Under the pieces are notes generated by a model. It made no database searches. It saw only the letters and a program-made list of their open reading frames with translations, and was not told the origin of the DNA. 64,000 bases of DNA, taken from the NCBI GenBank assembly GCA_022794265.1, contig JAAWEK010000030.1, forward strand, positions 1-64,000, read 5' to 3'. The DNA comes from Lachnospiraceae bacterium (lineage in GTDB: Bacteria; Bacillota; Clostridia; Lachnospirales; Lachnospiraceae). Each line of letters opens with the position of its first letter. Position 1 is the stretch's first letter. A program made the position numbers and the translations under genes. Positions 1-64,000 of the stretch are shown one piece after another.

Positions 1-140
1 AAGGACGGAGCAGGTTTGCTCAATCCTTTAAATTACTATCTAAGATAGGTTGGAATATAAGTTGTAGAGCCGTATACGAGACCCGTACGTACGGTTCAAT
101 GAGAGGGAGATAACTCTTGCAGTTATTTCTCTACTCTATT
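1..140 (+). mobile_element. 3' end of a group II intron (domains V and VI)
   Basis: A catalytic domain V hairpin is visible: 67-74 (GAGCCGTA) pairs with 90-97 (TACGGTTC), an upper stem 75-78/84-87 follows, and a two-base CG bulge lies at 88-89. Domain VI follows directly: 101-115 pairs with 121-136 around the loop CTTGC, leaving A133 unpaired seven bases from the probable 3' splice site at about 139-140. The bulged branch-point adenosine and this distance are family hallmarks. The reverse transcriptase/maturase and 5' domains would lie left of the window, so completeness cannot be judged. It marks the left side of an AT-rich accessory zone. Confidence 0.85.
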
Positions 141-324
141 AAAATATGATTAAGTGCATTATATCAAAGTGGGTATATATTTTGGCAAGTGTCTTTGCTC
201 TTAAGTGTTGCATATTTTTTAATAATTGACTGATAAAGATTCAATTTTTAAAAATTAAGTATCAAAAAGGAAACTTTAATAATAATAATGTTAATTTACA
301 ACTGTAAATAAGTGAGGAAATATA

Positions 325-1200
325 ATGGCAAAGAGAAATCGTAATAGAAAAGAAAATAGGGAAGCAAATAAAAAGAAATCAATTATTGAAATGATTAATT
401 CGTACAAAGAGATTATTACATTTTTTGTTGGTTTTATAGCGGTATTATATCCGATAATAAATACAGTATATAAGATTTTTTATCAAAGAGAATGTGAGAA
501 ATTTTACGGTTTGCCAGGAAAATATTTTAGTTCAAGTTTTAATAATCGAATAATATATTTGGGTTGCATATTTTTATTAGTCATGATAGCTATAATGCCA
601 TTATCTATAAAAAAGTATGGAGATAAAAGAGGTATTACATCTAAAGGAAATTTATTGCAAGCAATTTTTTTGTCTATAGTGATAGGGATGGAATTAGGTG
701 TATTTAATGTATTTAATTTAATAGAGATTATGAAACAAACGTATAAATCTAATAATTTTTTTAGAATAATCAATGGATGGCTTAATAGAAATGCGGTATT
801 AACTATACTGATTGTAGTTATATTTGGTTTGATGTCGGTTTTGGGAATAACTTTGTTAGATAAGATAAGAGATATAAGATGGAAATTAGTAAAGAATATG
901 GTTTGCTATTTGCTTTCTGTTTCATTTGTTGTAAGTATGCTTATTATGTTATATGGCACCATATTCAAGCTAAGTATTACTATTAATGATAAAACGAAAT
1001 ATGAGTTTGTGACAATAAATAATAATGAGTATGTAGTTATATCATCATATGATAACAAATTATTGGTTGTACCATTTGAAATTTATGAGGATGAAATATA
1101 TATATTTAAAACGAAACAATACTGTTTTGAAGAACCATATGAAGGCATATATGAGTATAGAAATATTGAGAATAGTCCTATAATTGATTTCGATAAGTAA
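325..1200 (+). CDS. multi-pass membrane protein of unknown function
   Basis: A 291-residue protein with a lysine/arginine/asparagine-rich cytoplasmic N-terminus (residues 1-22), then about five hydrophobic segments near residues 30-50, 75-95, 110-132, 155-178 and 190-213. A C-terminal soluble part of about 75 residues is rich in tyrosine, isoleucine and acidic residues. The start is supported by GTGAGGA eight bases upstream of ATG. No family is recognised. Base composition is much more AT-rich than the housekeeping genes to the right, which fits transferred DNA next to the group II intron. The gene stands alone, with about 860 bases of apparent non-coding DNA after it. Confidence 0.7.
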   Translation: MAKRNRNRKENREANKKKSIIEMINSYKEIITFFVGFIAVLYPIINTVYKIFYQRECEKFYGLPGKYFSSSFNNRIIYLGCIFLLVMIAIMPLSIKKYGDKRGITSKGNLLQAIFLSIVIGMELGVFNVFNLIEIMKQTYKSNNFFRIINGWLNRNAVLTILIVVIFGLMSVLGITLLDKIRDIRWKLVKNMVCYLLSVSFVVSMLIMLYGTIFKLSITINDKTKYEFVTINNNEYVVISSYDNKLLVVPFEIYEDEIYIFKTKQYCFEEPYEGIYEYRNIENSPIIDFDK

Positions 1201-2063
1201 TAGGTTTTACTGACACCAATCATTATACATAGTAGCAACTCATACATGTAACTCTCTATAAAGAACAAGTGTGGTATATTTTATTGGATTCTAAATGGCA
1301 AGATTTAAAATTAGTCTTCTGATTTGATAAACTGCAGAAGATATGTATATCCAGTCGATATAATGAAGGCATTAAGAAAACGTTCAAAGTAGAAAATCAG
1401 ATAGTATAGGATGAGAAAATGAATTGTAGTCGGATGTATGTGAAAGAAGTAGAATTAAAATATTTTTTATAAGTGTAATATTGTAATAATATATTGCAGA
1501 GTATATTGATACTTTAACTTTGTTTTTGTACAGAACAAATATTTGCAAATGAAATGAAAATTACTTAGCGGAAGAAAAATAAGGTATAATCTTAATGAAA
1601 AAATGATTATACTATGGGAGATTGTTTAGCGAAAAATTGAGTTATCACAAAACAAATGATGGATTAGAAAGTTTATGAATCGAAAATATCATGCTTGAAC
1701 GTTGGCTTGAAGAAAAAGGTTGCACAAAAAGGATAATAATGATATGATAAATATATGTCATAATTCAAGCGTGTGTTAATTATTAAGGGAGTTTTGGCAT
1801 AGTTTGACTTAAAAAATATCAATATAGATTGATTATATGTTAATATAGAAATAAACAACTAATTGAGTATACGAGATAAAAAGAATTATTGCAGAATAAG
1901 ATAATGAAATTTATGTGGTGGATATAATAATTAGAGGTAATGATAAGATGAAATTAATAAAAGACTATGGTGACGGTGGAGTGTGTAGATATGAAACATA
2001 TCAGATTTAAATGAAATCAGAATATGTAAGATAGTATGTCACAGATAAAGGGAGAGATTTTAT
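1201..2063. other. AT-rich intergenic region with possible gene debris
   Basis: No convincing gene in this 860-base stretch. Around 1660-1720 a short frame interrupted by stops reads like debris (a segment coding for N-I-M-L-E-R-W-L-E-E-K-G). A 20-codon frame at 1948-2010 has a weak GAGG upstream; I cannot tell whether it is a peptide or decay. A TATAAT at 1585-1590 has no matching -35 element at normal spacing. Confidence 0.4.
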
Positions 2064-3475
2064 ATGCTTATTTTTGCTACAAAATTGTATGTTAAAGAAT
2101 CATTAACAGATGAAATTTTTATTGAAATGGCTGTGGAGTGGGTAAGTGGTGGAAACAATTATACATTTGGTGACATTGAATGGGATGGTAGTGAGGAATA
2201 TTCAGTAGAAAATTATAGTAATACACAACAATTTTCTATAATGAAATATGATAATGCTGTAATAATACATTTAGTTAATAAAGATGGTAAAATAATATGG
2301 ACAAATGATTTTGTTCTTACTTATAAAGAGGGAAGGAGAATTTTGGCAGTTCAGCTTTATAACGAAGCAGAAGATATGTCAGTAAAGTTGCCTAAGAAAT
2401 TTAATAGACCAAGACTGTTGAAAAAAATAATAGAAAATGATTTTGGTGCAGATGATAATGGTTTAGAAATTAATGGAAAACCGTTGCATATTGATGAAAC
2501 GAATATACAAATAATAGAAAAAGTTATTTTAAAGAAAAATATGCATATGATGCCGGTTGTGTATGTTGCATCAAATTTTTTTGAAAATAAATATGAGGTT
2601 GATTTTGATGAATTAGCAAAAGATTTAGCAGGTGTTGCTCATGTGTTGGTAGAGACATCAGGAAAAGTAGCAAAAAAGCTGAAAGAAGCAACAGATGGAA
2701 AAAATCCATATAATGGTGCAGCACAGATTTTTTATTCTAATGACGGATCTCAGAGAATATTGCCAGATTACTATGATAATAAAAATAAGTTTCGAAATGA
2801 AATAGCATATTCAGTTTTTAGCAGATTAATATTGGGGAAAATAGATGATGAATTTTCTTGGACAAAAATCAGATATAATAATTTGCTAAAAAAAAGTAAA
2901 GATAGTATAGAGTTAGAAACTATATGTGATGAACTGTTAGCTGAAAAAGATTCGATTATAAAACAAAACAATCAACGAATTGATGAATTGGAAGAATTGA
3001 ATAATGCATTAAGAAATAAATTATTGGTATATGAGAATAGATTAAAAAAAGATAATAGAGGCTCAGACCAGATTGTTGCTTTGAGTATACAGTGGATTTG
3101 TATGAAAATGAAATCAAGGATGTGCTTTTAAAGACTGTAGAGGGTGTTTTGCGTAATATGGATATGGATTCAAATCAAATGGAATCAAGAAAATATCATA
3201 TTTTAAAAAGTATAAGTCTACAAAATCATGTGACTAATGTTGCTGGAGATATAGTAGAGGACTTAAAGAATATACTAAATGGAGATGGCAGTTTTAATAA
3301 TGCTAAAAGAAAAAGAATTATTGATTTGGGATTTGAGATAAAGGAAGGAAAACATTATAAGCTGACTTATAAGGGAGATGATAGATATATGCTTACATTA
3401 GCCAAAACACCAAGTGATTATAGGTCAAATAAGAATGCAGTTAGTAAAGCAGCAAAAAAAATCTTTGGATATTAG
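2064..3475 (+). pseudogene. unknown coiled-coil protein gene broken by a frameshift
   Basis: Two frames that together look like one protein of about 470 residues. The first (2064-3131) starts after GGGAGA and runs through a globular N-terminal part, a conserved-looking segment near residues 155-240 (AGVAHVLVE, then NPYNGA) and a coiled coil near 290-335. The second frame (to 3475) is open only from 3059 and continues with an acidic-amphipathic segment D-L-Y-E-N-E-I-K. Adding one base near 3080 joins the frames smoothly; the present tail of frame one (S-I-Q-W-I-C) looks like out-of-frame read-through. The A7 run at 3044-3050 cannot explain it, because the second frame has a TAG at 3056. The family is not recognised. 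A sequencing error or a rare recoding event remains possible. Confidence 0.6.
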
Positions 3476-3586
3476 TATTATTGGTTTCTATTTTAATAAT
3501 ATAGAAGAATTTGATAATAAACAGAAATTAGTTTGATGGTTTATAACCTCATAAGTATAGGTTTTTTACAAAAAGGCGGATTATAA

Positions 3587-3988
3587 ATGAAAAAAATTTT
3601 ATCAGTAATTTTATCAGCAATAATTATTATATTAATAGGCTGTGGAGCAGATAAGAAGAATAATGAATCCTCTGACATAACAATATTGAATAATAAAATT
3701 GACCATCTGACTATACAATTCAAAGCTAATACGGTGACAATTACAGATGATGAGAAAATACAGTCCATAAGGAAAATGTTTGATGGTGAGTTGAAAAGAA
3801 ACGAGGCATTAGACAAAGAAAAAGGCTGGATATATAAGGTTACAGCCAATGATAGCAATAATGAACAAATAGAAGAATTTTTTATTATAAATGATACGAA
3901 TATAAGAATTAATGACAAGACATATACATGTGAAAAAATTATTCTATCAAGATTAGATGAAATTTTTGAGATTGATAGAGAGAATTAA
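3587..3988 (+). CDS. small predicted lipoprotein
   Basis: A 133-residue protein with a typical lipoprotein signal: two lysines, a hydrophobic stretch (residues 4-18) and the lipobox L-I-G-C, predicting acylation at Cys19. The mature part is short and hydrophilic, with alternating strands (D-H-L-T-I-Q-F and T-V-T-I-T-D-D-E) and a predicted extracellular role. The layout resembles the small clostridial lipoproteins filed as DUF5301, but I hold that loosely. AAGGCGG ten bases upstream supports the start. It is a single gene in the AT-rich zone with no visible functional partner. Confidence 0.75.
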   Translation: MKKILSVILSAIIIILIGCGADKKNNESSDITILNNKIDHLTIQFKANTVTITDDEKIQSIRKMFDGELKRNEALDKEKGWIYKVTANDSNNEQIEEFFIINDTNIRINDKTYTCEKIILSRLDEIFEIDREN

Positions 3989-4033
3989 ATGTTTATCAGT
4001 TTTGTAATAAAGCAAATGATCTAGGGGGCGTAA

Positions 4034-4315
4034 ATGGTAAAGGGGTTAGGAGACATTATCAATGACGGAGAACGGGGGCTGTGTTTCGTGATACACACTG
4101 ATGACTGTGTTATTGCGGTCAGAAGAGAAACAAGTACCAAGCGTGTCATGTATTCGATAATGGACTTGAAAGAGACATGCTTTGATGTTATATTGAACCG
4201 CCATATACCGAATGGCATGTGGTGGTGTGTTAGGGAAGATTTAATCTCCGCTACTCGATTAGGAATTAAATTTCCCAATTATTTTATTAATAAATCACAA
4301 ATCTATATGTTGTAA
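4034..4315 (+). CDS. small conserved-looking hypothetical protein
   Basis: A 93-residue protein preceded by a strong ribosome site, AGGGGG at 4023-4028, six bases before the ATG. No signal peptide or membrane segment; two aromatic-rich patches (M-W-W-C, F-P-N-Y-F) and several cysteines. Its base use is noticeably less AT-rich than that of its neighbours. The family is not recognised. Its stop codon at 4313-4315 overlaps the predicted -35 element of the downstream toxin promoter, so the toxin locus begins immediately behind it. Confidence 0.55.
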   Translation: MVKGLGDIINDGERGLCFVIHTDDCVIAVRRETSTKRVMYSIMDLKETCFDVILNRHIPNGMWWCVREDLISATRLGIKFPNYFINKSQIYML

Positions 4316-4338
4316 ATAAATATGTAATATGATAAAAT
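4310..4338 (+). promoter_or_regulatory. promoter of the type I toxin mRNA
   Basis: TTGTAA at 4310-4315, a 17-base spacer and TAAAAT at 4333-4338 predict a start near 4345. This gives a toxin mRNA with a leader of about 60 bases. Confidence 0.55.
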
Positions 4339-4374
4339 TTTGACATGGAACAATCGTGTTGCAGGGTGTGTTGG

Positions 4375-4397
4375 CCTTCATTCTAAAAGAATGGAGG
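4375..4397 (+). promoter_or_regulatory. hairpin burying the toxin ribosome-binding site
   Basis: 4375-4383 (CCTTCATTC) can pair with 4389-4397 (GAATGGAGG) around the loop TAAAA, with a single G-T wobble. The toxin's Shine-Dalgarno GGAGG (4393-4397) lies entirely inside the stem. Type I toxin mRNAs commonly keep their ribosome site closed in this way, so translation would need processing or opening of this helix. Confidence 0.6.
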
Positions 4398-4405
4398 TGC
4401 TGCCT

Positions 4406-4495
4406 ATGAAAAATCATTTTGATTTTAAGGATTTGATGACTTTTGGTCTTTTCCTTTTGGCATTACTTACATTCGTTTTTACGTTTTGTAAGTAG
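4406..4495 (+). CDS. type I toxin, holin-like membrane peptide (TxpA/Hol-Tox-like)
   Basis: A 29-residue peptide, too short for ordinary gene callers: a short polar head, then one membrane span (M-T-F-G-L-F-L-L-A-L-L-T-F-V-F) and a lysine tail. The pattern M-x-x-G-x-F-x-L-A-L-L-T is the signature of the TxpA/BsrG-like 'putative holin-like toxin' family, whose members insert into the inner membrane and depolarise or disrupt it. GGAGG at 4393-4397 sits eight bases before ATG 4406. An in-frame ATG at 4391 exists but would overlap that ribosome site. A convergent antisense RNA overlaps the 3' end, the classic txpA/ratA arrangement. Confidence 0.85.
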   Translation: MKNHFDFKDLMTFGLFLLALLTFVFTFCK

Positions 4496-4506
4496 CCATA
4501 CATAGC

Positions 4507-4598
4507 AAAAACCACCCTCGTATACTTGGCAGTTACCGGGTGGCTATGCTATCTTTTTAACTGGTCAACCTATCTTGTAGGCGATTGTTCCTTTTATG
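4507..4598 (-). ncRNA. RatA-like antisense RNA antitoxin
   Basis: A minus-strand transcript is predicted from about 4598, after the promoter at 4605-4634, to a Rho-independent terminator: stem 4543-4538/4517-4512 followed by five U from 4511-4507. It is about 92 bases long and complementary to the toxin mRNA 3' region. Its end is 12 bases beyond the toxin stop, so pairing covers the 3' untranslated tail and not the coding part, unless termination leaks. The sequence style (ACCACCC...GGGTGG hairpin, then GGTTGACC and GTTCC motifs) is what I know from RatA-type antitoxins. Confidence 0.75.
4512..4558. terminator. bidirectional terminator of the toxin/antitoxin pair
   Basis: Stem CCACCC (4512-4517)/GGGTGG (4538-4543). 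U-runs on both sides (4554-4558 for the plus strand, 4511-4507 for the minus strand) let one hairpin end both transcripts. Confidence 0.65.
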
Positions 4599-4604
4599 TT
4601 TATT

Positions 4605-4634
4605 ATTATAACATTATTTGAGAAGAGTTGTAAA
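4605..4634 (-). promoter_or_regulatory. promoter of the antisense RNA
   Basis: On the minus strand, TTTACA (4634-4629), an 18-base spacer and a perfect TATAAT (4610-4605). It is stronger than the toxin promoter, as expected for an unstable antitoxin RNA that must be in excess. Confidence 0.7.
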
Positions 4635-4866
4635 GGTTTATTTCGTTTATATAATATGAGAGTTAGAAAATTTACTTGATGCTTACAAAAAATTTTGAAA
4701 TGACTATATGATATTTTAACTTTAATCATAAAAATGGCTGAAAAAGATTACTAACTAAATAATTAGTTGAATTTAAGAAAAATATTGTATAAAAAGAAAA
4801 ATAATAACACAATAAAAATATGATATAAATATGGTGTCATAATTAAGTGAAGGAGAAGATAATAAA

Positions 4867-5172
4867 ATGATAGGTGAAAAAGGAACTACTGGATCTCAAA
4901 AGGATGTAGTAGAAACTTATTCTTGGATAAAACAGTTAGAGACCCAAAATGTAGATTCGGGTTCATGGCTGATTGATGTATTTAATTGTATTAATAATAT
5001 AGAATCAAATGAATTCTGTTTGCAGGACATATATGCATATAAAGAAATTTTACAAGAAAAACATATAGATAACCATAATATTGAAGCAAAAATTCGTCAA
5101 CAATTACAGTTTTTAAGAGATAAAGGATTAATTGAGTTTTTAGGCAGAGGTCATTACAAAAAACGATTTTGA
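4867..5172 (+). CDS. orphan DpnI/Dam-replacing-protein type winged-helix domain
   Basis: A 101-residue protein. Residues 47-101 match the C-terminal winged-helix domain of DpnI and Dam-replacing restriction proteins: F-C-L-Q-D-I-Y-A-Y, a variable acidic turn, then K-I-R-Q-Q-L-Q-F-L-R-D-K-G-L-I-E-F-L-G-R-G. In DpnI this domain reads methylated GATC sites. No PD-(D/E)xK nuclease core is present, so the protein is either a DNA-binding adaptor or regulator, or the surviving tail of a lost restriction enzyme. GGAGAAG upstream of the ATG supports translation as it stands. It lies just left of an adenine-methylation-based restriction operon, which is suggestive but not proof of a link. Confidence 0.75.
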   Translation: MIGEKGTTGSQKDVVETYSWIKQLETQNVDSGSWLIDVFNCINNIESNEFCLQDIYAYKEILQEKHIDNHNIEAKIRQQLQFLRDKGLIEFLGRGHYKKRF

Positions 5173-5220
5173 TTACTTGTTTTTTTATTGAAAAGCAGAT
5201 TATAAATGAAATAAATGGTA

Positions 5221-5275
5221 AAGCGATCGGGAGCATAGCTCTCAGGGATTATGAGTTCGAGTCCCATCACCCCTG
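5221..5275 (+). other. decayed tRNA 3' part (T arm and acceptor)
   Basis: 5251-5267 reads as a T arm: stem ATGAG, loop TTCGAGT, stem CCCAT with one mismatch. An acceptor-like CACCCCT and a discriminator G at 5275 follow. No matching 5' acceptor strand or proper anticodon arm is found upstream, so this is not a functional tRNA. Such 3' tRNA fragments are often left by integrative elements that use tRNA genes as attachment sites. Confidence 0.45.
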
Positions 5276-5332
5276 TTATTGAAAATGGAGTGAAAATAAA
5301 TGTAGCCATATAAAGATATTCATCAAGAGTAA

Positions 5333-5503
5333 TTTTTGGAAAGAGTAAGATTTATTGAAAATGTAATCGAAAAGCTGGGTGCAGTCTGTGTTGGAGAAAC
5401 AGAAGAAAAAGATTCCTTTCCATTAGATTTACCAGAAAATGAATTGGTGCTGGAGGTGAAACCAGAAAGATATTTGATATCTACAAAACGGAAGCGTAAT
5501 TAA
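5333..5503 (+). pseudogene. 3' remnant of a lost coding gene
   Basis: An open stretch of 56 codons with no good start codon (only TTG at 5336, without a ribosome site). It ends at TAA 5501-5503 and is directly followed by a Rho-independent terminator. The peptide (E-R-V-R-F-I-E-N-V-I-E-K-L-G-A-V, later P-L-D-L-P-E-N-E-L-V-L-E-V) looks like genuine protein sequence but no family is recognised. Together with the tRNA relic it marks a recombination scar left of the restriction operon. Confidence 0.45.
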
Positions 5504-5526
5504 ACACGATTCGCATCCGTTTTTTA
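5486..5526 (+). terminator. Rho-independent terminator
   Basis: AAACGGA (5486-5492) pairs with TCCGTTT (5516-5522), the inner GCG/CGC bases extend the stem, and a T-run follows. It insulates the restriction operon from the left. Confidence 0.6.
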
Positions 5527-5634
5527 TTTGTCTGGCAACAAAATAGTGGTTGAAATTGGTGATATAAATGGTATAATTAGAAAAAGTGTCCAATAAATCA
5601 TAGAAAAATGTTGCATAAACGGAGAGGTTTTAAG

Positions 5635-7791
5635 ATGTATTATACAGCAACACAAATTGCAAAAAAATTAGGCATTTCAAGGTCATATTTATACTGTTTA
5701 AAAGAAAACAGTGTTGTTGAAATGGAAGTAAATGAAAATGGCAAAGTTCTTTGGTCAGAGGCCGTTTATCAGCGTTTAAAAGAGTATTTAAAGAAGAATC
5801 GAAGAATAGAAAACAATATTCCCCGGGAACCGGAATATAAAACTATAAAGATAAATAACAGGCGGTATTTAGGCAATAAATATAAGTTGTTGGAGTTTAT
5901 AAGAAATGTGGTAAAAGAAGAATGTGCCAATATCAATACGGTTGCGGATATATTTGCAGGGACAGGAGCAGTTGCTTCGGCATTTACGGATAAGAAAGTT
6001 ATTACCAATGATATTATGTATAGTAATTATATCTGTCATGTGGCATGGTTTGGCAGTGAACAGTATTCGAAAGAAAAAATAATTGATTTAATCATGGAAT
6101 ATAACCATTTGTCCGTATCCGATGACAATTACATGAGCGAAAATTTTGCCAATACATATTTCGATTTAAATGACTGCAGAAAAATAGGATTTATAAGAGA
6201 AGATATTGAGGATAAGTTTAATAATGGCGAAATCAATTCCAGAGAGCGGGCGCTGCTGATTACTTCCCTGTTATATGCAATGGATAAGATTGCCAACACC
6301 TGTGGCCATTATGATGCGTACCGGCAGGGAATAGATTATGACAGACACTTGGAATTGGCGGTTCCTGTGCCGGAAGAAAATCTAAACATTAATAATGTGT
6401 GTTATAACATGGATACCAACCGGCTGGCAACAGAAATAGAAGCTGATTTAGTATATATTGACCCACCGTATAATTCCAGACAGTATTGTGATGCATATCA
6501 TTTGCTTGAAAATGTAGCCAGATGGGAAAAACCGACGGTCTATGGGGTGGCAAAAAAGATGGATCGAACGGCATTAAAAAGTGATTATTGTACAAAAAAA
6601 GCTACAGAGGCATTTGAAGAGCTGATAACTGCTGTTCATGGGAAGTATATACTTCTTTCCTATAATAATATGGCAGAAAAGGGAAACGACCGTTCCAATG
6701 CAAAAATCAGCGATGATGATATCATGCGTATTTTACGGAAGAAAGGTACGGTAATGATATTTGAAGAAGACTATAAAGCTTTTTCTACGGGAAAGTCCGA
6801 TATCCGGGAAAATAAAGAACGATTGTTTTTATGTAAATGTTATCAGGAAACAAAGGATATTATTCCTTCGGCTTTGAATTACACGGGAGGGAAATATAAA
6901 CTACTGCCGCAGATACTGCCCTGCTTTCCGAAGGATGCAGATAAAGTAGTGGATATGTTTTGCGGTGGCTGCAATGTGGGGATAAATGTGGAATGTAATA
7001 AAGTATTGTTTAATGACAGAAATGAATATCTCATTGGAATGTTGGAAATGTTCAGGCAATTGTCCAAAGAAGAAATTTTTGACCGCATATATAAGACGAT
7101 ACAAAAATATCAATTATCCATGGTTTGTGAAAAAGGTTACGAGTATTACAATTGCAACAGTTCGGATGGATTGGGAAGTTATAATCGGAAAGGTTTTATA
7201 AGCTTAAGAAAAGATTTCAATGCAAAGAAAGAAAAAGATGCCGGGTATTATATAATGCTGTATCTGCTTATAGTCTATTCCTTTAATAATCAGCTGAGAT
7301 TCAATAAAAAAGGTGAATATAATCTTCCGGTGGGGAAAAGAGATTTTAACAAAAAAATGCAGAATAAACTGGAGATGTTTATTGACCGCGTGAAAAGCGG
7401 AGATTATAAATTTACAAATTATGATTTCAGAGATATAGACCAGGAGGAATATACAGAAAAAAGTTTTTTTTATGCAGACCCTCCATATTTGATAACCTGT
7501 GCAACCTATAATGAACAGGCAGGCTGGACAGAAACAGATGAAAAAGATTTACTTCATTATTTGGACGGGCTGACAGAGCGGGGGATTCGATTTGCTTTGT
7601 CCAATGTTTTGGAGAGCAAGGGAAAATCCAACGATATTTTGAAGGCATGGATTGATGAAAACAGTGACAGATATCATGTGATTCATTTAAATTATAATTA
7701 TTCCAATTCCAATTATCACACAAAACAGAGAGATACCGGGGCGAAAGAGGTATTGGTGGTAAATTTTCGGGAGGGTGGATATGTCCAATGA
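5635..7791 (+). CDS. two-headed DNA adenine methyltransferase of a type IIS restriction system (M.FokI-like fusion)
   Basis: A 718-residue protein. ATG 5635 is chosen over 5608 because GGAGAGG sits seven bases before it. A helix-turn-helix (residues 1-30) is followed by two complete D12-class m6A methyltransferase modules. Module one has G-N-K-Y-K-L-L, the SAM motif D-I-F-A-G-T-G (about 105) and catalytic D-P-P-Y (about 276). Module two has G-G-K-Y-K-L-L, D-M-F-C-G-G-C (about 440) and D-P-P-Y (about 615). Type IIS sites are asymmetric, so each strand needs its own methylase; fusion of both, as in M.FokI, solves this. It overlaps the nuclease gene by 11 bases. From the partner's AlwI family I infer protection of a GGATC-like site. 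Confidence 0.9.
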   Translation: MYYTATQIAKKLGISRSYLYCLKENSVVEMEVNENGKVLWSEAVYQRLKEYLKKNRRIENNIPREPEYKTIKINNRRYLGNKYKLLEFIRNVVKEECANINTVADIFAGTGAVASAFTDKKVITNDIMYSNYICHVAWFGSEQYSKEKIIDLIMEYNHLSVSDDNYMSENFANTYFDLNDCRKIGFIREDIEDKFNNGEINSRERALLITSLLYAMDKIANTCGHYDAYRQGIDYDRHLELAVPVPEENLNINNVCYNMDTNRLATEIEADLVYIDPPYNSRQYCDAYHLLENVARWEKPTVYGVAKKMDRTALKSDYCTKKATEAFEELITAVHGKYILLSYNNMAEKGNDRSNAKISDDDIMRILRKKGTVMIFEEDYKAFSTGKSDIRENKERLFLCKCYQETKDIIPSALNYTGGKYKLLPQILPCFPKDADKVVDMFCGGCNVGINVECNKVLFNDRNEYLIGMLEMFRQLSKEEIFDRIYKTIQKYQLSMVCEKGYEYYNCNSSDGLGSYNRKGFISLRKDFNAKKEKDAGYYIMLYLLIVYSFNNQLRFNKKGEYNLPVGKRDFNKKMQNKLEMFIDRVKSGDYKFTNYDFRDIDQEEYTEKSFFYADPPYLITCATYNEQAGWTETDEKDLLHYLDGLTERGIRFALSNVLESKGKSNDILKAWIDENSDRYHVIHLNYNYSNSNYHTKQRDTGAKEVLVVNFREGGYVQ

Positions 7792-9769
7792 AATAAGTTA
7801 TAAAAGTTATTGCTGGGTGGTAGGTACAACAAGTTATAGAACGGATAATTTTAATCACAATATTGAAAAACAGCTGGAATTGCTGGATGAATTTTGGCAG
7901 AAAGAAGAAAATACCGGAATCCGATGGACCGGTAATAGCGAACTGCAAAAAAGATATTATGATTTTCTGAAAGAAAAGGCATTTATAACAGGAGAGGCAG
8001 AAAGACCGGATAAAGATGCGAGAGAAAAAACTTCCGGACTGGTGGACATTGGATTACTGGATAGTGACAGGCATTTAACCGAAGCAGGAAAGGAATTGTT
8101 AGGCATTGCCCTATCCAATGATTTTGCGGCAGATAATCCTTTGGAACTGCCAAGGGATAGCTTTGTTTATTTTAAGCAAATGCTGAAAACCTGCAATCGA
8201 ATTGATAAAAATGTTGTTCGGCCCTTTTTGGTATTTTTATATGTGGTGTATAGGACAAAATACCTTACAAACGCAGAATTTACTTATCTGTTACCATTAT
8301 GTGTGAATCCGGAAATTACAGAGTATATTATATCGGAAATATTATCTTCAAGAACCGGCAGTCTGGATTATGAAAAGATTATATTGGATGTATTAATGGG
8401 AATGCCGAATTATCAGAAAGCACTGCAGATGTTACAGACTGAAACCATTACGGAAGATTTAATATGTACCATTGGGTTTAATCGGAAAAGCAAACGATAT
8501 GACAAGCCATATTTTAAAATATATAATTTGTTAAAGAATATTGTATTTCACAATGAAAATTCAGCATTGGAACTTTTAGAAGCCACGAAGAAACTGACAA
8601 ATTCCAAAATAGGTTCCGCATGGAGAAAATATTTCTTTCGGAATACTTCAAGAAGAGTGGTAATCCGGGAAGGAAACGGAATATTTCATGCAGTGCCTAT
8701 TCTGAAATCCCGTACGGAAGAGGAATTTAACAAATACTTTTTTGAAATTATGCATCTGATTAAGGCAAAAGCAACGCTTTCGGATTATTTTGATTTAAAC
8801 CGAAGATATTTTAAGGCTACGGACACCGTTATTTTTCAGGATGATAATGTTTCTTTGGACATACTTCCAAAATGTTATGTAGAAGATATTGCAGATAAGC
8901 TGATGGATATTGCATTTGAAGAAACAGACCTGCTGGAAAAAAACGCAGAATTATGCCGGATTAGTCCGTATTTAAAAATTAACAAAACGATTTTGTATCA
9001 AAAGTTAGGAAGAATTGTGGGAACAGACGTTAAGGATACAGATTCGGCACGAAAGATAATTAGGGATGAACGTTACGCAAGATGGAACCGGCTGATTGAT
9101 GAGAAGTTTCCAAAGGAAGCACTGATTCGATTATTTACATATTTTGAAGAACGAAATGATAGTGAAATCCGGGCAATGGTTACGGATAATGCGGATATTC
9201 CTACAATATTTGAATATGTACTTGGAATTGCATGGTATCTGCTTAGTGAGCGTAAGGGAGATGTGCTGGAATACATGAATCTTTCGCTGGAGGCAGATTT
9301 ATTGCCCAAAACCCATGCCGGCGGAGGAGAGGCAGATATTGTATGGGAATATGATGAGACAGGATGGTATCCAAAGCATACCCTGTTAATAGAAGCCACA
9401 TTGGCGGACGGTTCCAATCAGAGAAGAATGGAGATGGAGCCGGTATCAAGACATTTGGGTGAGCATTGTTTATCACATCCGGAAGAGGAAGCCTATTGTG
9501 TATTTGTAACTACATATCTAAATACGAATGTTATATCGGATTTTAGGGCAAGAAGACATATGGAATATTATAATTCGGATGGAACGGAATATATTACCGG
9601 TATGAAGATACTGCCGATACAGACTTCAGAGCTAAGATCCTTATTAAAATCCGGTGTTGAATATCCGCAGATTTACCAGATGTTAGACAAGGCCTATAAC
9701 AGCAGCGGGACACCGAAAGAATGGTATGAGAAAAATATTGTAATAGAGGCAGGCGATTACAAATGTTAG
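7781..9769 (+). CDS. AlwI-family type II restriction endonuclease
   Basis: A 662-residue protein; ATG 7781 follows GGGAGGG and lies inside the end of the methyltransferase gene, so the two are translationally coupled. The long helical N-terminal part begins with the family-like S-Y-C-W-V-V-G-T-T-S-Y-R-T and Q-L-E-L-L. The PD-(D/E)xK core is near the C-terminus: E-A-D-I-V with D519, then L-L-I-E-A-T with E538. AlwI and its nicking relatives recognise GGATC/GAGTC-type asymmetric sites and cut a few bases downstream. The length is somewhat above AlwI. The actual recognition site cannot be read from the sequence. Confidence 0.85.
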   Translation: MSNEISYKSYCWVVGTTSYRTDNFNHNIEKQLELLDEFWQKEENTGIRWTGNSELQKRYYDFLKEKAFITGEAERPDKDAREKTSGLVDIGLLDSDRHLTEAGKELLGIALSNDFAADNPLELPRDSFVYFKQMLKTCNRIDKNVVRPFLVFLYVVYRTKYLTNAEFTYLLPLCVNPEITEYIISEILSSRTGSLDYEKIILDVLMGMPNYQKALQMLQTETITEDLICTIGFNRKSKRYDKPYFKIYNLLKNIVFHNENSALELLEATKKLTNSKIGSAWRKYFFRNTSRRVVIREGNGIFHAVPILKSRTEEEFNKYFFEIMHLIKAKATLSDYFDLNRRYFKATDTVIFQDDNVSLDILPKCYVEDIADKLMDIAFEETDLLEKNAELCRISPYLKINKTILYQKLGRIVGTDVKDTDSARKIIRDERYARWNRLIDEKFPKEALIRLFTYFEERNDSEIRAMVTDNADIPTIFEYVLGIAWYLLSERKGDVLEYMNLSLEADLLPKTHAGGGEADIVWEYDETGWYPKHTLLIEATLADGSNQRRMEMEPVSRHLGEHCLSHPEEEAYCVFVTTYLNTNVISDFRARRHMEYYNSDGTEYITGMKILPIQTSELRSLLKSGVEYPQIYQMLDKAYNSSGTPKEWYEKNIVIEAGDYKC

Positions 9770-10434
9770 CAATCCTATTGATTGAGATGGAATGGCTGAA
9801 AGAAAACCGTACACTGAATGGTGCCATTCAGAGACAGAAATATTATGAACCGGTAAGAATTGAAGATGGGGTAAATCTCTCAGGGAACGGTATTTTCTTA
9901 AAGAAATGTAGTTATTACCAGTATGGGAATTCCGTCTTATCGGAACAGAAATCTTCTGACAGACTGGATAAACAGTTATATGAAGAAGGTCTGGGAAAAG
10001 CATTTACCGCCACTGATGAGCGGGAGCAGCGATTGGCAGGATTGAGAATAAAAAGAATACAAAAGAACAGAGGTACATTTTATAATATTGAAGATATTAA
10101 TATTCCCTGCATTACAATTTGTGAGGAACCGGAGAATCGATATCGTATCAAATGGTTTGACTCTGGAGAAGGAATGCCAAGGCGTAAGGGAGGCAATGAA
10201 GATTTATATAAAAAAGGCCTGAGATTCGCAGGACAACCAAACAGGTTAAATGAAACGGCATTTGTTCTGGAGGAAGGGAAAGCCGGTTTGTTAAAATATA
10301 ATTATCGATATATGTCATATCATGGACAATGGTATAAATGTTATTATGTATATGCTGTCAATGATAATTTGTCACAGGATATATTTATAAGGACCTATGA
10401 TTTTGAGTATAATCAGATGGCAGATTTGTTTTAA
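9763..10434 (+). CDS. unknown protein encoded with the type IIS restriction system
   Basis: A 223-residue protein whose ATG (9763) overlaps the end of the nuclease gene by seven bases, so it is very probably co-translated. A second in-frame ATG at 9787 is possible. It is soluble and mixed alpha/beta, with no signal peptide. There is a central basic stretch (R-I-K-R-I-Q-K-N-R-G), a glycine-rich motif G-E-G-M-P-R-R-K-G-G-N-E, and a tyrosine-rich C-terminal part (Y-N-Y-R-Y, W-Y-K-C-Y-Y-V-Y). I do not recognise the family. Position suggests an accessory or control role in the restriction system, but there is no recognisable helix-turn-helix of a C-protein. Confidence 0.7.
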   Translation: MLAILLIEMEWLKENRTLNGAIQRQKYYEPVRIEDGVNLSGNGIFLKKCSYYQYGNSVLSEQKSSDRLDKQLYEEGLGKAFTATDEREQRLAGLRIKRIQKNRGTFYNIEDINIPCITICEEPENRYRIKWFDSGEGMPRRKGGNEDLYKKGLRFAGQPNRLNETAFVLEEGKAGLLKYNYRYMSYHGQWYKCYYVYAVNDNLSQDIFIRTYDFEYNQMADLF

Positions 10435-10452
10435 AAGTTAGGAGGATTATTA

Positions 10453-11313
10453 ATGGAAGCTTATTACAGTGATGGCAGAGGTCGTTATGGCACAGGAGAA
10501 AGTTATGATTATTTTTGGCAATATGAAGATGAAACGATGGAGATATGTACAAGTTTAGATGGTTTATGGACTTACATAGAGACGGATGATGGAATATCCC
10601 TTTTGCGTTACAATGGCAATCAGACACATATTGATATTCCGGCTGCTGTAGATGGTAAAAAAACGGTTGCGCTGGAATGTACATTTGATGGTTTTTATGA
10701 ATTGAAAAGTGTAACGGTTCCGGAAGGAATTATTACACTTTCCGGAGGCTTTTATGGCTGTGAAGGATTAGAGATAGTGTCGCTTCCACAGAGTATCAGG
10801 GATTTGGAACATGCGTTTGATTGCTGTTATTCTTTGAAAAATCTTGTGATTCCACCTCATGTAAAGTATTTTGACTATGCCTTTTCGGGGACCAGAATTG
10901 AGACTATGGAATTTCCCGAAGGAGCAGAAGATATCTCCCATTCTTTTATAGATTCCCATCTGAAATCTGTTTTTATTCCGAAAAGTGTAACTACGTTATA
11001 TGAAGCATTTAAGGGTTGCGAGGATCTTGAACATGTGGTTATTGAGGAGGGAGTTAGATCAATTGATGATTATGCATTTTATCATTGTCTTTCTCTTCAG
11101 GAATTAATGATTCCGGAAAGTGTTGTTCAATTTGGAAAAAGAAGTGTTGGTTATATGGAAATTCGTGAGTATCTTCATCCGGATAAATCTGCATACAGGA
11201 TGAAAGGTGAGCAGATTATTCCGGGCTTTAAGATAAGAGGGATTCCGGGTTCTGCAGCGGAGAGATATGCAAAGGATAATGGGATAATGTTTGCAGAGGT
11301 GACAGATAAATGA
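10453..11313 (+). CDS. cytoplasmic BspA-type leucine-rich-repeat protein
   Basis: A 286-residue protein after AGGAGG. From about residue 45 it consists of LRR_5 (BspA-type) units with the recurring F-x-G-C-x-x-L-x-x-V-x-I-P-x-S pattern, for example F-Y-G-C-E-G-L-E-I-V-S-L-P and F-Y-H-C-L-S-L-Q-E-L-M-I-P. A capping segment ends in A-A-E-R-Y-A-K-D-N-G, typical for the family. Most BspA proteins are secreted; this one has no signal peptide, so it probably acts inside the cell as a protein-binding scaffold. It lies 18 bases behind the unknown restriction-linked gene and its TGA overlaps the next start (ATGA), placing it within the same operon. Confidence 0.85.
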   Translation: MEAYYSDGRGRYGTGESYDYFWQYEDETMEICTSLDGLWTYIETDDGISLLRYNGNQTHIDIPAAVDGKKTVALECTFDGFYELKSVTVPEGIITLSGGFYGCEGLEIVSLPQSIRDLEHAFDCCYSLKNLVIPPHVKYFDYAFSGTRIETMEFPEGAEDISHSFIDSHLKSVFIPKSVTTLYEAFKGCEDLEHVVIEEGVRSIDDYAFYHCLSLQELMIPESVVQFGKRSVGYMEIREYLHPDKSAYRMKGEQIIPGFKIRGIPGSAAERYAKDNGIMFAEVTDK

Positions 11314-12230
11314 TAGTAAGTGCAAGCCGCAGAACAGATATACCGTGTTATTATTCGGAATGGTTTTATAATCGTATAAAAGAAGGTTTTTTATATGTTC
11401 GGAACCCCATGAATTTTCATCAGGTAAGCAGAATTGATTTGTCTCCCGAAATCGTTGACTGTATCGTATTTTGGACGAAAAATCCAAAACCGATGATGAG
11501 CCGGCTGGAGGAACTGGGTGAATATAAATATTACTTTCAGTTTACACTTACCGGATACGGACGGGATATTGAACCTTATGTTCCTCATAAAAAGAAGGAA
11601 ATGATTCCGGTGTTTCGGGAATTATCTCATCGCATAGGAAGCAGTGGTGTTATCTGGAGATATGATCCGATTTTATTTAATGATATTTATACGGAAGAAT
11701 ATCATATTAAAGCTTTTGCACAGATTGCCGGGGCGTTGAAGGGATATACGAAAAAATGCGTTATTAGTTTTGTGGATATTTATTCAAAGAATAAAAGGAA
11801 TATGACAGATTTGAAAATAAATGAGAAAAATCCTATCGAACTGGCAGCTTTTGCAGGGAAATTAAGTGAAATTTCACATCAACATGGGATACAGATTGCA
11901 ACATGTGCAGAAAACATTGATTTGCAACAGTATGGCATTGAACATAATTGCTGTATTGATAAGTCTTTGATAGAAGAGATAACAGGATGTAAAATACAGG
12001 CAGTGAAAGACAAAAATCAGCGAAAGGAATGTGGTTGTATAGAAAGTGTTGAAATTGGAACTTATGATTCATGTAAAAATGGCTGCAGGTATTGTTATGC
12101 AAATTACAGTAGTAAACTTGTTAAAAAAAACAGTGATAGTTATGATGAGGATTCACCATTGCTCTGTGGAAAAGTTACAGAAGGAGATAAAATTACTGAG
12201 CGAAAATTAAAATTATTCAGAATCCTTTAA
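11310..12230 (+). CDS. DUF1848 protein with a radical-SAM-like C-terminal cysteine cluster
   Basis: A 306-residue protein beginning I-V-S-A-S-R-R-T-D-I-P, the signature start of DUF1848. It continues with V-F-W-T-K-N-P and an F-T-L-T-G-Y-G segment in a TIM-barrel-like pattern. The C-terminus has cysteines in the order C-x-C, then C-x-x-x-C-x-x-C in the context S-C-K-N-G-C-R-Y-C-Y-A-N. This looks like a permuted iron-sulfur site related to radical SAM enzymes. The family's reaction is not known to me. Start and stop overlap the LRR gene (ATGA), so it closes the five-gene restriction operon. Why a predicted Fe-S enzyme is coupled to a restriction system is open; nucleic-acid modification is only a guess. 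Confidence 0.85.
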   Translation: MIVSASRRTDIPCYYSEWFYNRIKEGFLYVRNPMNFHQVSRIDLSPEIVDCIVFWTKNPKPMMSRLEELGEYKYYFQFTLTGYGRDIEPYVPHKKKEMIPVFRELSHRIGSSGVIWRYDPILFNDIYTEEYHIKAFAQIAGALKGYTKKCVISFVDIYSKNKRNMTDLKINEKNPIELAAFAGKLSEISHQHGIQIATCAENIDLQQYGIEHNCCIDKSLIEEITGCKIQAVKDKNQRKECGCIESVEIGTYDSCKNGCRYCYANYSSKLVKKNSDSYDEDSPLLCGKVTEGDKITERKLKLFRIL

Positions 12231-12262
12231 CACAGTAGTGGTATAGAAAAATACTGTATAGG

Positions 12263-12291
12263 TTTCAATTAATACAATTTTCTGTTATAAT
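12263..12291 (+). promoter_or_regulatory. predicted promoter of the ankyrin/SUFU pair
   Basis: TTTCAA (12263-12268), a 17-base spacer and a perfect TATAAT (12286-12291), about 30 bases upstream of the ankyrin start. The -35 element is weak. Confidence 0.45.
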
Positions 12292-12323
12292 TAAAAAAAT
12301 ATAACTATAGCGAGGTGTAAACA

Positions 12324-14810
12324 ATGACAGACGAAAAAGAACTGACTGATTTGATGACAAAAACCGTAGAAGCATATTTCAGAGATGATACAGCGGAAGG
12401 AAACCGCTATGCAAAAGAACTTTTGCATAAACTGGATTTTACGGAATTAAGAGATCAAAATATTATGTATCAGGTGCTTGGACACGCCCTTGTGAAACAT
12501 GATGAACTGTGTGTTCTGGATGAATTAAAAGATGCGGGATTTGATTTTGGCATGAAACTGGCAAATGGGTCGACGCTGGCTGCTTTCTTTTCCAAATATC
12601 CGAAATTTAATACGGACAACAGGGTTTATAAGAAAATGGAAGAACTGGGCGGAGATTCTGTTGCAGGAACTATTGCGGCAGAGAGGCTGCTGAAACTGAT
12701 GGCAGACAATTTAACCCATTATAATCTGTGGTGGGAAAAAGAACAAATGTTTTCAGACCCACAGTGCAGAGTTGCTTCGGAAGAATTAAATGAAGCAGTT
12801 CTGGCAAACAGCGGGAATATTACAAAAGAGTCGGCAGAATTAACGGATAAAATGGGATTAACAGTGCTGCATCATCTGGTATGGCATAATTATCCGGAAG
12901 CCGTAGAGGTTTTACTGAAAAACGGAGTAAATCCGGATGTCCGTGGAGGAATGGGAGCAGCAGGCCAGGCGGCGGAAACGTATCTGGACATAACACCGCT
13001 TCATCTGGCATGTTATATGGGGAACTATAAAATGGCAAAGCTGCTGACCGATTATGGGGCAGATACCACGCTTTGTGATAAGCAGGGCAGAAACGCTTAT
13101 CATTATCTTGCCTGTATGTTTTATGAGAATATAAAGAATAACTGGACCGGACAGAGGGAGAGCATAAAGCAGAGACAGGAGATTTTCTCTCTGCTACAAT
13201 GTGATATAAATGCACGGGATAACGAAGGTTTGTCTCCGCTTCTGCAGCTTCTCAGGAACAGAAACAGCCTGCTTTCCATGAATCTGATGCAGAAATTTAT
13301 AGATCAGGGAGCGGATCTGAATGTAGTGGACAGCAACGGCAATACGGCGCTTATGACAGCGGCATTGTATAATCAGATAACGGCTGCCGTCCGTCTGATA
13401 AAGAATAAATGTGAGTTAAATCTCCAAAATAATGAAGGGGATACCGCACTACATATATCGGTAAGGGAGGGGGATTTTGAAATATCCTATATGCTGGTGG
13501 ATGCCGGAGCAGATTGTCAGATTGCAAATAACAGTGGCGAAACAGCGGCTGAAATGATTGAAAACGGATACCGGGAGGAATTAAAGAACCGTATTGGAAA
13601 AAAACGCTCTCCGGCGCCGAAAGAACTTATCCGTATCATTGAAACGGCATTTTTCCAATGCGGGTCTTCAGAAAAAGATAATCTGGAATTCGCTCTTTAT
13701 CTGGCAGAAAAATTATTAAGGGAGATTGATGAGGACGATGATGATGAACTGGCATATATCATCGAAATCCTTCATGGCGCATTAAGAGAAGACGAGGAAT
13801 GCCGGATACTGGATTATATCGAAAAAGCCGGATTTACTTTTGATATGGAGATTTGTTATCAGCGAAGCATTATCAATATAAGGGATTATTGTCTGAAACA
13901 TTCATATGAATCCAGGGTTGTAAAGAAGCTTTTGGATTTGGGAACGGATATGAATTGTGCGATAATAAAAGGAAAAACACCTGCGAATATAGTTGCGGGC
14001 TTAGGGAAACGTCATACCTTTTTTGGTGGTGAAGATGAAGAATATTATGCGGAATCTGCCAGATTCTTTGACCGTGAATCCATGGAAGCACTGGATGACG
14101 AAGGAATTGCTGCGGTTCACCAGGCGGCAAGAAATGACCATATAGAGATGATGAAGGTCATGCTTGAAAAAGGCGTTAATATTAATCTTACGGAGGATGC
14201 TCCCCAGGAAATCGGTACAACCCCTCTTCATATTGCATGTATTCACGGCAATACGAGAATGGTGAAACTGCTGATGGATTCCGGAGCAGATGATTCCTTG
14301 AAAACATCTTCAGGAGAAACTCCGGCGCATTTTGTGGTACAGATGAAACAACGTTACAAAGAATTGAAACCGGAAGTACGGGCTGAAATGCTGCAGGCAT
14401 TATCAGATATAGATACACCAAGAAACGACGGAAAAACACCGATTATTCTTTTGCAGTCCATGGATTACAGTATTGTATGTGATCTTACATTACTGCTGAT
14501 TGAACGGGATGTGGATTTAAATCGTGCGGATAATAACGGAAATACCGTACTTCTGGCACATACATACAATATATGTAATAAAGATATTGTGAAAGAACTG
14601 ATTCGGGCAGGAGCAGACGTAAATGCCAAAAATAATGCCGGAGATACGGCATTGCATTATGCGCTTAGAAACGGAAACAGTGATGTGGCACGGTTTCTTA
14701 TTAAAAAGGGCGCAGATTATAATGTTGCCAATAACAGGGGTGAAATACCAATGGAGATAGCAGCATCCAAGGGATATGAAACGGTGCTTGCACTTATGAT
14801 TGAGGATTAA
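12324..14810 (+). CDS. giant ankyrin-repeat protein
   Basis: An 828-residue protein after GCGAGGTG. The N-terminal 150 residues are helical and acidic. Ankyrin repeats follow in two blocks, about residues 165-425 and 590-828, with the canonical T-P-L-H-L-A-C-x-x-G-N and L-L-x-x-G-A-D motifs. The stretch between (about 430-585) repeats the architecture of the N-terminus (compare the E-L-I-R-I-I-E and E-D-D-D-D-E-L segments), suggesting an internal duplication of the whole unit. No signal peptide, so a cytoplasmic binding scaffold is expected. It is followed after 15 bases by a suppressor-of-fused domain gene. It sits between two defence systems but no defence role is demonstrated. Confidence 0.85.
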   Translation: MTDEKELTDLMTKTVEAYFRDDTAEGNRYAKELLHKLDFTELRDQNIMYQVLGHALVKHDELCVLDELKDAGFDFGMKLANGSTLAAFFSKYPKFNTDNRVYKKMEELGGDSVAGTIAAERLLKLMADNLTHYNLWWEKEQMFSDPQCRVASEELNEAVLANSGNITKESAELTDKMGLTVLHHLVWHNYPEAVEVLLKNGVNPDVRGGMGAAGQAAETYLDITPLHLACYMGNYKMAKLLTDYGADTTLCDKQGRNAYHYLACMFYENIKNNWTGQRESIKQRQEIFSLLQCDINARDNEGLSPLLQLLRNRNSLLSMNLMQKFIDQGADLNVVDSNGNTALMTAALYNQITAAVRLIKNKCELNLQNNEGDTALHISVREGDFEISYMLVDAGADCQIANNSGETAAEMIENGYREELKNRIGKKRSPAPKELIRIIETAFFQCGSSEKDNLEFALYLAEKLLREIDEDDDDELAYIIEILHGALREDEECRILDYIEKAGFTFDMEICYQRSIINIRDYCLKHSYESRVVKKLLDLGTDMNCAIIKGKTPANIVAGLGKRHTFFGGEDEEYYAESARFFDRESMEALDDEGIAAVHQAARNDHIEMMKVMLEKGVNINLTEDAPQEIGTTPLHIACIHGNTRMVKLLMDSGADDSLKTSSGETPAHFVVQMKQRYKELKPEVRAEMLQALSDIDTPRNDGKTPIILLQSMDYSIVCDLTLLLIERDVDLNRADNNGNTVLLAHTYNICNKDIVKELIRAGADVNAKNNAGDTALHYALRNGNSDVARFLIKKGADYNVANNRGEIPMEIAASKGYETVLALMIED

Positions 14811-14825
14811 TGGAGGGAACTGAAA

Positions 14826-15908
14826 ATGTCGGATTCAAATATTATATTGGAAAGCAGTTCGCCGGTTTGCGACATTCAGGCTTTTGTAGAGGAAAGTGAA
14901 AAGTGTTATTATTTTTATTTGTGGATTCATCCGGGCAGCGAAGAGGCATACATAAAAAGCTGCTGGATATGTAACGCAGCTGCGGCGCCGGAAGAAATCG
15001 ATACGGAAGCTATGAAAGAAGGTATTGCACCTGCCATGCCGGAAAAATATATTTCTCATGCAGCCTGGGGAATCCGGTTGAATCCGGAGGAATTGTCAAT
15101 TGTGTGGTTTGAAGAAGGTGATGCGGCAGCGCTTTTTGAAAGAGACCGGTTGCTTTGTGTTATTCCGGGTTGGAGCGGATATAAGGATTTTAACGGATAT
15201 TCCAGATATGCGGTGGGAATGACCCCATATGCATGGGAATTGACAGAGGCAGAGGAGGTTCTTCTGAAACGGGCAGAAAAAAGCCGGGAATTCTGGAATT
15301 ATTTTGAAGGCGAATATTGGGAGAATGTACAACAGGCGCATATTCAGGCATTGGAAGCTTTTTTCGGCACCTATGAGAAATATTTTGCAATTGATGGAGA
15401 AACTTTTCCGCCAAAGGCATTAGTGACCGGACAGAAAGAAGGTGTCTGCTATGGAATTACTGCAGGAGTCAGTTTAATTCCAATGCCGCAGATAGAACAG
15501 TATTATGAGGAAGAGTATTCTGATTTCAGAAGAATAGAGATTGGATTTGCCGCATCTGAATCAGAACAGGATATCTGTATGAAAATGTATTCGTTTATTT
15601 CTGCTATTTCTGCCTTCCCATGGAATGAAATCAGCTTTCTGGGACATGGTCACACAATCCCATGCACTGTGATTGATGGATTTAGCGCCGTGTGGCTTTT
15701 GAATTCACGTCTGATTCCTGAGATAGCAGCTCCGGTTTATATGGATTTTATGGGAGATAAAATCAATCTGCTTTGGGTGGTTCCACTAAAACAGGAGGAA
15801 TATGAAACAGTCCGGGAACTGGGCTCGGAGGAAGTGCTGAATCGGATGGGAGAGGATGTAAAGAGGATACATATCTTTGATGGACAGGGGAAGTTTGAGA
15901 GATTATAG
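14826..15908 (+). CDS. suppressor-of-fused (SUFU)-domain protein
   Basis: A 360-residue acidic soluble protein after GGAGGG. The C-terminal half has the bacterial SUFU layout: a strand-rich segment, W-L-L-N-S-R-L-I-P, and the closing L-L-W-V-V-P-L-K-Q-E-E-Y-E-x-x-x-E-L-G-S-E-E. Bacterial SUFU proteins are widely predicted to be immunity proteins of polymorphic toxin systems. It is coupled to the large ankyrin gene, another common immunity-locus component. No toxin gene is visible next to it, so it may be an orphan immunity locus or serve in a different protein-binding role. The N-terminal 100 residues are not recognised. Confidence 0.65.
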   Translation: MSDSNIILESSSPVCDIQAFVEESEKCYYFYLWIHPGSEEAYIKSCWICNAAAAPEEIDTEAMKEGIAPAMPEKYISHAAWGIRLNPEELSIVWFEEGDAAALFERDRLLCVIPGWSGYKDFNGYSRYAVGMTPYAWELTEAEEVLLKRAEKSREFWNYFEGEYWENVQQAHIQALEAFFGTYEKYFAIDGETFPPKALVTGQKEGVCYGITAGVSLIPMPQIEQYYEEEYSDFRRIEIGFAASESEQDICMKMYSFISAISAFPWNEISFLGHGHTIPCTVIDGFSAVWLLNSRLIPEIAAPVYMDFMGDKINLLWVVPLKQEEYETVRELGSEEVLNRMGEDVKRIHIFDGQGKFERL

Positions 15909-15923
15909 GACCGAATCAAAGGC

Positions 15924-15952
15924 TTGTTTGTTGAATTTTTTTGTAGTATAAT
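15924..15952 (+). promoter_or_regulatory. predicted promoter of the Septu pair
   Basis: TTGTTT (15924-15929), a 17-base spacer and TATAAT (15947-15952). It lies between the SUFU gene and ptuA. Confidence 0.5.
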
Positions 15953-16017
15953 GAGTAATAAAAATAAGATATAAAAACGTATGATTTCAACATCAATACG
16001 GATTGTTTGGAGGGAAC

Positions 16018-17268
16018 ATGGACAACGTATTTATAACAGATATTTTGATAAAAAATGTGAGACATTTGAGGAATGTACAGATTCCTTTATCAAAAGAAAA
16101 AATAAAACACTTAATGATTACCGGAAAAAATGGAAGCGGGAAAACCAGTGTGTTAAAAGCGTTGTCCATTTATTTGAATTCTATAGCAACAACAACTGAT
16201 CTTCGGCAGGATAAAGAAAGTCTGGAAAGGGATATAAATAATCTGGCCAGAGCAAAAAAAAATCAAGAAGAGTTATATAAAATTATTGAAATTGAAAAAC
16301 GAATGGAATATTGGAAAAATGAGATAGAAAAGATAACTCAGGGAATTTGTTTGAAATTTAATTGCCATGAAAACACTATTCATAACAAATTTGAAGAGGG
16401 ACGGTTTATTATTGCTTATTATCAGGACGAGAGAGTGTTTCAGGCAGATAATCCCAAACATGTTGAAAAGATTGAGTTGAAAAATAATTATACAATCAAA
16501 GAAATGCCAAGACAAAATTTTGTGAAGTATTTATTGGATTTAAAAATGACGGAAGCATTGGCAATTTCCGGCGGGAAAAAAGAAAAAGCACAGAAGATTG
16601 AAAAATGGTTTGCTCAATTTGAAGGTTTATTGCAAAAAATATTTGATGATGCTGCTTTAAAATTAGAGTTTGATGAAGATACATTCCGCTTTAGCATACA
16701 GGAAACGGGAAGGGAGGTTTTTGATTTTAATACGCTTTCCAGCGGGTATGCGGCAGTGCTGGATATTGTGGTAGATATCATTATGCGTATGGAAAAAAGA
16801 ACCAACAAGACGTTTCAATTTGATATGCCCGGAATTGTTCTGATTGATGAAATTGAAACACATCTTCATTTAGAACTTCAGAAAAACATTATGAAGTTAT
16901 TAACTACAATATTTCCAAATATTCAGTTTATTGTATCAACACATTCACCTTTTATATTAAACAGTTTAGATAATGTAATTATTTATGACCTGGAGAATCA
17001 TCTTTTGGTTGAAAACGGACTATCTGATGTACCATATGACGGAATTGTGGAAGGTTATTTTAGGGCGGATAAAATGTCAGATATATTGAGAGACAAATTT
17101 GAGAGATATAAAGAATTGGTACAGAAAGAAATTCTAACGGACAATGATTTTGAAGAGATAGCTAAATTGGAAATGTTTTTAAACGAGATTCCAGATTATC
17201 TTGCACTGGGGATTACCACCGAATATCAAAGAATAAAGTTACAGTTTGAAAAGAGGGAGGATATTTAA
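16018..17268 (+). CDS. ptuA: Septu-like AAA/SMC-type ATPase PtuA
   Basis: A 416-residue protein; ATG 16018 is chosen because GGAGGG sits just before it (an upstream TTG at 16003 lacks one). Walker A G-K-N-G-S-G-K-T lies near residue 35 and a helical insertion spans about 60-110. A signature-like L-S-S-G-Y-A-A-V-L lies near 240, Walker B V-L-I-D-E-I-E-T-H-L-H near 277, and the switch S-T-H-S-P-F-I-L near 310. This is the OLD/RecF-like ATPase architecture of PtuA. The stop overlaps the start of an HNH nuclease gene, the defining gene pair of Septu anti-phage defence, in which the ATPase and nuclease form a complex. Retron- or Zorya-associated relatives look similar, but no reverse transcriptase is adjacent. 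Confidence 0.85.
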   Translation: MDNVFITDILIKNVRHLRNVQIPLSKEKIKHLMITGKNGSGKTSVLKALSIYLNSIATTTDLRQDKESLERDINNLARAKKNQEELYKIIEIEKRMEYWKNEIEKITQGICLKFNCHENTIHNKFEEGRFIIAYYQDERVFQADNPKHVEKIELKNNYTIKEMPRQNFVKYLLDLKMTEALAISGGKKEKAQKIEKWFAQFEGLLQKIFDDAALKLEFDEDTFRFSIQETGREVFDFNTLSSGYAAVLDIVVDIIMRMEKRTNKTFQFDMPGIVLIDEIETHLHLELQKNIMKLLTTIFPNIQFIVSTHSPFILNSLDNVIIYDLENHLLVENGLSDVPYDGIVEGYFRADKMSDILRDKFERYKELVQKEILTDNDFEEIAKLEMFLNEIPDYLALGITTEYQRIKLQFEKREDI

Positions 17269-17927
17269 TGGTAAAGGTTGAGCGTTCTTTTCCGGCGCCT
17301 GCTTCATTGGCGGTAGAAGCCAAAAAGGCAACGGGAAGTTATTCACAACCGGATGTGGTTGAACAATTAAAAATGGATTTTCATGATAAATGCTATATTT
17401 GTGAAATGACAGAGTTACAGGACCCACAGATAGAACACCTGCTTCCACATCAAAATGGAAAATATAAAGAACGTAAATTTGATTGGAACAATTTGTTTTG
17501 GTCATGTGGGCATTGCAACAATGTGAAAAATCAAAGAAAGTATCAGAACGGAATCCTGGATTGTTGTAAAACGGACCCGGAAGAGCATATATATTTTCGA
17601 CTGATTGACGATGAAGTCTCTGTTATTGCCAGGCAGGAGTCCGATTTTGTTTCCGGGTTAACAGCGGAACTTGTAAATGAAGTATTTAATATGAAAAATA
17701 CTGGAATGAGAGTTTGTAAAAGTGATACAAGAATAAAAAAATTAAATTTTGAAATGAATGTATTATATGATTATCTTGAAGAGATTAAAAGAACTCCAAA
17801 TTCAAAAGTAACCTTAAGGAAATTAAAAGCTTTATTGAGAAGAGAAACTGCTTTTGCAGCATTTAAAAGATGTTATGTCAGAGAACATATAGAAGATTAT
17901 CCTCAATTAGAGCAATATATTACATAG
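17268..17927 (+). CDS. ptuB: Septu-like HNH endonuclease PtuB
   Basis: A 219-residue protein with GAGG before an ATG that overlaps the ptuA stop (TAATG). Zinc-binding C-Y-I-C (about residues 43-46) and C-G-H-C (about 83-86) frame an HNH core with I-E-H-L-L-P and the C-N-N-V-K helix. This is the PtuB/retron-Ec78 HNH layout. The N-terminus P-A-P-x-S-L is also common in this family. It would cut DNA once the PtuA ATPase senses infection or nucleotide depletion. The C-terminal 90 residues are helical and basic. A strong terminator follows at once. Confidence 0.85.
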   Translation: MVKVERSFPAPASLAVEAKKATGSYSQPDVVEQLKMDFHDKCYICEMTELQDPQIEHLLPHQNGKYKERKFDWNNLFWSCGHCNNVKNQRKYQNGILDCCKTDPEEHIYFRLIDDEVSVIARQESDFVSGLTAELVNEVFNMKNTGMRVCKSDTRIKKLNFEMNVLYDYLEEIKRTPNSKVTLRKLKALLRRETAFAAFKRCYVREHIEDYPQLEQYIT

Positions 17928-17929
17928 TA

Positions 17930-17960
17930 CACAACCCTCTGTGTCTGACACAGAGGGTTG
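17930..17960. terminator. strong hairpin terminator between convergent genes
   Basis: CAACCCTCTGTG pairs perfectly with CACAGAGGGTTG around a five-base loop. It lies between ptuB (plus) and the MATE gene (minus) and probably serves both. Confidence 0.75.
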
Positions 17961-17978
17961 TTCTATAAGAAAATATAA

Positions 17979-19310
17979 CTATCCATACTGATATTTCTTT
18001 TTATTTCTGATAAAAAATCCTACTGTTATAATTAATGCCAGCAACTCTGCCGCTACAATTGCAAACCAGATACCATTGATACCAAAAAAAATCGGCAGAA
18101 TGAAAACCGAAGCAATCTGAAATACCAGTGTCCGTAAAAAAGAAATCGCAGCGGACACGCCGCCATTTCCTAATGCGGTAAAAAATGCAGAACCCCATAC
18201 ATTTATTCCCATAACGGCAAAAGCAAGGGAATAGAGGCGGAATCCCTGACAGGTCATAGAAAATAAACCAGCATCATAGCTTGCAAAAATTGTTACAAGT
18301 GGTACAGTCAGAACTTCTGCAAGAACCATCAGTATCATTCCGGTAGAAGCCATTAATACAATACTTTTACGAAACAGGTTTTTTAATTCCTTATGATTGC
18401 CTGCTCCGTAATGATAACCCACAACCGGTGCACTTCCAATGGAATACCCAAAAAAGACAGCCATAAAAATAAAGTTAACATACATGATGATACCATATGC
18501 AGCCACACCATTTTCCCCGGCAATTTTCATGAGCTGAAAATTGTATAAAATATTCACAAGGGAAGTGGAAAGATTCGTAATCATTTCAGAGGACCCGTTG
18601 ATAAGAGTTTTTAATAAAATCATACATTCAAACTCAGGCTTTGTAAATTGCAGCAAACTATCATTTTTCTTTGCAAAATAAAAGATTGGTACAATACCGC
18701 CTGCCATTTGCCCAATACATGTTGCAAGGGCGGCGCCGGCAATTTTCCAGTCAAAAACTGCAATAAAGAGATAGTCCAGTATAATATTTATAATTCCGGC
18801 AATAATTGACATTTTAAGACTTAAAGAAGGTTTTTCCGCAGTTACAAAAAAACTTTGAAAAATGTTCTGCAACACAAAAGGTGTCAGTGCAATATATAAA
18901 ATTCTGCTATAAATCACACAGTTTTCCAGCATTTCACCAGTGGCGCCTAAAGCAGTTGCAATAGGACGGGCAAAAATAAAACCAATTATGGATAATAATA
19001 TACTTAATATGGTTGCAAAATAAGTAAGCATAGAAAAATATTGGTTTGCTTTTTCTTTTTTTCCTTCCCCCAATACCTGGGATACAATGGCGCTTCCGCC
19101 GGTACCAATCATGGTTCCCAAAGTTCCAAGCGCCATACAGACAGGCATAATAAGATTTACAGCGGCGAACGGAATTTTCCCTACATAATTGGATACAAAG
19201 AAACCGTCTACAATACTATACAATGATGTGAAAATCATCATTAATATAGGAGATAATACAAACTGAAGCAATCTTTTATAAGTAAAATGATCAGATAACT
19301 GAATTCTCAT
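17979..19310 (-). CDS. MATE-family multidrug/organic cation exporter
   Basis: A 443-residue integral membrane protein with about twelve hydrophobic segments in the two-fold MATE arrangement. Typical motifs are S-I-V-D-G-F-F-V-S-N-Y-V-G in helix 1-2, G-T-G-G-S-A-I-V-S-Q near residue 65, and a matching second-half segment with N-G-S-S-E. The N-terminal F-x-x-P-I-L-M-M-I-F-T-S-L-Y-S is characteristic of the DinF/NorM-like clostridial group. These proteins exchange sodium or protons for drugs or metabolites; the substrate cannot be predicted. It is a single gene convergent with ptuB, and the shift here to ordinary chromosomal genes suggests the right border of the defence island. Confidence 0.9.
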   Translation of the reverse strand: MRIQLSDHFTYKRLLQFVLSPILMMIFTSLYSIVDGFFVSNYVGKIPFAAVNLIMPVCMALGTLGTMIGTGGSAIVSQVLGEGKKEKANQYFSMLTYFATILSILLSIIGFIFARPIATALGATGEMLENCVIYSRILYIALTPFVLQNIFQSFFVTAEKPSLSLKMSIIAGIINIILDYLFIAVFDWKIAGAALATCIGQMAGGIVPIFYFAKKNDSLLQFTKPEFECMILLKTLINGSSEMITNLSTSLVNILYNFQLMKIAGENGVAAYGIIMYVNFIFMAVFFGYSIGSAPVVGYHYGAGNHKELKNLFRKSIVLMASTGMILMVLAEVLTVPLVTIFASYDAGLFSMTCQGFRLYSLAFAVMGINVWGSAFFTALGNGGVSAAISFLRTLVFQIASVFILPIFFGINGIWFAIVAAELLALIITVGFFIRNKKKYQYG

Positions 19311-19591
19311 AAAAATAATCCTGCGCTTATCCTTTCGTTTAAAATTTCTCCAGGCAATTCAAAACTTATATTCAATGCAATATAGTTCAAAAATGGTTAA
19401 CGACTATTTTTAAGCCTGGTTTACACATATAATAATAGAAGCTATTCAAATCCGATTTCGGACTAAACACATTTTAATCTGATTTTCTGCCATTGTCAAT
19501 AGTAATTTAAAAAACAGAAATATCTATGGCTATGAGAATCATTTATAATGGGTTGATATGAAATATTAGGAATGTTAGATTAATTATTTAC

Positions 19592-19620
19592 TTGACAGGG
19601 ATAAATAAATTATATAAAAT
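19592..19620 (+). promoter_or_regulatory. promoter of the M60 peptidase gene; otherwise empty divergent region
   Basis: Consensus TTGACA (19592-19597), a 17-base spacer and TAAAAT (19615-19620). The leader of about 85 bases ends in AAAAGGAGGGG before the ATG at 19711. The rest of the 400-base divergent region (19311-19710) holds nothing I recognise. Confidence 0.65.
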
Positions 19621-19710
19621 GAATTTACAGAGGTAAACGATATACGAAAGAAAAGTTTATATTATTTAGCGGAATCGTAAAAAAGAGTATAAAAAGGAGG
19701 GGCTATTATT

Positions 19711-22560
19711 ATGAGCAGAATGACACACAAATCCGGCAGATTACTGGCAGCAGTTATGGTAGTTGTTATGTTATCTTTTATATTGCCGGCACAGACACTG
19801 AAAGCAGAAACAGGAACCATGTCTGCGATACATACTGAAAATGCGCAGGAAACTAATGCCAATACTAATTCTTATTACAGCAGTACAAATGCACCGGAGT
19901 TTTATGGAACAACGCAGATTACTGTTCCGGTAGGGACGAAATTTGATTGGAAAGATGCCCGATTCCGTATTTTTGCCAAAGATTTCGAAGATGGTGATTT
20001 AACGGATAGCATCGTGGTTACCCAAAATACAGTTGATACCTCTGCAGCAGGTCAATATTCCATCGGTTATCAGGTGACAGATACGCATGGAAATAAAACG
20101 GAAATCACAGTACCGGTAACGGTAACCAGTGGTAACAATGAAATAATTCTGCAAAAAACAATGTATTCCCTGCCGAGTGTAGACCATTTAAATGCGGCAG
20201 GTACAGCAAGAGGTCATAACCATGACAGGCAAATCCTTGGTGTATACATGAATGCCGGCTCTAAGATATCCATGCGGCAGATATCGGGAGACAGCTCAAT
20301 TGTTATAAATGGGTATAACAATGATTCCCAAACGGAACCGGCGGCAGTAAACCTGACAAGTGAATGGAAGACAATGACATTGGAAGGGTATGGGTTTGTG
20401 CCATTTGCAAAGACATTATACAAGCAGAATACTCCGGTAGTCTATGAAATAAAATATACGGACAGCGGGGTATCGCCGTTAAATTATTATCATTATAAGG
20501 ATGATGAAGCAGCATTTAAATCTTCATGGGAATCAGATACAAATACATATGGAGTTATTGAAGGCGCATCTTTGACGGTGGTAGTACCATATGCAGACAG
20601 AGGAAAACTGACCGGCTATTACAATAATCATCACGATACTTTGGACGGATTTCTGGAATACTGGGATGCAGTCACACAGGAATATGATGAATTCCTGGGG
20701 CTTTCGTATGCTGCCGAAAATCCGCTGGACCAAAATGTAAAGGCAAAATACTTTGTAAGAGCCAATGCTCATGGTGCAGGCAGCGCATACTATGCAGGAG
20801 ATCATGTAGGGATTAACAATGCTTCAGTTGCTTCTTTCTTTGAGGTAAATTGGGGAGGATTACATGAATTTGCTCATGGCTATCAGGGAGGAGCCGGAAA
20901 GAATGGTATGCCTACAGGAGAAGTAACCAACAATATTTTAGGACACTATGTTCAGATAAACAGAAATATTTATAAATATAATAATGACTGGCTGGGAAGT
21001 ATCGAATCCATTGAACAGGGAATTCAAAATCAAAGGCTGCAGGGCAAAAAGTTCAGTGGGCTGGATTCAAAAGGAATGTTATACGTGCTGGTTAATCTTT
21101 TGGATACATTTAATCCGAAAGAGGCATATGGTGCCATTTATTCCTATTACCGCAGGTGTGTGGCAGAAGGCAGAACTCCAAACATGCAGGATACCTATAT
21201 TTTGGCTTTAAATGAAAAATATGGAGTTAATCTGATACCGTACTTTGAATCATGGGGAATATCAGTAAGTGAGGATACCCGTTATACAATTAATTCCGGA
21301 AATTCCAAGGGAATTTATTATCTGAAAGATTTAGTGGTTGATGCAGTACAGGCTGCCACCATTAAAGAAACATTAGGGAAAAAAGGGATTTACAGTCTGG
21401 TAACTAATGATGAGTTGAAATCAAATAATATATCCCAAACGGTGAAGATAGATTTTCAGATAGAAGATTTTACAGATATTCAGAATAAGTATATAAAAAT
21501 TAAAGATGGAAAAAAACTTGTAGCTAAAATACGGGTTACTGGTCAATCGATTAATGCAAATCTGCCGATTGGCGTGTATAACGTGGAATTACCAAAACCG
21601 AACCACGCATATGAATATAACAATGATGTTCTGATTGTCACAAATCAGCCGACATCAGTAGTATATTCCTATAAACGGATTCAGCATATATATTATAACA
21701 ATAATGTGCGAATTTATTTTGGCGGATACTGGTCAAATGATGCGGCTGTTTTGGAGATGGAAGATGATGAGTTGGTCATTCGTTATAATACAGGACGGGC
21801 ATTAACATATAATTATAATCTGGTGGATTCGAATACAGCCTATGCTTCTATCTGCGTGGAAGACATAAACGGAAACTTGGTATATGAGAATCATGTTTAT
21901 GGCGGTATGCAATATTTTACCAGCAGTTCTTCCGAAGTAAGAATTCCGGTTTCATATGGAGATAAAATTAAGCTGTATCGTTATATGGAAAGTAATAAAA
22001 ATGAATTTTACAGTACATTAACCGGAGAAAAGATGACAGATTATAATATGACAGATAAACAGTGGGCAGTTTATGATGTCACAGATTGCGGACTGATAAA
22101 GAGTGGAATAACGACAGATGATTTTTATATGGCATTTAAATCCAGAATTGACGCTTATATAACTGCATTTCAACGGGAATGTACGGAAGAAGATATTTAT
22201 AATTCATATTACCGCCTTCGTGATAAAATAACAATTCTTAATGCAATCGATAGTTTAATAGCAATGGACAGAGAACCATATGCAGATTTAAGAATGAAAC
22301 TGACAACAGGGTATTTTCCAACGGTACAAGGGGTAAAGAATCCGGAGTTTAAAAAAGGAACTTCTATAGACCTATATTCACTAATTACAGCAGAGGATTA
22401 TGAAGATGGGAAAATAAATATTACCAAAGATAATACGGTAATTGATTCCGGCAACCTCGATATGAATGTGCCGGGGAACTATGAGATTCGTTATGAAGTA
22501 AGTGACAATGACGGCAATATAACGACATATAATATGATATTGAAAGTAATTCAGGATTAA
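19711..22560 (+). CDS. secreted M60-family (enhancin-like) metallopeptidase
   Basis: A 949-residue protein with a signal peptide (hydrophobic core about residues 10-27, cleavage near A-E-T). A DUF5011/Ig-like domain spans about 60-140. The M60 domain carries the zinc site H385-E386-F-A-H389 and the downstream E404, matching the HExxHx(8-28)E rule for mucin-type glycopeptidases. A second Ig-like domain spans about 865-949. M60 enzymes cut mucin and other O-glycoproteins, which suits a gut inhabitant. No sortase motif or lipobox is seen, so it is either released or held by non-covalent binding. It is a single gene with its own promoter and terminator. Confidence 0.9.
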   Translation: MSRMTHKSGRLLAAVMVVVMLSFILPAQTLKAETGTMSAIHTENAQETNANTNSYYSSTNAPEFYGTTQITVPVGTKFDWKDARFRIFAKDFEDGDLTDSIVVTQNTVDTSAAGQYSIGYQVTDTHGNKTEITVPVTVTSGNNEIILQKTMYSLPSVDHLNAAGTARGHNHDRQILGVYMNAGSKISMRQISGDSSIVINGYNNDSQTEPAAVNLTSEWKTMTLEGYGFVPFAKTLYKQNTPVVYEIKYTDSGVSPLNYYHYKDDEAAFKSSWESDTNTYGVIEGASLTVVVPYADRGKLTGYYNNHHDTLDGFLEYWDAVTQEYDEFLGLSYAAENPLDQNVKAKYFVRANAHGAGSAYYAGDHVGINNASVASFFEVNWGGLHEFAHGYQGGAGKNGMPTGEVTNNILGHYVQINRNIYKYNNDWLGSIESIEQGIQNQRLQGKKFSGLDSKGMLYVLVNLLDTFNPKEAYGAIYSYYRRCVAEGRTPNMQDTYILALNEKYGVNLIPYFESWGISVSEDTRYTINSGNSKGIYYLKDLVVDAVQAATIKETLGKKGIYSLVTNDELKSNNISQTVKIDFQIEDFTDIQNKYIKIKDGKKLVAKIRVTGQSINANLPIGVYNVELPKPNHAYEYNNDVLIVTNQPTSVVYSYKRIQHIYYNNNVRIYFGGYWSNDAAVLEMEDDELVIRYNTGRALTYNYNLVDSNTAYASICVEDINGNLVYENHVYGGMQYFTSSSSEVRIPVSYGDKIKLYRYMESNKNEFYSTLTGEKMTDYNMTDKQWAVYDVTDCGLIKSGITTDDFYMAFKSRIDAYITAFQRECTEEDIYNSYYRLRDKITILNAIDSLIAMDREPYADLRMKLTTGYFPTVQGVKNPEFKKGTSIDLYSLITAEDYEDGKINITKDNTVIDSGNLDMNVPGNYEIRYEVSDNDGNITTYNMILKVIQD

Positions 22561-22581
22561 GATACTGAAATTTTGAATAAT

Positions 22582-22630
22582 AAGGCTTTTGATTTACAGT
22601 TGTGGACTGTGAAATCAAAAGCTTTATTTT
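22582..22630 (+). terminator. Rho-independent terminator after the M60 gene
   Basis: AAGGCTTTTGATTT...ACAGT pairs with ACTGT...AAATCAAAAGCTTT around a short loop and is followed by TTTT. The remaining 180 bases up to the next gene show no further signal. Confidence 0.65.
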
Positions 22631-22820
22631 CAATATCAGGTTTTAAGTTATAAGGCAATTAATAACACTTTTTTCATGGTTTATAAATTGTTTACTTTAC
22701 TAAGGGAAACATTTCCTGTTTTGCCAGCATAAAGAAAAAAAATATTGTTAAAATTGCACACACTGATACTGACAATTATATTAACAGTTTTGTAAAATTA
22801 TAAAGGTTCGTGTGGGCAAA

Positions 22821-23354
22821 ATGAAAAATCAATATTCCTTTATGTCAATCATTATTATGTTTTTAATCATTTCCCATCTGGCATGGATATGGGAAGGAAT
22901 TTTGACCATGTATGAGATGGGAGCATTTGTAAACCGGGGGTTTTTACATGGATTCTGGCTTCCGATTTATGGTGTTGGCAGTATTTTTTTAGTAATGATT
23001 CTCGGAAGAAAAAAACGTCCGGTATCGGTAGTGTTTTTGCATAGTATGATAATCTGCAGTTTGATTGAATATATGACATCCTTTGTATTGGAAGCTATAT
23101 TTCGGAAAAAATGGTGGGATTACAGTTATTTAAAACTAAATATTAACGGGCGCATCAGTTTATTCAGCATGTTAATGTTTGGTATTGCAGGATGGCTTCT
23201 GATATTTTATATAGCGCCATTTTTAAATAGACAAATCAGCAAAATACCGGCCAACATTCAGAAAATTATTTGTATTACATTTGGCAGCTTTTTTTGTACT
23301 GATATGTTTTTATCTTTTATAAATCCCAATGCTGGCTGGGGCATTACTTTTTAA
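22821..23354 (+). CDS. putative ABC transporter permease-like membrane protein (CmpB type)
   Basis: A 177-residue membrane protein; an in-frame GTG nine bases upstream is an alternative start and neither has a good ribosome site. Four or five hydrophobic segments are visible, with the motifs W-I-W-E-G at the end of helix 1, G-F-W-L-P-I-Y-G-V-G-S in helix 2 and W-W-D-Y-S after helix 3. These are typical of the 'putative ABC transporter permease' family PF06541 common in Lachnospiraceae. Its biochemical role is not established and no ATPase partner is adjacent. It converges with the aldehyde dehydrogenase gene, leaving a single base between the two stops. Confidence 0.75.
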   Translation: MKNQYSFMSIIIMFLIISHLAWIWEGILTMYEMGAFVNRGFLHGFWLPIYGVGSIFLVMILGRKKRPVSVVFLHSMIICSLIEYMTSFVLEAIFRKKWWDYSYLKLNINGRISLFSMLMFGIAGWLLIFYIAPFLNRQISKIPANIQKIICITFGSFFCTDMFLSFINPNAGWGITF

Positions 23355-23355
23355 A

Positions 23356-24735
23356 TTATTTAAGGAAGAAGTGTATCAGTTTGTCATAACTTTTTCTATA
23401 TGGCTGGTAACGCATAGGCAAATCCAGCCAGTTTTTTTTATCTACAATACTTTTAACATGGGAAAATGTATGAAAACCGTCTTTTCCGTGATAAGAACCC
23501 ATACCACTTTCGCCAAAACCACCGAAGCCCATTTCACTGGTTGCCAGATGTATAATTGTATCATTGATACAGCCGCCGCCAAATCCGCACCGGGAAGTTA
23601 CTTTTCGGGCTATGTTCTTCCTTGAAGTAAAAATATACAATGCCAGCGGATGCTCCATGGAATTAATCTTACGAATTGCCTCATCCATGGAATTATAAGT
23701 GAGGACCGGAAGCAGCGGACCAAAAATTTCTTCTTTCATTATAGAATCATTAAACGTTACATGGTCCATTATGGTTGGTTCGATTTTTAAGATGGTTTTA
23801 TCGGTTTTTCCGCCATAAACAATTTTTTTATCGTCCATCAGACCACATATCCGGTCAAAATGCTTTTCATTAATAATCTTACCATAATTTTTATTCTGAA
23901 GGGGTAAAGTTCCAAACTGAAGCTGAATTTGTTTTTTAATTTCAGACAGTAAAGTATTCTTTATGGACTTATCACAATAAATATAGTCGGGAGCCACACA
24001 GGTCTGTCCGCAGTTTAAAAATTTTCCGAAGACGATTCGTTTTGCCGCCAGTCTGATATTTGCACTTTTTTCCACAATACAAGGACTTTTGCCGCCCAGT
24101 TCCAAAGTGACGGGTGTAAGACTGGCAGCAGCCTGCTTCATAACTTCTTTTCCCACGGTCTGGCTTCCGGTAAAAAAGATATAATCAAAATGCTGATTCA
24201 GCAGACAGGTATTTTCGGCACGTCCTCCGGTAATGACAGAAACATACCTGTTCTCAAAGCATTCATTGATTATCTTACGAATCATCTGTCCGGTATAAGG
24301 AGAATATGCACTGGGTTTTAAAATGGCAGTATTTCCGGCAGCTATGGCATCTACCAATGGTTCCAGTGTCAGCAGGAAGGGATAATTCCAGGGACTTATA
24401 ATAAGAATAACACCATATGGAGAAGGTTTTTTATAACTTCTGGAGTGGAATTGGGCCAAAGGGGTATACACCCGTTGTTCTTTTGCAAGTTTATTGATAT
24501 GTTTCAGCATATAACTAATCTCGCTGAGTACAAGTCCGGTTTCGCACATATAGCTTTCATAATAACTTTTCCCCAGATCTTTCTGAATAGCCATACTAAT
24601 TTCATGTTTGTATTTGTTTATACAGGTTTTTAATTTTTTCAGGGCATTTCTTCTGAAGTTAAGATTCAGCGTTGCTCCGGAATAGAAAAAGTCCCGTTGC
24701 AGGTTTACTGTTCGTTTGATTTCAGTTTCATTCAT
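23356..24735 (-). CDS. NAD(P)-dependent aldehyde dehydrogenase (class 3-like)
   Basis: A 459-residue protein with AAGGAAGG before its ATG. It carries the family motifs S-P-W-N-Y-P-F near residue 110, the catalytic-glutamate motif E-L-G-G-K-S-P near 205, the nucleophile cysteine in N-C-G-Q-T-C-V-A-P-D near 240, and E-E-I-F-G-P-L-L-P near 330. The lack of the usual 40-50 N-terminal residues places it with class 3 fatty/aromatic aldehyde dehydrogenases. It oxidises aldehydes to acids, probably as detoxification or lipid aldehyde turnover. It lies downstream of a lipase-like gene on the same strand, but a terminator separates them. Confidence 0.9.
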   Translation of the reverse strand: MNETEIKRTVNLQRDFFYSGATLNLNFRRNALKKLKTCINKYKHEISMAIQKDLGKSYYESYMCETGLVLSEISYMLKHINKLAKEQRVYTPLAQFHSRSYKKPSPYGVILIISPWNYPFLLTLEPLVDAIAAGNTAILKPSAYSPYTGQMIRKIINECFENRYVSVITGGRAENTCLLNQHFDYIFFTGSQTVGKEVMKQAAASLTPVTLELGGKSPCIVEKSANIRLAAKRIVFGKFLNCGQTCVAPDYIYCDKSIKNTLLSEIKKQIQLQFGTLPLQNKNYGKIINEKHFDRICGLMDDKKIVYGGKTDKTILKIEPTIMDHVTFNDSIMKEEIFGPLLPVLTYNSMDEAIRKINSMEHPLALYIFTSRKNIARKVTSRCGFGGGCINDTIIHLATSEMGFGGFGESGMGSYHGKDGFHTFSHVKSIVDKKNWLDLPMRYQPYRKSYDKLIHFFLK

Positions 24736-24760
24736 TATTTATTCCTTCCTTTCAGATACA

Positions 24761-24812
24761 AAAAAACCATAAACCAGACAGTGATTCAAATGAATAACAT
24801 ATTGGTTTACGG
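24761..24812 (-). terminator. terminator after the alpha/beta hydrolase gene
   Basis: On the minus strand CCGTAAACCA pairs with TGGTTTATGG and is followed by seven U. It separates the hydrolase from the aldehyde dehydrogenase transcript. Confidence 0.65.
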
Positions 24813-24825
24813 CTTCTTTGTATGA

Positions 24826-25749
24826 TTACATAAATTGCCGTTTATAAAATCCCAGTACATCTTTATAGATTTTATCGCGCTTTCTCTCGTTCAGAAGCTC
24901 ATGCCGCAGGTGAGGGTAGAGAATATACCAAAGATTTTCGTATCCCAAATCCAGTAAAAAATAAGCTTCTTTTTTAAAATTACGTTCTCCACCAATAACA
25001 GGGTCATCACTTCCGGCAATCATTAAAATCGGTAGTTCTTTGTGTTTCAATTTGTATCGGTTCCTGCGAAAACAATTCTTAACCATGGAAAATAAGTTCA
25101 TAAATCCATTTAAAGTAAAAACAAAACCACATTTGGAATCGTTATTATATTTTTCCACTTCGCCGGAATCGGAATTAATCCAGCCGTTTTTCATTTGGGT
25201 GTGACATTTTTTATTGTAACCGTCAATGGCCAGTTTTTGAATCAGAGCGCTACGGTGATGAGATCCGAATATCAATGTCATAAATTTTGCAATCCGGTAT
25301 CCTGGACCAGCGCCTGTATTGTAGCAGGGAGGACCGCATAATACCAGTTTTTTGATTTCGTCATCATAGGTCTGGAGATAAATTCTGGCTGCCAGTGTAC
25401 CCATGCTGTGGGCAAACATATAAATATCTTTATCAGGATACCGGGATTTAATCCATCGGGTGATTTTGTGCAGGTCTTTTACTATTTCGGTTCCGGTTTC
25501 ATCATAAAAATAGCCGTAATCCCGTTTTGATTTCACACTGTCACCATGACCACGGTGATCATGTATCACACACAGATATCCGTTCCGGCTCAGAAAATGG
25601 ATAAAATCCAGATACCGCTCTTTGTGTTCAGACATTCCGTGAGAAAACTGAATAATGGCTTTTATTTCATTTTCACTGTCAGGGCCTTCCAGATAGACGG
25701 ACAGTTTCAGTTTTTTATCATGGGAGGAAACCGTAAATTTTTTGTTCAT
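24826..25749 (-). CDS. alpha/beta hydrolase, monoacylglycerol-lipase/serine aminopeptidase S33 type
   Basis: A 307-residue cytoplasmic protein after AAGGAG. It shows the lysophospholipase/Hydrolase_4 layout: oxyanion motif F-S-H-G-M-S-E-H near residue 36, H-D-H-R-G-H-G-D-S near 62, and the nucleophile elbow A-H-S-M-G-T near 116, where alanine replaces the usual first glycine. The acid D lies in A-G-S-D-D-P-V and the base H in L-R-H-E-L-L-N-E. It probably hydrolyses monoglycerides or lysophospholipids. The upstream 150 bases contain an imperfect long inverted repeat. Confidence 0.9.
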   Translation of the reverse strand: MNKKFTVSSHDKKLKLSVYLEGPDSENEIKAIIQFSHGMSEHKERYLDFIHFLSRNGYLCVIHDHRGHGDSVKSKRDYGYFYDETGTEIVKDLHKITRWIKSRYPDKDIYMFAHSMGTLAARIYLQTYDDEIKKLVLCGPPCYNTGAGPGYRIAKFMTLIFGSHHRSALIQKLAIDGYNKKCHTQMKNGWINSDSGEVEKYNNDSKCGFVFTLNGFMNLFSMVKNCFRRNRYKLKHKELPILMIAGSDDPVIGGERNFKKEAYFLLDLGYENLWYILYPHLRHELLNERKRDKIYKDVLGFYKRQFM

Positions 25750-25778
25750 ATAAATCTCCTTACTAACAGAATCTTCAA

Positions 25779-25832
25779 TAGGCAGTTGTGAAACTCGCAG
25801 TCACAGGTCTGAAGTGAGTTTCGCAATGCCTA
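25779..25832. repeat. imperfect long inverted repeat
   Basis: TAGGCAGTTGTGAAACTC (25779-25796) pairs with GAGTTTCGCAATGCCTA (25816-25832) with one bulge and one wobble around a 19-base loop. There is no U-run on either strand, so it is not a simple terminator. No second copy was seen in the window. Confidence 0.5.
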
Positions 25833-25907
25833 AGAATTTTCATGTATCATGTTTAAATCATAATAATATTATACAACATTTCAGAAAGATTATTATGTAT
25901 CTTCTGC

Positions 25908-26876
25908 TTATCCCTCTGCGCCAGCAATGATAAGTATCTCCACAATTTCCGTAAATCCCCGCTCGGAAGCATAGTATAAAGCGGTATGCTGTGCATTATC
26001 AGCCAGATTTACATTTGCTCCGGCTTCTACCAGCATGGAAACTACATCGTTCCGACCTTCCATGGCAGCAGCAATCAGCGGTGTGGTGCCGTTTTCGTTC
26101 TGATCGTCAATCTTTGATTCCGCATCAATCAGCGCTTTTACCATAAACTGATTTCCCTGGCCCGCTGCATAATGAAGAGCAGTGCTACCGTTTAAAAGCC
26201 GTTTGTTAACATCTGCACCAGCTTCGATAAGAATCTGGGCAATCAATAAGTTGTCTGTCATACATGCCAGTAAAAGTGGTGTTTCACCGCCGTCTGTCAG
26301 GGCATCCAAATCAGAAGATTTTACCAGTTCACGTACAACCTCCGCCTGTCCGTTTTGACATGCCTGATGAAGCGGTGTATTTCCGTAACTGTCTGTAGTA
26401 TTGGTATCGGAAAGCAGGGAAATGATATCACGTAAGCCGTTTGCCGTGGCATAATCAATGGCTTTGTGACCGCTATTGTCTGCAACAGAAGTATCAGCTC
26501 CGTTTTCAATCAGAAATTTTGCGGTTTCGGTACGGTTTTCCATCAGCGTATACATCAGTGGTGTTTTTCCTTCATTATCGGTAGTATTGATATCTGCTCC
26601 GGCTTCCAGAAGCATGGAAACAATTTCTTTATTTCCGCTCTGGGATACGGCATGAATCGGGGTCAGACCTTTATTATTCGCCATGGAAACATCAGCGTCT
26701 CCGGCAATCAGTAATTTTGCAATGTCCCGCGCACCTTTTACGCAGACATAAAAAAGCGGCGTATTTCCGGAAGCATCCCGCTTGTTTAAATCAATGCCGC
26801 CTTTTTTAAGAAATGCCTGAACCACGCCTTTTTGTCCATTCTTGCATGCGTTTAAAAAAATCATACTGTTATCCAT
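25908..26876 (-). CDS. ankyrin-repeat protein
   Basis: A 322-residue protein made almost wholly of about nine ankyrin units from residue 5 to the end, with repeated G-N-T-P-L, A-L-H-Y-A-A and L-L-E-A-G-A-D/N motifs. No signal peptide, so a cytoplasmic protein-binding scaffold. It starts two bases behind the preceding small gene, so the two are co-translated. Domain style and codon use are close to the giant ankyrin protein at 12324-14810, but this one stands outside the defence island. Confidence 0.9.
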   Translation of the reverse strand: MDNSMIFLNACKNGQKGVVQAFLKKGGIDLNKRDASGNTPLFYVCVKGARDIAKLLIAGDADVSMANNKGLTPIHAVSQSGNKEIVSMLLEAGADINTTDNEGKTPLMYTLMENRTETAKFLIENGADTSVADNSGHKAIDYATANGLRDIISLLSDTNTTDSYGNTPLHQACQNGQAEVVRELVKSSDLDALTDGGETPLLLACMTDNLLIAQILIEAGADVNKRLLNGSTALHYAAGQGNQFMVKALIDAESKIDDQNENGTTPLIAAAMEGRNDVVSMLVEAGANVNLADNAQHTALYYASERGFTEIVEILIIAGAEG

Positions 26877-26878
26877 AT

Positions 26879-27397
26879 CTAATACCTCATTTCCTTTTTC
26901 ATTTTTTCTATATTTTCATACCCTTCCGGTGAAAGGAGAAGAATCAGTTTTTTTAATTCTTCCTGTTGGTCAAGTGCATAAAGAACATCCGCCTTGACCC
27001 GCAGCGTCTGTTTCAAAGCTTGTCCTGGAGAACGTTTCGGAATGTCCGGCAGCATGGGGTTACGGTAACCGTTATTTTCTTTCTCATATTGTAAAAGAGC
27101 AGAAGGCAGAGGATGTTTTGGTTTGGTATTCTCAAATGTGTGAAGCAACATTTCCGCTTCCTGAAGAGATTTTAAAGAATGTTCATAATCTTTTGCCATA
27201 AGAAAACACAATGCACAATTAAAGGCCGCTGCTGCATTATGTTTTGCAAGGGGAGAAAAAAATTCAAAAGCCTCCGCCGGACGGTTGCAGATCAGGGCAA
27301 AAATACCATGATAAAAAAATTTTTCTGCTTCTGCACCGACAGGTTCTTTTGGGTTTAGACTGCCGGAAAAACCGTTGAATTCAGTTGCGATAGCCAT
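26879..27397 (-). CDS. helical (TPR-like) protein co-encoded with an ankyrin protein
   Basis: A 172-residue protein with AGAGGTG before its ATG. The middle (about residues 25-95) shows two helix-turn-helix pairs with the TPR-like spacing of A and F residues (Y-H-G-I-F-A-L-I-C-N-R-P-A-E-A-F; A-F-N-C-A-L-C-F-L-M-A-K). The C-terminal half includes V-K-A-D-V-L-Y-A-L-D-Q. It is a soluble protein with no catalytic motif. I do not know the family. It presumably partners the ankyrin protein encoded directly behind it. Confidence 0.7.
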   Translation of the reverse strand: MAIATEFNGFSGSLNPKEPVGAEAEKFFYHGIFALICNRPAEAFEFFSPLAKHNAAAAFNCALCFLMAKDYEHSLKSLQEAEMLLHTFENTKPKHPLPSALLQYEKENNGYRNPMLPDIPKRSPGQALKQTLRVKADVLYALDQQEELKKLILLLSPEGYENIEKMKKEMRY

Positions 27398-27783
27398 AGG
27401 TACACCTCTTTTTCAAATTAAATGATATAAGGGTTTGAGAACACCATAATTCAGGTAATATATGTTGTTCCCGCTCATATCATATTATAGCATGAAGAGT
27501 TTGTTTATGCAATTTTTCAATTGCGGGTACATATGTCAATCACTAAAATTATTGTTCAAGGATTGAGAGATGTTGTAGTGTCACATATAGGTTAAAATCA
27601 TCTATTAAGATGGATTTTTCAAGGTATGGAAAAAGGATTTTATATTGATACAAAAGGGTATAAGGTGAAATTCGTATTATACTGTCAGGGAATGGGGTTA
27701 AGAAAATGAAGATAGGAAAAGACCATTTTCTGTGATAAAATAATTCAATAGTCTATTATTTGGAAGGAGGATTATCGTAAAGT
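27398..27783. other. divergent intergenic region
   Basis: The left part holds the minus-strand promoter of the ankyrin pair. The right part ends in GGAGG before rarA. No RNA structure, repeat or small gene is evident in between, and I could not fix a convincing rarA promoter. Confidence 0.4.
27484..27512 (-). promoter_or_regulatory. promoter of the small helical/ankyrin operon
   Basis: On the minus strand TTGCAT (27512-27507), a 17-base spacer and TATAAT (27489-27484), about 90 bases upstream of the first gene. Confidence 0.6.
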
Positions 27784-29103
27784 ATGGAACAGATGAGTTT
27801 GTTTGATAATCGGGAACAGTTCTCACCTTTGGCAAGCAGACTGCGCCCGGAAAATTTAGACGAATATGTGGGGCAGAAGCATTTACTGGGAAAGGGAAAA
27901 ATACTGAGACAGTTAATCGAAACAGACAGGATATCCTCTATGATATTCTGGGGACCACCTGGAGTAGGGAAGACCACACTGGCAAGGATTATAGCAAAGC
28001 AGACCAGAGCAGATTTTGTAGAATTCAGTGCGGTAACCAGTGGAATCAAGGAGATTAAAGAGGTGATGAACCGGGCAGAGCAGAGCCGCAGAACGGGAAT
28101 GCGCACATTCTTGTTTACGGATGAGATTCATCGATTCAACAAAGCTCAGCAGGATGCCTTTCTTCCCTATGTGGAAAAAGGAAGTATCATTCTGGTGGGC
28201 GCTACCACGGAAAATCCTTCTTTTGAAATTAATTCTGCGCTCTTGTCCCGCTGCAAGGTATTTCTGCTGAAGGCATTGGAGGAAGAGGAAATCAGGGAAT
28301 TATTAAGCAATGCATTACGAAGTCCCAAAGGCTTTGGAGATACCAGAGTTCTGATTGAAGAGGAACAGCTTTCGGCTATAGCAGGATTTGCCAATGGAGA
28401 TGCCAGAACGGCATTAAATACTTTAGAAATGGCTATATTAAACGGAACGCTGGATTCGGAGGGAAATATTCATGTAAATAAAGAAACTTTGTCTCAGTGC
28501 ATAAATAAACGTTCGCTTCTATATGATAAAAATGGGGAAGAGCATTATAACATTATTTCGGCACTGCACAAATCCATGCGTAACAGTGACCCGGATGCGG
28601 CAGTATACTGGATGTATCGTATGTTAGACGGAGGAGAAGATCCGCTGTATATTGCAAGGCGGTTGGTGAGATTTGCCAGTGAAGATGTGGGTATGGCGGA
28701 TTCCGAAGCACTTACTGTGGCGGTTTCTGCTTATCAGGCATGCCATTTTCTTGGAGTACCGGAATGTGATGTCCATTTAGCTCATGCCGTTGTCTATCTG
28801 TCCATGGCTCCAAAATCAAATGCTCTGTATCAGGCATGTGAAGCCTGTAAAGCAGATATTCGTGAGCTGCCTGCGGAGCCGGTGCCACTGCAGATAAGAA
28901 ATGCAGTCACACAGCTTATGAAAGATTCGGATTATGGAAAAGGCTATATATATGCCCATGATACGGAAGAAAAAATGGCAAGGATGAAATGCCTGCCGGA
29001 TTCTCTTGCCCAACGCCAATACTATAATCCCACAGAGCAGGGAAAGGAAAAACAGATAAGAGAAAAACTGGAACAAATACGGCGGTGGAAAGAGTCGGAA
29101 TAA
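27784..29103 (+). CDS. rarA: replication-associated recombination protein A (MgsA/WRNIP1 family)
   Basis: A 439-residue clamp-loader-like AAA+ ATPase. The N-terminal P-L-A-S-R-L-R-P-x-x-L-D-E-Y-V-G-Q is followed by Walker A G-P-P-G-V-G-K-T-T near residue 59, Walker B F-T-D-E-I-H-R-F-N near 110, and sensor 1 G-A-T-T-E-N-P-S-F. The tetramerisation domain contains D-P-D-A-A-V-Y-W and S-E-D-V-G-M-A-D. RarA acts at stalled replication forks and on single-strand gaps. GGAGG lies upstream with a rather long spacer. pnuC follows after 29 bases and may be co-transcribed. Confidence 0.95.
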   Translation: MEQMSLFDNREQFSPLASRLRPENLDEYVGQKHLLGKGKILRQLIETDRISSMIFWGPPGVGKTTLARIIAKQTRADFVEFSAVTSGIKEIKEVMNRAEQSRRTGMRTFLFTDEIHRFNKAQQDAFLPYVEKGSIILVGATTENPSFEINSALLSRCKVFLLKALEEEEIRELLSNALRSPKGFGDTRVLIEEEQLSAIAGFANGDARTALNTLEMAILNGTLDSEGNIHVNKETLSQCINKRSLLYDKNGEEHYNIISALHKSMRNSDPDAAVYWMYRMLDGGEDPLYIARRLVRFASEDVGMADSEALTVAVSAYQACHFLGVPECDVHLAHAVVYLSMAPKSNALYQACEACKADIRELPAEPVPLQIRNAVTQLMKDSDYGKGYIYAHDTEEKMARMKCLPDSLAQRQYYNPTEQGKEKQIREKLEQIRRWKESE

Positions 29104-29132
29104 TAAAAGATTGAAAGAATGGTGGAACAGAT

Positions 29133-29873
29133 ATGGATATCCTATTGAAAAAAACAAAAGATTTTTTAGAGGCAGAATTAAAGAACTGGAAGGTAGCGGA
29201 GCTGGTATGGCTTACAATTGCTGTTTTTACCATATTGTCATTGTCTATTTACTGGAAAGACAGTGTGATTGGAATTTCGGCAGCAGTTACTGGTGTACTG
29301 TGTGTGGTTCTTACCGGAAAAGGGAAGCTTTCTTCCTATATATTTGGATTTTTTAATGTATTATTTTATGCATATATTGCATTTCAGGCAAGATATTTTG
29401 GAGAAGTTATGTTGAACCTTTTGTATTATGTACCGATGAATTTTGTGGGCTGGTTCGCATGGAAAAAGCATATGGATGAGCAGACCGGTGAAGTTGAGAA
29501 GAAAAGACTTTCTGCTAAAAATTGCGGCATTGTATTTTTTATAACCGGGCTTGCCATATTGTTATATGGCTGGATTCTGAAAGTTATGGGCGGCAATCTT
29601 CCATTTGCAGACAGTATGAGTACTATAGTATCAATAGTAGCACAAATCCTTTGTGTAAAACGGTATGTAGAGCAATGGGTGTTGTGGATTGTCGTAGATG
29701 TTGTTACTGTAATTATGTGGGTGGCAGCTTTTTTTACGGGAGGAGAAAGTGTAGCAACGTTAATTATGTGGAGCATTTATTTGATAAATGCCATCATTAT
29801 GTTTATCAAATGGTATAAAGAAGCAAATAATTCTAATGGAACAAATGAGAAGGAGAATACGAATGCAGTATAA
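29133..29873 (+). CDS. pnuC: nicotinamide riboside transporter PnuC
   Basis: A 246-residue membrane protein with about seven hydrophobic helices after an amphipathic N-terminus (W-K-V-A-E-L-V-W-L). PnuC motifs are visible: N-V-L-F-Y-A-Y-I-A-F-Q-A-R-Y-F-G-E near residue 78, P-M-N-F-V-G-W-F-A-W near 102, and K-R-Y-V-E-Q-W-V-L-W near 175. PnuC takes up nicotinamide riboside by facilitated diffusion, with phosphorylation inside trapping it. The following gene encodes the kinase and overlaps by 11 bases, which makes the pathway explicit. Confidence 0.93.
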   Translation: MDILLKKTKDFLEAELKNWKVAELVWLTIAVFTILSLSIYWKDSVIGISAAVTGVLCVVLTGKGKLSSYIFGFFNVLFYAYIAFQARYFGEVMLNLLYYVPMNFVGWFAWKKHMDEQTGEVEKKRLSAKNCGIVFFITGLAILLYGWILKVMGGNLPFADSMSTIVSIVAQILCVKRYVEQWVLWIVVDVVTVIMWVAAFFTGGESVATLIMWSIYLINAIIMFIKWYKEANNSNGTNEKENTNAV

Positions 29874-30870
29874 TGTAGGAATTTACGGTGGGTCATTTAA
29901 TCCGTTGCATATGGGGCATCTTCGCTGTATGATTCAGGCAGCAAATATGTGCAAAGAATTATATATTATTATAAGTGTAGGGATTAATCGGGATGAGATA
30001 GATTATAAGGTTCGATACCGATGGATTTATGAACTGACCAGTCATATAGGAAATGTAAAAATATTAAAGCTGGAGGATACTGCCCGGACAAAGGAAGATT
30101 ATACGGATGAATACTGGATGTCAGACAGCAGAAGAGTCAAACAGATGATTGGAAAAGAAATAGATGTCGTATTCTGCGGAAGTGACTATGGTGCAGACAG
30201 CTTTTGGCATAAATGCTATGATAACAGCAACATAATAGCCTTTCAGCGGGATGATATCAGCTCCACAAAAATAAGGGAGAATCCATATCGATACTGGAAC
30301 TGGCTTCCGGCTGCAGTGCGACCTTATTTTGTGAAAAAAGTTTTGCTGATTGGCAGTGAAAGTACCGGAAAATCCACGCTGACCATTAATCTGGCCAATC
30401 ATTTTAATACTAATTATATTGAAGAGGCAGGAAGAGAAATATCTGAACGCTCCGGTACGGATTTAATGATGTTATCGGAGGACTTTACGGAAATATTATT
30501 ACAACATAAGTTAAATGAAATAAAAGCATTAAAAAATAGTAACCAGGTTTTATTTATTGATACGGATGCGTTGATTACCCGGTTTTATATGGAATTTTTA
30601 AATGATAATAAAAAAGAATTAAATAAAAGTTTATCTGATGCTATTGATGGTTTAAACGAATATGATTTGGTTTTATTTTTAGAACCGGATGTGGCATTTG
30701 TTCAGGATGGTGACAGAAGTACGGTAATTGAGAATGACAGAATGACATACAGCAATAAAATCAAACAGATTTTTAAGGAACATAAGAAACCGTTTGTGAG
30801 CATATGTGGAGATTATCAGGAAAGATATAAAAAAGCGGTACGATTGGTTCAGGAATTATTTAATCAGTGA
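29863..30870 (+). CDS. nadR: bifunctional NMN adenylyltransferase / ribosylnicotinamide kinase NadR
   Basis: A 335-residue protein. ATG 29863 is chosen because AGAAGGAG precedes it and the following M-Q-Y-N-V-G-I-Y-G-G-S-F-N-P-L-H-M-G-H is the normal nucleotidyltransferase start. The adenylyltransferase domain (1-155) includes I-S-S-T-K-I-R. A P-loop kinase domain (about 160-335) starts with G-S-E-S-T-G-K-S-T and has D-T-D-A-L-I-T as its Walker B region. It phosphorylates nicotinamide riboside and adenylates NMN to NAD. The N-terminal repressor helix-turn-helix of enterobacterial NadR is absent, as usual outside Enterobacteria. Confidence 0.95.
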   Translation: MQYNVGIYGGSFNPLHMGHLRCMIQAANMCKELYIIISVGINRDEIDYKVRYRWIYELTSHIGNVKILKLEDTARTKEDYTDEYWMSDSRRVKQMIGKEIDVVFCGSDYGADSFWHKCYDNSNIIAFQRDDISSTKIRENPYRYWNWLPAAVRPYFVKKVLLIGSESTGKSTLTINLANHFNTNYIEEAGREISERSGTDLMMLSEDFTEILLQHKLNEIKALKNSNQVLFIDTDALITRFYMEFLNDNKKELNKSLSDAIDGLNEYDLVLFLEPDVAFVQDGDRSTVIENDRMTYSNKIKQIFKEHKKPFVSICGDYQERYKKAVRLVQELFNQ

Positions 30871-30964
30871 AAATTCTGTAAATATAGTCTTATTATAAAC
30901 CTGTTATGTCATTTTTGGATTGATTTTGTATATTGTTGACAAAAATGAAGAATATTTTGAAACG

Positions 30965-31010
30965 TATGGTCAGACGGAAAGCCAAAGAATATAAGCTTAG
31001 TCTGACCATA
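30965..31010. repeat. perfect 11-bp inverted repeat downstream of nadR
   Basis: TATGGTCAGAC (30965-30975) pairs with GTCTGACCATA (31000-31010) around a 24-base loop. It lies between the converging ends of nadR and the small gene at 31041. No U-run follows on either strand, so termination is uncertain. Confidence 0.55.
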
Positions 31011-31040
31011 GTAATACCACTGTTACAAGGGAGTGATCTT

Positions 31041-31253
31041 TTAGTTTCCGCCGGGTCCGTCCCGGCGTTCCCGATTATCTTCGCGAACCACATATTTTGA
31101 TGTGGAAGAATCTGTATCAGAATCTGTCTGATATTCATTTGGAGATTTGGAAACCGACTGGGTATTTTGTTTAACATTTTTATTCGTTCTATGGCAGTTG
31201 CTGAATTTATCAGAATGACAGCCGGATTTTTTATTTGATTCCAGATTATGCAT
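31041..31253 (-). CDS. small hydrophilic protein of unknown function
   Basis: A 70-residue, strongly polar protein rich in serine, asparagine, lysine and aspartate (S-D-S-D-T-D-S-S-T-S), with two histidine-cysteine pairs near the N-terminus (G-C-H-S-D and N-C-H-R-T) and a closing R-R-D-G-P-G-G-N. It is probably intrinsically disordered. GAAAGGAGTC seven bases before the ATG is a strong ribosome site, the main reason for calling it a gene. It resembles the small cysteine/histidine-poor spore or stress peptides of Clostridia only in style; no family is recognised. Confidence 0.6.
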   Translation of the reverse strand: MHNLESNKKSGCHSDKFSNCHRTNKNVKQNTQSVSKSPNEYQTDSDTDSSTSKYVVREDNRERRDGPGGN

Positions 31254-31371
31254 ATTAAGACTCCTTTCGTTATTATTAATATAGTTTTACAAAAAAACAG
31301 AAGAATAATCTGGAAATAATTACACAGACTATTACAAAATAATGATAGCATGGCTGGAGGCAGAATTGCAT

Positions 31372-32820
31372 ATGGAATCAATCTGGAGTGAAGAAGTTAC
31401 AATACCCCAACGAAAGGAGCTGATAGGCGGTTTAAATGTAGAAGTGGCAGTAATCGGTGCAGGTATGGCGGGTTTGTTGACGGCCTTTTTTCTGAAAGAA
31501 CATGGTTGTGATGTAGTTGTTTTGGAGGCGGAACGGATTGCCGGGGGGCAGACAAAACATACCACAGCAAAGATAACAAGCCAGCATGGATTAATTTATG
31601 ATAAATTAATACGAAATTGCGGTATGGAGAAAGCCGGATTATATGCAAAGGCGAATGAATGGGCAATCGGCGCATATGAGAAAATCATTGAGGATAAGAA
31701 TTTTGCATGTGACTTTCAGCGGCTTCCTTCATATTTATATTCCATAAAACAGACAGAATCGTTAATGGCAGAAGCGGATGCTGCGGCTGCTCTCGGAATA
31801 AAAGCATACTACACTAAAAAAAATAAACTGCCATTTCCGACAGCGGGAGAGGTTTGCTTTGAAAATCAGGCACAGTTTCATCCGCTGAAATTTATCAGGG
31901 CAATCTCAGAAGGAATCACTATATATGAAAATACACGGGTAATATCCGTAAAGCAGCATGTAATCTATACGGAGAGAGGTACGGTTACAGCGAATCATAT
32001 TGTGTTTGCCACACACTATCCGTTTATAAATATACCAGGATTTTATTTTATCCGGCAGCATCAGGAGAGAAGCTATGTATTGGCGCTTTCCGGTGCAGCA
32101 CAGTTAAAAGGTATGTATTATGGCATTGACAGGAATACCCTTTCCTTTCGAAACAGTGGAGATATTTTACTGTTAGGAGGAGGAGCACATCGAACGGGAG
32201 AAAATCGGGAAGGTGGTTCCTATGAAATGCTGAGAAAAGAAGCACGGAAGCTGTATCCGAATGCCACGGAAATTGCGCACTGGTCGGCTCAGGATTGTAT
32301 GCCCCATGATGAAATACCATTCATTGGGAAATATTCTAAATTCAGACCATATTGGTATGTGGCAACAGGATTTAAAAAATGGGGTATGACAAATTCAATG
32401 ATTGCAGCAATGATAATCAGCGATATGATTCAGGGCAAAGAAAATGAATATGCTGAATTATTTACACCTCAGAGATTTTATTTTCGTGCATCGATGAAAA
32501 ATCTTCTAAAGGATATTGGAAAAAGTACGAAAGGGCTGGTGAAAGGAAGTTTTCACTTTCCCTTCACATCTGTTGAAAAGCTGCCGGAGGGATATGGAGG
32601 AATTGTCAGAAAAGGTTTCAGACGATATGGAGTATATAAGGATGAACAGGGAGTCATACATCAGATATCTGCCAAATGTCCTCATATGGGATGTGAGTTG
32701 GAGTGGAATCCCGATGAATTGAGCTGGGACTGTCCCTGCCATGGCTCAAGGTATGACTGTGATGGAAAACTGATAGATAATCCGGCACAAATAAACAAGC
32801 ATTATACAGAAAATAGTTGA
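31372..32820 (+). CDS. FAD-dependent oxidoreductase with C-terminal Rieske [2Fe-2S] domain
   Basis: A 482-residue protein; ATG 31372 lies eleven bases behind GGAGG (TTG 31366 and ATG 31342 are in-frame alternatives). A DAO-type FAD fold begins with V-A-V-I-G-A-G-M-A-G near residue 25 and G-G-Q-T-K-H-T-T-A-K, the signature of this gamma-glutamylputrescine-oxidase-like subgroup. The last 90 residues hold a Rieske domain with C-P-H-M-G-C and C-P-C-H-G-S, giving the 2-Cys/2-His iron-sulfur ligands. The FAD-plus-Rieske fusion is known in Firmicutes, but its substrate is not. It is a single gene, divergent from the small gene at 31041. Confidence 0.9.
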   Translation: MESIWSEEVTIPQRKELIGGLNVEVAVIGAGMAGLLTAFFLKEHGCDVVVLEAERIAGGQTKHTTAKITSQHGLIYDKLIRNCGMEKAGLYAKANEWAIGAYEKIIEDKNFACDFQRLPSYLYSIKQTESLMAEADAAAALGIKAYYTKKNKLPFPTAGEVCFENQAQFHPLKFIRAISEGITIYENTRVISVKQHVIYTERGTVTANHIVFATHYPFINIPGFYFIRQHQERSYVLALSGAAQLKGMYYGIDRNTLSFRNSGDILLLGGGAHRTGENREGGSYEMLRKEARKLYPNATEIAHWSAQDCMPHDEIPFIGKYSKFRPYWYVATGFKKWGMTNSMIAAMIISDMIQGKENEYAELFTPQRFYFRASMKNLLKDIGKSTKGLVKGSFHFPFTSVEKLPEGYGGIVRKGFRRYGVYKDEQGVIHQISAKCPHMGCELEWNPDELSWDCPCHGSRYDCDGKLIDNPAQINKHYTENS

Positions 32821-32872
32821 TAAATTGGCATTTAACGGCAAATATAAATGTTATGGAAATAGATATAAACAT

Positions 32873-32913
32873 ACAGGCTCCCGGCTATTCGGTTAAAATA
32901 GCCGGGAGCCTGT
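32873..32913. terminator. strong bidirectional terminator
   Basis: A perfect 16-bp stem, ACAGGCTCCCGGCTAT with ATAGCCGGGAGCCTGT, with A/T-rich flanks. It separates the convergent FAD/Rieske and trpB2 genes. Confidence 0.8.
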
Positions 32914-32952
32914 AAAATATTGTTAATTCAAGAATTACTTAAATGTCAGTGC

Positions 32953-34335
32953 TTATTCATTGCCGGGAAATTTTGGGATTCCATCAAACCCCGCCTGTAA
33001 TTCCGCATCTGTCGGAATATAATCAGACATTTCGCCGTCGTTAAATTTCTGATAAGCCACCATATCAAAATATCCGGTGCCGGTCAGACCAAATAAAATG
33101 GTCTTTTCTTCTCCTGTTTCTTTGCACTTTAAGGCTTCGTCGATTGCCACACGGATGGCATGGCTGCTTTCCGGAGCCGGAAGGATGCCTTCGATTCGTG
33201 CGAATTGCTGGGCCGCCTGGAATACTGCAGTCTGTTCTACAGAAACTGCTTCCATGTACCCATCTGCATATAACTGTGACAGGGTGGAACTCATACCATG
33301 ATAGCGCAGACCGCCAGCATGATTTGCAGAAGGAATAAAGCCGCTTCCCAGAGTGTACATTTTAGACAGTGGGCAGACCATTCCGGTATCACAGAAGTCG
33401 TAACGGAACTTACCTCTTGTGAAGCTTGGGCAGGAGGCTGGTTCTACGGCAATAAAACGATAGTCTTTTTCTCCACGTAGTTTTTCACCCATAAACGGAG
33501 AAATCAGACCGCCCAGGTTGGAACCGCCGCCGGCACAGCCGATTATGATATCCGGAGTTACGCCATATTTATCCAGTGCAATTTTTGATTCCAGACCAAT
33601 AACACTCTGGTGTAACAATACCTGATTTAATACGCTTCCAAGTACATAACGGTAACCTTCATTTGATGTAGCAGCCTCAACGGCTTCGGATATGGCACAG
33701 CCAAGACTTCCGCTGGTTCCCGGATGCTCTGCCAGTATTTTTTTACCAACTTCTGTACTCATGGAAGGAGAAGGAGTTACGGAAGCACCATAGGTTCTCA
33801 TGACTTCCCGCCGGAACGGTTTCTGTTCATAAGAAACTTTTACCATATAGACCTTACAGTCCAGTTCCAGATAGGCGCAGGCCATAGAAAGGGCAGTACC
33901 CCACTGTCCGGCTCCGGTTTCTGTTGTAACTCCCTTTAGTCCCTGTTTCTTAGCATAATAGGCCTGGGCAATGGCAGAATTCAGTTTATGGCTGCCACTG
34001 GTATTGTTACCTTCAAATTTATAATAAATTTTAGCTGGAGTATCCAGTGCTTTTTCTAAACAATATGCTCTGACTAGAGGTGCCGGACGATACATTTTGT
34101 AAAAATTCCTTATTTCTTCGGGAATATCAATATATGCCGTATCATTGTCTAATTCCTGTTTAATCAGTTCATCACAGAATACCGGTCTTAAATCTTCATA
34201 GCTCATTGGCTGTAAAGTAGCAGGATTTAATAATGGCGCCGGTTTGTTGGTCATATCGGCACGTACATTGTACCATTGCTTCGGCATCTCGCTTTCTTCA
34301 AGATAGATTTTGTAAGGAATTGTTTTTTCACTCAT
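32953..34335 (-). CDS. trpB: tryptophan synthase beta subunit-like, TrpB2 type
   Basis: A 460-residue PLP enzyme. The PLP lysine lies in G-S-H-K-L-N-S near residue 115, and the glycine-rich phosphate loop is C-A-G-G-G-S-N-L-G-G near 270. E-T-G-A-G-Q-W-G and an extended N-terminus (R-P-x-P-L with inserts) identify the TrpB2 subfamily, which works without TrpA. It condenses indole with serine (or phosphoserine) to make tryptophan, useful for indole salvage. No other trp genes adjoin it. It is controlled by a tryptophan-specific T-box in its leader, which independently confirms its role. Confidence 0.95.
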   Translation of the reverse strand: MSEKTIPYKIYLEESEMPKQWYNVRADMTNKPAPLLNPATLQPMSYEDLRPVFCDELIKQELDNDTAYIDIPEEIRNFYKMYRPAPLVRAYCLEKALDTPAKIYYKFEGNNTSGSHKLNSAIAQAYYAKKQGLKGVTTETGAGQWGTALSMACAYLELDCKVYMVKVSYEQKPFRREVMRTYGASVTPSPSMSTEVGKKILAEHPGTSGSLGCAISEAVEAATSNEGYRYVLGSVLNQVLLHQSVIGLESKIALDKYGVTPDIIIGCAGGGSNLGGLISPFMGEKLRGEKDYRFIAVEPASCPSFTRGKFRYDFCDTGMVCPLSKMYTLGSGFIPSANHAGGLRYHGMSSTLSQLYADGYMEAVSVEQTAVFQAAQQFARIEGILPAPESSHAIRVAIDEALKCKETGEEKTILFGLTGTGYFDMVAYQKFNDGEMSDYIPTDAELQAGFDGIPKFPGNE

Positions 34336-34380
34336 GGTTTTGCTCTCCTTTATAAAATATATGATATGTTCGGGAAAAGA

Positions 34381-34665
34381 AAAACACTCTTATCCCGACA
34401 ACTGCCGGGACAAGAGTGTAATATATCACTCCTGCGGTGCCACCCCGCTTAACGTGCTAACGTTCGCTCACTGCATACAACCATATGCAAATACGGATTA
34501 CGGTGTATTAAGCCGTCGCATCTACGGACATATATCCGTTCGAATTGCCCTCAGGAGCCCATTTTTCCAAGCATATCCAACTGCATTCTCACCAACAGCA
34601 GCTCTCTTTGTGGAATCTGACAGGGAATACTTCCTCTCCGTCAACGGTTTCAAAATATAACTATG
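34381..34665 (-). promoter_or_regulatory. T-box leader, tryptophan-specific (UGG specifier)
   Basis: On the minus strand, in order: the stem I motif AGAGAGCTGCTGTTGGTGAGA, a specifier loop with AAATGGGCTCC placing UGG at 34561-34559, the conserved T-box GGGGTGGCACCGC (34446-34434), and a terminator stem (ACACTCTT...AAGAGTGT, 34384-34419) with a U-run. Uncharged tRNA-Trp would stabilise the antiterminator and switch on trpB2. Confidence 0.92.
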
Positions 34666-34671
34666 CTTAAG

Positions 34672-34700
34672 ATTATATTGGAATTCGGAGAAAATGTCAA
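34672..34700 (-). promoter_or_regulatory. promoter of the T-box/trpB2 transcript
   Basis: On the minus strand a perfect TTGACA (34700-34695), a 17-base spacer and a perfect TATAAT (34677-34672), with a start expected near 34665. Confidence 0.8.
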
Positions 34701-34710
34701 TTCTTTTTTA

Positions 34711-34739
34711 TTGACATTTATTAATAAAAAATTTATACT
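34711..34739 (+). promoter_or_regulatory. promoter of the ECF sigma operon
   Basis: TTGACA (34711-34716), a 17-base spacer and TATACT (34734-34739). It lies back to back with the trpB2 promoter, only ten bases apart. Confidence 0.65.
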
Positions 34740-34774
34740 GAATAAACTATCAGTGAAATAAAAGGAAAATACAC

Positions 34775-35278
34775 ATGGATGAATTTACACAGGATATTCC
34801 TATTGAACAATTGTTGGAGATGTATTCCGGCACAGTGTATCGTCTGGCATATTCCAGAACCGGCAATAAACAGGATGCAGAAGATATTACTCAGGATGTA
34901 TTTATGAAATATATTAAGTCGGATATACGGTTTCAGGATGAGGAACACAGAAAAGCATGGTTGTTAAAAGTAACAGTCAATACGGTGAAAAATCTTCTGA
35001 CATCCGCCTGGTTTCGTCATAGAGGAGATGCTTCAGAATTAGAAAAACTGGAAGAAGACGTTGCAGAACTGCCAGAAGAGAAAAGTGAAGTTTACTATGC
35101 CGTAATGAAACTGCCACTGAAATACCGTACCGTGGTTCACCTTTTTTATTATGAAGAATATTCCATAAAAGAAATCAGCGGAATTCTGGATAAGAATGAA
35201 TCTACAGTAAAATCCCTGCTCCACCGTTCCAGAAAGATGTTAAAATCTCTGTTAAAGGAGGATATTTATGAATTTTAA
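34775..35278 (+). CDS. ECF-type RNA polymerase sigma factor
   Basis: A 167-residue protein after AAAGGA. Region 2 (residues 10-75) contains the -10-recognition helix Q-D-A-E-D-I-T-Q-D-V-F-M-K-Y. Region 4 (about 105-160) contains L-P-L-K-Y-R-T-V-V-H-L and the helix-turn-helix Y-S-I-K-E-I-S-G-I-L-D-K-N-E-S-T-V-K-S-L-L-H-R. Region 1.1/3 is absent, as in extracytoplasmic-function factors. It overlaps the next gene, a membrane protein in the usual anti-sigma position, by 11 bases. Its regulon probably includes this operon and perhaps the downstream lipoprotein. Confidence 0.95.
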   Translation: MDEFTQDIPIEQLLEMYSGTVYRLAYSRTGNKQDAEDITQDVFMKYIKSDIRFQDEEHRKAWLLKVTVNTVKNLLTSAWFRHRGDASELEKLEEDVAELPEEKSEVYYAVMKLPLKYRTVVHLFYYEEYSIKEISGILDKNESTVKSLLHRSRKMLKSLLKEDIYEF

Positions 35279-35885
35279 AGACAGCTATAAAAATGATATG
35301 GACAAAATTGGTCCGGACCGGGAGTTTATACGGAATTTAAATACAAGTTTACAGGCGGTTTCCGGACGGCCGCAAAAAACGGTAAAGTTTTTCAGGCATG
35401 GGATTGTTTCGGCGGTAGTTCTGCTGATGATATTCACCGTAGGCTCAGGTCTGGCACTCTGGTACTCTGGCAGGAAATCCGGCGGCGGTGCGCCAAATCT
35501 AGACCAACAGGGAAATATGGAGAGTTCTGTTTCTGTGGGAGAGACTGTTTTTGATAAACAAAAATGGTTTGAAAATTGTGATACGGAACAGGATATATAT
35601 AATTTATTTATTCGAAGAATATCCGATGAAAATGATCTGGTTAAAATTTATAAAAATAATGAGGAGAAATTTGATAATTCTATGTTAATGGGTCAGAAGG
35701 AGATTGATAGTCTGACCTATATGCTACAGAGAGGAAGAATTGGTGATGAAAGGGGAGTAAATACAGAAAACATAAAAGCGGAATATTATATGGCGGTTTT
35801 TGAGAATGGTGATATTATTAAATTTTCTATATATGAAAGCAACGCTTTAAAATTAAAGGAGTTTGATTTTTTAATTTTTTTATAA
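35268..35885 (+). CDS. single-pass membrane protein, probable anti-sigma factor
   Basis: A 205-residue protein with GGAGG before its ATG, overlapping the sigma gene. A cytoplasmic N-terminus of about 42 residues (F-I-R-N-L-N-T-S-L-Q) precedes one membrane helix at about residues 46-66 and an extracytoplasmic domain of about 135 residues. The order sigma factor then one-TM protein is the standard ECF anti-sigma layout. The zinc-finger (HxxxCxxC) anti-sigma motif is missing, so this inference rests on position and topology. The outer domain is not recognised; no protease site is evident. Confidence 0.7.
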   Translation: MNFKDSYKNDMDKIGPDREFIRNLNTSLQAVSGRPQKTVKFFRHGIVSAVVLLMIFTVGSGLALWYSGRKSGGGAPNLDQQGNMESSVSVGETVFDKQKWFENCDTEQDIYNLFIRRISDENDLVKIYKNNEEKFDNSMLMGQKEIDSLTYMLQRGRIGDERGVNTENIKAEYYMAVFENGDIIKFSIYESNALKLKEFDFLIFL

Positions 35886-35999
35886 GTTACTGCAACCTTT
35901 TCTGATTCTATCCGGTGTATATAGTGTAAGGCCTTAAAAAGAAAAAAGAAAGGGTTATTGCCAGCGGTTTTAACGGCTGGTAATATATGGAAACAATAA

Positions 36000-38546
36000 A
36001 TGAAAAAAAGAATTATAACAGGACTGGCTTCCGGGTTACTGATTGTAGCATTGTTGATAACTGGATGTTCTGGTTCTTCGGTGTCGGAATCTTCCGATGG
36101 AAAAATTACAGTGGAATCTGGGAACCCCTCCAATCCTTCTGGCAATGTTTTACAAAACGGAACGTTGATTACAGTTGGAGATATAAAAGAAAAATATTTG
36201 GAAAACAATAATTGTGCCATGCCGTTATATAATGTGGCACCAGATGAAGAATTTGAGTTTCATTTAAAATATAATCTGTTTGAGGAAGAAACAGACAGAG
36301 GAATTGTTACGGTTCATACACATGTGACATGCAAAGAAGAAAGTGCGATATATGCATATGAGACATATGAAGAAACAGAAAGCGGCTCTGTATTGAAGAT
36401 ATCGCCAGTAAGCGGAGTATTATTAAATGAGACCCAGCAAAAACAATATCTGAAAGAAGATAAGGCAGTATGGGGGAACGCACCGATATATTATCTGGCC
36501 ATTCATTATGATATAGAAGCGGATACCATGGTAAAACTGGAAACACCGGTCATTATTCCGTTTACAATCAGACAGGAAGTTCCGGCTCCCAATGTAAAAG
36601 GTGTGGTAGATAGTACCGGAAGGCTGAAGCTGGTATGGGACCCGGTGGAAGGTGCCAGTGAGTATAGAATCTATACGCTTTCAAACAGTGATCAACAGTG
36701 GACAGGAGATAATAATTCGCTGGTCTGTGGTGCACAAACGGGATATAATGAATGCTCTTTTTTATTTGATGCCAGTACCACGGAAACGGAGTTTGATGAT
36801 TTTGCCGGAGAGGGAAGCCATTCCATTGCAGTCCATCATCGTTCTGTCAGTGACAGAGAATATATTATCGGACAAAACTATTCCGTTATGGGAGAATATT
36901 ATGTAAGCGCTGTAGTGGATGGAAAGGAAAGCGGATTCAGTACCGGAATTCGGACCTCTGATTTAATTCTGCCTTTTAAACTTACGGATGAAGCGGATAT
37001 TATGTTTGAAACCTACGAGGATGTGTCACAGTTGCCACTGAAGCTGGATGTGATTAATATTGATGGAAGTATTACTGCAAGAAAAGTATTGTATACACTT
37101 CAGATGGAGAATACATATCTCGGCACATCATTTCCGGAATATAAATATACAATTGAAGGTACGGCAATTACGGGCTGTGTATCCATAGATACCGAAGACA
37201 TAGCCGGACTTCCTGAAACGATTGGTGAGAATACGCCTTCTGGAAATATGGAACCGGAAAACGGTATTAATAAGGCTCCCGATAAAGATGTAGATACGAT
37301 TATCAAACCATCAGACGATATAGAAGAAACCACAGAGGAAGATACGGATATCGAAGAGACCACAGAAGAAGAGCCTGATACTGAAGAAACTACGGAGGAA
37401 GAAACCAATACCGAAGAGATTACAACGGAAAAACAGGCAACCGGAGAACCAGGTTCGGTGAAATCTTTAGTACAGGAACAATTAGAGAATACAAAAAAAC
37501 ATATTGAAATCGCTAATGATAAAGGAGTGCAGAAGCCAGGGGAAAAAGTCGTAATATTTGCAGACAGCGCAGCAGAAGAATGGCTGGCAGTCAATCTGGT
37601 GAACGGAGTGACGGATATCTCAGTGGAGGGTTTTCCTGAATTACAGGACCCCAATATTCTTGAGGATGTTTTATATAAAGTATATTATCAAAATCCGTAT
37701 ATTATGGGTTTTTACAGGTTCGAATATAATTATCAGAACCTTACTTTAAAAATCGGTTATGTTTATAATGCAGATGAAATTGCGGAAAAACAAAAAGAAG
37801 CTGCGCTGGAGGCCCAAAAGATTACGGATGAGATAATAAAAGATGAAATGACTGATGAAGAAAAACAGCTGGCAATTTATGAGTATCTGGAAAATAATTG
37901 TGAATATGACCGTGCTGCGTTGGAAGATGCGGAAAAAAATAACTTTAAAAAAACAGAGGATAATACTTATGAAGATGCATTTAATGTATATGGTATTATA
38001 GTGGATAAAAAAGGTGTCTGCCAGTCCTATGCCTATGCTTATAAATTGTTAGCATCTTTCAGCGGTCTGGACTGCAGAGTAATGACTGGTAGTTTAAACG
38101 GGAACCTGCCTCATGCATGGAATATTGTAAATATTAACGGTGGCTGGTATCAGGTAGATGCAACGAATAACGGAAAAACCACTGGCATACCATATTTCCT
38201 GTTTAATGCGGATACGGATATGGCAGAACAGACTGGATATATATTCGATTTCCTGTTTGATTTAGATTCTGAAATTCCTGGGTATCAGATAGACAATGAT
38301 ACCCATGAATATTATTTTTCCAGAAAGATGGCTGTGTCCGATGTCCAATCATATGGTGAAGTTTTAGACAGAATCGTTACACCGGAAAACACAACCTTAT
38401 GTGTCAGATATACGGCAAAACATTTTGACCAGGATGAATTGGTAAGAGTGGTTGGAGAGGTTTATTATAAACACGGATTAGAAAATAAATTGTCCACATT
38501 GAAATTTGGCAGTACCAATGGATATTTGATTTTAATTTCCGAATAA
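36000..38546 (+). CDS. large lipoprotein with transglutaminase-like domain
   Basis: An 848-residue protein with a lipoprotein signal ending L-L-I-T-G-C-S (acylated Cys near 23). A strand-rich region to about residue 190 leads into a fibronectin-III-like domain (about 190-310, L-V-W-D-P-V-E-G-A-S-E-Y-R-I-Y). A Thr/Glu linker (about 430-485) holds near-repeats of the type D-T-E-E-T-T-E-E-E. A transglutaminase/protease-like domain follows with a probable triad Cys674 (G-V-C-Q-S-Y-A), His705 (P-H-A-W) and Asp720 (Q-V-D-A-T). Such domains act on cell-wall or surface proteins. The ribosome site is weak. It follows the sigma operon by 114 bases and may be its target. Confidence 0.85.
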   Translation: MKKRIITGLASGLLIVALLITGCSGSSVSESSDGKITVESGNPSNPSGNVLQNGTLITVGDIKEKYLENNNCAMPLYNVAPDEEFEFHLKYNLFEEETDRGIVTVHTHVTCKEESAIYAYETYEETESGSVLKISPVSGVLLNETQQKQYLKEDKAVWGNAPIYYLAIHYDIEADTMVKLETPVIIPFTIRQEVPAPNVKGVVDSTGRLKLVWDPVEGASEYRIYTLSNSDQQWTGDNNSLVCGAQTGYNECSFLFDASTTETEFDDFAGEGSHSIAVHHRSVSDREYIIGQNYSVMGEYYVSAVVDGKESGFSTGIRTSDLILPFKLTDEADIMFETYEDVSQLPLKLDVINIDGSITARKVLYTLQMENTYLGTSFPEYKYTIEGTAITGCVSIDTEDIAGLPETIGENTPSGNMEPENGINKAPDKDVDTIIKPSDDIEETTEEDTDIEETTEEEPDTEETTEEETNTEEITTEKQATGEPGSVKSLVQEQLENTKKHIEIANDKGVQKPGEKVVIFADSAAEEWLAVNLVNGVTDISVEGFPELQDPNILEDVLYKVYYQNPYIMGFYRFEYNYQNLTLKIGYVYNADEIAEKQKEAALEAQKITDEIIKDEMTDEEKQLAIYEYLENNCEYDRAALEDAEKNNFKKTEDNTYEDAFNVYGIIVDKKGVCQSYAYAYKLLASFSGLDCRVMTGSLNGNLPHAWNIVNINGGWYQVDATNNGKTTGIPYFLFNADTDMAEQTGYIFDFLFDLDSEIPGYQIDNDTHEYYFSRKMAVSDVQSYGEVLDRIVTPENTTLCVRYTAKHFDQDELVRVVGEVYYKHGLENKLSTLKFGSTNGYLILISE

Positions 38547-38559
38547 AAGGTGCGGATTT

Positions 38560-39048
38560 TCAGACACGCTTAAGCAGCTGGATTACACCGCAGCCAATCT
38601 TTTCACCGGAATTACCGGAAGGCTGGCTTGTAAAGTCATCGGCTTTACTGTGAATGATTACGGATCTGTCAATAACATCTTCAACGGAAAAATGTTTTGT
38701 ATAGCAGACGCCAAATCCATAACCCTGATTTCCCAAAATCGGGGGCAGATCTCCTGCATGAAAAGGATGAGGCATATTTGCCGGGTTATAATGGTTTCCT
38801 GTTTTATCAAAGGGTAGCGTACAGTTTCCAAATTCATGAATATGCATGGCATAAAAATTAAAAGAATTTTTTTCAGAACTGTTGGGCAGGCCGAACAGTT
38901 CTGCAGCCACTAAAGTACCACCGAAAGGAGTGGAGAAAAATTTAACACAGCCATTCAAATTGGGAACAGAATTACTGCCAGTTATCCATGCGGCAGCATC
39001 CGGTTCATTTGCAAATAAAAGATCGGAAAAAGTTGCTTCAGGCGTCAT
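38560..39048 (-). CDS. sodC: Cu/Zn superoxide dismutase family protein, cytoplasmic
   Basis: A 162-residue protein with GGAGG before its ATG. All family metal ligands appear in order: H-I-H-E-F-G (copper), N-H-Y-N-P and H-P-F-H-A-G-D-L-P (bridging and zinc, with the zinc Asp), and V-I-I-H-S-K-A-D-D-F (copper). The disulfide cysteines (G-N-C and C-G-V-I) are present. The usual active-site Arg before C-G-V-I appears to be Lys (G-E-K-I-G). No signal peptide is seen, although bacterial SodC is normally exported, so it would act in the cytoplasm of an anaerobe. A perfect inverted repeat lies just upstream. Confidence 0.9.
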   Translation of the reverse strand: MTPEATFSDLLFANEPDAAAWITGSNSVPNLNGCVKFFSTPFGGTLVAAELFGLPNSSEKNSFNFYAMHIHEFGNCTLPFDKTGNHYNPANMPHPFHAGDLPPILGNQGYGFGVCYTKHFSVEDVIDRSVIIHSKADDFTSQPSGNSGEKIGCGVIQLLKRV

Positions 39049-39066
39049 TCCGGAACCTCCAAAGGA

Positions 39067-39088
39067 TTAATTCAATTAAGTGAATTAA
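39067..39088. promoter_or_regulatory. candidate operator upstream of sodC
   Basis: TTAATTCA (39067-39074) and TGAATTAA (39081-39088) form a perfect 8-bp inverted repeat with a 6-base spacer, 19 bases upstream of the sodC ATG. This is the right place for a redox-regulator site, but it does not match the PerR or Rex consensus well. Confidence 0.45.
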
Positions 39089-39264
39089 GGGTTTTTATTA
39101 TTGTATGCATATTGGGAAAAATTGTATACAATGCCGAAACCCAACACTGGCAGTATCATAAGGAAATCTTAATAAATTCTAATGATAATTTTCATATAAG
39201 ATGTTAATGAATTGGTTATACTATTTCCTGATTTGGATTATTGAAACAGAAAGGCTGATGTAAA

Positions 39265-40011
39265 ATGTATGAAAAAAAACTGACGGGAAAAAGTCGAATC
39301 AGGAGAATAAAAAGAAAGCGGCAGATACGGGCAGTTATCGGCGGAGGAATCTGTCTGGTCCTCTGTATCATGGCGGTTGGCTTTATGATAAATAAAATAG
39401 GACATAAGCAGGAAACAAATATTGCGGATTATTCGGAAACGGGAAAACAGGAAGTTACCGTACTGGAAACGGAACCGGAAGTCATTGATATCAGTAATGA
39501 AGTGGTCAAAGGAAAAATTCCGTTATTTTTGCAGTCTGATAAACGGTGGAAAAATAAAATATATGGGGATGACAAGATGGAGATTAATGGCTGTGGTCCC
39601 ACTTGTCTGTCAATGGTGGTATGTGGATTAAGCGGAACATCTAAATACGATCCATATACCGTTGCCCAACTGGCGGAAACCAACGGTTATTATGTTTCCG
39701 GTTCCGGCTCTAAGTGGACACTAATGTCTGAAGGCGCCGGACTGCTGGGACTAACGTCCCATGAAGTGATTTTTGATAAAGAGCATATTAAGAGGGAACT
39801 GGAAGAGGGAAATCCCATCATATGTGTTGTGGGTCCCGGGGATTTTACGACACAGGGACATTTTATTATATTGTGGAGCATAGACGATGACTATCAGGTC
39901 AGAATCAAAGACCCTAACAGCAAAGAAAGAAGCAAAAAACTGTGGGATTTGGATAAAATTATGCCCCAGATTCGGAATCTGTGGTCATACAGTTATGAGA
40001 CAGAGGGCTGA
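39265..40011 (+). CDS. membrane-anchored C39-like (papain-fold) peptidase domain protein
   Basis: A 248-residue protein with a basic N-terminus, one membrane anchor or signal segment (about residues 29-47), a linker, and a Peptidase_C39_2 domain from about 85. I-P-L-F-L-Q-S-D-K-R-W opens the domain, the catalytic Cys lies in N-G-C-G-P-T-C-L-S-M near 110, and the His lies in Q-G-H-F-I-I-L near 208, followed by the Asp in I-K-D-P-N-S. Related proteins are extracellular cysteine peptidases or amidases of Firmicutes. No bacteriocin transporter is attached, so bacteriocin leader processing is unlikely. It is a single gene. Confidence 0.85.
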   Translation: MYEKKLTGKSRIRRIKRKRQIRAVIGGGICLVLCIMAVGFMINKIGHKQETNIADYSETGKQEVTVLETEPEVIDISNEVVKGKIPLFLQSDKRWKNKIYGDDKMEINGCGPTCLSMVVCGLSGTSKYDPYTVAQLAETNGYYVSGSGSKWTLMSEGAGLLGLTSHEVIFDKEHIKRELEEGNPIICVVGPGDFTTQGHFIILWSIDDDYQVRIKDPNSKERSKKLWDLDKIMPQIRNLWSYSYETEG

Positions 40012-40105
40012 GTATATATAATCTAAGCGGATATTTCAAGCAGGTATTGTGATTCTGCGATTCTTTGATAAATTTAATGTATTTCTTTTTTTATAAAGAC
40101 ATGTA

Positions 40106-40134
40106 TTGCCATTTGGAACAGAATTCTCTATAAT
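40106..40134 (+). promoter_or_regulatory. promoter of the methyltransferase gene
   Basis: TTGCCA (40106-40111), a 17-base spacer and TATAAT (40129-40134), about 50 bases upstream of the start codon. Confidence 0.6.
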
Positions 40135-40184
40135 AGCCCTATAAATCACGTCTGCAAACGCAGTAGGAGCGAAGGGCTGAGCAA

Positions 40185-40955
40185 ATGGATGAACTAATCA
40201 AGTATTATAATAAATTTAATGAAGAAAAACGTCTGAACAGCAGACATGGCAGGGTAGAATATATTACCTCCATGAAATATATTCATGAATATCTGGGGGA
40301 TATGAAGTCTCAGAAAATACTGGATATCGGAGCGGGAACGGGAAGGTATTCCGTTGCACTGGCTGAAGAAGGGTATGATGTGACAGCAGTGGAATATGTC
40401 AAATATAATCTCGGAATATTAAAATCCAAGGGAAGCAGTGTAAAGGCCTATCAGGGAACGGCGCTGAACCTGTCACGATTTGAAGATGACTCTTTTGACT
40501 TAACACTGTTATTCGGTCCAATGTATCATCTATATACATTGGAAGATAAGTTAAAAGCGCTGAAGGAGGCAAAACGGGTCACAAAATCCGGCGGTATCCT
40601 TTTGGTGGCATACTGCATGAATGAATATGCGGTTATAATTCATGGATTCCGGGATAAAAATATAAAGGAAAGTATTAAAAACTGTAAACTCACGGAAGAT
40701 TTTCATTGCATATCGGAAGCAGAAGATTTATATGATTATGTCAGAATTGAGGATATCAATGGATTAAATGAGGCGGCTGGACTGAGGCGGTTAAAAATAA
40801 TATCAGCCGACGGAGCTGCCAACTATATAAGGCAGACATTAAATCGACTGGATGATGAAGAGTTTGAATTATTTATAAAATATCATTTATCGGTTTGTGA
40901 ACGGCAGGAACTGATAGGGGCAGGGGCGCATACGGTGGATATTTTGCGGGTGTAA
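40185..40955 (+). CDS. class I SAM-dependent methyltransferase
   Basis: A 256-residue protein. Motif I I-L-D-I-G-A-G-T-G-R-Y-S lies near residue 48, motif II V-T-A-V-E near 67, and the post-motif segment F-D-L-T-L-L-F-G-P-M-Y-H-L near 108, with P-M-Y-H typical of the YjhP/small-molecule methyltransferase group. The N-terminal Y-Y-N-K-F-N-E-E-K-R-L opening is common in Clostridia. The substrate cannot be inferred. It is a single gene with its own promoter. GAAGGG upstream is a moderate ribosome site. Confidence 0.88.
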   Translation: MDELIKYYNKFNEEKRLNSRHGRVEYITSMKYIHEYLGDMKSQKILDIGAGTGRYSVALAEEGYDVTAVEYVKYNLGILKSKGSSVKAYQGTALNLSRFEDDSFDLTLLFGPMYHLYTLEDKLKALKEAKRVTKSGGILLVAYCMNEYAVIIHGFRDKNIKESIKNCKLTEDFHCISEAEDLYDYVRIEDINGLNEAAGLRRLKIISADGAANYIRQTLNRLDDEEFELFIKYHLSVCERQELIGAGAHTVDILRV

Positions 40956-41013
40956 GGTTGAAAAAATATTTTGCCGATTATAAAAATATGAGTATCTATA
41001 GGAAATGCAAAAA

Positions 41014-41068
41014 AACGCTTTATCATTGCAGGTTTCGTGAAGACTATGCTATAATATGATAAAGCGTT
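41014..41068 (+). promoter_or_regulatory. 13-bp inverted repeat enclosing the TIR gene promoter
   Basis: AACGCTTTATCAT (41014-41026) is perfectly complementary to ATGATAAAGCGTT (41056-41068). The loop contains a promoter: TTGCAG (41026-41031), an 18-base spacer and TATAAT (41050-41055). The repeat could terminate the methyltransferase transcript or be an operator over the TIR-gene promoter. TTTT follows the right arm. Confidence 0.6.
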
Positions 41069-41137
41069 GTTTTATTAATATGAATTTGTCAATATATTCT
41101 AAGGATAAAATTTTTAAGGTAAAGTAAGGAGAAAACA

Positions 41138-42568
41138 ATGGAAAAATACAATTTTATCTCTCATTCCTCCAAGGATGGAGCAATAGCCACTCAACTATGC
41201 AAATATTTGGAGAATCACGGAAAGATATGTTTTATTGCTCCAAGAAATATCCGGTCCGGGCGGGATTATGCGGAGGAAATAATCGATGGTATTGACAATT
41301 CCCAGGCTATGATTTTACTGTTATCCAATCATTCAAACCAGTCGGCACATGTATTGCGGGAAGTGGAACGGGCCGTCAGCAAGTCGATTCCGATTATTAC
41401 ATATAAGATTGAAGAAGTAGAACTGTCGAAATCACTGGAATATTTTCTGATGACAAATCAATGGATGGATTCGGAAAAAAGCCGGGTTTTTTCAAATATA
41501 CTGGAATGTATCAATGATATAGAGGAACTAAAAAACAGCAGGACTGATGAACAGGAATCCGGTTTGGAACCGGAAGAGAGGGAAAAGAAAATTACATTGG
41601 AAGCGGACAGAACGAAGTCAAAAATTTTTGTTGCAGTAGCAGGTATACTGGCTGCCGCTTGTCTGACAGGAGCTGTACTGTTCTTTTGGAAAGGAAATGA
41701 TTCCTTAACGGATAGGACCACAGAAAATGCGGCGGTAGAAAATAATACGAATGAATCGGATAATATGATGAAAGATATCAAAGTCGGAGATACTTTAAGC
41801 TTTGGTACATACAATGAAGAACCTATTGAATGGAGAGTATTAAAATTATCAGAGGATAAAAAAGAAGCTGTTTTGATTACAAAATATATAATCTCCATGA
41901 AAGCTTATGATGCGGCTGAGAGCGGAGCATATAATTATGTTGGCTCGGAATCCTATTGGGCAAAGGATTCCGAGGCAAATTCAAATATGGCATTACAAGC
42001 GAAAGTACGGGGAAATAGTGACTGGAGTACTTCGAATATTCGAACCTGGCTGAATTCACAAGGTGAAGTAGTGACATATTCTGATCAGGCGCCGGCGGCG
42101 GCAGCAATGTCCGAAAAGAAAAACGAATATAGTCTTGAAGCCGGATTTCTCTATGGATTTAGTGAGAAGGAGCGTGAAGCGATTCAGGAGGTTGAGAATA
42201 CAACAAAAGGAAATGAATTAGCTAAAGGTAACATGATAAAAACAACCGACAGGGTATATTTGTTATCAATAGAAGAACTAAAATGGTTTGAGGAAGCGGA
42301 AATGAGTATGCTGGCAGAACCTACAAAAGCGGCTGTTGAACAAGATAAGACGAAATGGTATCAAAATTTATATGTAGACCAGACAAAAGGCAATACAAAT
42401 TATTGCTGGTGGCTTCGGGAACCAGTAGAAGGATTCTCCAGTAGATGCTATTTAGTAGGAAACGGATTTATGGAAGAAAATCTTTGGACAGATAAAAATG
42501 TCGGTGTAGAGGGATACGGAATCCGTCCTGCGATTACGGTCAATTTAGAAAAAATTAATATGCCATAG
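41138..42568 (+). CDS. TIR-domain membrane protein with C-terminal DUF6273 domain
   Basis: A 476-residue protein after AAGGAG. Residues 1-135 form a TIR domain: F-I-S-H-S-S-K-D, then I-A-P-R-N-I-R-S-G-R-D-Y, and a helix L-R-E-V-E-R-A-V that may carry the NADase glutamate, then I-P-I-I-T-Y. A lysine/glutamate linker and one membrane helix (about 167-188) lead to an extracytoplasmic DUF6273 domain with S-F-G-T-Y, W-R-V-L, N-I-R-T-W-L-N and W-W-L-R near the end. The topology places TIR inside and DUF6273 outside, like a one-pass signalling receptor. Bacterial TIR domains often make or degrade NAD-derived signals in defence. No partner gene is adjacent. Confidence 0.88.
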   Translation: MEKYNFISHSSKDGAIATQLCKYLENHGKICFIAPRNIRSGRDYAEEIIDGIDNSQAMILLLSNHSNQSAHVLREVERAVSKSIPIITYKIEEVELSKSLEYFLMTNQWMDSEKSRVFSNILECINDIEELKNSRTDEQESGLEPEEREKKITLEADRTKSKIFVAVAGILAAACLTGAVLFFWKGNDSLTDRTTENAAVENNTNESDNMMKDIKVGDTLSFGTYNEEPIEWRVLKLSEDKKEAVLITKYIISMKAYDAAESGAYNYVGSESYWAKDSEANSNMALQAKVRGNSDWSTSNIRTWLNSQGEVVTYSDQAPAAAAMSEKKNEYSLEAGFLYGFSEKEREAIQEVENTTKGNELAKGNMIKTTDRVYLLSIEELKWFEEAEMSMLAEPTKAAVEQDKTKWYQNLYVDQTKGNTNYCWWLREPVEGFSSRCYLVGNGFMEENLWTDKNVGVEGYGIRPAITVNLEKINMP

Positions 42569-42607
42569 AGAAACAGAAGATACTGGAAGAAAGGATTATG
42601 CAGTATT

Positions 42608-44098
42608 ATGAAGTTAAGCGATTTAGATAAATATGAAGATATTGTCATCCAAATGCATGATAATCCGGATGCGGATGCAGTGGGTTCCGGTTATTCCCTG
42701 TTAAAATATTTTGAATCCAAAGGAAAGAAGGCACGTCTGATTTACGGTGGTAAATTTCGGATTACGAAAAGCAATATTGTATTGCTGCTAGAGGAATTAA
42801 AGATTCCAGTGGAATATGTAACCGAATTAAAGAAACCGGAACTACTGATTACGGTGGATTGCCAGTATGAAGAGGGAAATGTACAGAGATTTGAAGCGGA
42901 ACACGTTGCCATGATTGACCATCACAATACCGGCAGGATTTCGGATGAGACGGCTGAAATCCGAAGCCATATTGTAAGCTGTTCCACTATCTGCTACGAT
43001 ATGTTGAAAAAAGAAGGATTTCCGGTGAATGGGGATTTGTCGGTGGCAACGGCACTATACTACGGATTATTTATGGACAGCAATGGATTTTCGGAAATCC
43101 GTCACCCGCTGGAGCGGGATATGATAGATTTTCTCAGGGTGGATAAAGGTCTGATTAAGAAACTGGTTCATTCCAATTTTACCATCCAGGAGCTTGAGAC
43201 GGCGGGCATAGCATTGCTTCGATACAGTTATGATGAAAACAAACATGTTTCCATTATAAAGTCTAAACCCTGCGACCCAAATATTCTTGGATTAATCGGG
43301 GATTTGGTACTGCAGGTGGACAGTATTGATGTCTGCGTGATTTATAATGAATGTCCGGGAGGATATAAACTTTCGGTACGCAGTTGTGTAGTTGAGGTGG
43401 CGGCCAACGATTTTGCGGCATACATAACCGAGGGAATCGGCAATGGCGGCGGACATAATGATAAGGCGGGTGGTTATATCAGTAAACAGGATTATATCGG
43501 AACATACGGAGAACTTGGAATTGAAACCTATTTCTTTGAACGGGTAAACAAGTATTATGACAGCTTTGATGTTATATATGCAAAAGATGGAATCGCAGAC
43601 AGAAGCGGATTTTCATTATTTCAGAAAAAACCTCTTTCTTACGGGTATGTGAAAACTGTGGATTTATTCCCTTGCGGAACGGAATGTAAGGTCAGAACTT
43701 ATGAGGGAGATGTATTTTTTACGGTATCAGAAGATATTTATCTGATGATTGGCTATTATGGGGAAGTATATCCCATTGAAAAAGAAAAGTTTGAGATGAA
43801 ATACCATAGCAGGGAAACGGCATTTTACAGAGAATTTGAATATGCTCCTTCCATAAGAAATCTGCATAATGATGAAAATTATGAACTGCTCCCCCATGCA
43901 AAACAGTGTTTTTGCAGAAGTCAGGCCCGGATTTATGCCAAAGTACTGGAAAAAGCAACAAAAATATTTACAAAATGGGATTATGAAAAATACATGATGG
44001 GATTTGCAGGAGATTATATCTGTTATATGCAGGAAGATGAAAACGATATCTATATTATTAAACGGGAGGTATTTGATGAAACATATTCACCGGTTTAA
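42608..44098 (+). CDS. DHH-family phosphoesterase with long C-terminal extension
   Basis: A 496-residue protein. The N-terminal DHH domain has H-D-N-P-D-A-D-A-V-G-S-G (metal ligands) near residue 17, D-C-Q near 82 and D-H-H-N-T-G near 104. A DHHA1 domain follows, with G-N-G-G-G-H near 280. This resembles oligoribonuclease/pAp phosphatase (NrnA) enzymes, which degrade short RNAs or nucleotides. Residues about 330-496 form an additional domain I do not recognise (Y-G-Y-V-K-T-V-D-L-F, later F-A-G-D-Y-I-C-Y-M). NrnA proteins are about 310-330 residues, so the extension is unusual. Confidence 0.85.
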   Translation: MKLSDLDKYEDIVIQMHDNPDADAVGSGYSLLKYFESKGKKARLIYGGKFRITKSNIVLLLEELKIPVEYVTELKKPELLITVDCQYEEGNVQRFEAEHVAMIDHHNTGRISDETAEIRSHIVSCSTICYDMLKKEGFPVNGDLSVATALYYGLFMDSNGFSEIRHPLERDMIDFLRVDKGLIKKLVHSNFTIQELETAGIALLRYSYDENKHVSIIKSKPCDPNILGLIGDLVLQVDSIDVCVIYNECPGGYKLSVRSCVVEVAANDFAAYITEGIGNGGGHNDKAGGYISKQDYIGTYGELGIETYFFERVNKYYDSFDVIYAKDGIADRSGFSLFQKKPLSYGYVKTVDLFPCGTECKVRTYEGDVFFTVSEDIYLMIGYYGEVYPIEKEKFEMKYHSRETAFYREFEYAPSIRNLHNDENYELLPHAKQCFCRSQARIYAKVLEKATKIFTKWDYEKYMMGFAGDYICYMQEDENDIYIIKREVFDETYSPV

Positions 44099-44158
44099 AC
44101 CGGATGGCAGATGAAAATAAAGCTTTTCATTTTTGGATTTTTAATGTATAATGTCAGA

Positions 44159-44490
44159 TATCAGAATACAAAGAATGCGATGAAGGGAACAAGTAGTATC
44201 GGTTTATGTCTTTCAGAGAGCAGCCGGATGGTGAAAGGTTGCAGACAGGCAGATATGAATACCTCCCGGAGCAGCCGGCTGAACGGGAAAATAAATGGCA
44301 CACGATTGTTGGTACTGTTGTTTTCCACAGTAGGAGCGGACGGGAGCGCCCGATACAGCGTATGAGTGCAGGAATGATTGGCCTGCACTTCCAGAGAAAA
44401 GTTTCGTGAGGAATTTTTGAACAGAGGTGGTACCGCAATCTTTGCCCTCTGTACCGGAATGATTATCCGGTACAGAGGGATTATTTTTTA
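44159..44490 (+). promoter_or_regulatory. T-box leader, tyrosine-specific (UAC specifier)
   Basis: Stem I begins with the AGAGAGCAGCCGGATGGTGAAA pattern. The specifier bulge ATGAATACCTCC places UAC at 44260-44262. The T-box AGGTGGTACCGC is at 44425-44436. The terminator CCCTCTGTACCGG/CCGGTACAGAGGG (44445-44479) is followed by T6. A TATAAT at 44147-44152 with a weak TTTTCA at 44124-44129 is the likely promoter. It controls tyrS. Confidence 0.95.
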
Positions 44491-44514
44491 TAGAAAGAAA
44501 TGGAGGAAGAAATA

Positions 44515-45738
44515 TTGAAGATCTATGATGAACTGGTTGCCCGGGGCCTGATTGCACAGGTTACGGATGAAGAAGAAATTAAAGAACTGATTAACAACGG
44601 AAAGGCTACGTTTTATATTGGTTTTGACCCTACCGCTGAATCCCTGCATGTGGGACATTTTATGGCATTATGTCTGATGAAACGTCTGCAGATGGCGGGA
44701 AATAAACCGGTGGTGTTACTGGGCGGCGGAACCGGATATATCGGAGACCCGTCCGGCAGAACCGATATGCGGAGCATGATGACGCCGGAAACTATTCAGC
44801 ACAATTGCGAATGTTTTAAAAAACAGATGGAGCGTTTTATCAATTTTGGTGAGGGCGGCGCAATTGCTGTCAATAATGCAGACTGGCTTTTAAAATTAAA
44901 TTATGTAGAATTACTTCGGGAAGTAGGAGCCTGCTTCTCGGTTAATAATATGCTTCGTGCGGAATGTTACAAGCAGAGAATGGAAAAGGGATTATCCTTT
45001 TTAGAATTTAATTACATGATTATGCAGTCTTATGATTTTTATCATTTATTTCAGGAATATGGATGTAACATGCAGTTTGGTGGTGATGACCAGTGGTCCA
45101 ATATGCTGGGCGGTACCGAACTGATTCGAAGGAAGCTGGGGAAAGATGCGTATGCAATGACGATTACCCTTCTGATGAATTCCGAAGGCAAAAAGATGGG
45201 AAAAACCGCCAATGGTGCAGTGTGGCTGGATGCTAACAAAACTTCGCCGTTTGAATTTTTCCAGTATTGGAGAAATGTATCTGACCGGGACGTATTAAAA
45301 TGTATCCGTATGCTGACATTTCTGCCGTTAGAGCAGATTGAGGAAATGGACCAGTGGGAAGGAGCAAAACTGAACGAAGCCAAGGAAATACTGGCATATG
45401 AACTGACGAAACTGGTGCATGGGGAAGAAGAAGCGGAAAAAGCGAAAACAGCTTCTCATGCCCTGTTTGCAGGCGGAAGCGACGATTCAAATATGCCGAC
45501 CACAGAAATAGAGGCCGATACACTGACAAACGGTGAAATCGGAATCATGGATTTAATGGTACTCTGCAAACTGGCAGCTTCCAAAAGCGAAGCCAGAAGA
45601 CTGGTTCAGCAGGGTGGAGTCTTTGTCAATGATGCAAAGGCAGAAACCATTGATTATAAAGTTACGGAAGCTATGCTAAAAGAAGGAGTCAAAATACGAA
45701 AAGGCAAGAAGACATTTCATAAGGCTGTTTACAAATAA
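44515..45738 (+). CDS. tyrS: tyrosyl-tRNA synthetase
   Basis: A 407-residue class I synthetase. TTG 44515 is preferred: GGAGG at 44502-44506 lies eight bases before it, and M-K-I-Y-D-E-L-x-A-R-G-L is the usual start in relatives. The ATG at 44500 overlaps the ribosome site. The HIGH motif is H-V-G-H near residue 45, the tyrosine-binding region includes G-G-D-D-Q-W, the KMSKS loop is K-M-G-K-T near 233, and an S4 RNA-binding domain forms the C-terminus. It charges tRNA-Tyr. The upstream tyrosine T-box confirms function and regulation. Confidence 0.96.
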
Positions 45739-45754
45739 TATAAATAAAAAAGAT

Positions 45755-45779
45755 ACGGACTGCATCTGCGGTCCGTTTT
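45755..45779 (+). terminator. terminator after tyrS
   Basis: ACGGAC (45755-45760) pairs with GTCCGT (45771-45776), followed by a T4 run. Confidence 0.6.
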
Positions 45780-45821
45780 CAGCAGATGATTATTAGAAAA
45801 ATTTTGGAAAGGAAGATAAAG

Positions 45822-46292
45822 ATGTCAGCAGAGAAGGCAAGAGAGCATCTGTTTCAATATGATATGGGGGACAGAATCATAGAATTTAACGAGTCCAGCG
45901 CCACGGTGGAACTGGCGGCTCAGGCTATTGGTTGTGAAGAAGCCATGATTGCAAAAACTATTTCTTTTTATGTAGATGAAGGAGCAGTATTAATTGTGGC
46001 GGCGGGAGATACTAAAATTGATAATCCGAAATTTAAGGCTTACTTTGGGTGTAAGGCAAAAATGATTCCGGCAGCAGAGGTAGAAGCGGCAGTAGGACAT
46101 GCACCGGGAGGCGTTTGTCCTTTTGGCGTGAAAGAAGGTGTGAAGGTCTATCTGGATGATTCTTTAAAGCGGTTCGAAGTTGTTTATCCTGCTGCCGGTT
46201 CCGCAAACAGTGCAGTAAAAATGACGCTGGAAGAATTGGAACGGGCATCGGAGTCGTCATCATGGATTGATATATGTAAATATAAGGAATGA
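45822..46292 (+). CDS. YbaK/EbsC-type aminoacyl-tRNA deacylase-like protein
   Basis: A 156-residue protein; ATG 45822 follows GGAAGATAAAG (an in-frame ATG at 45786 lacks a ribosome site). The fold signature of the YbaK/ProX editing family is present: A-K-T-I-S-F-Y near residue 46, A-A-G-D-T-K-I-D near 59, H-A-P-G-G-V-C-P-F-G near 95 and Y-L-D-D-S-L near 113. Such proteins hydrolyse mischarged aminoacyl-tRNAs in trans; the exact amino acid is unclear. Placement between tyrS and a ribosome-directed GTPase-nuclease gene, nine bases apart, puts it in a translation-quality cluster. Confidence 0.9.
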   Translation: MSAEKAREHLFQYDMGDRIIEFNESSATVELAAQAIGCEEAMIAKTISFYVDEGAVLIVAAGDTKIDNPKFKAYFGCKAKMIPAAEVEAAVGHAPGGVCPFGVKEGVKVYLDDSLKRFEVVYPAAGSANSAVKMTLEELERASESSSWIDICKYKE

Positions 46293-46301
46293 GGATACGC
46301 G

Positions 46302-48962
46302 ATGAGTGAAACTTCAGATAATCTGGTACTGGGACTTCTGGCCCATGTAGATGCGGGAAAGACTACATTGTCGGAAGCCATGCTTTATTTATGCGGAAAC
46401 ATCCGGAAAATGGGACGGGTGGATAACGGAGATGCGTATCTGGATACTGATATCCAGGAGAGGGAGCGGGGAATTACTATTTTTTCAAAACAGGCACTGC
46501 TTTCATTGGGAAAGAAGAAAGCTGCTCTGTTAGATACACCGGGACATGTGGATTTTTCGGCAGAAATGGAACGTACATTACAGGTATTGGACTATGGTAT
46601 TTTGATAATCAATGCTCTGGACGGTGTTCAGGGGCATACCCGGACGCTGTGGAAATTACTGACACGGTATCAGATACCCACGTTTATTTTTATAAACAAA
46701 ATGGACCGGCCGGAAGCAGACCGGAACAAACTGTTAAAAGAACTGAAAGAGACTTTGGACGACAGATGTGTGGAGTTTGACGGAGAGCGGATGGAAAACT
46801 GGAAGCCGGAGCGGATGGAGCAGATTGCATTATCCGATGAAGTATTGATGGAGAAATATCTGGAAAACGGAGAATTTCAGACAGAAGATGTTCAGAAGAT
46901 GATTAAAAATCGGAAACTGTTTCCTTGTTATTTTGGTTCCGCATTGAAATTAGAGGCCATTGATGTATTTTTGAAAGGACTGGAGTTATATACAAAAGCG
47001 AACAGTTATGGAGAAAATTTCGGAGCCAAGGTATATAAAATATCCAGGGATGAGCAGGGAAACCGTTTGACTTATATGAAGATTACCGGTGGAGTTTTAA
47101 GAGTGAAAGAACGGCTGGGAGAAGATAAAATTAACCAGATTCGGATTTATTCTGGAAAACGGTATGAAACGGCGGAAGAAGTCCGGGCAGGAGATGTCTG
47201 TGCCGTTTTGGGACCAGAAGGGACACGTCCGGGACAGGGTCTGGGGGCAGAGCCGGATTCAGAATTACCTCTGTTAGAGCCGGTACTTACCTATCAGGTT
47301 CTGCTGCCGGAGGATTGCAATAGGAACGGGATACTGCAGAAATTAAAACAGATGGAAGAGGAAGCACCGGAGCTCCATGTTCTGTGGAATGAAAAAACTG
47401 CAGAAATACAGGTACAGCTTATGGGAGAAGTACAGATTGATGTATTAAAGCGTATGATTTATGAGCGGTATGGTATAAGGGTGGGGTTTGGAACCGGAAA
47501 TATTGTTTATAAAGAAACTATTGCAGGCACGGTGGAAGGCGTCGGGCATTTTGAACCATTGAAGCATTATGCAGAGGTGCATCTGATTCTGGAACCGGGA
47601 GAACCGGGTAGCGGACTTCAGTTTGACACCAATGTCAGTGAAGACAGTCTGGACAAAAACTGGCAGCGTTTAATACTGACTCATTTGGAGGAAAAACAGC
47701 ATAAAGGGGTTCTTACCGGGTCGGATATTACGGATATGAAAATAACGCTGGCAGCAGGAAAAGCCCATCTGAAACATACAGAGGGCGGAGATTTTCGGCA
47801 AGCCACCTATCGCGCAGTCCGGCAGGGACTGATGGAGGCTGAAAGTATTTTATTGGAACCGTACTATGAATTCCGGATGGAAATTCCTCAGGAAAGTATC
47901 GGCCGGGCCATGACGGATATTGAGAGGATGCATGGAACCTGTGAATCTCCGGATACTGCGGGTGGAATGGCAGTATTGACTGGTACCGCTCCGGTTTCTG
48001 CCATGAGTGGATATCAGACGGAAATCACTTCTTATACCAGGGGAACCGGAAGGATATTCTGTGCATTAAAGGGATATGCACCCTGCCGGAATCCGGAAGA
48101 GGTAATAGAAAAAATCGGATATCATGCGTCAGGAGATATGGAAAATCCTTCTTCATCCGTTTTCTGTGCCCATGGTGCAGGTTTTGTGGTGGAATGGAAT
48201 GAAGTGAAAAAATATATGCATTTGGAAAGCGTATTGCCGGATTACCTGGGAGATTCCGGTTATCCGGCAGATGAACCAGACAGATCCGCTGTCAACCGCA
48301 AACAGGGGAGAGTAAGCAGTTCTATTGTAAGCGACGACGAACTGAAAGCAATTTTTGAACGGACGTACGGTCCGGTAAAGCAGCGGGAGACAAACCGGCC
48401 GAAACGTGTGGTATTTCAGCCGAAAGAAACGGAATATAAAGGAAAGTCTGATAAAAAAAATATAGAAGAATATTTATTGGTTGACGGTTATAATGTAATA
48501 TATGCCTGGGAGGATTTGAGAGAACTGGCAGAAGTTAATATGGATGCGGCAAGGGACCGCCTGCTGGATATTATGTGCAATTATCAGGGATACCGGCAAT
48601 GCAACCTTATTGTAGTATTTGATGCCTATAAGGTCCGGGGATTTCAGGGAGAAGCAACCCGGTATCACAATATTGAAGTAGTATTTACAAAAGAAGCGGA
48701 AACTGCCGACCAGTATATAGAAAAACTGGCCCACAATTTTGGAAGGAAATACAGGGTCACAGTGGCTACTTCCGATGGACTTGAGCAGATTATTATCATG
48801 GGACAGGGGTGCAGTCTGCTTTCATCCAGAGAATTAAAATTGGAAGTGGAGCGTCTGAACCAGCAGATTCGTGAGGAATATCTGGAGAAACAGGAGAAAA
48901 ATCATAATTATCTGCTGGATCATGCAGACGATTTGGTCAGGGATTACGGGAACAGGTCGTAG
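46302..48962 (+). CDS. TetM/EF-G-like translation GTPase fused to a Rae1/YacP-type NYN nuclease domain
   Basis: An 886-residue protein after GAGGATACGCG. The GTPase has G1 A-H-V-D-A-G-K-T-T near residue 14, G3 D-T-P-G-H near 78 and G4 N-K-M-D near 130, with EF-G domains II-V to about 650 as in ribosomal protection proteins. After a linker (650-725) comes a NYN/PIN-like domain: L-L-V-D-G-Y-N-V-I-Y-A-W, V-V-F-D-A-Y-K-V, T-A-D-Q-Y-I-E-K and V-A-T-S-D-G-L-E-Q, the pattern of YacP. In Bacillus subtilis, YacP (Rae1) is a ribosome-dependent A-site endoribonuclease. The fusion implies that the GTPase delivers the nuclease to the ribosomal A site. Tetracycline protection is not implied. Confidence 0.9.
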   Translation: MSETSDNLVLGLLAHVDAGKTTLSEAMLYLCGNIRKMGRVDNGDAYLDTDIQERERGITIFSKQALLSLGKKKAALLDTPGHVDFSAEMERTLQVLDYGILIINALDGVQGHTRTLWKLLTRYQIPTFIFINKMDRPEADRNKLLKELKETLDDRCVEFDGERMENWKPERMEQIALSDEVLMEKYLENGEFQTEDVQKMIKNRKLFPCYFGSALKLEAIDVFLKGLELYTKANSYGENFGAKVYKISRDEQGNRLTYMKITGGVLRVKERLGEDKINQIRIYSGKRYETAEEVRAGDVCAVLGPEGTRPGQGLGAEPDSELPLLEPVLTYQVLLPEDCNRNGILQKLKQMEEEAPELHVLWNEKTAEIQVQLMGEVQIDVLKRMIYERYGIRVGFGTGNIVYKETIAGTVEGVGHFEPLKHYAEVHLILEPGEPGSGLQFDTNVSEDSLDKNWQRLILTHLEEKQHKGVLTGSDITDMKITLAAGKAHLKHTEGGDFRQATYRAVRQGLMEAESILLEPYYEFRMEIPQESIGRAMTDIERMHGTCESPDTAGGMAVLTGTAPVSAMSGYQTEITSYTRGTGRIFCALKGYAPCRNPEEVIEKIGYHASGDMENPSSSVFCAHGAGFVVEWNEVKKYMHLESVLPDYLGDSGYPADEPDRSAVNRKQGRVSSSIVSDDELKAIFERTYGPVKQRETNRPKRVVFQPKETEYKGKSDKKNIEEYLLVDGYNVIYAWEDLRELAEVNMDAARDRLLDIMCNYQGYRQCNLIVVFDAYKVRGFQGEATRYHNIEVVFTKEAETADQYIEKLAHNFGRKYRVTVATSDGLEQIIIMGQGCSLLSSRELKLEVERLNQQIREEYLEKQEKNHNYLLDHADDLVRDYGNRS

Positions 48963-49003
48963 GCCATTGACTGAATTATATTGTAAAGGAAGGTTTCGGT
49001 TTC

Positions 49004-49699
49004 ATGAATGAAGAGATGTGTATAAAACCCATTGCCCATATATATAATGATTATACTGAAAAGTTTGGTATTCCCAGGCAAAGCGGCATTGTAGCAGACG
49101 TGGAATCAAAAATAATTTTCACTCCGGAATACCGGGATATCAATGCGGTAAGAGGAATGGAAGGCTATTCTCATATCTGGTTGCTCTGGGGATTCAATGA
49201 AAACGGTCAGCAACTGGGGGAATGGTCTCCTACGGTACGGCCGCCAAGACTTGGAGGAAATACCAGAATTGGGGTTTTTTCCACCCGTTTTCCGTTTCGT
49301 CCCAACTCTCTGGGACTTTCTTCCGTATGTCTTACGGGAATAGAAACAGAGGGGAAAGAAGCACCGGTTTTAACAGTAACAGGTGCGGACATTAAAAACG
49401 GAACTCCGGTATATGATATAAAGCCGTATATCACATATTGCGACTGTCATCCCGAGGCATGTTCCGGATTTGCAGAACAGGTGAAAGATTATCGTTTGCA
49501 GCCGGTAATTAGTCAGGAACTTCTGGAACGGATACCGCCCGGGAAAAGAGCTGCCGTTACGGGAATACTGGCACAGGATCCCAGACCGGGTTACCAGCAG
49601 AATGAAGACAGGATTTATGGATTCCGGTTTGCAGATATGAATATTAAGTTTATAGTAGAGGGAGACAGGATAATTGTAAAAGAGGTTGCAATCACCTAG
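49004..49699 (+). CDS. trmO: TrmO/TsaA-type tRNA N6-threonylcarbamoyladenosine methyltransferase
   Basis: A 231-residue protein with AAGGAAGG upstream. The TsaA fold is recognisable from P-I-A-H-I-Y-N-D-Y at the N-terminus, G-M-E-G-Y-S-H-I-W-L-L-W near residue 50, the SAM-binding region P-P-R-L-G-G-N-T-R-I-G-V-F-S-T-R near 80, R-P-N-S-L-G-L-S near 102, and D-I-K-P-Y near 145. It methylates t6A37 in a subset of tRNAs. It is adjacent to the GTPase-NYN gene, a further translation-related neighbour. The length equals that of bacterial TrmO. Confidence 0.92.
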   Translation: MNEEMCIKPIAHIYNDYTEKFGIPRQSGIVADVESKIIFTPEYRDINAVRGMEGYSHIWLLWGFNENGQQLGEWSPTVRPPRLGGNTRIGVFSTRFPFRPNSLGLSSVCLTGIETEGKEAPVLTVTGADIKNGTPVYDIKPYITYCDCHPEACSGFAEQVKDYRLQPVISQELLERIPPGKRAAVTGILAQDPRPGYQQNEDRIYGFRFADMNIKFIVEGDRIIVKEVAIT

Positions 49700-49725
49700 T
49701 AAAATTTTTATCAGAAAGGAAAAAG

Positions 49726-49751
49726 GATATCACAGATAGTTGCGTGATATC
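49726..49751. repeat. 8-bp inverted repeat upstream of argC
   Basis: GATATCAC (49726-49733) and GTGATATC (49744-49751) are perfect complements with a 10-base spacer, ending 13 bases before the argC ATG. It could be an operator or an RNA hairpin near the ribosome site; it is not an ArgR box. Confidence 0.5.
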
Positions 49752-49764
49752 TATGGGAATCAGA

Positions 49765-50709
49765 ATGAAGAAGATATTTATAGACGGAAGCGAAGGAACT
49801 ACAGGATTAAGGATTCATGAGCGTTTTCAAAATCGTGAAGATATTGAGTTGCTTAAGATTTCTTCTGAACTTCGAAAGGATTTAAATGAAAGAAAACGCC
49901 TGATCAATGAATCGGATATAACCTTTTTATGTCTGCCGGATGGAGCAGCCAGAGAATCCGTATCATTGGTTGAAAACGAAAACGTAATTGTGATAGATAC
50001 GTCTACGGCTCACCGGACAGAGGAAGGCTGGGCCTACGGATTTCCGGAATTATCCAAAGAGCATGAAAATGCTGTACGTAACGGAAAGCGGATTGCGGTT
50101 CCCGGATGTCATGCCACTGGATTCATATCTCTTGTTTATCCGTTGATAACCGGAGGGATTATGGCGAAGGATTATCCGGTCAGCAGTTTTTCACTGACCG
50201 GATACAGCGGTGGAGGAAAGAAGATGATAGCGGAATATGAAGAAAATGACAGAGCTTCCGAATATGATGCACCAAGACAGTATGCGCTCTCCCAGCAGCA
50301 TAAGCATTTAAGGGAAATGCAGAAAATTACCGGTCTGCAGAAAATGCCACTGTTTTCACCTATAGTTGCGGACTATTATAGCGGTATGCTGGTTACGCTC
50401 CCGTTATATACGGATATGCTTACCGGCTGCCAGACACCAGAAGCTATTCAGGAATATTTTGAGAAATATTATGAAGGGCAGAAGTTTGTTCATGTGATGC
50501 CTTTGGGGGCCGAATCTGAATATAACGGGTTGCTTTCAGGAAACAGCTGCAGTGGATGGGACGGACTGAGGATTTATGTTACCGGTAATGAGGACAGGGT
50601 TTTAGTGATGTCACAGTTTGACAATCTGGGTAAAGGTGCTTCCGGGGCTGCAATTCAGTGCTTAAATCTGGTGATGGGCTGTGAAACGGATAAGGGGTTA
50701 AATGTTTAA
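49765..50709 (+). CDS. argC: N-acetyl-gamma-glutamyl-phosphate reductase, short type 2
   Basis: A 314-residue protein starting M-K-K-I-F-I-D-G-S-E-G-T-T-G-L-R-I, the type-2 ArgC opening. ATG 49753 and GTG 49744 are in-frame alternatives and no site is strong. The catalytic Cys lies in V-P-G-C-H-A-T-G near residue 115, and S-G-G-G-K-K-M-I lies near 150. It reduces N-acetylglutamyl phosphate to the semialdehyde in arginine synthesis using NADPH. It is a single gene here, without the rest of the arg pathway. Confidence 0.93.
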   Translation: MKKIFIDGSEGTTGLRIHERFQNREDIELLKISSELRKDLNERKRLINESDITFLCLPDGAARESVSLVENENVIVIDTSTAHRTEEGWAYGFPELSKEHENAVRNGKRIAVPGCHATGFISLVYPLITGGIMAKDYPVSSFSLTGYSGGGKKMIAEYEENDRASEYDAPRQYALSQQHKHLREMQKITGLQKMPLFSPIVADYYSGMLVTLPLYTDMLTGCQTPEAIQEYFEKYYEGQKFVHVMPLGAESEYNGLLSGNSCSGWDGLRIYVTGNEDRVLVMSQFDNLGKGASGAAIQCLNLVMGCETDKGLNV

Positions 50710-50824
50710 GGTTTAAGAATGTAAATTTATATATGTATATAATATTTTAACCTGCACATATTAATAACATCTATTACTATGTTAACATGAAATGTAATTA
50801 ACAGAAAAGAATTGGAGGGACAGT

Positions 50825-51256
50825 ATGCAAAACGATACCATAGAGTTATTAAAGGAATGTAATGCAGGTGTAAAAACGGCAGTGAACAGTTTGAAAGAAG
50901 TAGAAGGACGAATTCAGCAACAGGAATTGAAAGAAATAATACAAAAGTCCATTGAGGAACATACAAAAATAGGTGATAAGACTCACGAACTGTTAAATGA
51001 ATACGGTGCATCTGAAAAAGACCCAAGTCCTATGGCAGATGCCATGTCATGGCTGAAAATCAATGTAAAATATTCCATTGACCCCACAGACCATGAAATC
51101 GCCAGTCTGATGGTTGACGGCTGTAACATGGGAATCAAATCGGTCAGCGAATATCTTAACCGATATGAAAAAGCGGATAATAAAGTTCGGGGCATGGTAC
51201 AGGATTTAGTTGAGTTAGAGAAAAAACTCACGGATCAGTTAAGACTTTATCTATAA
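50825..51256 (+). CDS. ferritin-like helical protein (DUF2383 type)
   Basis: A 143-residue, all-helical protein after GGAGGG. The four-helix pattern and the E-x-x-x-x-E-E-H/H-E metal-like residues (Q-K-S-I-E-E-H-T-K-I-G-D, later T-D-H-E-I-A-S-L) fit DUF2383-like ferritin-fold proteins. Their function is unproven; some are linked to spores or oxidative stress. It is a single gene with no functional neighbour. Confidence 0.75.
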   Translation: MQNDTIELLKECNAGVKTAVNSLKEVEGRIQQQELKEIIQKSIEEHTKIGDKTHELLNEYGASEKDPSPMADAMSWLKINVKYSIDPTDHEIASLMVDGCNMGIKSVSEYLNRYEKADNKVRGMVQDLVELEKKLTDQLRLYL

Positions 51257-51354
51257 GAAGGAACTGCGGATACAGGGAGCAAAATTTAGTCTGTCATGAT
51301 TGTATTCTTTGTGTTATACTATTGAAAAATTAATGGTATGAAATGAGGTATGTC

Positions 51355-52317
51355 ATGATAACCATAAGCGTATGTATGATAGTAAAGAATGAAGAAAAAG
51401 TTCTGGCAAGATGTCTGGATTCCTTAAAGGGAATTGCCGATGAAATCATTATTGTTGATACCGGTTCCAACGACAAGACCAGACAGATTGCTGCCGGTTA
51501 TACGGAAAAAATTTATGATTACAAGTGGGAAAATGATTTTGCAGCAGCAAGAAATTTTTCGTTTTCCAAAGCTACAGGACAATATATATATCAGGCGGAT
51601 GCGGACGAGGTCATCGATGAAGAAAACCGGCGGAAATTTATGCAGTTAAAAGAAATTCTGCTACCGGAAATAGATATTGTTCAGATGCTATATTCTGGCC
51701 AGTTAAATCAGGGGACGGTATATAATTTTGATGAAGAGTACCGGCCGAAGCTGTTTAAACGGCTGCGGGAATTTATATGGACAGACAGGGTTCATGAGTC
51801 GGTGCGGCTGATGCCGGTAGTATATGACAGCGAAATTAAAGTATTGCATTTGCCGGAACGGAATCATTCCAAACGGGACTTTTCGATTTTTGAAAACATG
51901 GGTGAAAACGGAGAGCGGTTATCAAAAAAACTCCACCATATGTATGCTCAGGAATTGTTTATTTCCGGTGAAGACAAAGATTTTCTTCCGGCAGAAAAGG
52001 TATACTGTAGTACATTTACGGATGACTCCAGGGATATGGATGAAAAAGCGGAAGCAGCCTGTGTTCTTGCAAGATGTAGCAGGATTAAAAATGATATTCC
52101 CATGTTTTTTAAATATGCATTAAAAAATATAGCTTCCGGTGGCTGTGCAGAAATGTGTTATGAACTGGGTATGTATTATTTTCAAATAGGTGATTTGAAA
52201 GAAGCAGAGACATGGTTTACAACTGCGGTGTCAGGAATAGAATCAATACTGGCGTTAAAGTATGCAGAAAAACTGGCGCCTGAAATGCTTGAAGCAATTA
52301 GGAATCAAAAACCGTAG
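51355..52317 (+). CDS. GT2 family glycosyltransferase with C-terminal TPR region
   Basis: A 320-residue protein; ATG 51355 is chosen because GAGGT lies five bases before it and relatives begin I-T-I-S-V-C-M-I-V-K-N-E-E. The GT-A core includes V-D-T-G-S-N-D-K-T near residue 38 and the Q-A-D-A-D-E metal/nucleotide-sugar motif near 80. Helical repeats fill 200-320, with a TPR-like E-L-G-M-Y-Y-F-Q-I-G-D-L-K-E-A-E. It resembles SunS-type or hyaluronan-like glycosyltransferases that modify proteins or oligosaccharides; the acceptor is unknown. It heads a three-gene operon. Confidence 0.88.
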   Translation: MITISVCMIVKNEEKVLARCLDSLKGIADEIIIVDTGSNDKTRQIAAGYTEKIYDYKWENDFAAARNFSFSKATGQYIYQADADEVIDEENRRKFMQLKEILLPEIDIVQMLYSGQLNQGTVYNFDEEYRPKLFKRLREFIWTDRVHESVRLMPVVYDSEIKVLHLPERNHSKRDFSIFENMGENGERLSKKLHHMYAQELFISGEDKDFLPAEKVYCSTFTDDSRDMDEKAEAACVLARCSRIKNDIPMFFKYALKNIASGGCAEMCYELGMYYFQIGDLKEAETWFTTAVSGIESILALKYAEKLAPEMLEAIRNQKP

Positions 52318-52335
52318 ATAGGAGGAAAAATCAAA

Positions 52336-52956
52336 ATGTCAGAAAAAGAACGTATGCTGGCAGGGGAGTTATATATTGCACAGGATGATGAACTGGCGGC
52401 AGATAACCGGCAGTCACGGAAACTTACCAGATTATTTAATTCCACTACGGAGGAACAGCAGGAATACAGAAAAGAACTGATTGCACAGTTGTTTGAGCAG
52501 GTGGGGAATAATTACTACATAGAACCTCCGTTTCGCTGTGACTATGGCTGTAATATTTCAATCGGAGATAATTTTTATGCTAATTATGATTGCATAATAC
52601 TGGATGTCAATAAGGTACATATCGGAAATAATGTATTCTTTGCACCACGGGTAAATATATTCACGGCTGGCCATCCCATATCAGCCGGTGTCAGAAACAC
52701 GTTGTTAGAGTACGGAAAACCTGTTACGATAGGAAACAATGTCTGGATTGGCGGAAATACCGTGATTAACCCGGGAATAACCATCGGAGATAATGTTGTG
52801 ATTGGCTCAGGTTCCGTGGTAACCAGGGATATTCCTTCCGGTGTGGTAGCGGCAGGAAATCCCTGTAAAGTAATTCGAAGCATAACAGAAGAAGATGAAA
52901 TTTACTGGGAAGACCAGCGCATAAAATACGAAGAAGCAAAAAGGAAGGAAACATGA
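52336..52956 (+). CDS. maa: maltose/galactoside O-acetyltransferase family protein
   Basis: A 206-residue hexapeptide-repeat (left-handed beta-helix) acetyltransferase with AGGAGG upstream. The Mac N-terminal domain (E-K-E-R-M-L-A-G-E-L-Y) is followed by helix coils I-G-D-N-F, I-G-N-N-V and I-G-G-N-T. The catalytic His lies in F-T-A-G-H-P near residue 113, and the trimer end is V-A-A-G-N-P-C-K-V-I-R. It transfers acetyl from acetyl-CoA to sugars. It is 18 bases behind the glycosyltransferase gene and overlaps the next gene by four bases, so probably acts on the same glycan pathway or in sugar detoxification. Confidence 0.92.
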   Translation: MSEKERMLAGELYIAQDDELAADNRQSRKLTRLFNSTTEEQQEYRKELIAQLFEQVGNNYYIEPPFRCDYGCNISIGDNFYANYDCIILDVNKVHIGNNVFFAPRVNIFTAGHPISAGVRNTLLEYGKPVTIGNNVWIGGNTVINPGITIGDNVVIGSGSVVTRDIPSGVVAAGNPCKVIRSITEEDEIYWEDQRIKYEEAKRKET

Positions 52957-53528
52957 ATAAAAAAAGTAATATCCGTTCAAACAAAAAAGTGGGAAAGAGT
53001 ATAATTTGTCTTGCTATTCTGATATTAATGACAGGAGCTGCCGGCTTAAGCGGATGCGGTAACAACGAAAACAAAAACAGGGACAGGAACTCCTCGTTGA
53101 AGGCAGAAGCTGTGTTTGACAGCTGTCCGGATGATTTGCAGCTGGATAAAATATTGGAGAAACTGACAGAGAATAATATATTTGAAGGAGAAATGGCAAA
53201 AGTAAGTCCTGCAGCTGTTTTGGAGTCCTACGGATTGAAGGAAGGAAAGGACGATACAGAAATTTATGTTTCTTATATGAGTACGGCAGCAAGGGCGGAT
53301 GAAATTACTGTAATAAAGAGCAGTAATCTGAAAGATGTGGAATCTCTGGCCCAACAATATATTGATAAACGAAAAAAAAGTTTTGAGAGTTATAAACCGG
53401 AAGAAGTAAAAAAACTAGATGATTATCTGACAGTGGCATATGGCGGTGACAGCGGAATTTATATCCTCTGTGTCTGTAGCGATAAAAAAGCCGCACTGTC
53501 GCTGATAGAGGCGGAATCGGTTCATTAA
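52953..53528 (+). CDS. DUF4358 lipoprotein
   Basis: A 191-residue protein with a basic N-terminus, hydrophobic core (about residues 16-31) and lipobox L-S-G-C. The mature part matches DUF4358, a small clostridial surface-lipoprotein family of unknown role: G-L-K-E-G-K-D-D-T-E-I-Y-V-S-Y and A-A-R-A-D-E-I-T-V-I, then Y-I-L-C-V-C. ATGA overlap with the acetyltransferase gene shows co-translation. Its stop codon shares two bases (TTAA) with the stop of the converging SDR gene. Confidence 0.88.
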   Translation: MNKKSNIRSNKKVGKSIICLAILILMTGAAGLSGCGNNENKNRDRNSSLKAEAVFDSCPDDLQLDKILEKLTENNIFEGEMAKVSPAAVLESYGLKEGKDDTEIYVSYMSTAARADEITVIKSSNLKDVESLAQQYIDKRKKSFESYKPEEVKKLDDYLTVAYGGDSGIYILCVCSDKKAALSLIEAESVH

Positions 53529-54274
53529 GTCCATCCGCCATCCAATGTGATGATTTGTCCGGTCAGATATGGATTGGAAACTGTAATGCTGTAAATAAGT
53601 TCTGCGGTTTCGGAGACAGTTCCCATTCTTCCGAAAGGAATTTCATATTCCAGTTCCTGCCGTTCTTCATCGGACAGGCGGGAATTCATTTCAGTATCTA
53701 TGGCACCACAGGCTATGGCGTTTACGCTTATGCCGGAAGGTGCCAGTTCTTTTGCCAGCGCTTTGGTAAAAGCATTGACTCCGCCTTTGGAAGCAGAGTA
53801 GGCAACTTCGCAGGCAGCGCCCACATTTCCCCAGACCGAAGAAATATTGATGATATGACCGCTTTGCCGGGCAATCATTTGAGGGATAAAGGCTTTGCAG
53901 ATATAAAAACAGGAAGACAGGTTTGTATTGATGACCTGTTCCCAGTCTTCGATTCCAGTGTCCTGCAGCAGACCGAAAAAACTGATGCCTGCATTATTAA
54001 TGATAGCAGAGACTGAAAGCTGCAGATCCTGAAGCCGCTGTTTCAACTGAAGAACGGAATTATAATCGGAGACATCCGTTAGAAAGGAAAGGCATTTCAC
54101 GCCGGACTGTCTGGCTGCGTTCTTCACTTCATCTAGTTTCTCCGCATTCTGTCTGGATAAAATAATAAGGTTATGTCCGTGGGCAGCAAAAGTAAGGGCG
54201 GTTTCTTTTCCGATTCCCCGGGAGGCGCCAGTTACAAGTACATAATCATTCGAATCTGCTGGTTTATTTTTCAT
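53525..54274 (-). CDS. short-chain dehydrogenase/reductase (FabG/YmfI-like)
   Basis: A 249-residue protein; ATG 54274 follows GAGG by six bases (an in-frame ATG at 54286 lacks a site). The cofactor motif is T-G-A-S-R-G-I-G near residue 14, N-N-A-G-I near 90, catalytic Ser in I-N-I-S-S-V near 138, and Y-S-A-S-K near 153. C-terminal L-D-G-G is typical of FabG-type 3-oxoacyl reductases; the overall wording resembles the Firmicutes YmfI branch, which reduces the EF-P 5-aminopentanone modification. The substrate is uncertain. Confidence 0.88.
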   Translation of the reverse strand: MKNKPADSNDYVLVTGASRGIGKETALTFAAHGHNLIILSRQNAEKLDEVKNAARQSGVKCLSFLTDVSDYNSVLQLKQRLQDLQLSVSAIINNAGISFFGLLQDTGIEDWEQVINTNLSSCFYICKAFIPQMIARQSGHIINISSVWGNVGAACEVAYSASKGGVNAFTKALAKELAPSGISVNAIACGAIDTEMNSRLSDEERQELEYEIPFGRMGTVSETAELIYSITVSNPYLTGQIITLDGGWT

Positions 54275-54444
54275 AATAATCCTCATTTCATAAATTGTTT
54301 TATAAATATTTCATAAAAGTGTATCAGATAGAAAGAAAAATATACACGTTTTTAAATGGGGCTTCTGTAAAAAGGACTGTATATGCGTATTTTATCATAT
54401 ATTGTGAAAAATATATCCATATTTTGTAAAATTATTAAACTTCG

Positions 54445-54473
54445 TTGACAAAGACTGGATGCAGTGGTAAAAT
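54445..54473 (+). promoter_or_regulatory. promoter of the NlpC/P60 gene
   Basis: TTGACA (54445-54450), a 17-base spacer and TAAAAT (54468-54473), about 60 bases before the GTG start. Confidence 0.65.
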
Positions 54474-54534
54474 GTAAAAAGATTTTAATAGTTTTGTAAC
54501 ATATACCATAGAAAGTTTAGAAAGGGCGGTAATT

Positions 54535-55926
54535 GTGAAAAGAAAAGATGTAAGCATTATAGTCGGATGTGCAGTAATCGCAGCAGCAATTGGATGCACA
54601 ACTATAAATGCAAAGAACAGGACAAATGAGCTTTCCGTTAATATTCCGAATGCGGGAATTGCAAGTGTACTTGATAACTATAATACAGAGTCAGATGAGC
54701 AGAAAGCTGAACTCAGCGCGTTAATAACACAGACTGTGATGGCGGCAGAAAATACGGTCCCGGAACAGACGGATAATATAGATAATCAGAATTTCTCCAC
54801 GGAGGCTGCAGAAAGCACATCTGCAGAAACGGCCACAGAGCCGCAGACCACAGTGCCTGAAACAGAACCGGTTACGGAAGAACCGACGACAGAAGCTCCG
54901 TCATTTTATGACACCATAGCAATGTCTCAGGTAGATAATTATGTAAATGTAAGATCCATGCCGAGTACAGACGGCGAGATTTTAGGTAAGATATATAATA
55001 ATTGTGCAGCCACCATTATAGAAACGGTTGGTGACTGGTATAAGATTGAATCTGGTAATGTTCAGGGATATATTAAAGCAGAATATTTTGTTACCGGAGA
55101 TGCAGCAGAAGAAATTGCAATGCAGTGCAGAAACGTTTTTGCCACAGTTACAACAGAGGTATTAAACGTCAGAGCCGGCCAGGGTACCGATACGGAATTA
55201 TTGACACAGATACCGGCTGGTGGAAAGTTTGATGTAATTCAATATGGTGACGGCTGGGTATATCTGGATATTGACGGCGACGTTCAGGGCTGGGTATCCA
55301 TGGATTATGTAGATATTTCAGTACATTTTAATACGGCTATCACATTAGAGGAAGAGCAGGCAAAACTGGAAGAAGAAGCAAAACGCGCACGTGAAGCGGA
55401 AGAAGCGGCCAGGATTGCAGAAGAAGCCAGACGTGCGGAGCGGGAAGCTGCAGCAGAAAGAGACAGGCAGGCGGCTGAAGCAGAGCGTGCACAACAGGCA
55501 GAGGCAGCCCGGGAGGCACAGCAGGCATATGAAAATACAGTTAACGAATCGGATTCTGCATCTGCAACGAGAAATGCAGTTGTAGCATATGCATTACAAT
55601 TTGTAGGATATCCGTATAAACTTGGCGGTACCAGCCTGACAAACGGTACAGACTGTTCCGGATTTACCCTTTCCGTATATGCTCATTTTGGATATGGATT
55701 GAACAGGGTATCTGCAGACCAGGCGTATAACGGGGTTGAAGTATCCATAGATTCCCTGCTTCCGGGAGATTTACTGTTTTATTCCAACGGTGGAAGAGGA
55801 ATCGGACATGTGGCATTATATATCGGTAATGGACAAGTTGTTCATGCAAGCACACCGGCCACGGGAATCAAGATATCCGATTATATGTATCGGACTCCGA
55901 TTACTGCCAGAAGAATTATAAATTAA
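54535..55926 (+). CDS. secreted cell-wall hydrolase: two SH3 domains plus NlpC/P60
   Basis: A 463-residue protein with a GTG start after AAAGGGCGG. A signal or anchor segment lies at residues 7-22, then a Thr/Glu/Pro-rich linker (about 85-120, P-E-T-E-P-V-T-E-E-P-T-T-E). Two bacterial SH3 domains (about 130-185 and 200-260) each contain a V-N-V-R/L-N-V-R-A motif. An alanine/glutamate/arginine coiled coil spans about 270-335. The NlpC/P60 domain has catalytic Cys in T-D-C-S-G-F near 377 and His in G-H-V-A-L-Y near 424. It cleaves peptidoglycan stem peptides, typically in daughter-cell separation. Confidence 0.93.
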   Translation: MKRKDVSIIVGCAVIAAAIGCTTINAKNRTNELSVNIPNAGIASVLDNYNTESDEQKAELSALITQTVMAAENTVPEQTDNIDNQNFSTEAAESTSAETATEPQTTVPETEPVTEEPTTEAPSFYDTIAMSQVDNYVNVRSMPSTDGEILGKIYNNCAATIIETVGDWYKIESGNVQGYIKAEYFVTGDAAEEIAMQCRNVFATVTTEVLNVRAGQGTDTELLTQIPAGGKFDVIQYGDGWVYLDIDGDVQGWVSMDYVDISVHFNTAITLEEEQAKLEEEAKRAREAEEAARIAEEARRAEREAAAERDRQAAEAERAQQAEAAREAQQAYENTVNESDSASATRNAVVAYALQFVGYPYKLGGTSLTNGTDCSGFTLSVYAHFGYGLNRVSADQAYNGVEVSIDSLLPGDLLFYSNGGRGIGHVALYIGNGQVVHASTPATGIKISDYMYRTPITARRIIN

Positions 55927-55940
55927 AAAATCGAATAAAA

Positions 55941-55976
55941 AAGGTTCTTCAAGTTGAATCAGACTTGAAGAACCTT
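55941..55976. terminator. bidirectional terminator
   Basis: AAGGTTCTTCAAGT pairs with ACTTGAAGAACCTT around an eight-base loop, with A6 before and T6 after. It serves both the NlpC/P60 gene and the convergent XRE gene. Confidence 0.8.
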
Positions 55977-55978
55977 TT

Positions 55979-56494
55979 TTAGTCTTCGGCAGTTATACTT
56001 TTCTTAAATCGTTTTGGAATATTTTTTTCTGCCCAAATTTTCAGAGACTGGGCATTGCTGGAAATCCGGTCAAGAGCCTTCAGTACGTCTTCAAAATCTT
56101 CTTCCTCTTCCGGTGCGATTCTTCCATCTTCCGCAATATCAATTAATTTTGATTTCAATGCGGAAACATTTTCAATGGAACCCAGTACCTGAAGGGTGAG
56201 CCTGTCAAAATCACTGGTAATATCCAGTTTACTCATGGTACATTTTCCAAGGGAACATTCCATAGAGCAGAACAGGTGGCATAATTCCGGCGACTGATAA
56301 ACTTCAGACATACGTATCACTTCTTCCGGATAAGGAGTGGTAGAACCCAGCTCGATTCTGGCCAGTCTGGTACGGTCTATATTGATTAATTCTGCAGCAT
56401 TCTCCCGGCTGGATAAATTCGGATTATTCTTTGCAGCATTATAACGGGCTACGTAAAAAATATTATCAGCAGCCTTGGTTGCTTTTTTTCCCAT
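55979..56494 (-). CDS. XRE-family helix-turn-helix regulator
   Basis: A 171-residue protein; ATG 56494 follows GGAGG with normal spacing. The HTH spans about residues 15-70: A-R-Y-N-A-A-K, S-R-E-N-A-A-E-L-I-N-I-D-R-T-R-L-A-R-I-E-L-G. A cysteine cluster (L-C-H-L-F-C-S-M-E-C-S-L-G-K-C) near 72-87 could bind metal. The C-terminal half is a helical, acidic region like a dimerisation domain. A regulator with this HTH plus cysteine patch recurs in Lachnospiraceae; its target is unknown. The 780-base region upstream holds the DnaA-box cluster. Confidence 0.85.
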   Translation of the reverse strand: MGKKATKAADNIFYVARYNAAKNNPNLSSRENAAELINIDRTRLARIELGSTTPYPEEVIRMSEVYQSPELCHLFCSMECSLGKCTMSKLDITSDFDRLTLQVLGSIENVSALKSKLIDIAEDGRIAPEEEEDFEDVLKALDRISSNAQSLKIWAEKNIPKRFKKSITAED

Positions 56495-56895
56495 TGTAAA
56501 AACCTCCATTTAACTATATCTTAGATTCTGTTAATAGTATAGAACAAAATGATATTAATGTAAAGAGAACTATTCAGACAGAGAATTTCTGTAAGATTGT
56601 TGTTTGGCTAACAGACGCATTCCCCGGGTATAGCTGCTGAGTGTTGGCTGAATATACAATTATATATTGCAGTAATCTATATTTTCTGAATTTTTAATGA
56701 AGGAAGATGAATATAGATTTTGTAAGTTTAACAGAGAATAGCAGGTGCGGAAGCCTAATTCCCAAAACGGCAATCTTATAATTTATAAAGTAAAGATAAC
56801 GTTATTGACTTTTCACGAACTATAAATACTGCACAAAAACAAAGCAAAATAATACATTAATGAAACATAAAAAAATGGTAAATACAACATTTTTC

Positions 56896-57029
56896 TGTGG
56901 ATAACTTTAAAAGGATTCCACGAAATGTTCACGTTACAACCCCACTTTATTGAGTTATCCACGAAGTTATCCACTTTATCCACCGAAATTGTGGAGTAAA
57001 TAAATAGTGACTTTAAATAGTTATCCACA
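56896..57029. promoter_or_regulatory. cluster of DnaA-box-like sites with AT-rich flanks
   Basis: Five 9-mers match TTATCCACA in 134 bases: a perfect box on the minus strand (56896-56904), TTATCCACG (56955-56963), TTATCCACT (56967-56975), TTATCCACC (56976-56984) and a perfect TTATCCACA (57021-57029). The middle three are in tandem, 12 and 9 bases apart. Strongly AT-rich DNA lies on both sides (56761-56895 and 57030-57085). No dnaA or dnaN is in the window, so this reads as a DnaA-binding cluster rather than a proven origin. The rest of 56495-57106 has no recognisable gene. Confidence 0.7.
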
Positions 57030-57106
57030 AACATGCGTTTTGTTAACATCTAATAAATCAATAGAATTTTGTTAAAAGTGCTTGACAAAAAGAACCCCCT
57101 TTTTTC

Positions 57107-57134
57107 TTGAAATAATCTGCAATTATGGTATAAT
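57107..57134 (+). promoter_or_regulatory. promoter of hpf with a leader of about 140 bases
   Basis: TTGAAA (57107-57112), a 16-base spacer and TATAAT (57129-57134). A second TTGACA at 57082-57087 has no -10 at normal distance. The leader contains GGGG (57181-57184)/CCCC (57206-57209) that could pair, but no known RNA class is recognised. Confidence 0.6.
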
Positions 57135-57283
57135 GGATACATGAATAAATTGTTTAGAAGGTTCAGTTTATTTATGCAATGGGGAAATTCTTATTTTCGC
57201 AGTTGCCCCGGGAAATTTTTACTGGTGTTTGGAGACAGGCATTGGCATTGATTTCTCAATAAAGGGAAAAGGAGATGGACAGC

Positions 57284-57811
57284 ATGAGATTCGTAATCAC
57301 AGGAAGAAACATTGATGTTACAGAGGGATTAAGAGCAGCAGTACAGGAGAAGATTGGTAAATTAGAGCGCTATTTCAGTCCTGATACGGAAGCTATTGTT
57401 ACACTTAGTGTAGAGAAGGACAGGCAGAAGATTGAAGTTACGATTCCTGTCAAGGGAAATATTATCCGTTCCGAACAGGTGAGCAGTGATATGTATGTAT
57501 CAATTGACCTTGTAGAAGAAATTATTGAGAGACAGTTAAAAAAATATAAGAATAAAATTATTGAAAAACAGCAGGCAAGAGAAGTTTTCAGCGATGAATA
57601 CATTGAGAAGGACTATGACGAAGATGACTCCGTAAAGATTATTCGGACCAAGAAATTCGGAATCAAACCGATGGATCCGGAAGAGGCATGTATTCAGATG
57701 GAACTATTGGGACATAATTTCTATGTATTTTCCAATTCAGAAACAGATGAAGTGAATGTGGTATATAAGAGAAAGGGAAATACATATGGCTTAATTGAGC
57801 CGGAATTCTAA
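57284..57811 (+). CDS. hpf: ribosome hibernation promoting factor, long form
   Basis: A 175-residue protein starting M-R-F-V-I-T-G-R-N-I-D-V-T-E-G-L; ATG 57284 is preferred over 57275 because AAGGAG then has useful spacing. The N-terminal RaiA-like domain (1-100) binds the 30S decoding region. The linker leads to the C-terminal domain (about 118-175, with I-I-R-T-K-K-F-G-I-K-P-M-D-P-E-E-A) that dimerises ribosomes into 100S particles. The hpf-secA order is typical of Firmicutes. The nearby DnaA-box cluster is only about 80 bases upstream of its promoter. Confidence 0.95.
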   Translation: MRFVITGRNIDVTEGLRAAVQEKIGKLERYFSPDTEAIVTLSVEKDRQKIEVTIPVKGNIIRSEQVSSDMYVSIDLVEEIIERQLKKYKNKIIEKQQAREVFSDEYIEKDYDEDDSVKIIRTKKFGIKPMDPEEACIQMELLGHNFYVFSNSETDEVNVVYKRKGNTYGLIEPEF

Positions 57812-57842
57812 AAAAGGCTGGACAACCATATTTAAGATAATA

Positions 57843-57875
57843 GGGTAATGCATGATTTTTATGCATTACCCATTT
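57843..57875 (+). terminator. terminator after hpf
   Basis: GGGTAATGCAT (57843-57853) pairs with ATGCATTACCC (57861-57871), followed by ATTTTGTTT. Confidence 0.65.
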
Positions 57876-57917
57876 TGTTTCACGAAGATAAAATGTTTTG
57901 TTAAAACTGCATTAGAC

Positions 57918-57946
57918 TTGAATAATTAAAGAAAGGGTGTTACAAT
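57918..57946 (+). promoter_or_regulatory. promoter of secA
   Basis: TTGAAT (57918-57923), a 17-base spacer and TACAAT (57941-57946), with a leader of about 100 bases before the ATG. Confidence 0.5.
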
Positions 57947-58055
57947 AACATCTATATGTAAACTATTAAATTGGACAGTTTTATCCTGAAGATAAGGATG
58001 TTGTTCTGAATTGATAGACATAAAATAAACTATAACCAGATATAGGAGATAAGTA

Positions 58056-60626
58056 ATGGGCTTAGCATCTAAAATTTTTGGAACACATAGTGAAAGAGAG
58101 ATAAAGCGAATTCAGCCGTTAGTGACAAAAATCGTTAATTTGAGAGAAAAAATGGTTGGATTATCAGATGAAGCATTAAGAGATAAGACCAAGGAATTTA
58201 AAAAGCGGCTGACTGACGGTGAAACACTGGATGATTTACTGCCGGAAGCATATGCGGTTGTCAGGGAAGCTGCCAGAAGAGTATTAAATACAGAGCATTA
58301 TGAAGTACAGCTTATGGGCGGAATTATTCTTCATCAGGGACGGATTGCGGAAATGAAGACCGGTGAAGGTAAGACTCAGACCTGTCTGCTTCCGGCATAC
58401 TTAAACGCACTGGAAGGGAAGGGAGTACATGTAGTTACGGTTAATGATTATCTGGCGCACCGTGATGCCGAATGGATGGGACAGGTACATAGATTCCTGG
58501 GATTAACGGTGGGTGTTGTATTGAACAGCATGGATAATAATGAAAGACGGGATGCCTATAATTGTGATATCACATATATAACAAATAACGAACTGGGATT
58601 TGACTATCTGAGAGATAACATGGTTATTTATAAAGAGCAGCTTGTCCAGAGGGGACTGCATTTTGCCATTGTGGATGAGGTTGACTCGGTACTGATTGAT
58701 GAAGCCAGAACTCCGCTGATTATTTCAGGACAAAGCGGAAAGTCTACAAAGCTGTATGAAATGTGTGATATACTGGCCAGACAGCTGGTAAAAGGAACCG
58801 AAAGCGGCGAGCTTACCAAGATGGCGGCCATTATGAAGGAAGAGATAGAAGAAAGTGGGGACTTCATTGTAAATGAGAAGGACAAGGTTGTAAACCTGAC
58901 GGCCGAAGGCGTTAAAAAGGTAGAACAGTTCTTCCATATCGAGAATCTGGCGGACCCGGAAAATCTTGAAATCCAGCATAACATCATATTGGCATTAAGG
59001 GCTCATAATCTGATGTTCCGTGATCAGGATTATGTGGTAAAAGATGACCAGGTATTGATTGTAGATGAATTTACCGGACGTATCATGCCAGGAAGACGTT
59101 ATTCTGACGGTCTTCATCAGGCGATAGAAGCCAAAGAACATGTAAAGGTAAAGAGAGAAAGCAAGACACTGGCAACCATTACGTTCCAGAACTTCTTTAA
59201 TAAATATGAGAAAAAGGCCGGCATGACTGGTACTGCATTGACGGAAGAAATGGAATTCCGGAATATTTACGGAATGGACGTTGTTGAAATACCGACTCAC
59301 CGGCCGATTGCCAGAATGGATTTGCAAGATGCGGTATATAAGACGAGAAAGGGTAAATTAAAAGCTATCGTAAGAGAGATTGCCCAGGCACATGCAACGG
59401 GACAGCCGATTCTGGTGGGTACCATAACCATAGAGTCATCCGAAGAATTAAGCGCCATGTTAAAACGGGAGGGAATTCCTCATAAAGTATTGAATGCCAA
59501 GTTTCATGAACTGGAAGCAGAGATTGTGGCAGAAGCCGGCAAACATGGAGCCGTTACCATTGCCACCAATATGGCAGGCCGTGGTACGGATATTAAGCTG
59601 GATGATGAAGCCCGTGCTGCCGGGGGATTGAAGATTATCGGTACAGAGCGTCATGAATCCCGGCGTATTGATAATCAGCTCCGTGGCCGTTCCGGCCGGC
59701 AGGGTGATGTGGGTGAATCCAGATTTTTCATTTCATTGGAAGATGATTTGATGCGTTTATTCGGGTCGGAAAGGATGATGTCTGTTTTCGGTGCGATGGG
59801 TCTTGCGGAAGACGATCCGATTGAGCATAAACTGTTATCCAACACTATAGAAAAGGCACAGAAGAAAATCGAAGGAAATAACTATGGTATCAGAAAGAAC
59901 CTGTTGGAATATGACCAGGTAATGAACGAACAGAGAGAAATCATCTACAAGGAGAGAAGACGTGTTCTGGATGGTGAGAACATGAGGGACTCCATATATA
60001 AGATGATTACGGATACCGTGGATAATATTGTGGATGTCTGCATATCGGAAGACCAGAGTCCGTCTGAATGGGACATGCTGGAACTGAACCAGCTTCTGTT
60101 GCCAATCTTCCCGATTGAACCAGTGAGTCTGACAGAAGAACAGCAGGAAAAGTTTAAAAAAGCAGATCTGAAACAGATGCTGAAAGAAACAGCAGTGAAG
60201 TTATATGAGGCAAAAGAGGCGGAATTCCCGCAGCCGGAGCAGGTCAGAGAACTGGAGCGTGTCATTCTTCTGAAAGTGATTGACAGAAAATGGATGGATC
60301 ATATTGATGATATGGACCAGTTAAGACAGGGAATTGGTCTTCAGGCATATGGACAGAGAGATCCGCTTGTAGAATATAAGATGAGTGGATATGATATGTT
60401 TGATGCCATGACAGCCGCTATTCGGGAAGACACTGTAAAACTTCTGCTGCATGTCAGAGTGGAACAGAAGGTGGAGCGGGAGCAGGTTGCGAAAGTAACC
60501 GGAACTAATAAAGATGATTCTGCTACCAGAGGACCAAAGAGAAGAGAGTCGGAAAAGGTTTATCCGAACGATCCATGTCCATGCGGAAGCGGAAAAAAAT
60601 ATAAGCAATGTTGCGGAAGGAAGTGA
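58056..60626 (+). CDS. secA: preprotein translocase ATPase SecA
   Basis: An 856-residue protein after AGGAGA. Walker A M-K-T-G-E-G-K-T lies near residue 102 and the DEAD-like [14 protein letters not shown] near 208. [10 protein letters not shown] and [10 protein letters not shown] lie in NBD2, with helical scaffold and wing domains to about 800. The C-terminal zinc finger is [13 protein letters not shown], which binds SecB/lipid partners. It drives Sec-dependent export through SecYEG. prfB begins five bases after its stop. Confidence 0.97.
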
Positions 60627-60631
60627 TAAGA

Positions 60632-61748
60632 GTGGTTGAATTAGATCAGTTTAAATACAGTCTGTCTCAGTATACGGAACCGCTTAAAGAATTGAGGGAT
60701 TCACTTTGACCTGGCAAATAAACAGGACCGGATTATTGAGATAGAAAGAAATTTAGAGTCCCCGGATATTTGGAATGAGCCGGAGAAGGCCCAGATGTTT
60801 GTTCGGGAATTAAAGGGGTTAAAGGATATCATAGAGAAGTTTAGCAGTCTTGAAAGTCAGTATGAGGACATTGAAACGCTGATTCAGATGGGATATGAAG
60901 AAAACGATGAAAGTATATTGGATGAAATTACATCCATGATGAATGAGTTTTCCCAGTCCTTTGAAACATTAAAAGTAAGCACACTGCTTTCTGGAGACTA
61001 TGATGGAAATAATGCGATATTAACGCTTCATGCAGGGGCAGGCGGTACCGAATCCTGTGACTGGGCCAGTATGTTATCCCGTATGTACCAGAGATTTGCG
61101 GACAAAATGGGATTTTCTGTGGAAGTACTGGATTTTCTGGATGGGGATGAAGCAGGGTTAAAGTCTGTCACTCTTCAGATTAATGGTGAAAATGCATACG
61201 GATATCTGAAATCTGAAAAAGGTGTTCACCGACTGGTACGGATTTCACCGTTCAACGCGGCAGGGAAGCGGCAGACATCTTTTGCATCCTGTGATGTTAT
61301 GCCAGAGATTGAGGATGATATCGACATTGAAATTAATGACGATGAACTTAGAATTGATACCTATCGAAGTAGCGGCGCAGGCGGACAGCATATTAACAAA
61401 ACCTCGTCGGCAATCCGTATTACCCATATTCCTACCGGAATTGTGGTTCAGTGTCAGAATGAACGTTCACAGTTTCAGAATAAAGACAAGGCTATGCAGA
61501 TGCTGAAAGCGAAACTGTACTTACTGAAAAAAGCGGAGAATGCGGAGAAGGTTTCGGATATACGCGGAGAAATAAAAGATATTAATTTTGGCAATCAGAT
61601 TCGTTCTTATGTAATGCAACCCTATACCATGGTTAAAGACCATAGAACCAATTTTGAGAGTGGAAATGTGTCGGCAGTTCTGGATGGGGATTTAGAGCCT
61701 TTCATAAGCGCATATCTTAAATGGTGCAGTCTGAATAAAACGCAGTAA
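60632..61748 (+). CDS. prfB: peptide chain release factor 2, with programmed +1 frameshift
   Basis: GTG 60632 with GGAAGG upstream reads 25 codons to CTT TGA (60704-60709). A +1 shift to GAC (60708) continues in the frame ending at 61748, giving about 371 residues. The RF2 signatures are visible: tripeptide anticodon S-P-F in R-I-S-P-F-N-A-A-G near residue 205, and catalytic G-G-Q in S-S-G-A-G-G-Q-H near 249. RF2 reads UGA and UAA. The shift is autoregulated: low RF2 lets the UGA be slipped over. Annotating only from 60795 would lose the N-terminus. Confidence 0.96.
60694..60710 (+). promoter_or_regulatory. prfB recoding signal
   Basis: A Shine-Dalgarno-like GAGGG (60694-60698) sits five bases before CTT TGA C (60704-60710), the standard RF2 slippery site. 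The ribosome shifts from CUU to UUU and continues in the +1 frame. Confidence 0.93.
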
Positions 61749-61774
61749 AAAGATGGAAAGGAATGGTATTTAGT

Positions 61775-62239
61775 ATGACAGAGTTTAAGCCGGTTGTTTT
61801 TAAAGTTGGAAATGAATATTATGGAGTGGATATTAATTTAGTCAGGGGAATTGAGAAGATGATACAGGTCGTGTCGATACCGAATTCCAATCCGAATATT
61901 AAAGGAATTATCAATCTGAGAGGTGATGTGATTCCTGTATACAGTCTGCGGAAAAAATTTAATTTAGAGATGTTGAATGAATCGGAGGAGAATCAGTTTA
62001 TCATTGTAAAAGTTGAAGATATGCTGCTTGCCCTTGAAGTAGATAAGGTGGATGAGATACAAAATATATCGGAAGACATGATTTTTGATGTTCCCATCAT
62101 CATTAAATCAAAAGAAACGAAATATGCGGAAAAGATTATTTCGGGCAACGGACGCATTGTCATTATCATCGATATTCATAATCTGATGTCGGATATGGAA
62201 ATGCAGGAATTAACTGAAATGGTGCAGGACATGGCATAG
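61775..62239 (+). CDS. solitary CheW-like coupling protein
   Basis: A 154-residue protein; ATG 61775 is the likely start (61763 is an in-frame alternative that sits too close to AAAGGA). It is a single CheW domain: P-V-V-F-K-V-G-N-E-Y-Y-G-V-D-I, V-S-I-P-N-S-N-P-N-I-K-G-I-I-N-L-R-G-D-V-I-P near residue 35, and the final strand G-R-I-V-I-I-I-D. CheW links chemoreceptors to CheA. No chemotaxis, receptor or flagellar genes are nearby, so it is isolated in a translation/export neighbourhood. It may serve a distant array or have been recruited elsewhere. Confidence 0.92.
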   Translation: MTEFKPVVFKVGNEYYGVDINLVRGIEKMIQVVSIPNSNPNIKGIINLRGDVIPVYSLRKKFNLEMLNESEENQFIIVKVEDMLLALEVDKVDEIQNISEDMIFDVPIIIKSKETKYAEKIISGNGRIVIIIDIHNLMSDMEMQELTEMVQDMA

Positions 62240-62245
62240 ATGAAG

Positions 62246-62293
62246 GGACTGTTATATTTACAGGTACAAACTGAAAATATAGCAGTCTTTTTT
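62246..62293 (+). terminator. terminator after cheW
   Basis: GACTGTTATATTT pairs with AAATATAGCAGTC (one mismatch) and is followed by T6 at 62288-62293. Confidence 0.7.
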
Positions 62294-62309
62294 CATGTTG
62301 AAGTTGTGC

Positions 62310-62338
62310 TTGCACATTTTCTGTTATTGTGATAAAAT
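62310..62338 (+). promoter_or_regulatory. promoter of the ACT-domain/hom operon
   Basis: TTGCAC (62310-62315), a 17-base spacer and TAAAAT (62333-62338). Confidence 0.6.
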
Positions 62339-62418
62339 TCTTTGCATGGAAAACAACTGTGTTTGTCAGACATACATATAAAACACACATACAAATAATG
62401 AAGAAAGGTTATGGAAAC

Positions 62419-62880
62419 GTGCAGGGTGAAAAGGATTTTAGTGATAACGGAAAATATTTTGTGCTGAAAAAGAAGGCTGTTCCGGAAGTACTTTTAAAAG
62501 TGGTAGAGGCAAAGCGGCTGCTGGAATCCGAAAAGGCTATTTCCATTCAGGAGGCAACGGATCAGGTGGGACTCAGCAGAAGTTCTTTTTACAAATATAA
62601 GGATGATATTTTTCCGTTTCACGATAATGCCAGAGGCAAGACGATTACTTTTGTCCTGCAGATGGATGATGAACCGGGACTTCTGTCCCTGGTACTTGGA
62701 AGCATTGCAAAATATAATGCAAATATTCTGACGATTCATCAGACAATTCCCATAAACGGCGTGGCTTCTCTGACATTGAGCATTGAAATACTGCCAAATG
62801 CAAAAAATGTTTCGGAATTAATAGAAGAAATAGAAACAAAAAAAGGAATTCATTATTTGAAAATTTTAGCAAGAGAATGA
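62419..62880 (+). CDS. ACT-domain regulatory protein (UPF0735/PheB type)
   Basis: A 153-residue protein. GTG 62419, ten bases behind AAAGG, fits relatives whose proteins start shortly before K-Y-F-V-L-K-K-K-A-V-P-E-V-L; the in-frame ATG at 62398 lacks a ribosome site and is the alternative. The N-terminal half holds a helix-turn-helix-like segment (L-S-R-S-S-F-Y-K-Y-K-D-D-I-F-P-F). The C-terminal half is an ACT domain (I-T-F-V-L-Q-M-D-D-E-P-G-L-L-S), a fold that senses amino acids. It precedes homoserine dehydrogenase by 45 bases, the usual order in Firmicutes, so it may sense threonine or another amino acid. Confidence 0.9.
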   Translation: MQGEKDFSDNGKYFVLKKKAVPEVLLKVVEAKRLLESEKAISIQEATDQVGLSRSSFYKYKDDIFPFHDNARGKTITFVLQMDDEPGLLSLVLGSIAKYNANILTIHQTIPINGVASLTLSIEILPNAKNVSELIEEIETKKGIHYLKILARE

Positions 62881-62925
62881 AATATTTATGGAAAGGAAAC
62901 CGGGAAACGCGGTGAGGTAAAAGTA

Positions 62926-64000
62926 ATGATTAATGTAGCAGTATTAGGATATGGTACAGTAGGTTCGGGAATTGTGGAAGTGTTTAATACGAATCAGGAA
63001 AGTATTAATAAAAAAGCAGGAAATGATATACATGTGAAATATGTATTAGATTTAAGGGAATTTCCAGGAGACCCGGTAATGGATATACTGGTACATGATT
63101 ACAATATAATATTAAACGATCCGGAAGTTGAAGTAATCGCTGAGGTACTGGGCGGAGTGGAACCGGCCTATACTTTTGTAAAGTCTGCCCTTGAAAAAGG
63201 AAAAAGCGTCTGTACATCCAATAAGGAACTGGTTGCCAAACATGGACCGGAACTGTTGGAGATAGCCAGAAAGCACAATCGGAACTTTTTGTTTGAAGCC
63301 AGTGTAGGAGGAGGGATTCCGATTATCCGTCCGCTGAACCAGTCATTGACAGCAGATGAGATTACACACATTACTGGTATTTTGAATGGTACCACAAATT
63401 ACATTTTAACAAAAATGAGCAAAGAAGGTCTCGATTTTGACACTGTATTAAAAGAAGCACAGGAACTGGGCTATGCAGAGAGAAATCCTTCTGCAGATGT
63501 AGATGGATTTGATGCCTGCAGAAAAATTGCCATTCTGGCTTCCCTTGCATACGGATACAACGTGGATTTTGAAGAGATTTATACAGAAGGCATTACAAAA
63601 ATAACGGATGTGGACTTTAAATATGCAAATAAAATGGGACGCTCTATCAAATTATTCGGAAAGGCCAACAAAGTAGAAGATAAATTCTATGCTTATGTAG
63701 CACCGGTAATGATTGGCAGCGAGCATCCGCTGTTCAGCGTAAACGGTGTGTTTAACGGAATTCTTGTAAACGGTAATGTACTGGGAGATGTTATGTTTTA
63801 CGGAAGCGGAGCAGGTAAATTACCGACTGCCAGTGCGGTTGTTTCCGATATTGTAGATGCTGTGAAACATTTAAATACCAATATTATGTCATTTTGGAGC
63901 AGTAAGAAACTGGAATTAACGGATATCAGATTATCCGAAAAGAAATTCTTTGTCAGAGTAAGCGGCAGTGCGGAAGATAAGCTGCAGGAAGTGGAAGCTG
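62926..64000 (+). CDS. hom: homoserine dehydrogenase (3' end beyond the window)
   Basis: 358 codons are present and the frame is open at the right edge; the family is about 400-430 residues long, so the ACT tail is missing. ATG 62926 follows GGTGAGG by eight bases. The Rossmann start is V-A-V-L-G-Y-G-T-V-G-S-G, followed by T-S-N-K-E-L-V-A-K near residue 100, V-G-G-G-I-P-I-I-R near 127, G-I-L-N-G-T-T-N-Y-I near 148 and G-Y-A-E-R-N-P-S-A-D-V-D-G-F-D near 180. It reduces aspartate semialdehyde to homoserine for threonine and methionine synthesis. The adjacent ACT-domain protein probably regulates the pathway. Confidence 0.95.
   Translation, partial: MINVAVLGYGTVGSGIVEVFNTNQESINKKAGNDIHVKYVLDLREFPGDPVMDILVHDYNIILNDPEVEVIAEVLGGVEPAYTFVKSALEKGKSVCTSNKELVAKHGPELLEIARKHNRNFLFEASVGGGIPIIRPLNQSLTADEITHITGILNGTTNYILTKMSKEGLDFDTVLKEAQELGYAERNPSADVDGFDACRKIAILASLAYGYNVDFEEIYTEGITKITDVDFKYANKMGRSIKLFGKANKVEDKFYAYVAPVMIGSEHPLFSVNGVFNGILVNGNVLGDVMFYGSGAGKLPTASAVVSDIVDAVKHLNTNIMSFWSSKKLELTDIRLSEKKFFVRVSGSAEDKLQEVEA

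Follow-up and report, generated by a model that had tools for sequence, protein, structure and literature searches.

We analysed a window of 64,000 nucleotides from a Lachnospiraceae bacterium (assembly GCA_022794265.1, contig JAAWEK010000030.1, positions 1 to 64,000 of the forward strand), in which tyrS with its T-box leader, a tRNA_edit gene, a GTPase–nuclease fusion gene and trmO lie close together (Table 1). The open reading frame of the fusion starts and ends exactly at 46302 and 48962, and its product matches the Pfam domains of both an EF-G/TetM-like GTPase and a YacP/Rae1-like NYN nuclease, which bears out the fusion claimed in a preliminary description of this DNA. The architecture had already been published in 2015 (Atkinson, PMC4342817, in the accessible part of that article), and the window protein is a member of that kind.

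Table 1. Features of the fusion locus, in window coordinates
Feature	Position	Strand	Basis and remarks
T-box leader upstream of tyrS	44171..44452	+	Rfam RF00230, 111.4 bits; specifier read as UAC (Tyr)
Terminator-like hairpin at T-box end	44445..44479	+	Pattern scan; 14 pairs, then a T-run
tyrS, tyrosyl-tRNA synthetase	44500..45738	+	Pfam
tRNA_edit (YbaK-like) gene	45786..46292	+	Pfam; 9 bases before the fusion; 57.2 bits vs YbaK equivalog cut-off of 153.25
Fusion gene, EF-G/TetM-like GTPase and YacP/Rae1-like NYN nuclease	46302..48962	+	ORF of 886 aa, ATG start; Pfam
GTPase domain, residues 9-230	46326..46991	+	Pfam GTP_EFTU, E 5.5e-49; motifs AHVDAGKTT, RGIT, DTPGH, NKMD
EF-G-like domain IV, residues 400-513	47499..47840	+	Pfam EFG_IV
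EF-G-like domain V, residues 517-597	47850..48092	+	Pfam EFG_C
C-terminal extension of GTPase subfamily, residues 595-640	48084..48221	+	C595, Y607, D612, S619, F621, C622, G625, G627, H640
Variable tether, residues 641-723	48222..48470	+	Short motif E(L/V)xxI near 680-684
NYN_YacP nuclease domain, residues 725-876	48474..48929	+	Pfam and whole-genome search; D728, D774, D803, D825, N731
trmO	49004-49699		Pfam

Two further matches, EFG_III (residues 326-397, Pfam) and EF-G_D2 (residues 241-309, under the Pfam cut-off), add to a set of EF-G domains that, together with intact G motifs, places the protein in the EF2 family. The nuclease domain scores 181.9 bits against NYN_YacP (PF05991; cut-off 24.6, E 1.3e-53), and at 886 aa the fused protein lies outside the ~170-aa format of stand-alone YacP/Rae1. 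By sequence, the GTPase part has TetM (3j9y) as its nearest solved structure, and the NYN part has YacP (5mq8 and 5mq9, which we take to be the Bacillus subtilis protein). The fused domain is the only NYN_YacP detected in the window's genome, which is 91% complete, and another EF-G-type match in the same genome lies in a 722-aa frame (G000:C7).

Conservation and distribution of the fusion

Relatives in named genomes were collected with a profile of the C-terminal half of the protein, extending from the GTPase end through the NYN domain, and the best 80 of at least 595 all carry both parts in the same order; because the query spans both parts, this set favours fused proteins and shows recurrence, not frequency. 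Seventy-eight of the 80 are single uninterrupted frames, the other two being cut at a contig edge (L130) or frame-split (L149). Given this recurrence, the fusion is not an assembly accident. Judged by their record titles, the 80 come mostly from Lachnospiraceae, with Desulfosporosinus and Oscillospiraceae also represented, and the spread of the fusion, a check proposed in the preliminary description, is further documented by the sampled Clostridia genomes described below.

The 78 one-frame relatives and the window protein were aligned (79 rows). Loss of the NYN acids among homologues, which the preliminary description had named as refuting its reading, was not seen: D728, N731, D774, D803 and D825, among which we presume the catalytic acids to lie, are invariant in all 79 rows and match YacP in the alignment, and the domain can be aligned to Bacillus subtilis YacP over 135 residues with the same acids. 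The G motifs are equally constant (D17, G19-T22, R56, I58, T59, D78-H82, N132, K133 and D135, all 79/79), with residue 18 being A in 75 rows and S in 4; in domain IV, residue 494 is E in 77 rows and Q in 2. Within the C-terminal extension, C595, D612, S619, F621, C622, G625 and G627 are invariant (79/79), Y607 is invariant in 55 of 55 rows and H640 is kept in 77 of 79. A Cys directly follows H640 in many unfused members, and together with the invariant C595 and C622 these residues could form a metal site.

The tether varies from 70 to 143 residues across the 79 rows. I684 is present in 78 of them, and [ED][LIVM]xxI occurs anywhere in the tether in 77, a count that carries no chance-rate baseline. 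A conserved internal start that could yield a free NYN domain was sought, and a Met at residues 712-726 was found in 3 of the 79 rows. At the C-terminus, an LExxR-type motif, a criterion derived in the present analysis and not a published one, is present in 28 of 30 separate YacP proteins vs 11 of 97 fused rows (last 30 residues), and in 34 of 78 named fused rows when a longer tail of 40 residues is considered. It is absent from the window protein, whose docking may therefore differ.

For the distribution of the two parts, we crossed the NYN_YacP matches of 291 genomes of Clostridia, the class of the window's genome, with matches to a profile of the GTPase part. The name of the class follows from G152, a genome of that class whose NYN domain is nearly identical to that in the Monoglobus pectinilyticus record. 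Full-length GTPase matches, fragments excepted, split into a subfamily at or above ~692 bits, aligned through the C-terminal extension, vs other Tet types and EF-G at 574 bits or below. NYN_YacP was matched in 189 genomes (one of them below the Pfam cut-off) and the subfamily GTPase in 122, fused in 106 and unfused in 16. The 106 comprise 101 genomes with a GTPase match in a frame of at least 760 aa and an NYN match, at least four of them contig-cut or broken (G081, G070, G224 and G221), plus 5 genomes with pieces, and they include one (G131) with a contig-cut GTPase only, without the NYN domain. Copy number is mostly one per genome across a wide range of Clostridia; two fused copies were found in G133, a genome 61% complete, and in G295, with 6% contamination. 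At the phylum level, the subfamily occurs in 20 of 299 genomes, two of these being unfused by frame length.

A separate YacP was found in none of the 106 fusion genomes vs 84 of the 185 others (p 5e-21, a value that overstates independence since the genomes are related). These 84 consist of 55 seen in frames of 168-216 aa among the matches listed and 29 inferred from an NYN match without a subfamily GTPase. In many of the sampled relatives, the fusion seems to take the place of a separate YacP. Three genomes (G136, G201 and G242) were rejected as carriers of two YacP genes, their second match covering only profile positions 3-49 and falling below the cut-off; G224 was likewise rejected as a genome with both a fusion and a separate YacP, its GTPase and NYN matches each reaching a contig end, as one gene cut in two would.

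Among the 16 genomes with an unfused GTPase, a separate YacP was also seen in 10, and no NYN_YacP was matched in the other 6 (3 of them from one genus), suggesting that the GTPase is useful independently of the nuclease. NYN_YacP occurs without the GTPase in 74 of the remaining 169 genomes (45 separate among those listed, 29 inferred), so that co-occurrence of unfused GTPase and YacP is not significant (10/16 vs 74/169, Fisher p 0.19), which speaks against a tight functional pair before fusion.

Evolutionary history and gene neighbourhood

Phylogenies were built by quick searches with moderate support, leaving out duplicates, truncated and frame-split rows and using 44 hand-picked fused rows for the GTPase. 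In the NYN tree, built from 127 domains (97 from fused and 30 from separate proteins), a single fused clade was not rejected (p-AU 0.928), and the version constrained to hold the fused rows together scored higher; a single clade of all fused rows was likewise not rejected in the tree of 70 GTPase sequences (p-AU 0.884), where the constrained tree again scored higher. The GTPase tree separated the subfamily from four Tet-type proteins (99*) and grouped all 44 fused rows in one clade (99*) with two unfused ones, L203 from Ligilactobacillus salivarius and L181 from an IMG/VR contig that, judging by its composition, we take for Bifidobacterium. The position of these two inside the fused clade suggests later loss of the NYN domain, and one fusion followed by occasional nuclease loss would be the simplest reading.

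Two separate YacP proteins from the window's own family, L017 (G243) and L061 (G305), score 206 and 181 bits to the window NYN domain, nearer than most other separate YacP proteins, and could descend from a fused form. L181 and a second IMG/VR copy, L182, are unfused GTPases at the very edge of their contigs (positions 1-2181), and the gene may adjoin a prophage site.

The neighbouring genes had been named in the preliminary description as a YbaK deacylase, tyrS and trmO. All three were located, the first as a tRNA_edit protein that scores below the YbaK equivalog cut-off (Table 1). The tyrosine reading of the T-box specifier presumes its position within the T-box; the pattern scan that returned the terminator-like hairpin found 7 sites vs 5.1 in shuffles. 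The argument drawn from these translation genes survives for tyrS and within the window's genus only. No match to tyrS, to the tRNA_edit gene or to trmO lies close to the fusion in any of the 80 named loci (tblastn; 58 of the 80 with at least 2 kb on both sides), and the tRNA_edit gene was matched in none of 107 other loci, many with short flanks. In 27 further loci from relatives in the family and order, with flanks of ~1.5 kb, tyrS was found in 7, all from the window's genus, and trmO, placed after the fusion, in one (L048).

Within that genus, 7 of the 8 sampled relatives have tyrS ahead of the fusion (tblastn), at a distance of 2 to 392 bases, and a T-box with its specifier read as UAC precedes tyrS in 6 of those 7 as well as in the window. 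Promoter- or terminator-like sequence is visible by eye in some of the gaps between tyrS and the fusion, making co-transcription likely in some genomes only; in the window, a weak hairpin, absent from the pattern-scan sites, is visible by eye between tyrS and the tRNA_edit gene. Placement beside tyrS and a tyrosine T-box would suit a function under shortage of charged tRNA.

Five neighbour families recur, each at 6 to 9 loci: a response regulator, a MatE transporter, an ABC transporter ATPase, GreA and an AraC regulator. A further set of frames, on the minus strand at 63 loci, looks like shadows of the fusion gene itself. Elsewhere in the window, positions 41138-42568 (+) encode a protein of 476 aa that has a TIR domain at its N-terminus (TIR_2, E 3.6e-17), a membrane stretch seen by eye and a C-terminal DUF6273, for which PADLOC gave weak matches only, to the TIR parts of Thoeris and other systems.

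Proposed function and comparison with known systems

Rae1 is translation-dependent, and its stated or proposed place of action is the ribosomal A site (PMC10100781 and PMC6613710, in their accessible parts); the R166P entry for Rae1 in a table of the latter is given no weight here. The explanation that we find best, and hold with about as much belief as doubt, is that the window protein is its host's Rae1-type endoribonuclease, tethered to a GTPase and cutting mRNA in the A site. In the course of events that we infer, from ribosome binding to A-site cleavage by the fusion, the EF-G-like part would bind ribosomes with an empty or blocked A site, domain IV would enter the site and probe or clear it, and GTP hydrolysis would withdraw domain IV again. 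The NYN nuclease on its tether would then take the vacated A site and cut the mRNA there, and the cut would free the stalled message for decay. Ribosome structures suggest that the A site could not take domain IV and a Rae1-like domain at once, and we propose a sequential handover in place of joint occupation; a tether of at least 70 residues is in principle long enough for it.

In favour of Rae1-type A-site cutting we count the retained active sites, the absence of a separate YacP wherever the fusion occurs in the sample, the single fused clade not rejected for either the NYN domain or the GTPase, and the placement with tyrS and its T-box in the genus. Against it we count the unfused GTPases in genomes without NYN_YacP and their lack of significant co-occurrence with YacP. 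The Rae1 of B. subtilis is described as working without a fused GTPase, and this too counts against the reading, as does the missing LExxR-type motif. The tyrS link is also weighed on this side as being confined to one genus, with some gaps that, by eye, could hold promoters or terminators. The genome counts are phylogenetically non-independent.

Some of the same observations suit a different account, which we regard as possible though unlikely: the GTPase would serve generally to clear ribosomes or in a translocation-like step, and the NYN domain on its tether would cut RNA that is associated with the ribosome but lies outside the A site (exposed mRNA, rRNA or tRNA), so that the fusion would provide nearness and not A-site entry. 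Persistence of the unfused GTPase without NYN_YacP in 6 of 16 genomes, a long and variable tether, and the frequent lack in fused forms of the C-terminal motif of separate YacP all fit this account, as does the competition for the A site expected between domain IV and the NYN domain from known structures. The active-site residues of the NYN domain are those of YacP, however, and genome-by-genome replacement of YacP by the fusion in the sample favours the same substrate.

Atkinson 2015 (PMC4342817), in its accessible part, reports, for ten clostridial species, Tet proteins that carry a YacP-like NYN RNase domain; it assigns the fusions to Tet and suggests that the RNase acts in resistance to tetracycline. 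That the window protein is such a ribosomal-protection protein with an added RNase strikes us as improbable. The idea has a published proposal behind it, TetM is the best solved relative, some members are annotated publicly as TetM/TetW/TetO/TetS family, and tet_protect is the best NCBIfam model for the window GTPase (best E among 21 fused members, 1.4e-133). The score on that model, however, is 417.4 bits, and 377.5-397.1 bits for four further subfamily members, far under the curated cut-off of 775; the window protein stays under every Tet cut-off in NCBIfam, and on the EF-G model it reaches 295.5 bits vs a cut-off of 659.4. In alignments, the tip of its domain IV reads G486-x2-H489-x-KHTEGGDFR499 vs YYSPVSTPADFR in TetM, and unfused subfamily members carry variants of the KHTEGGDFR-type tip. 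The C-terminal extension is mainly common to fused and unfused members (L059 being without most of it) and was not aligned in the four Tet-type proteins compared, which also fall outside the subfamily in the tree. The subfamily is present in 122 of 291 sampled genomes, yet among 72,556 plasmid records only 2 contain a match that covers 80% of the protein. Judged by sequence and by the NCBI standard, the GTPase, fused or unfused, is a Tet-like subfamily distinct from the Tet proteins, with its own domain-IV tip.

Two plasmid-record entries, L203 (3980-5914) and L204 (3986-6787), are annotated as TetM/TetW/TetO/TetS family, yet they score 381 and 389 bits (cut-off 775) and have a different tip loop. 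A protein listed publicly under a TetM-family resistance name (Agathobacter rectalis, Ligilactobacillus salivarius) can thus turn out to be a member of a separate subfamily scoring at about half the Tet cut-off, and resistance calls resting solely on that name deserve care. Ligilactobacillus salivarius L33 was considered as a natural test of tetracycline susceptibility and set aside as uninformative, since PMC12502609, in its accessible part, also reports tet(M) and tet(L) there.

A role in defence, which the preliminary description had entertained and which we take as that of an anti-phage factor halting translation on infection, is unsupported and very improbable: a nuclease at the ribosome lends it general plausibility, whereas PADLOC returned a single stray ThsB match (E 0.0056) that satisfies no model, the five recurrent neighbour families are ordinary, both copies on IMG/VR contigs are unfused and at contig edges, and the gene is mostly single-copy in a wide range of Clostridia.

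Returning to Rae1-type cutting in the A site, we tentatively extend it, at somewhat less than even confidence, to a more specific proposal: in many Clostridia, Rae1 would exist only as the covalent passenger of an EF-G-like GTPase of its own, marked by the KHTEGGDFR tip and dedicated to opening the A site of stalled or hungry ribosomes, in one genus under tyrosyl-tRNA control. We found no existing name for the GTPase subfamily with this tip. The fusion physically ties a Rae1-type enzyme to a translational GTPase, placing GTP hydrolysis and mRNA cutting in one polypeptide, and, as it seems to replace the separate nuclease in many sampled relatives, it is well suited to testing how the nuclease gets to the ribosome. 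New here are that apparent replacement, a single origin that is not rejected, the distinction of the GTPase subfamily from Tet, and the genus-level link to tyrS.

No experiment on a fused member was found in the literature within reach, which excludes most subscription papers. Searches for NYN combined with EF-G, ribosomal protection or tetracycline resistance returned, besides Atkinson 2015, nothing tied to the fusion, and PMC3482391 and PMC8195603, searched for NYN, YacP and EF-G, hold nothing on it.

Among known systems, the TetM/TetO ribosomal protection proteins resemble the window protein in that its residues 10-594 align with TetM; they differ from it in the tip of domain IV, in its extra C-terminal extension and in its sub-cut-off score. 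EF-G shares its domain order, whereas the window protein is far under the EF-G cut-off. Rae1/YacP of Bacillus subtilis has an NYN domain with the same acids and is a separate protein, whereas the window protein is fused and lacks the LExxR-type motif. The proteins of Atkinson 2015 (PMC4342817), as far as the accessible part describes them, have the same architecture and taxonomic home; our account departs from the assignment made there in that the window GTPase scores under the Tet cut-off, with the fusion taking the place of the separate YacP.
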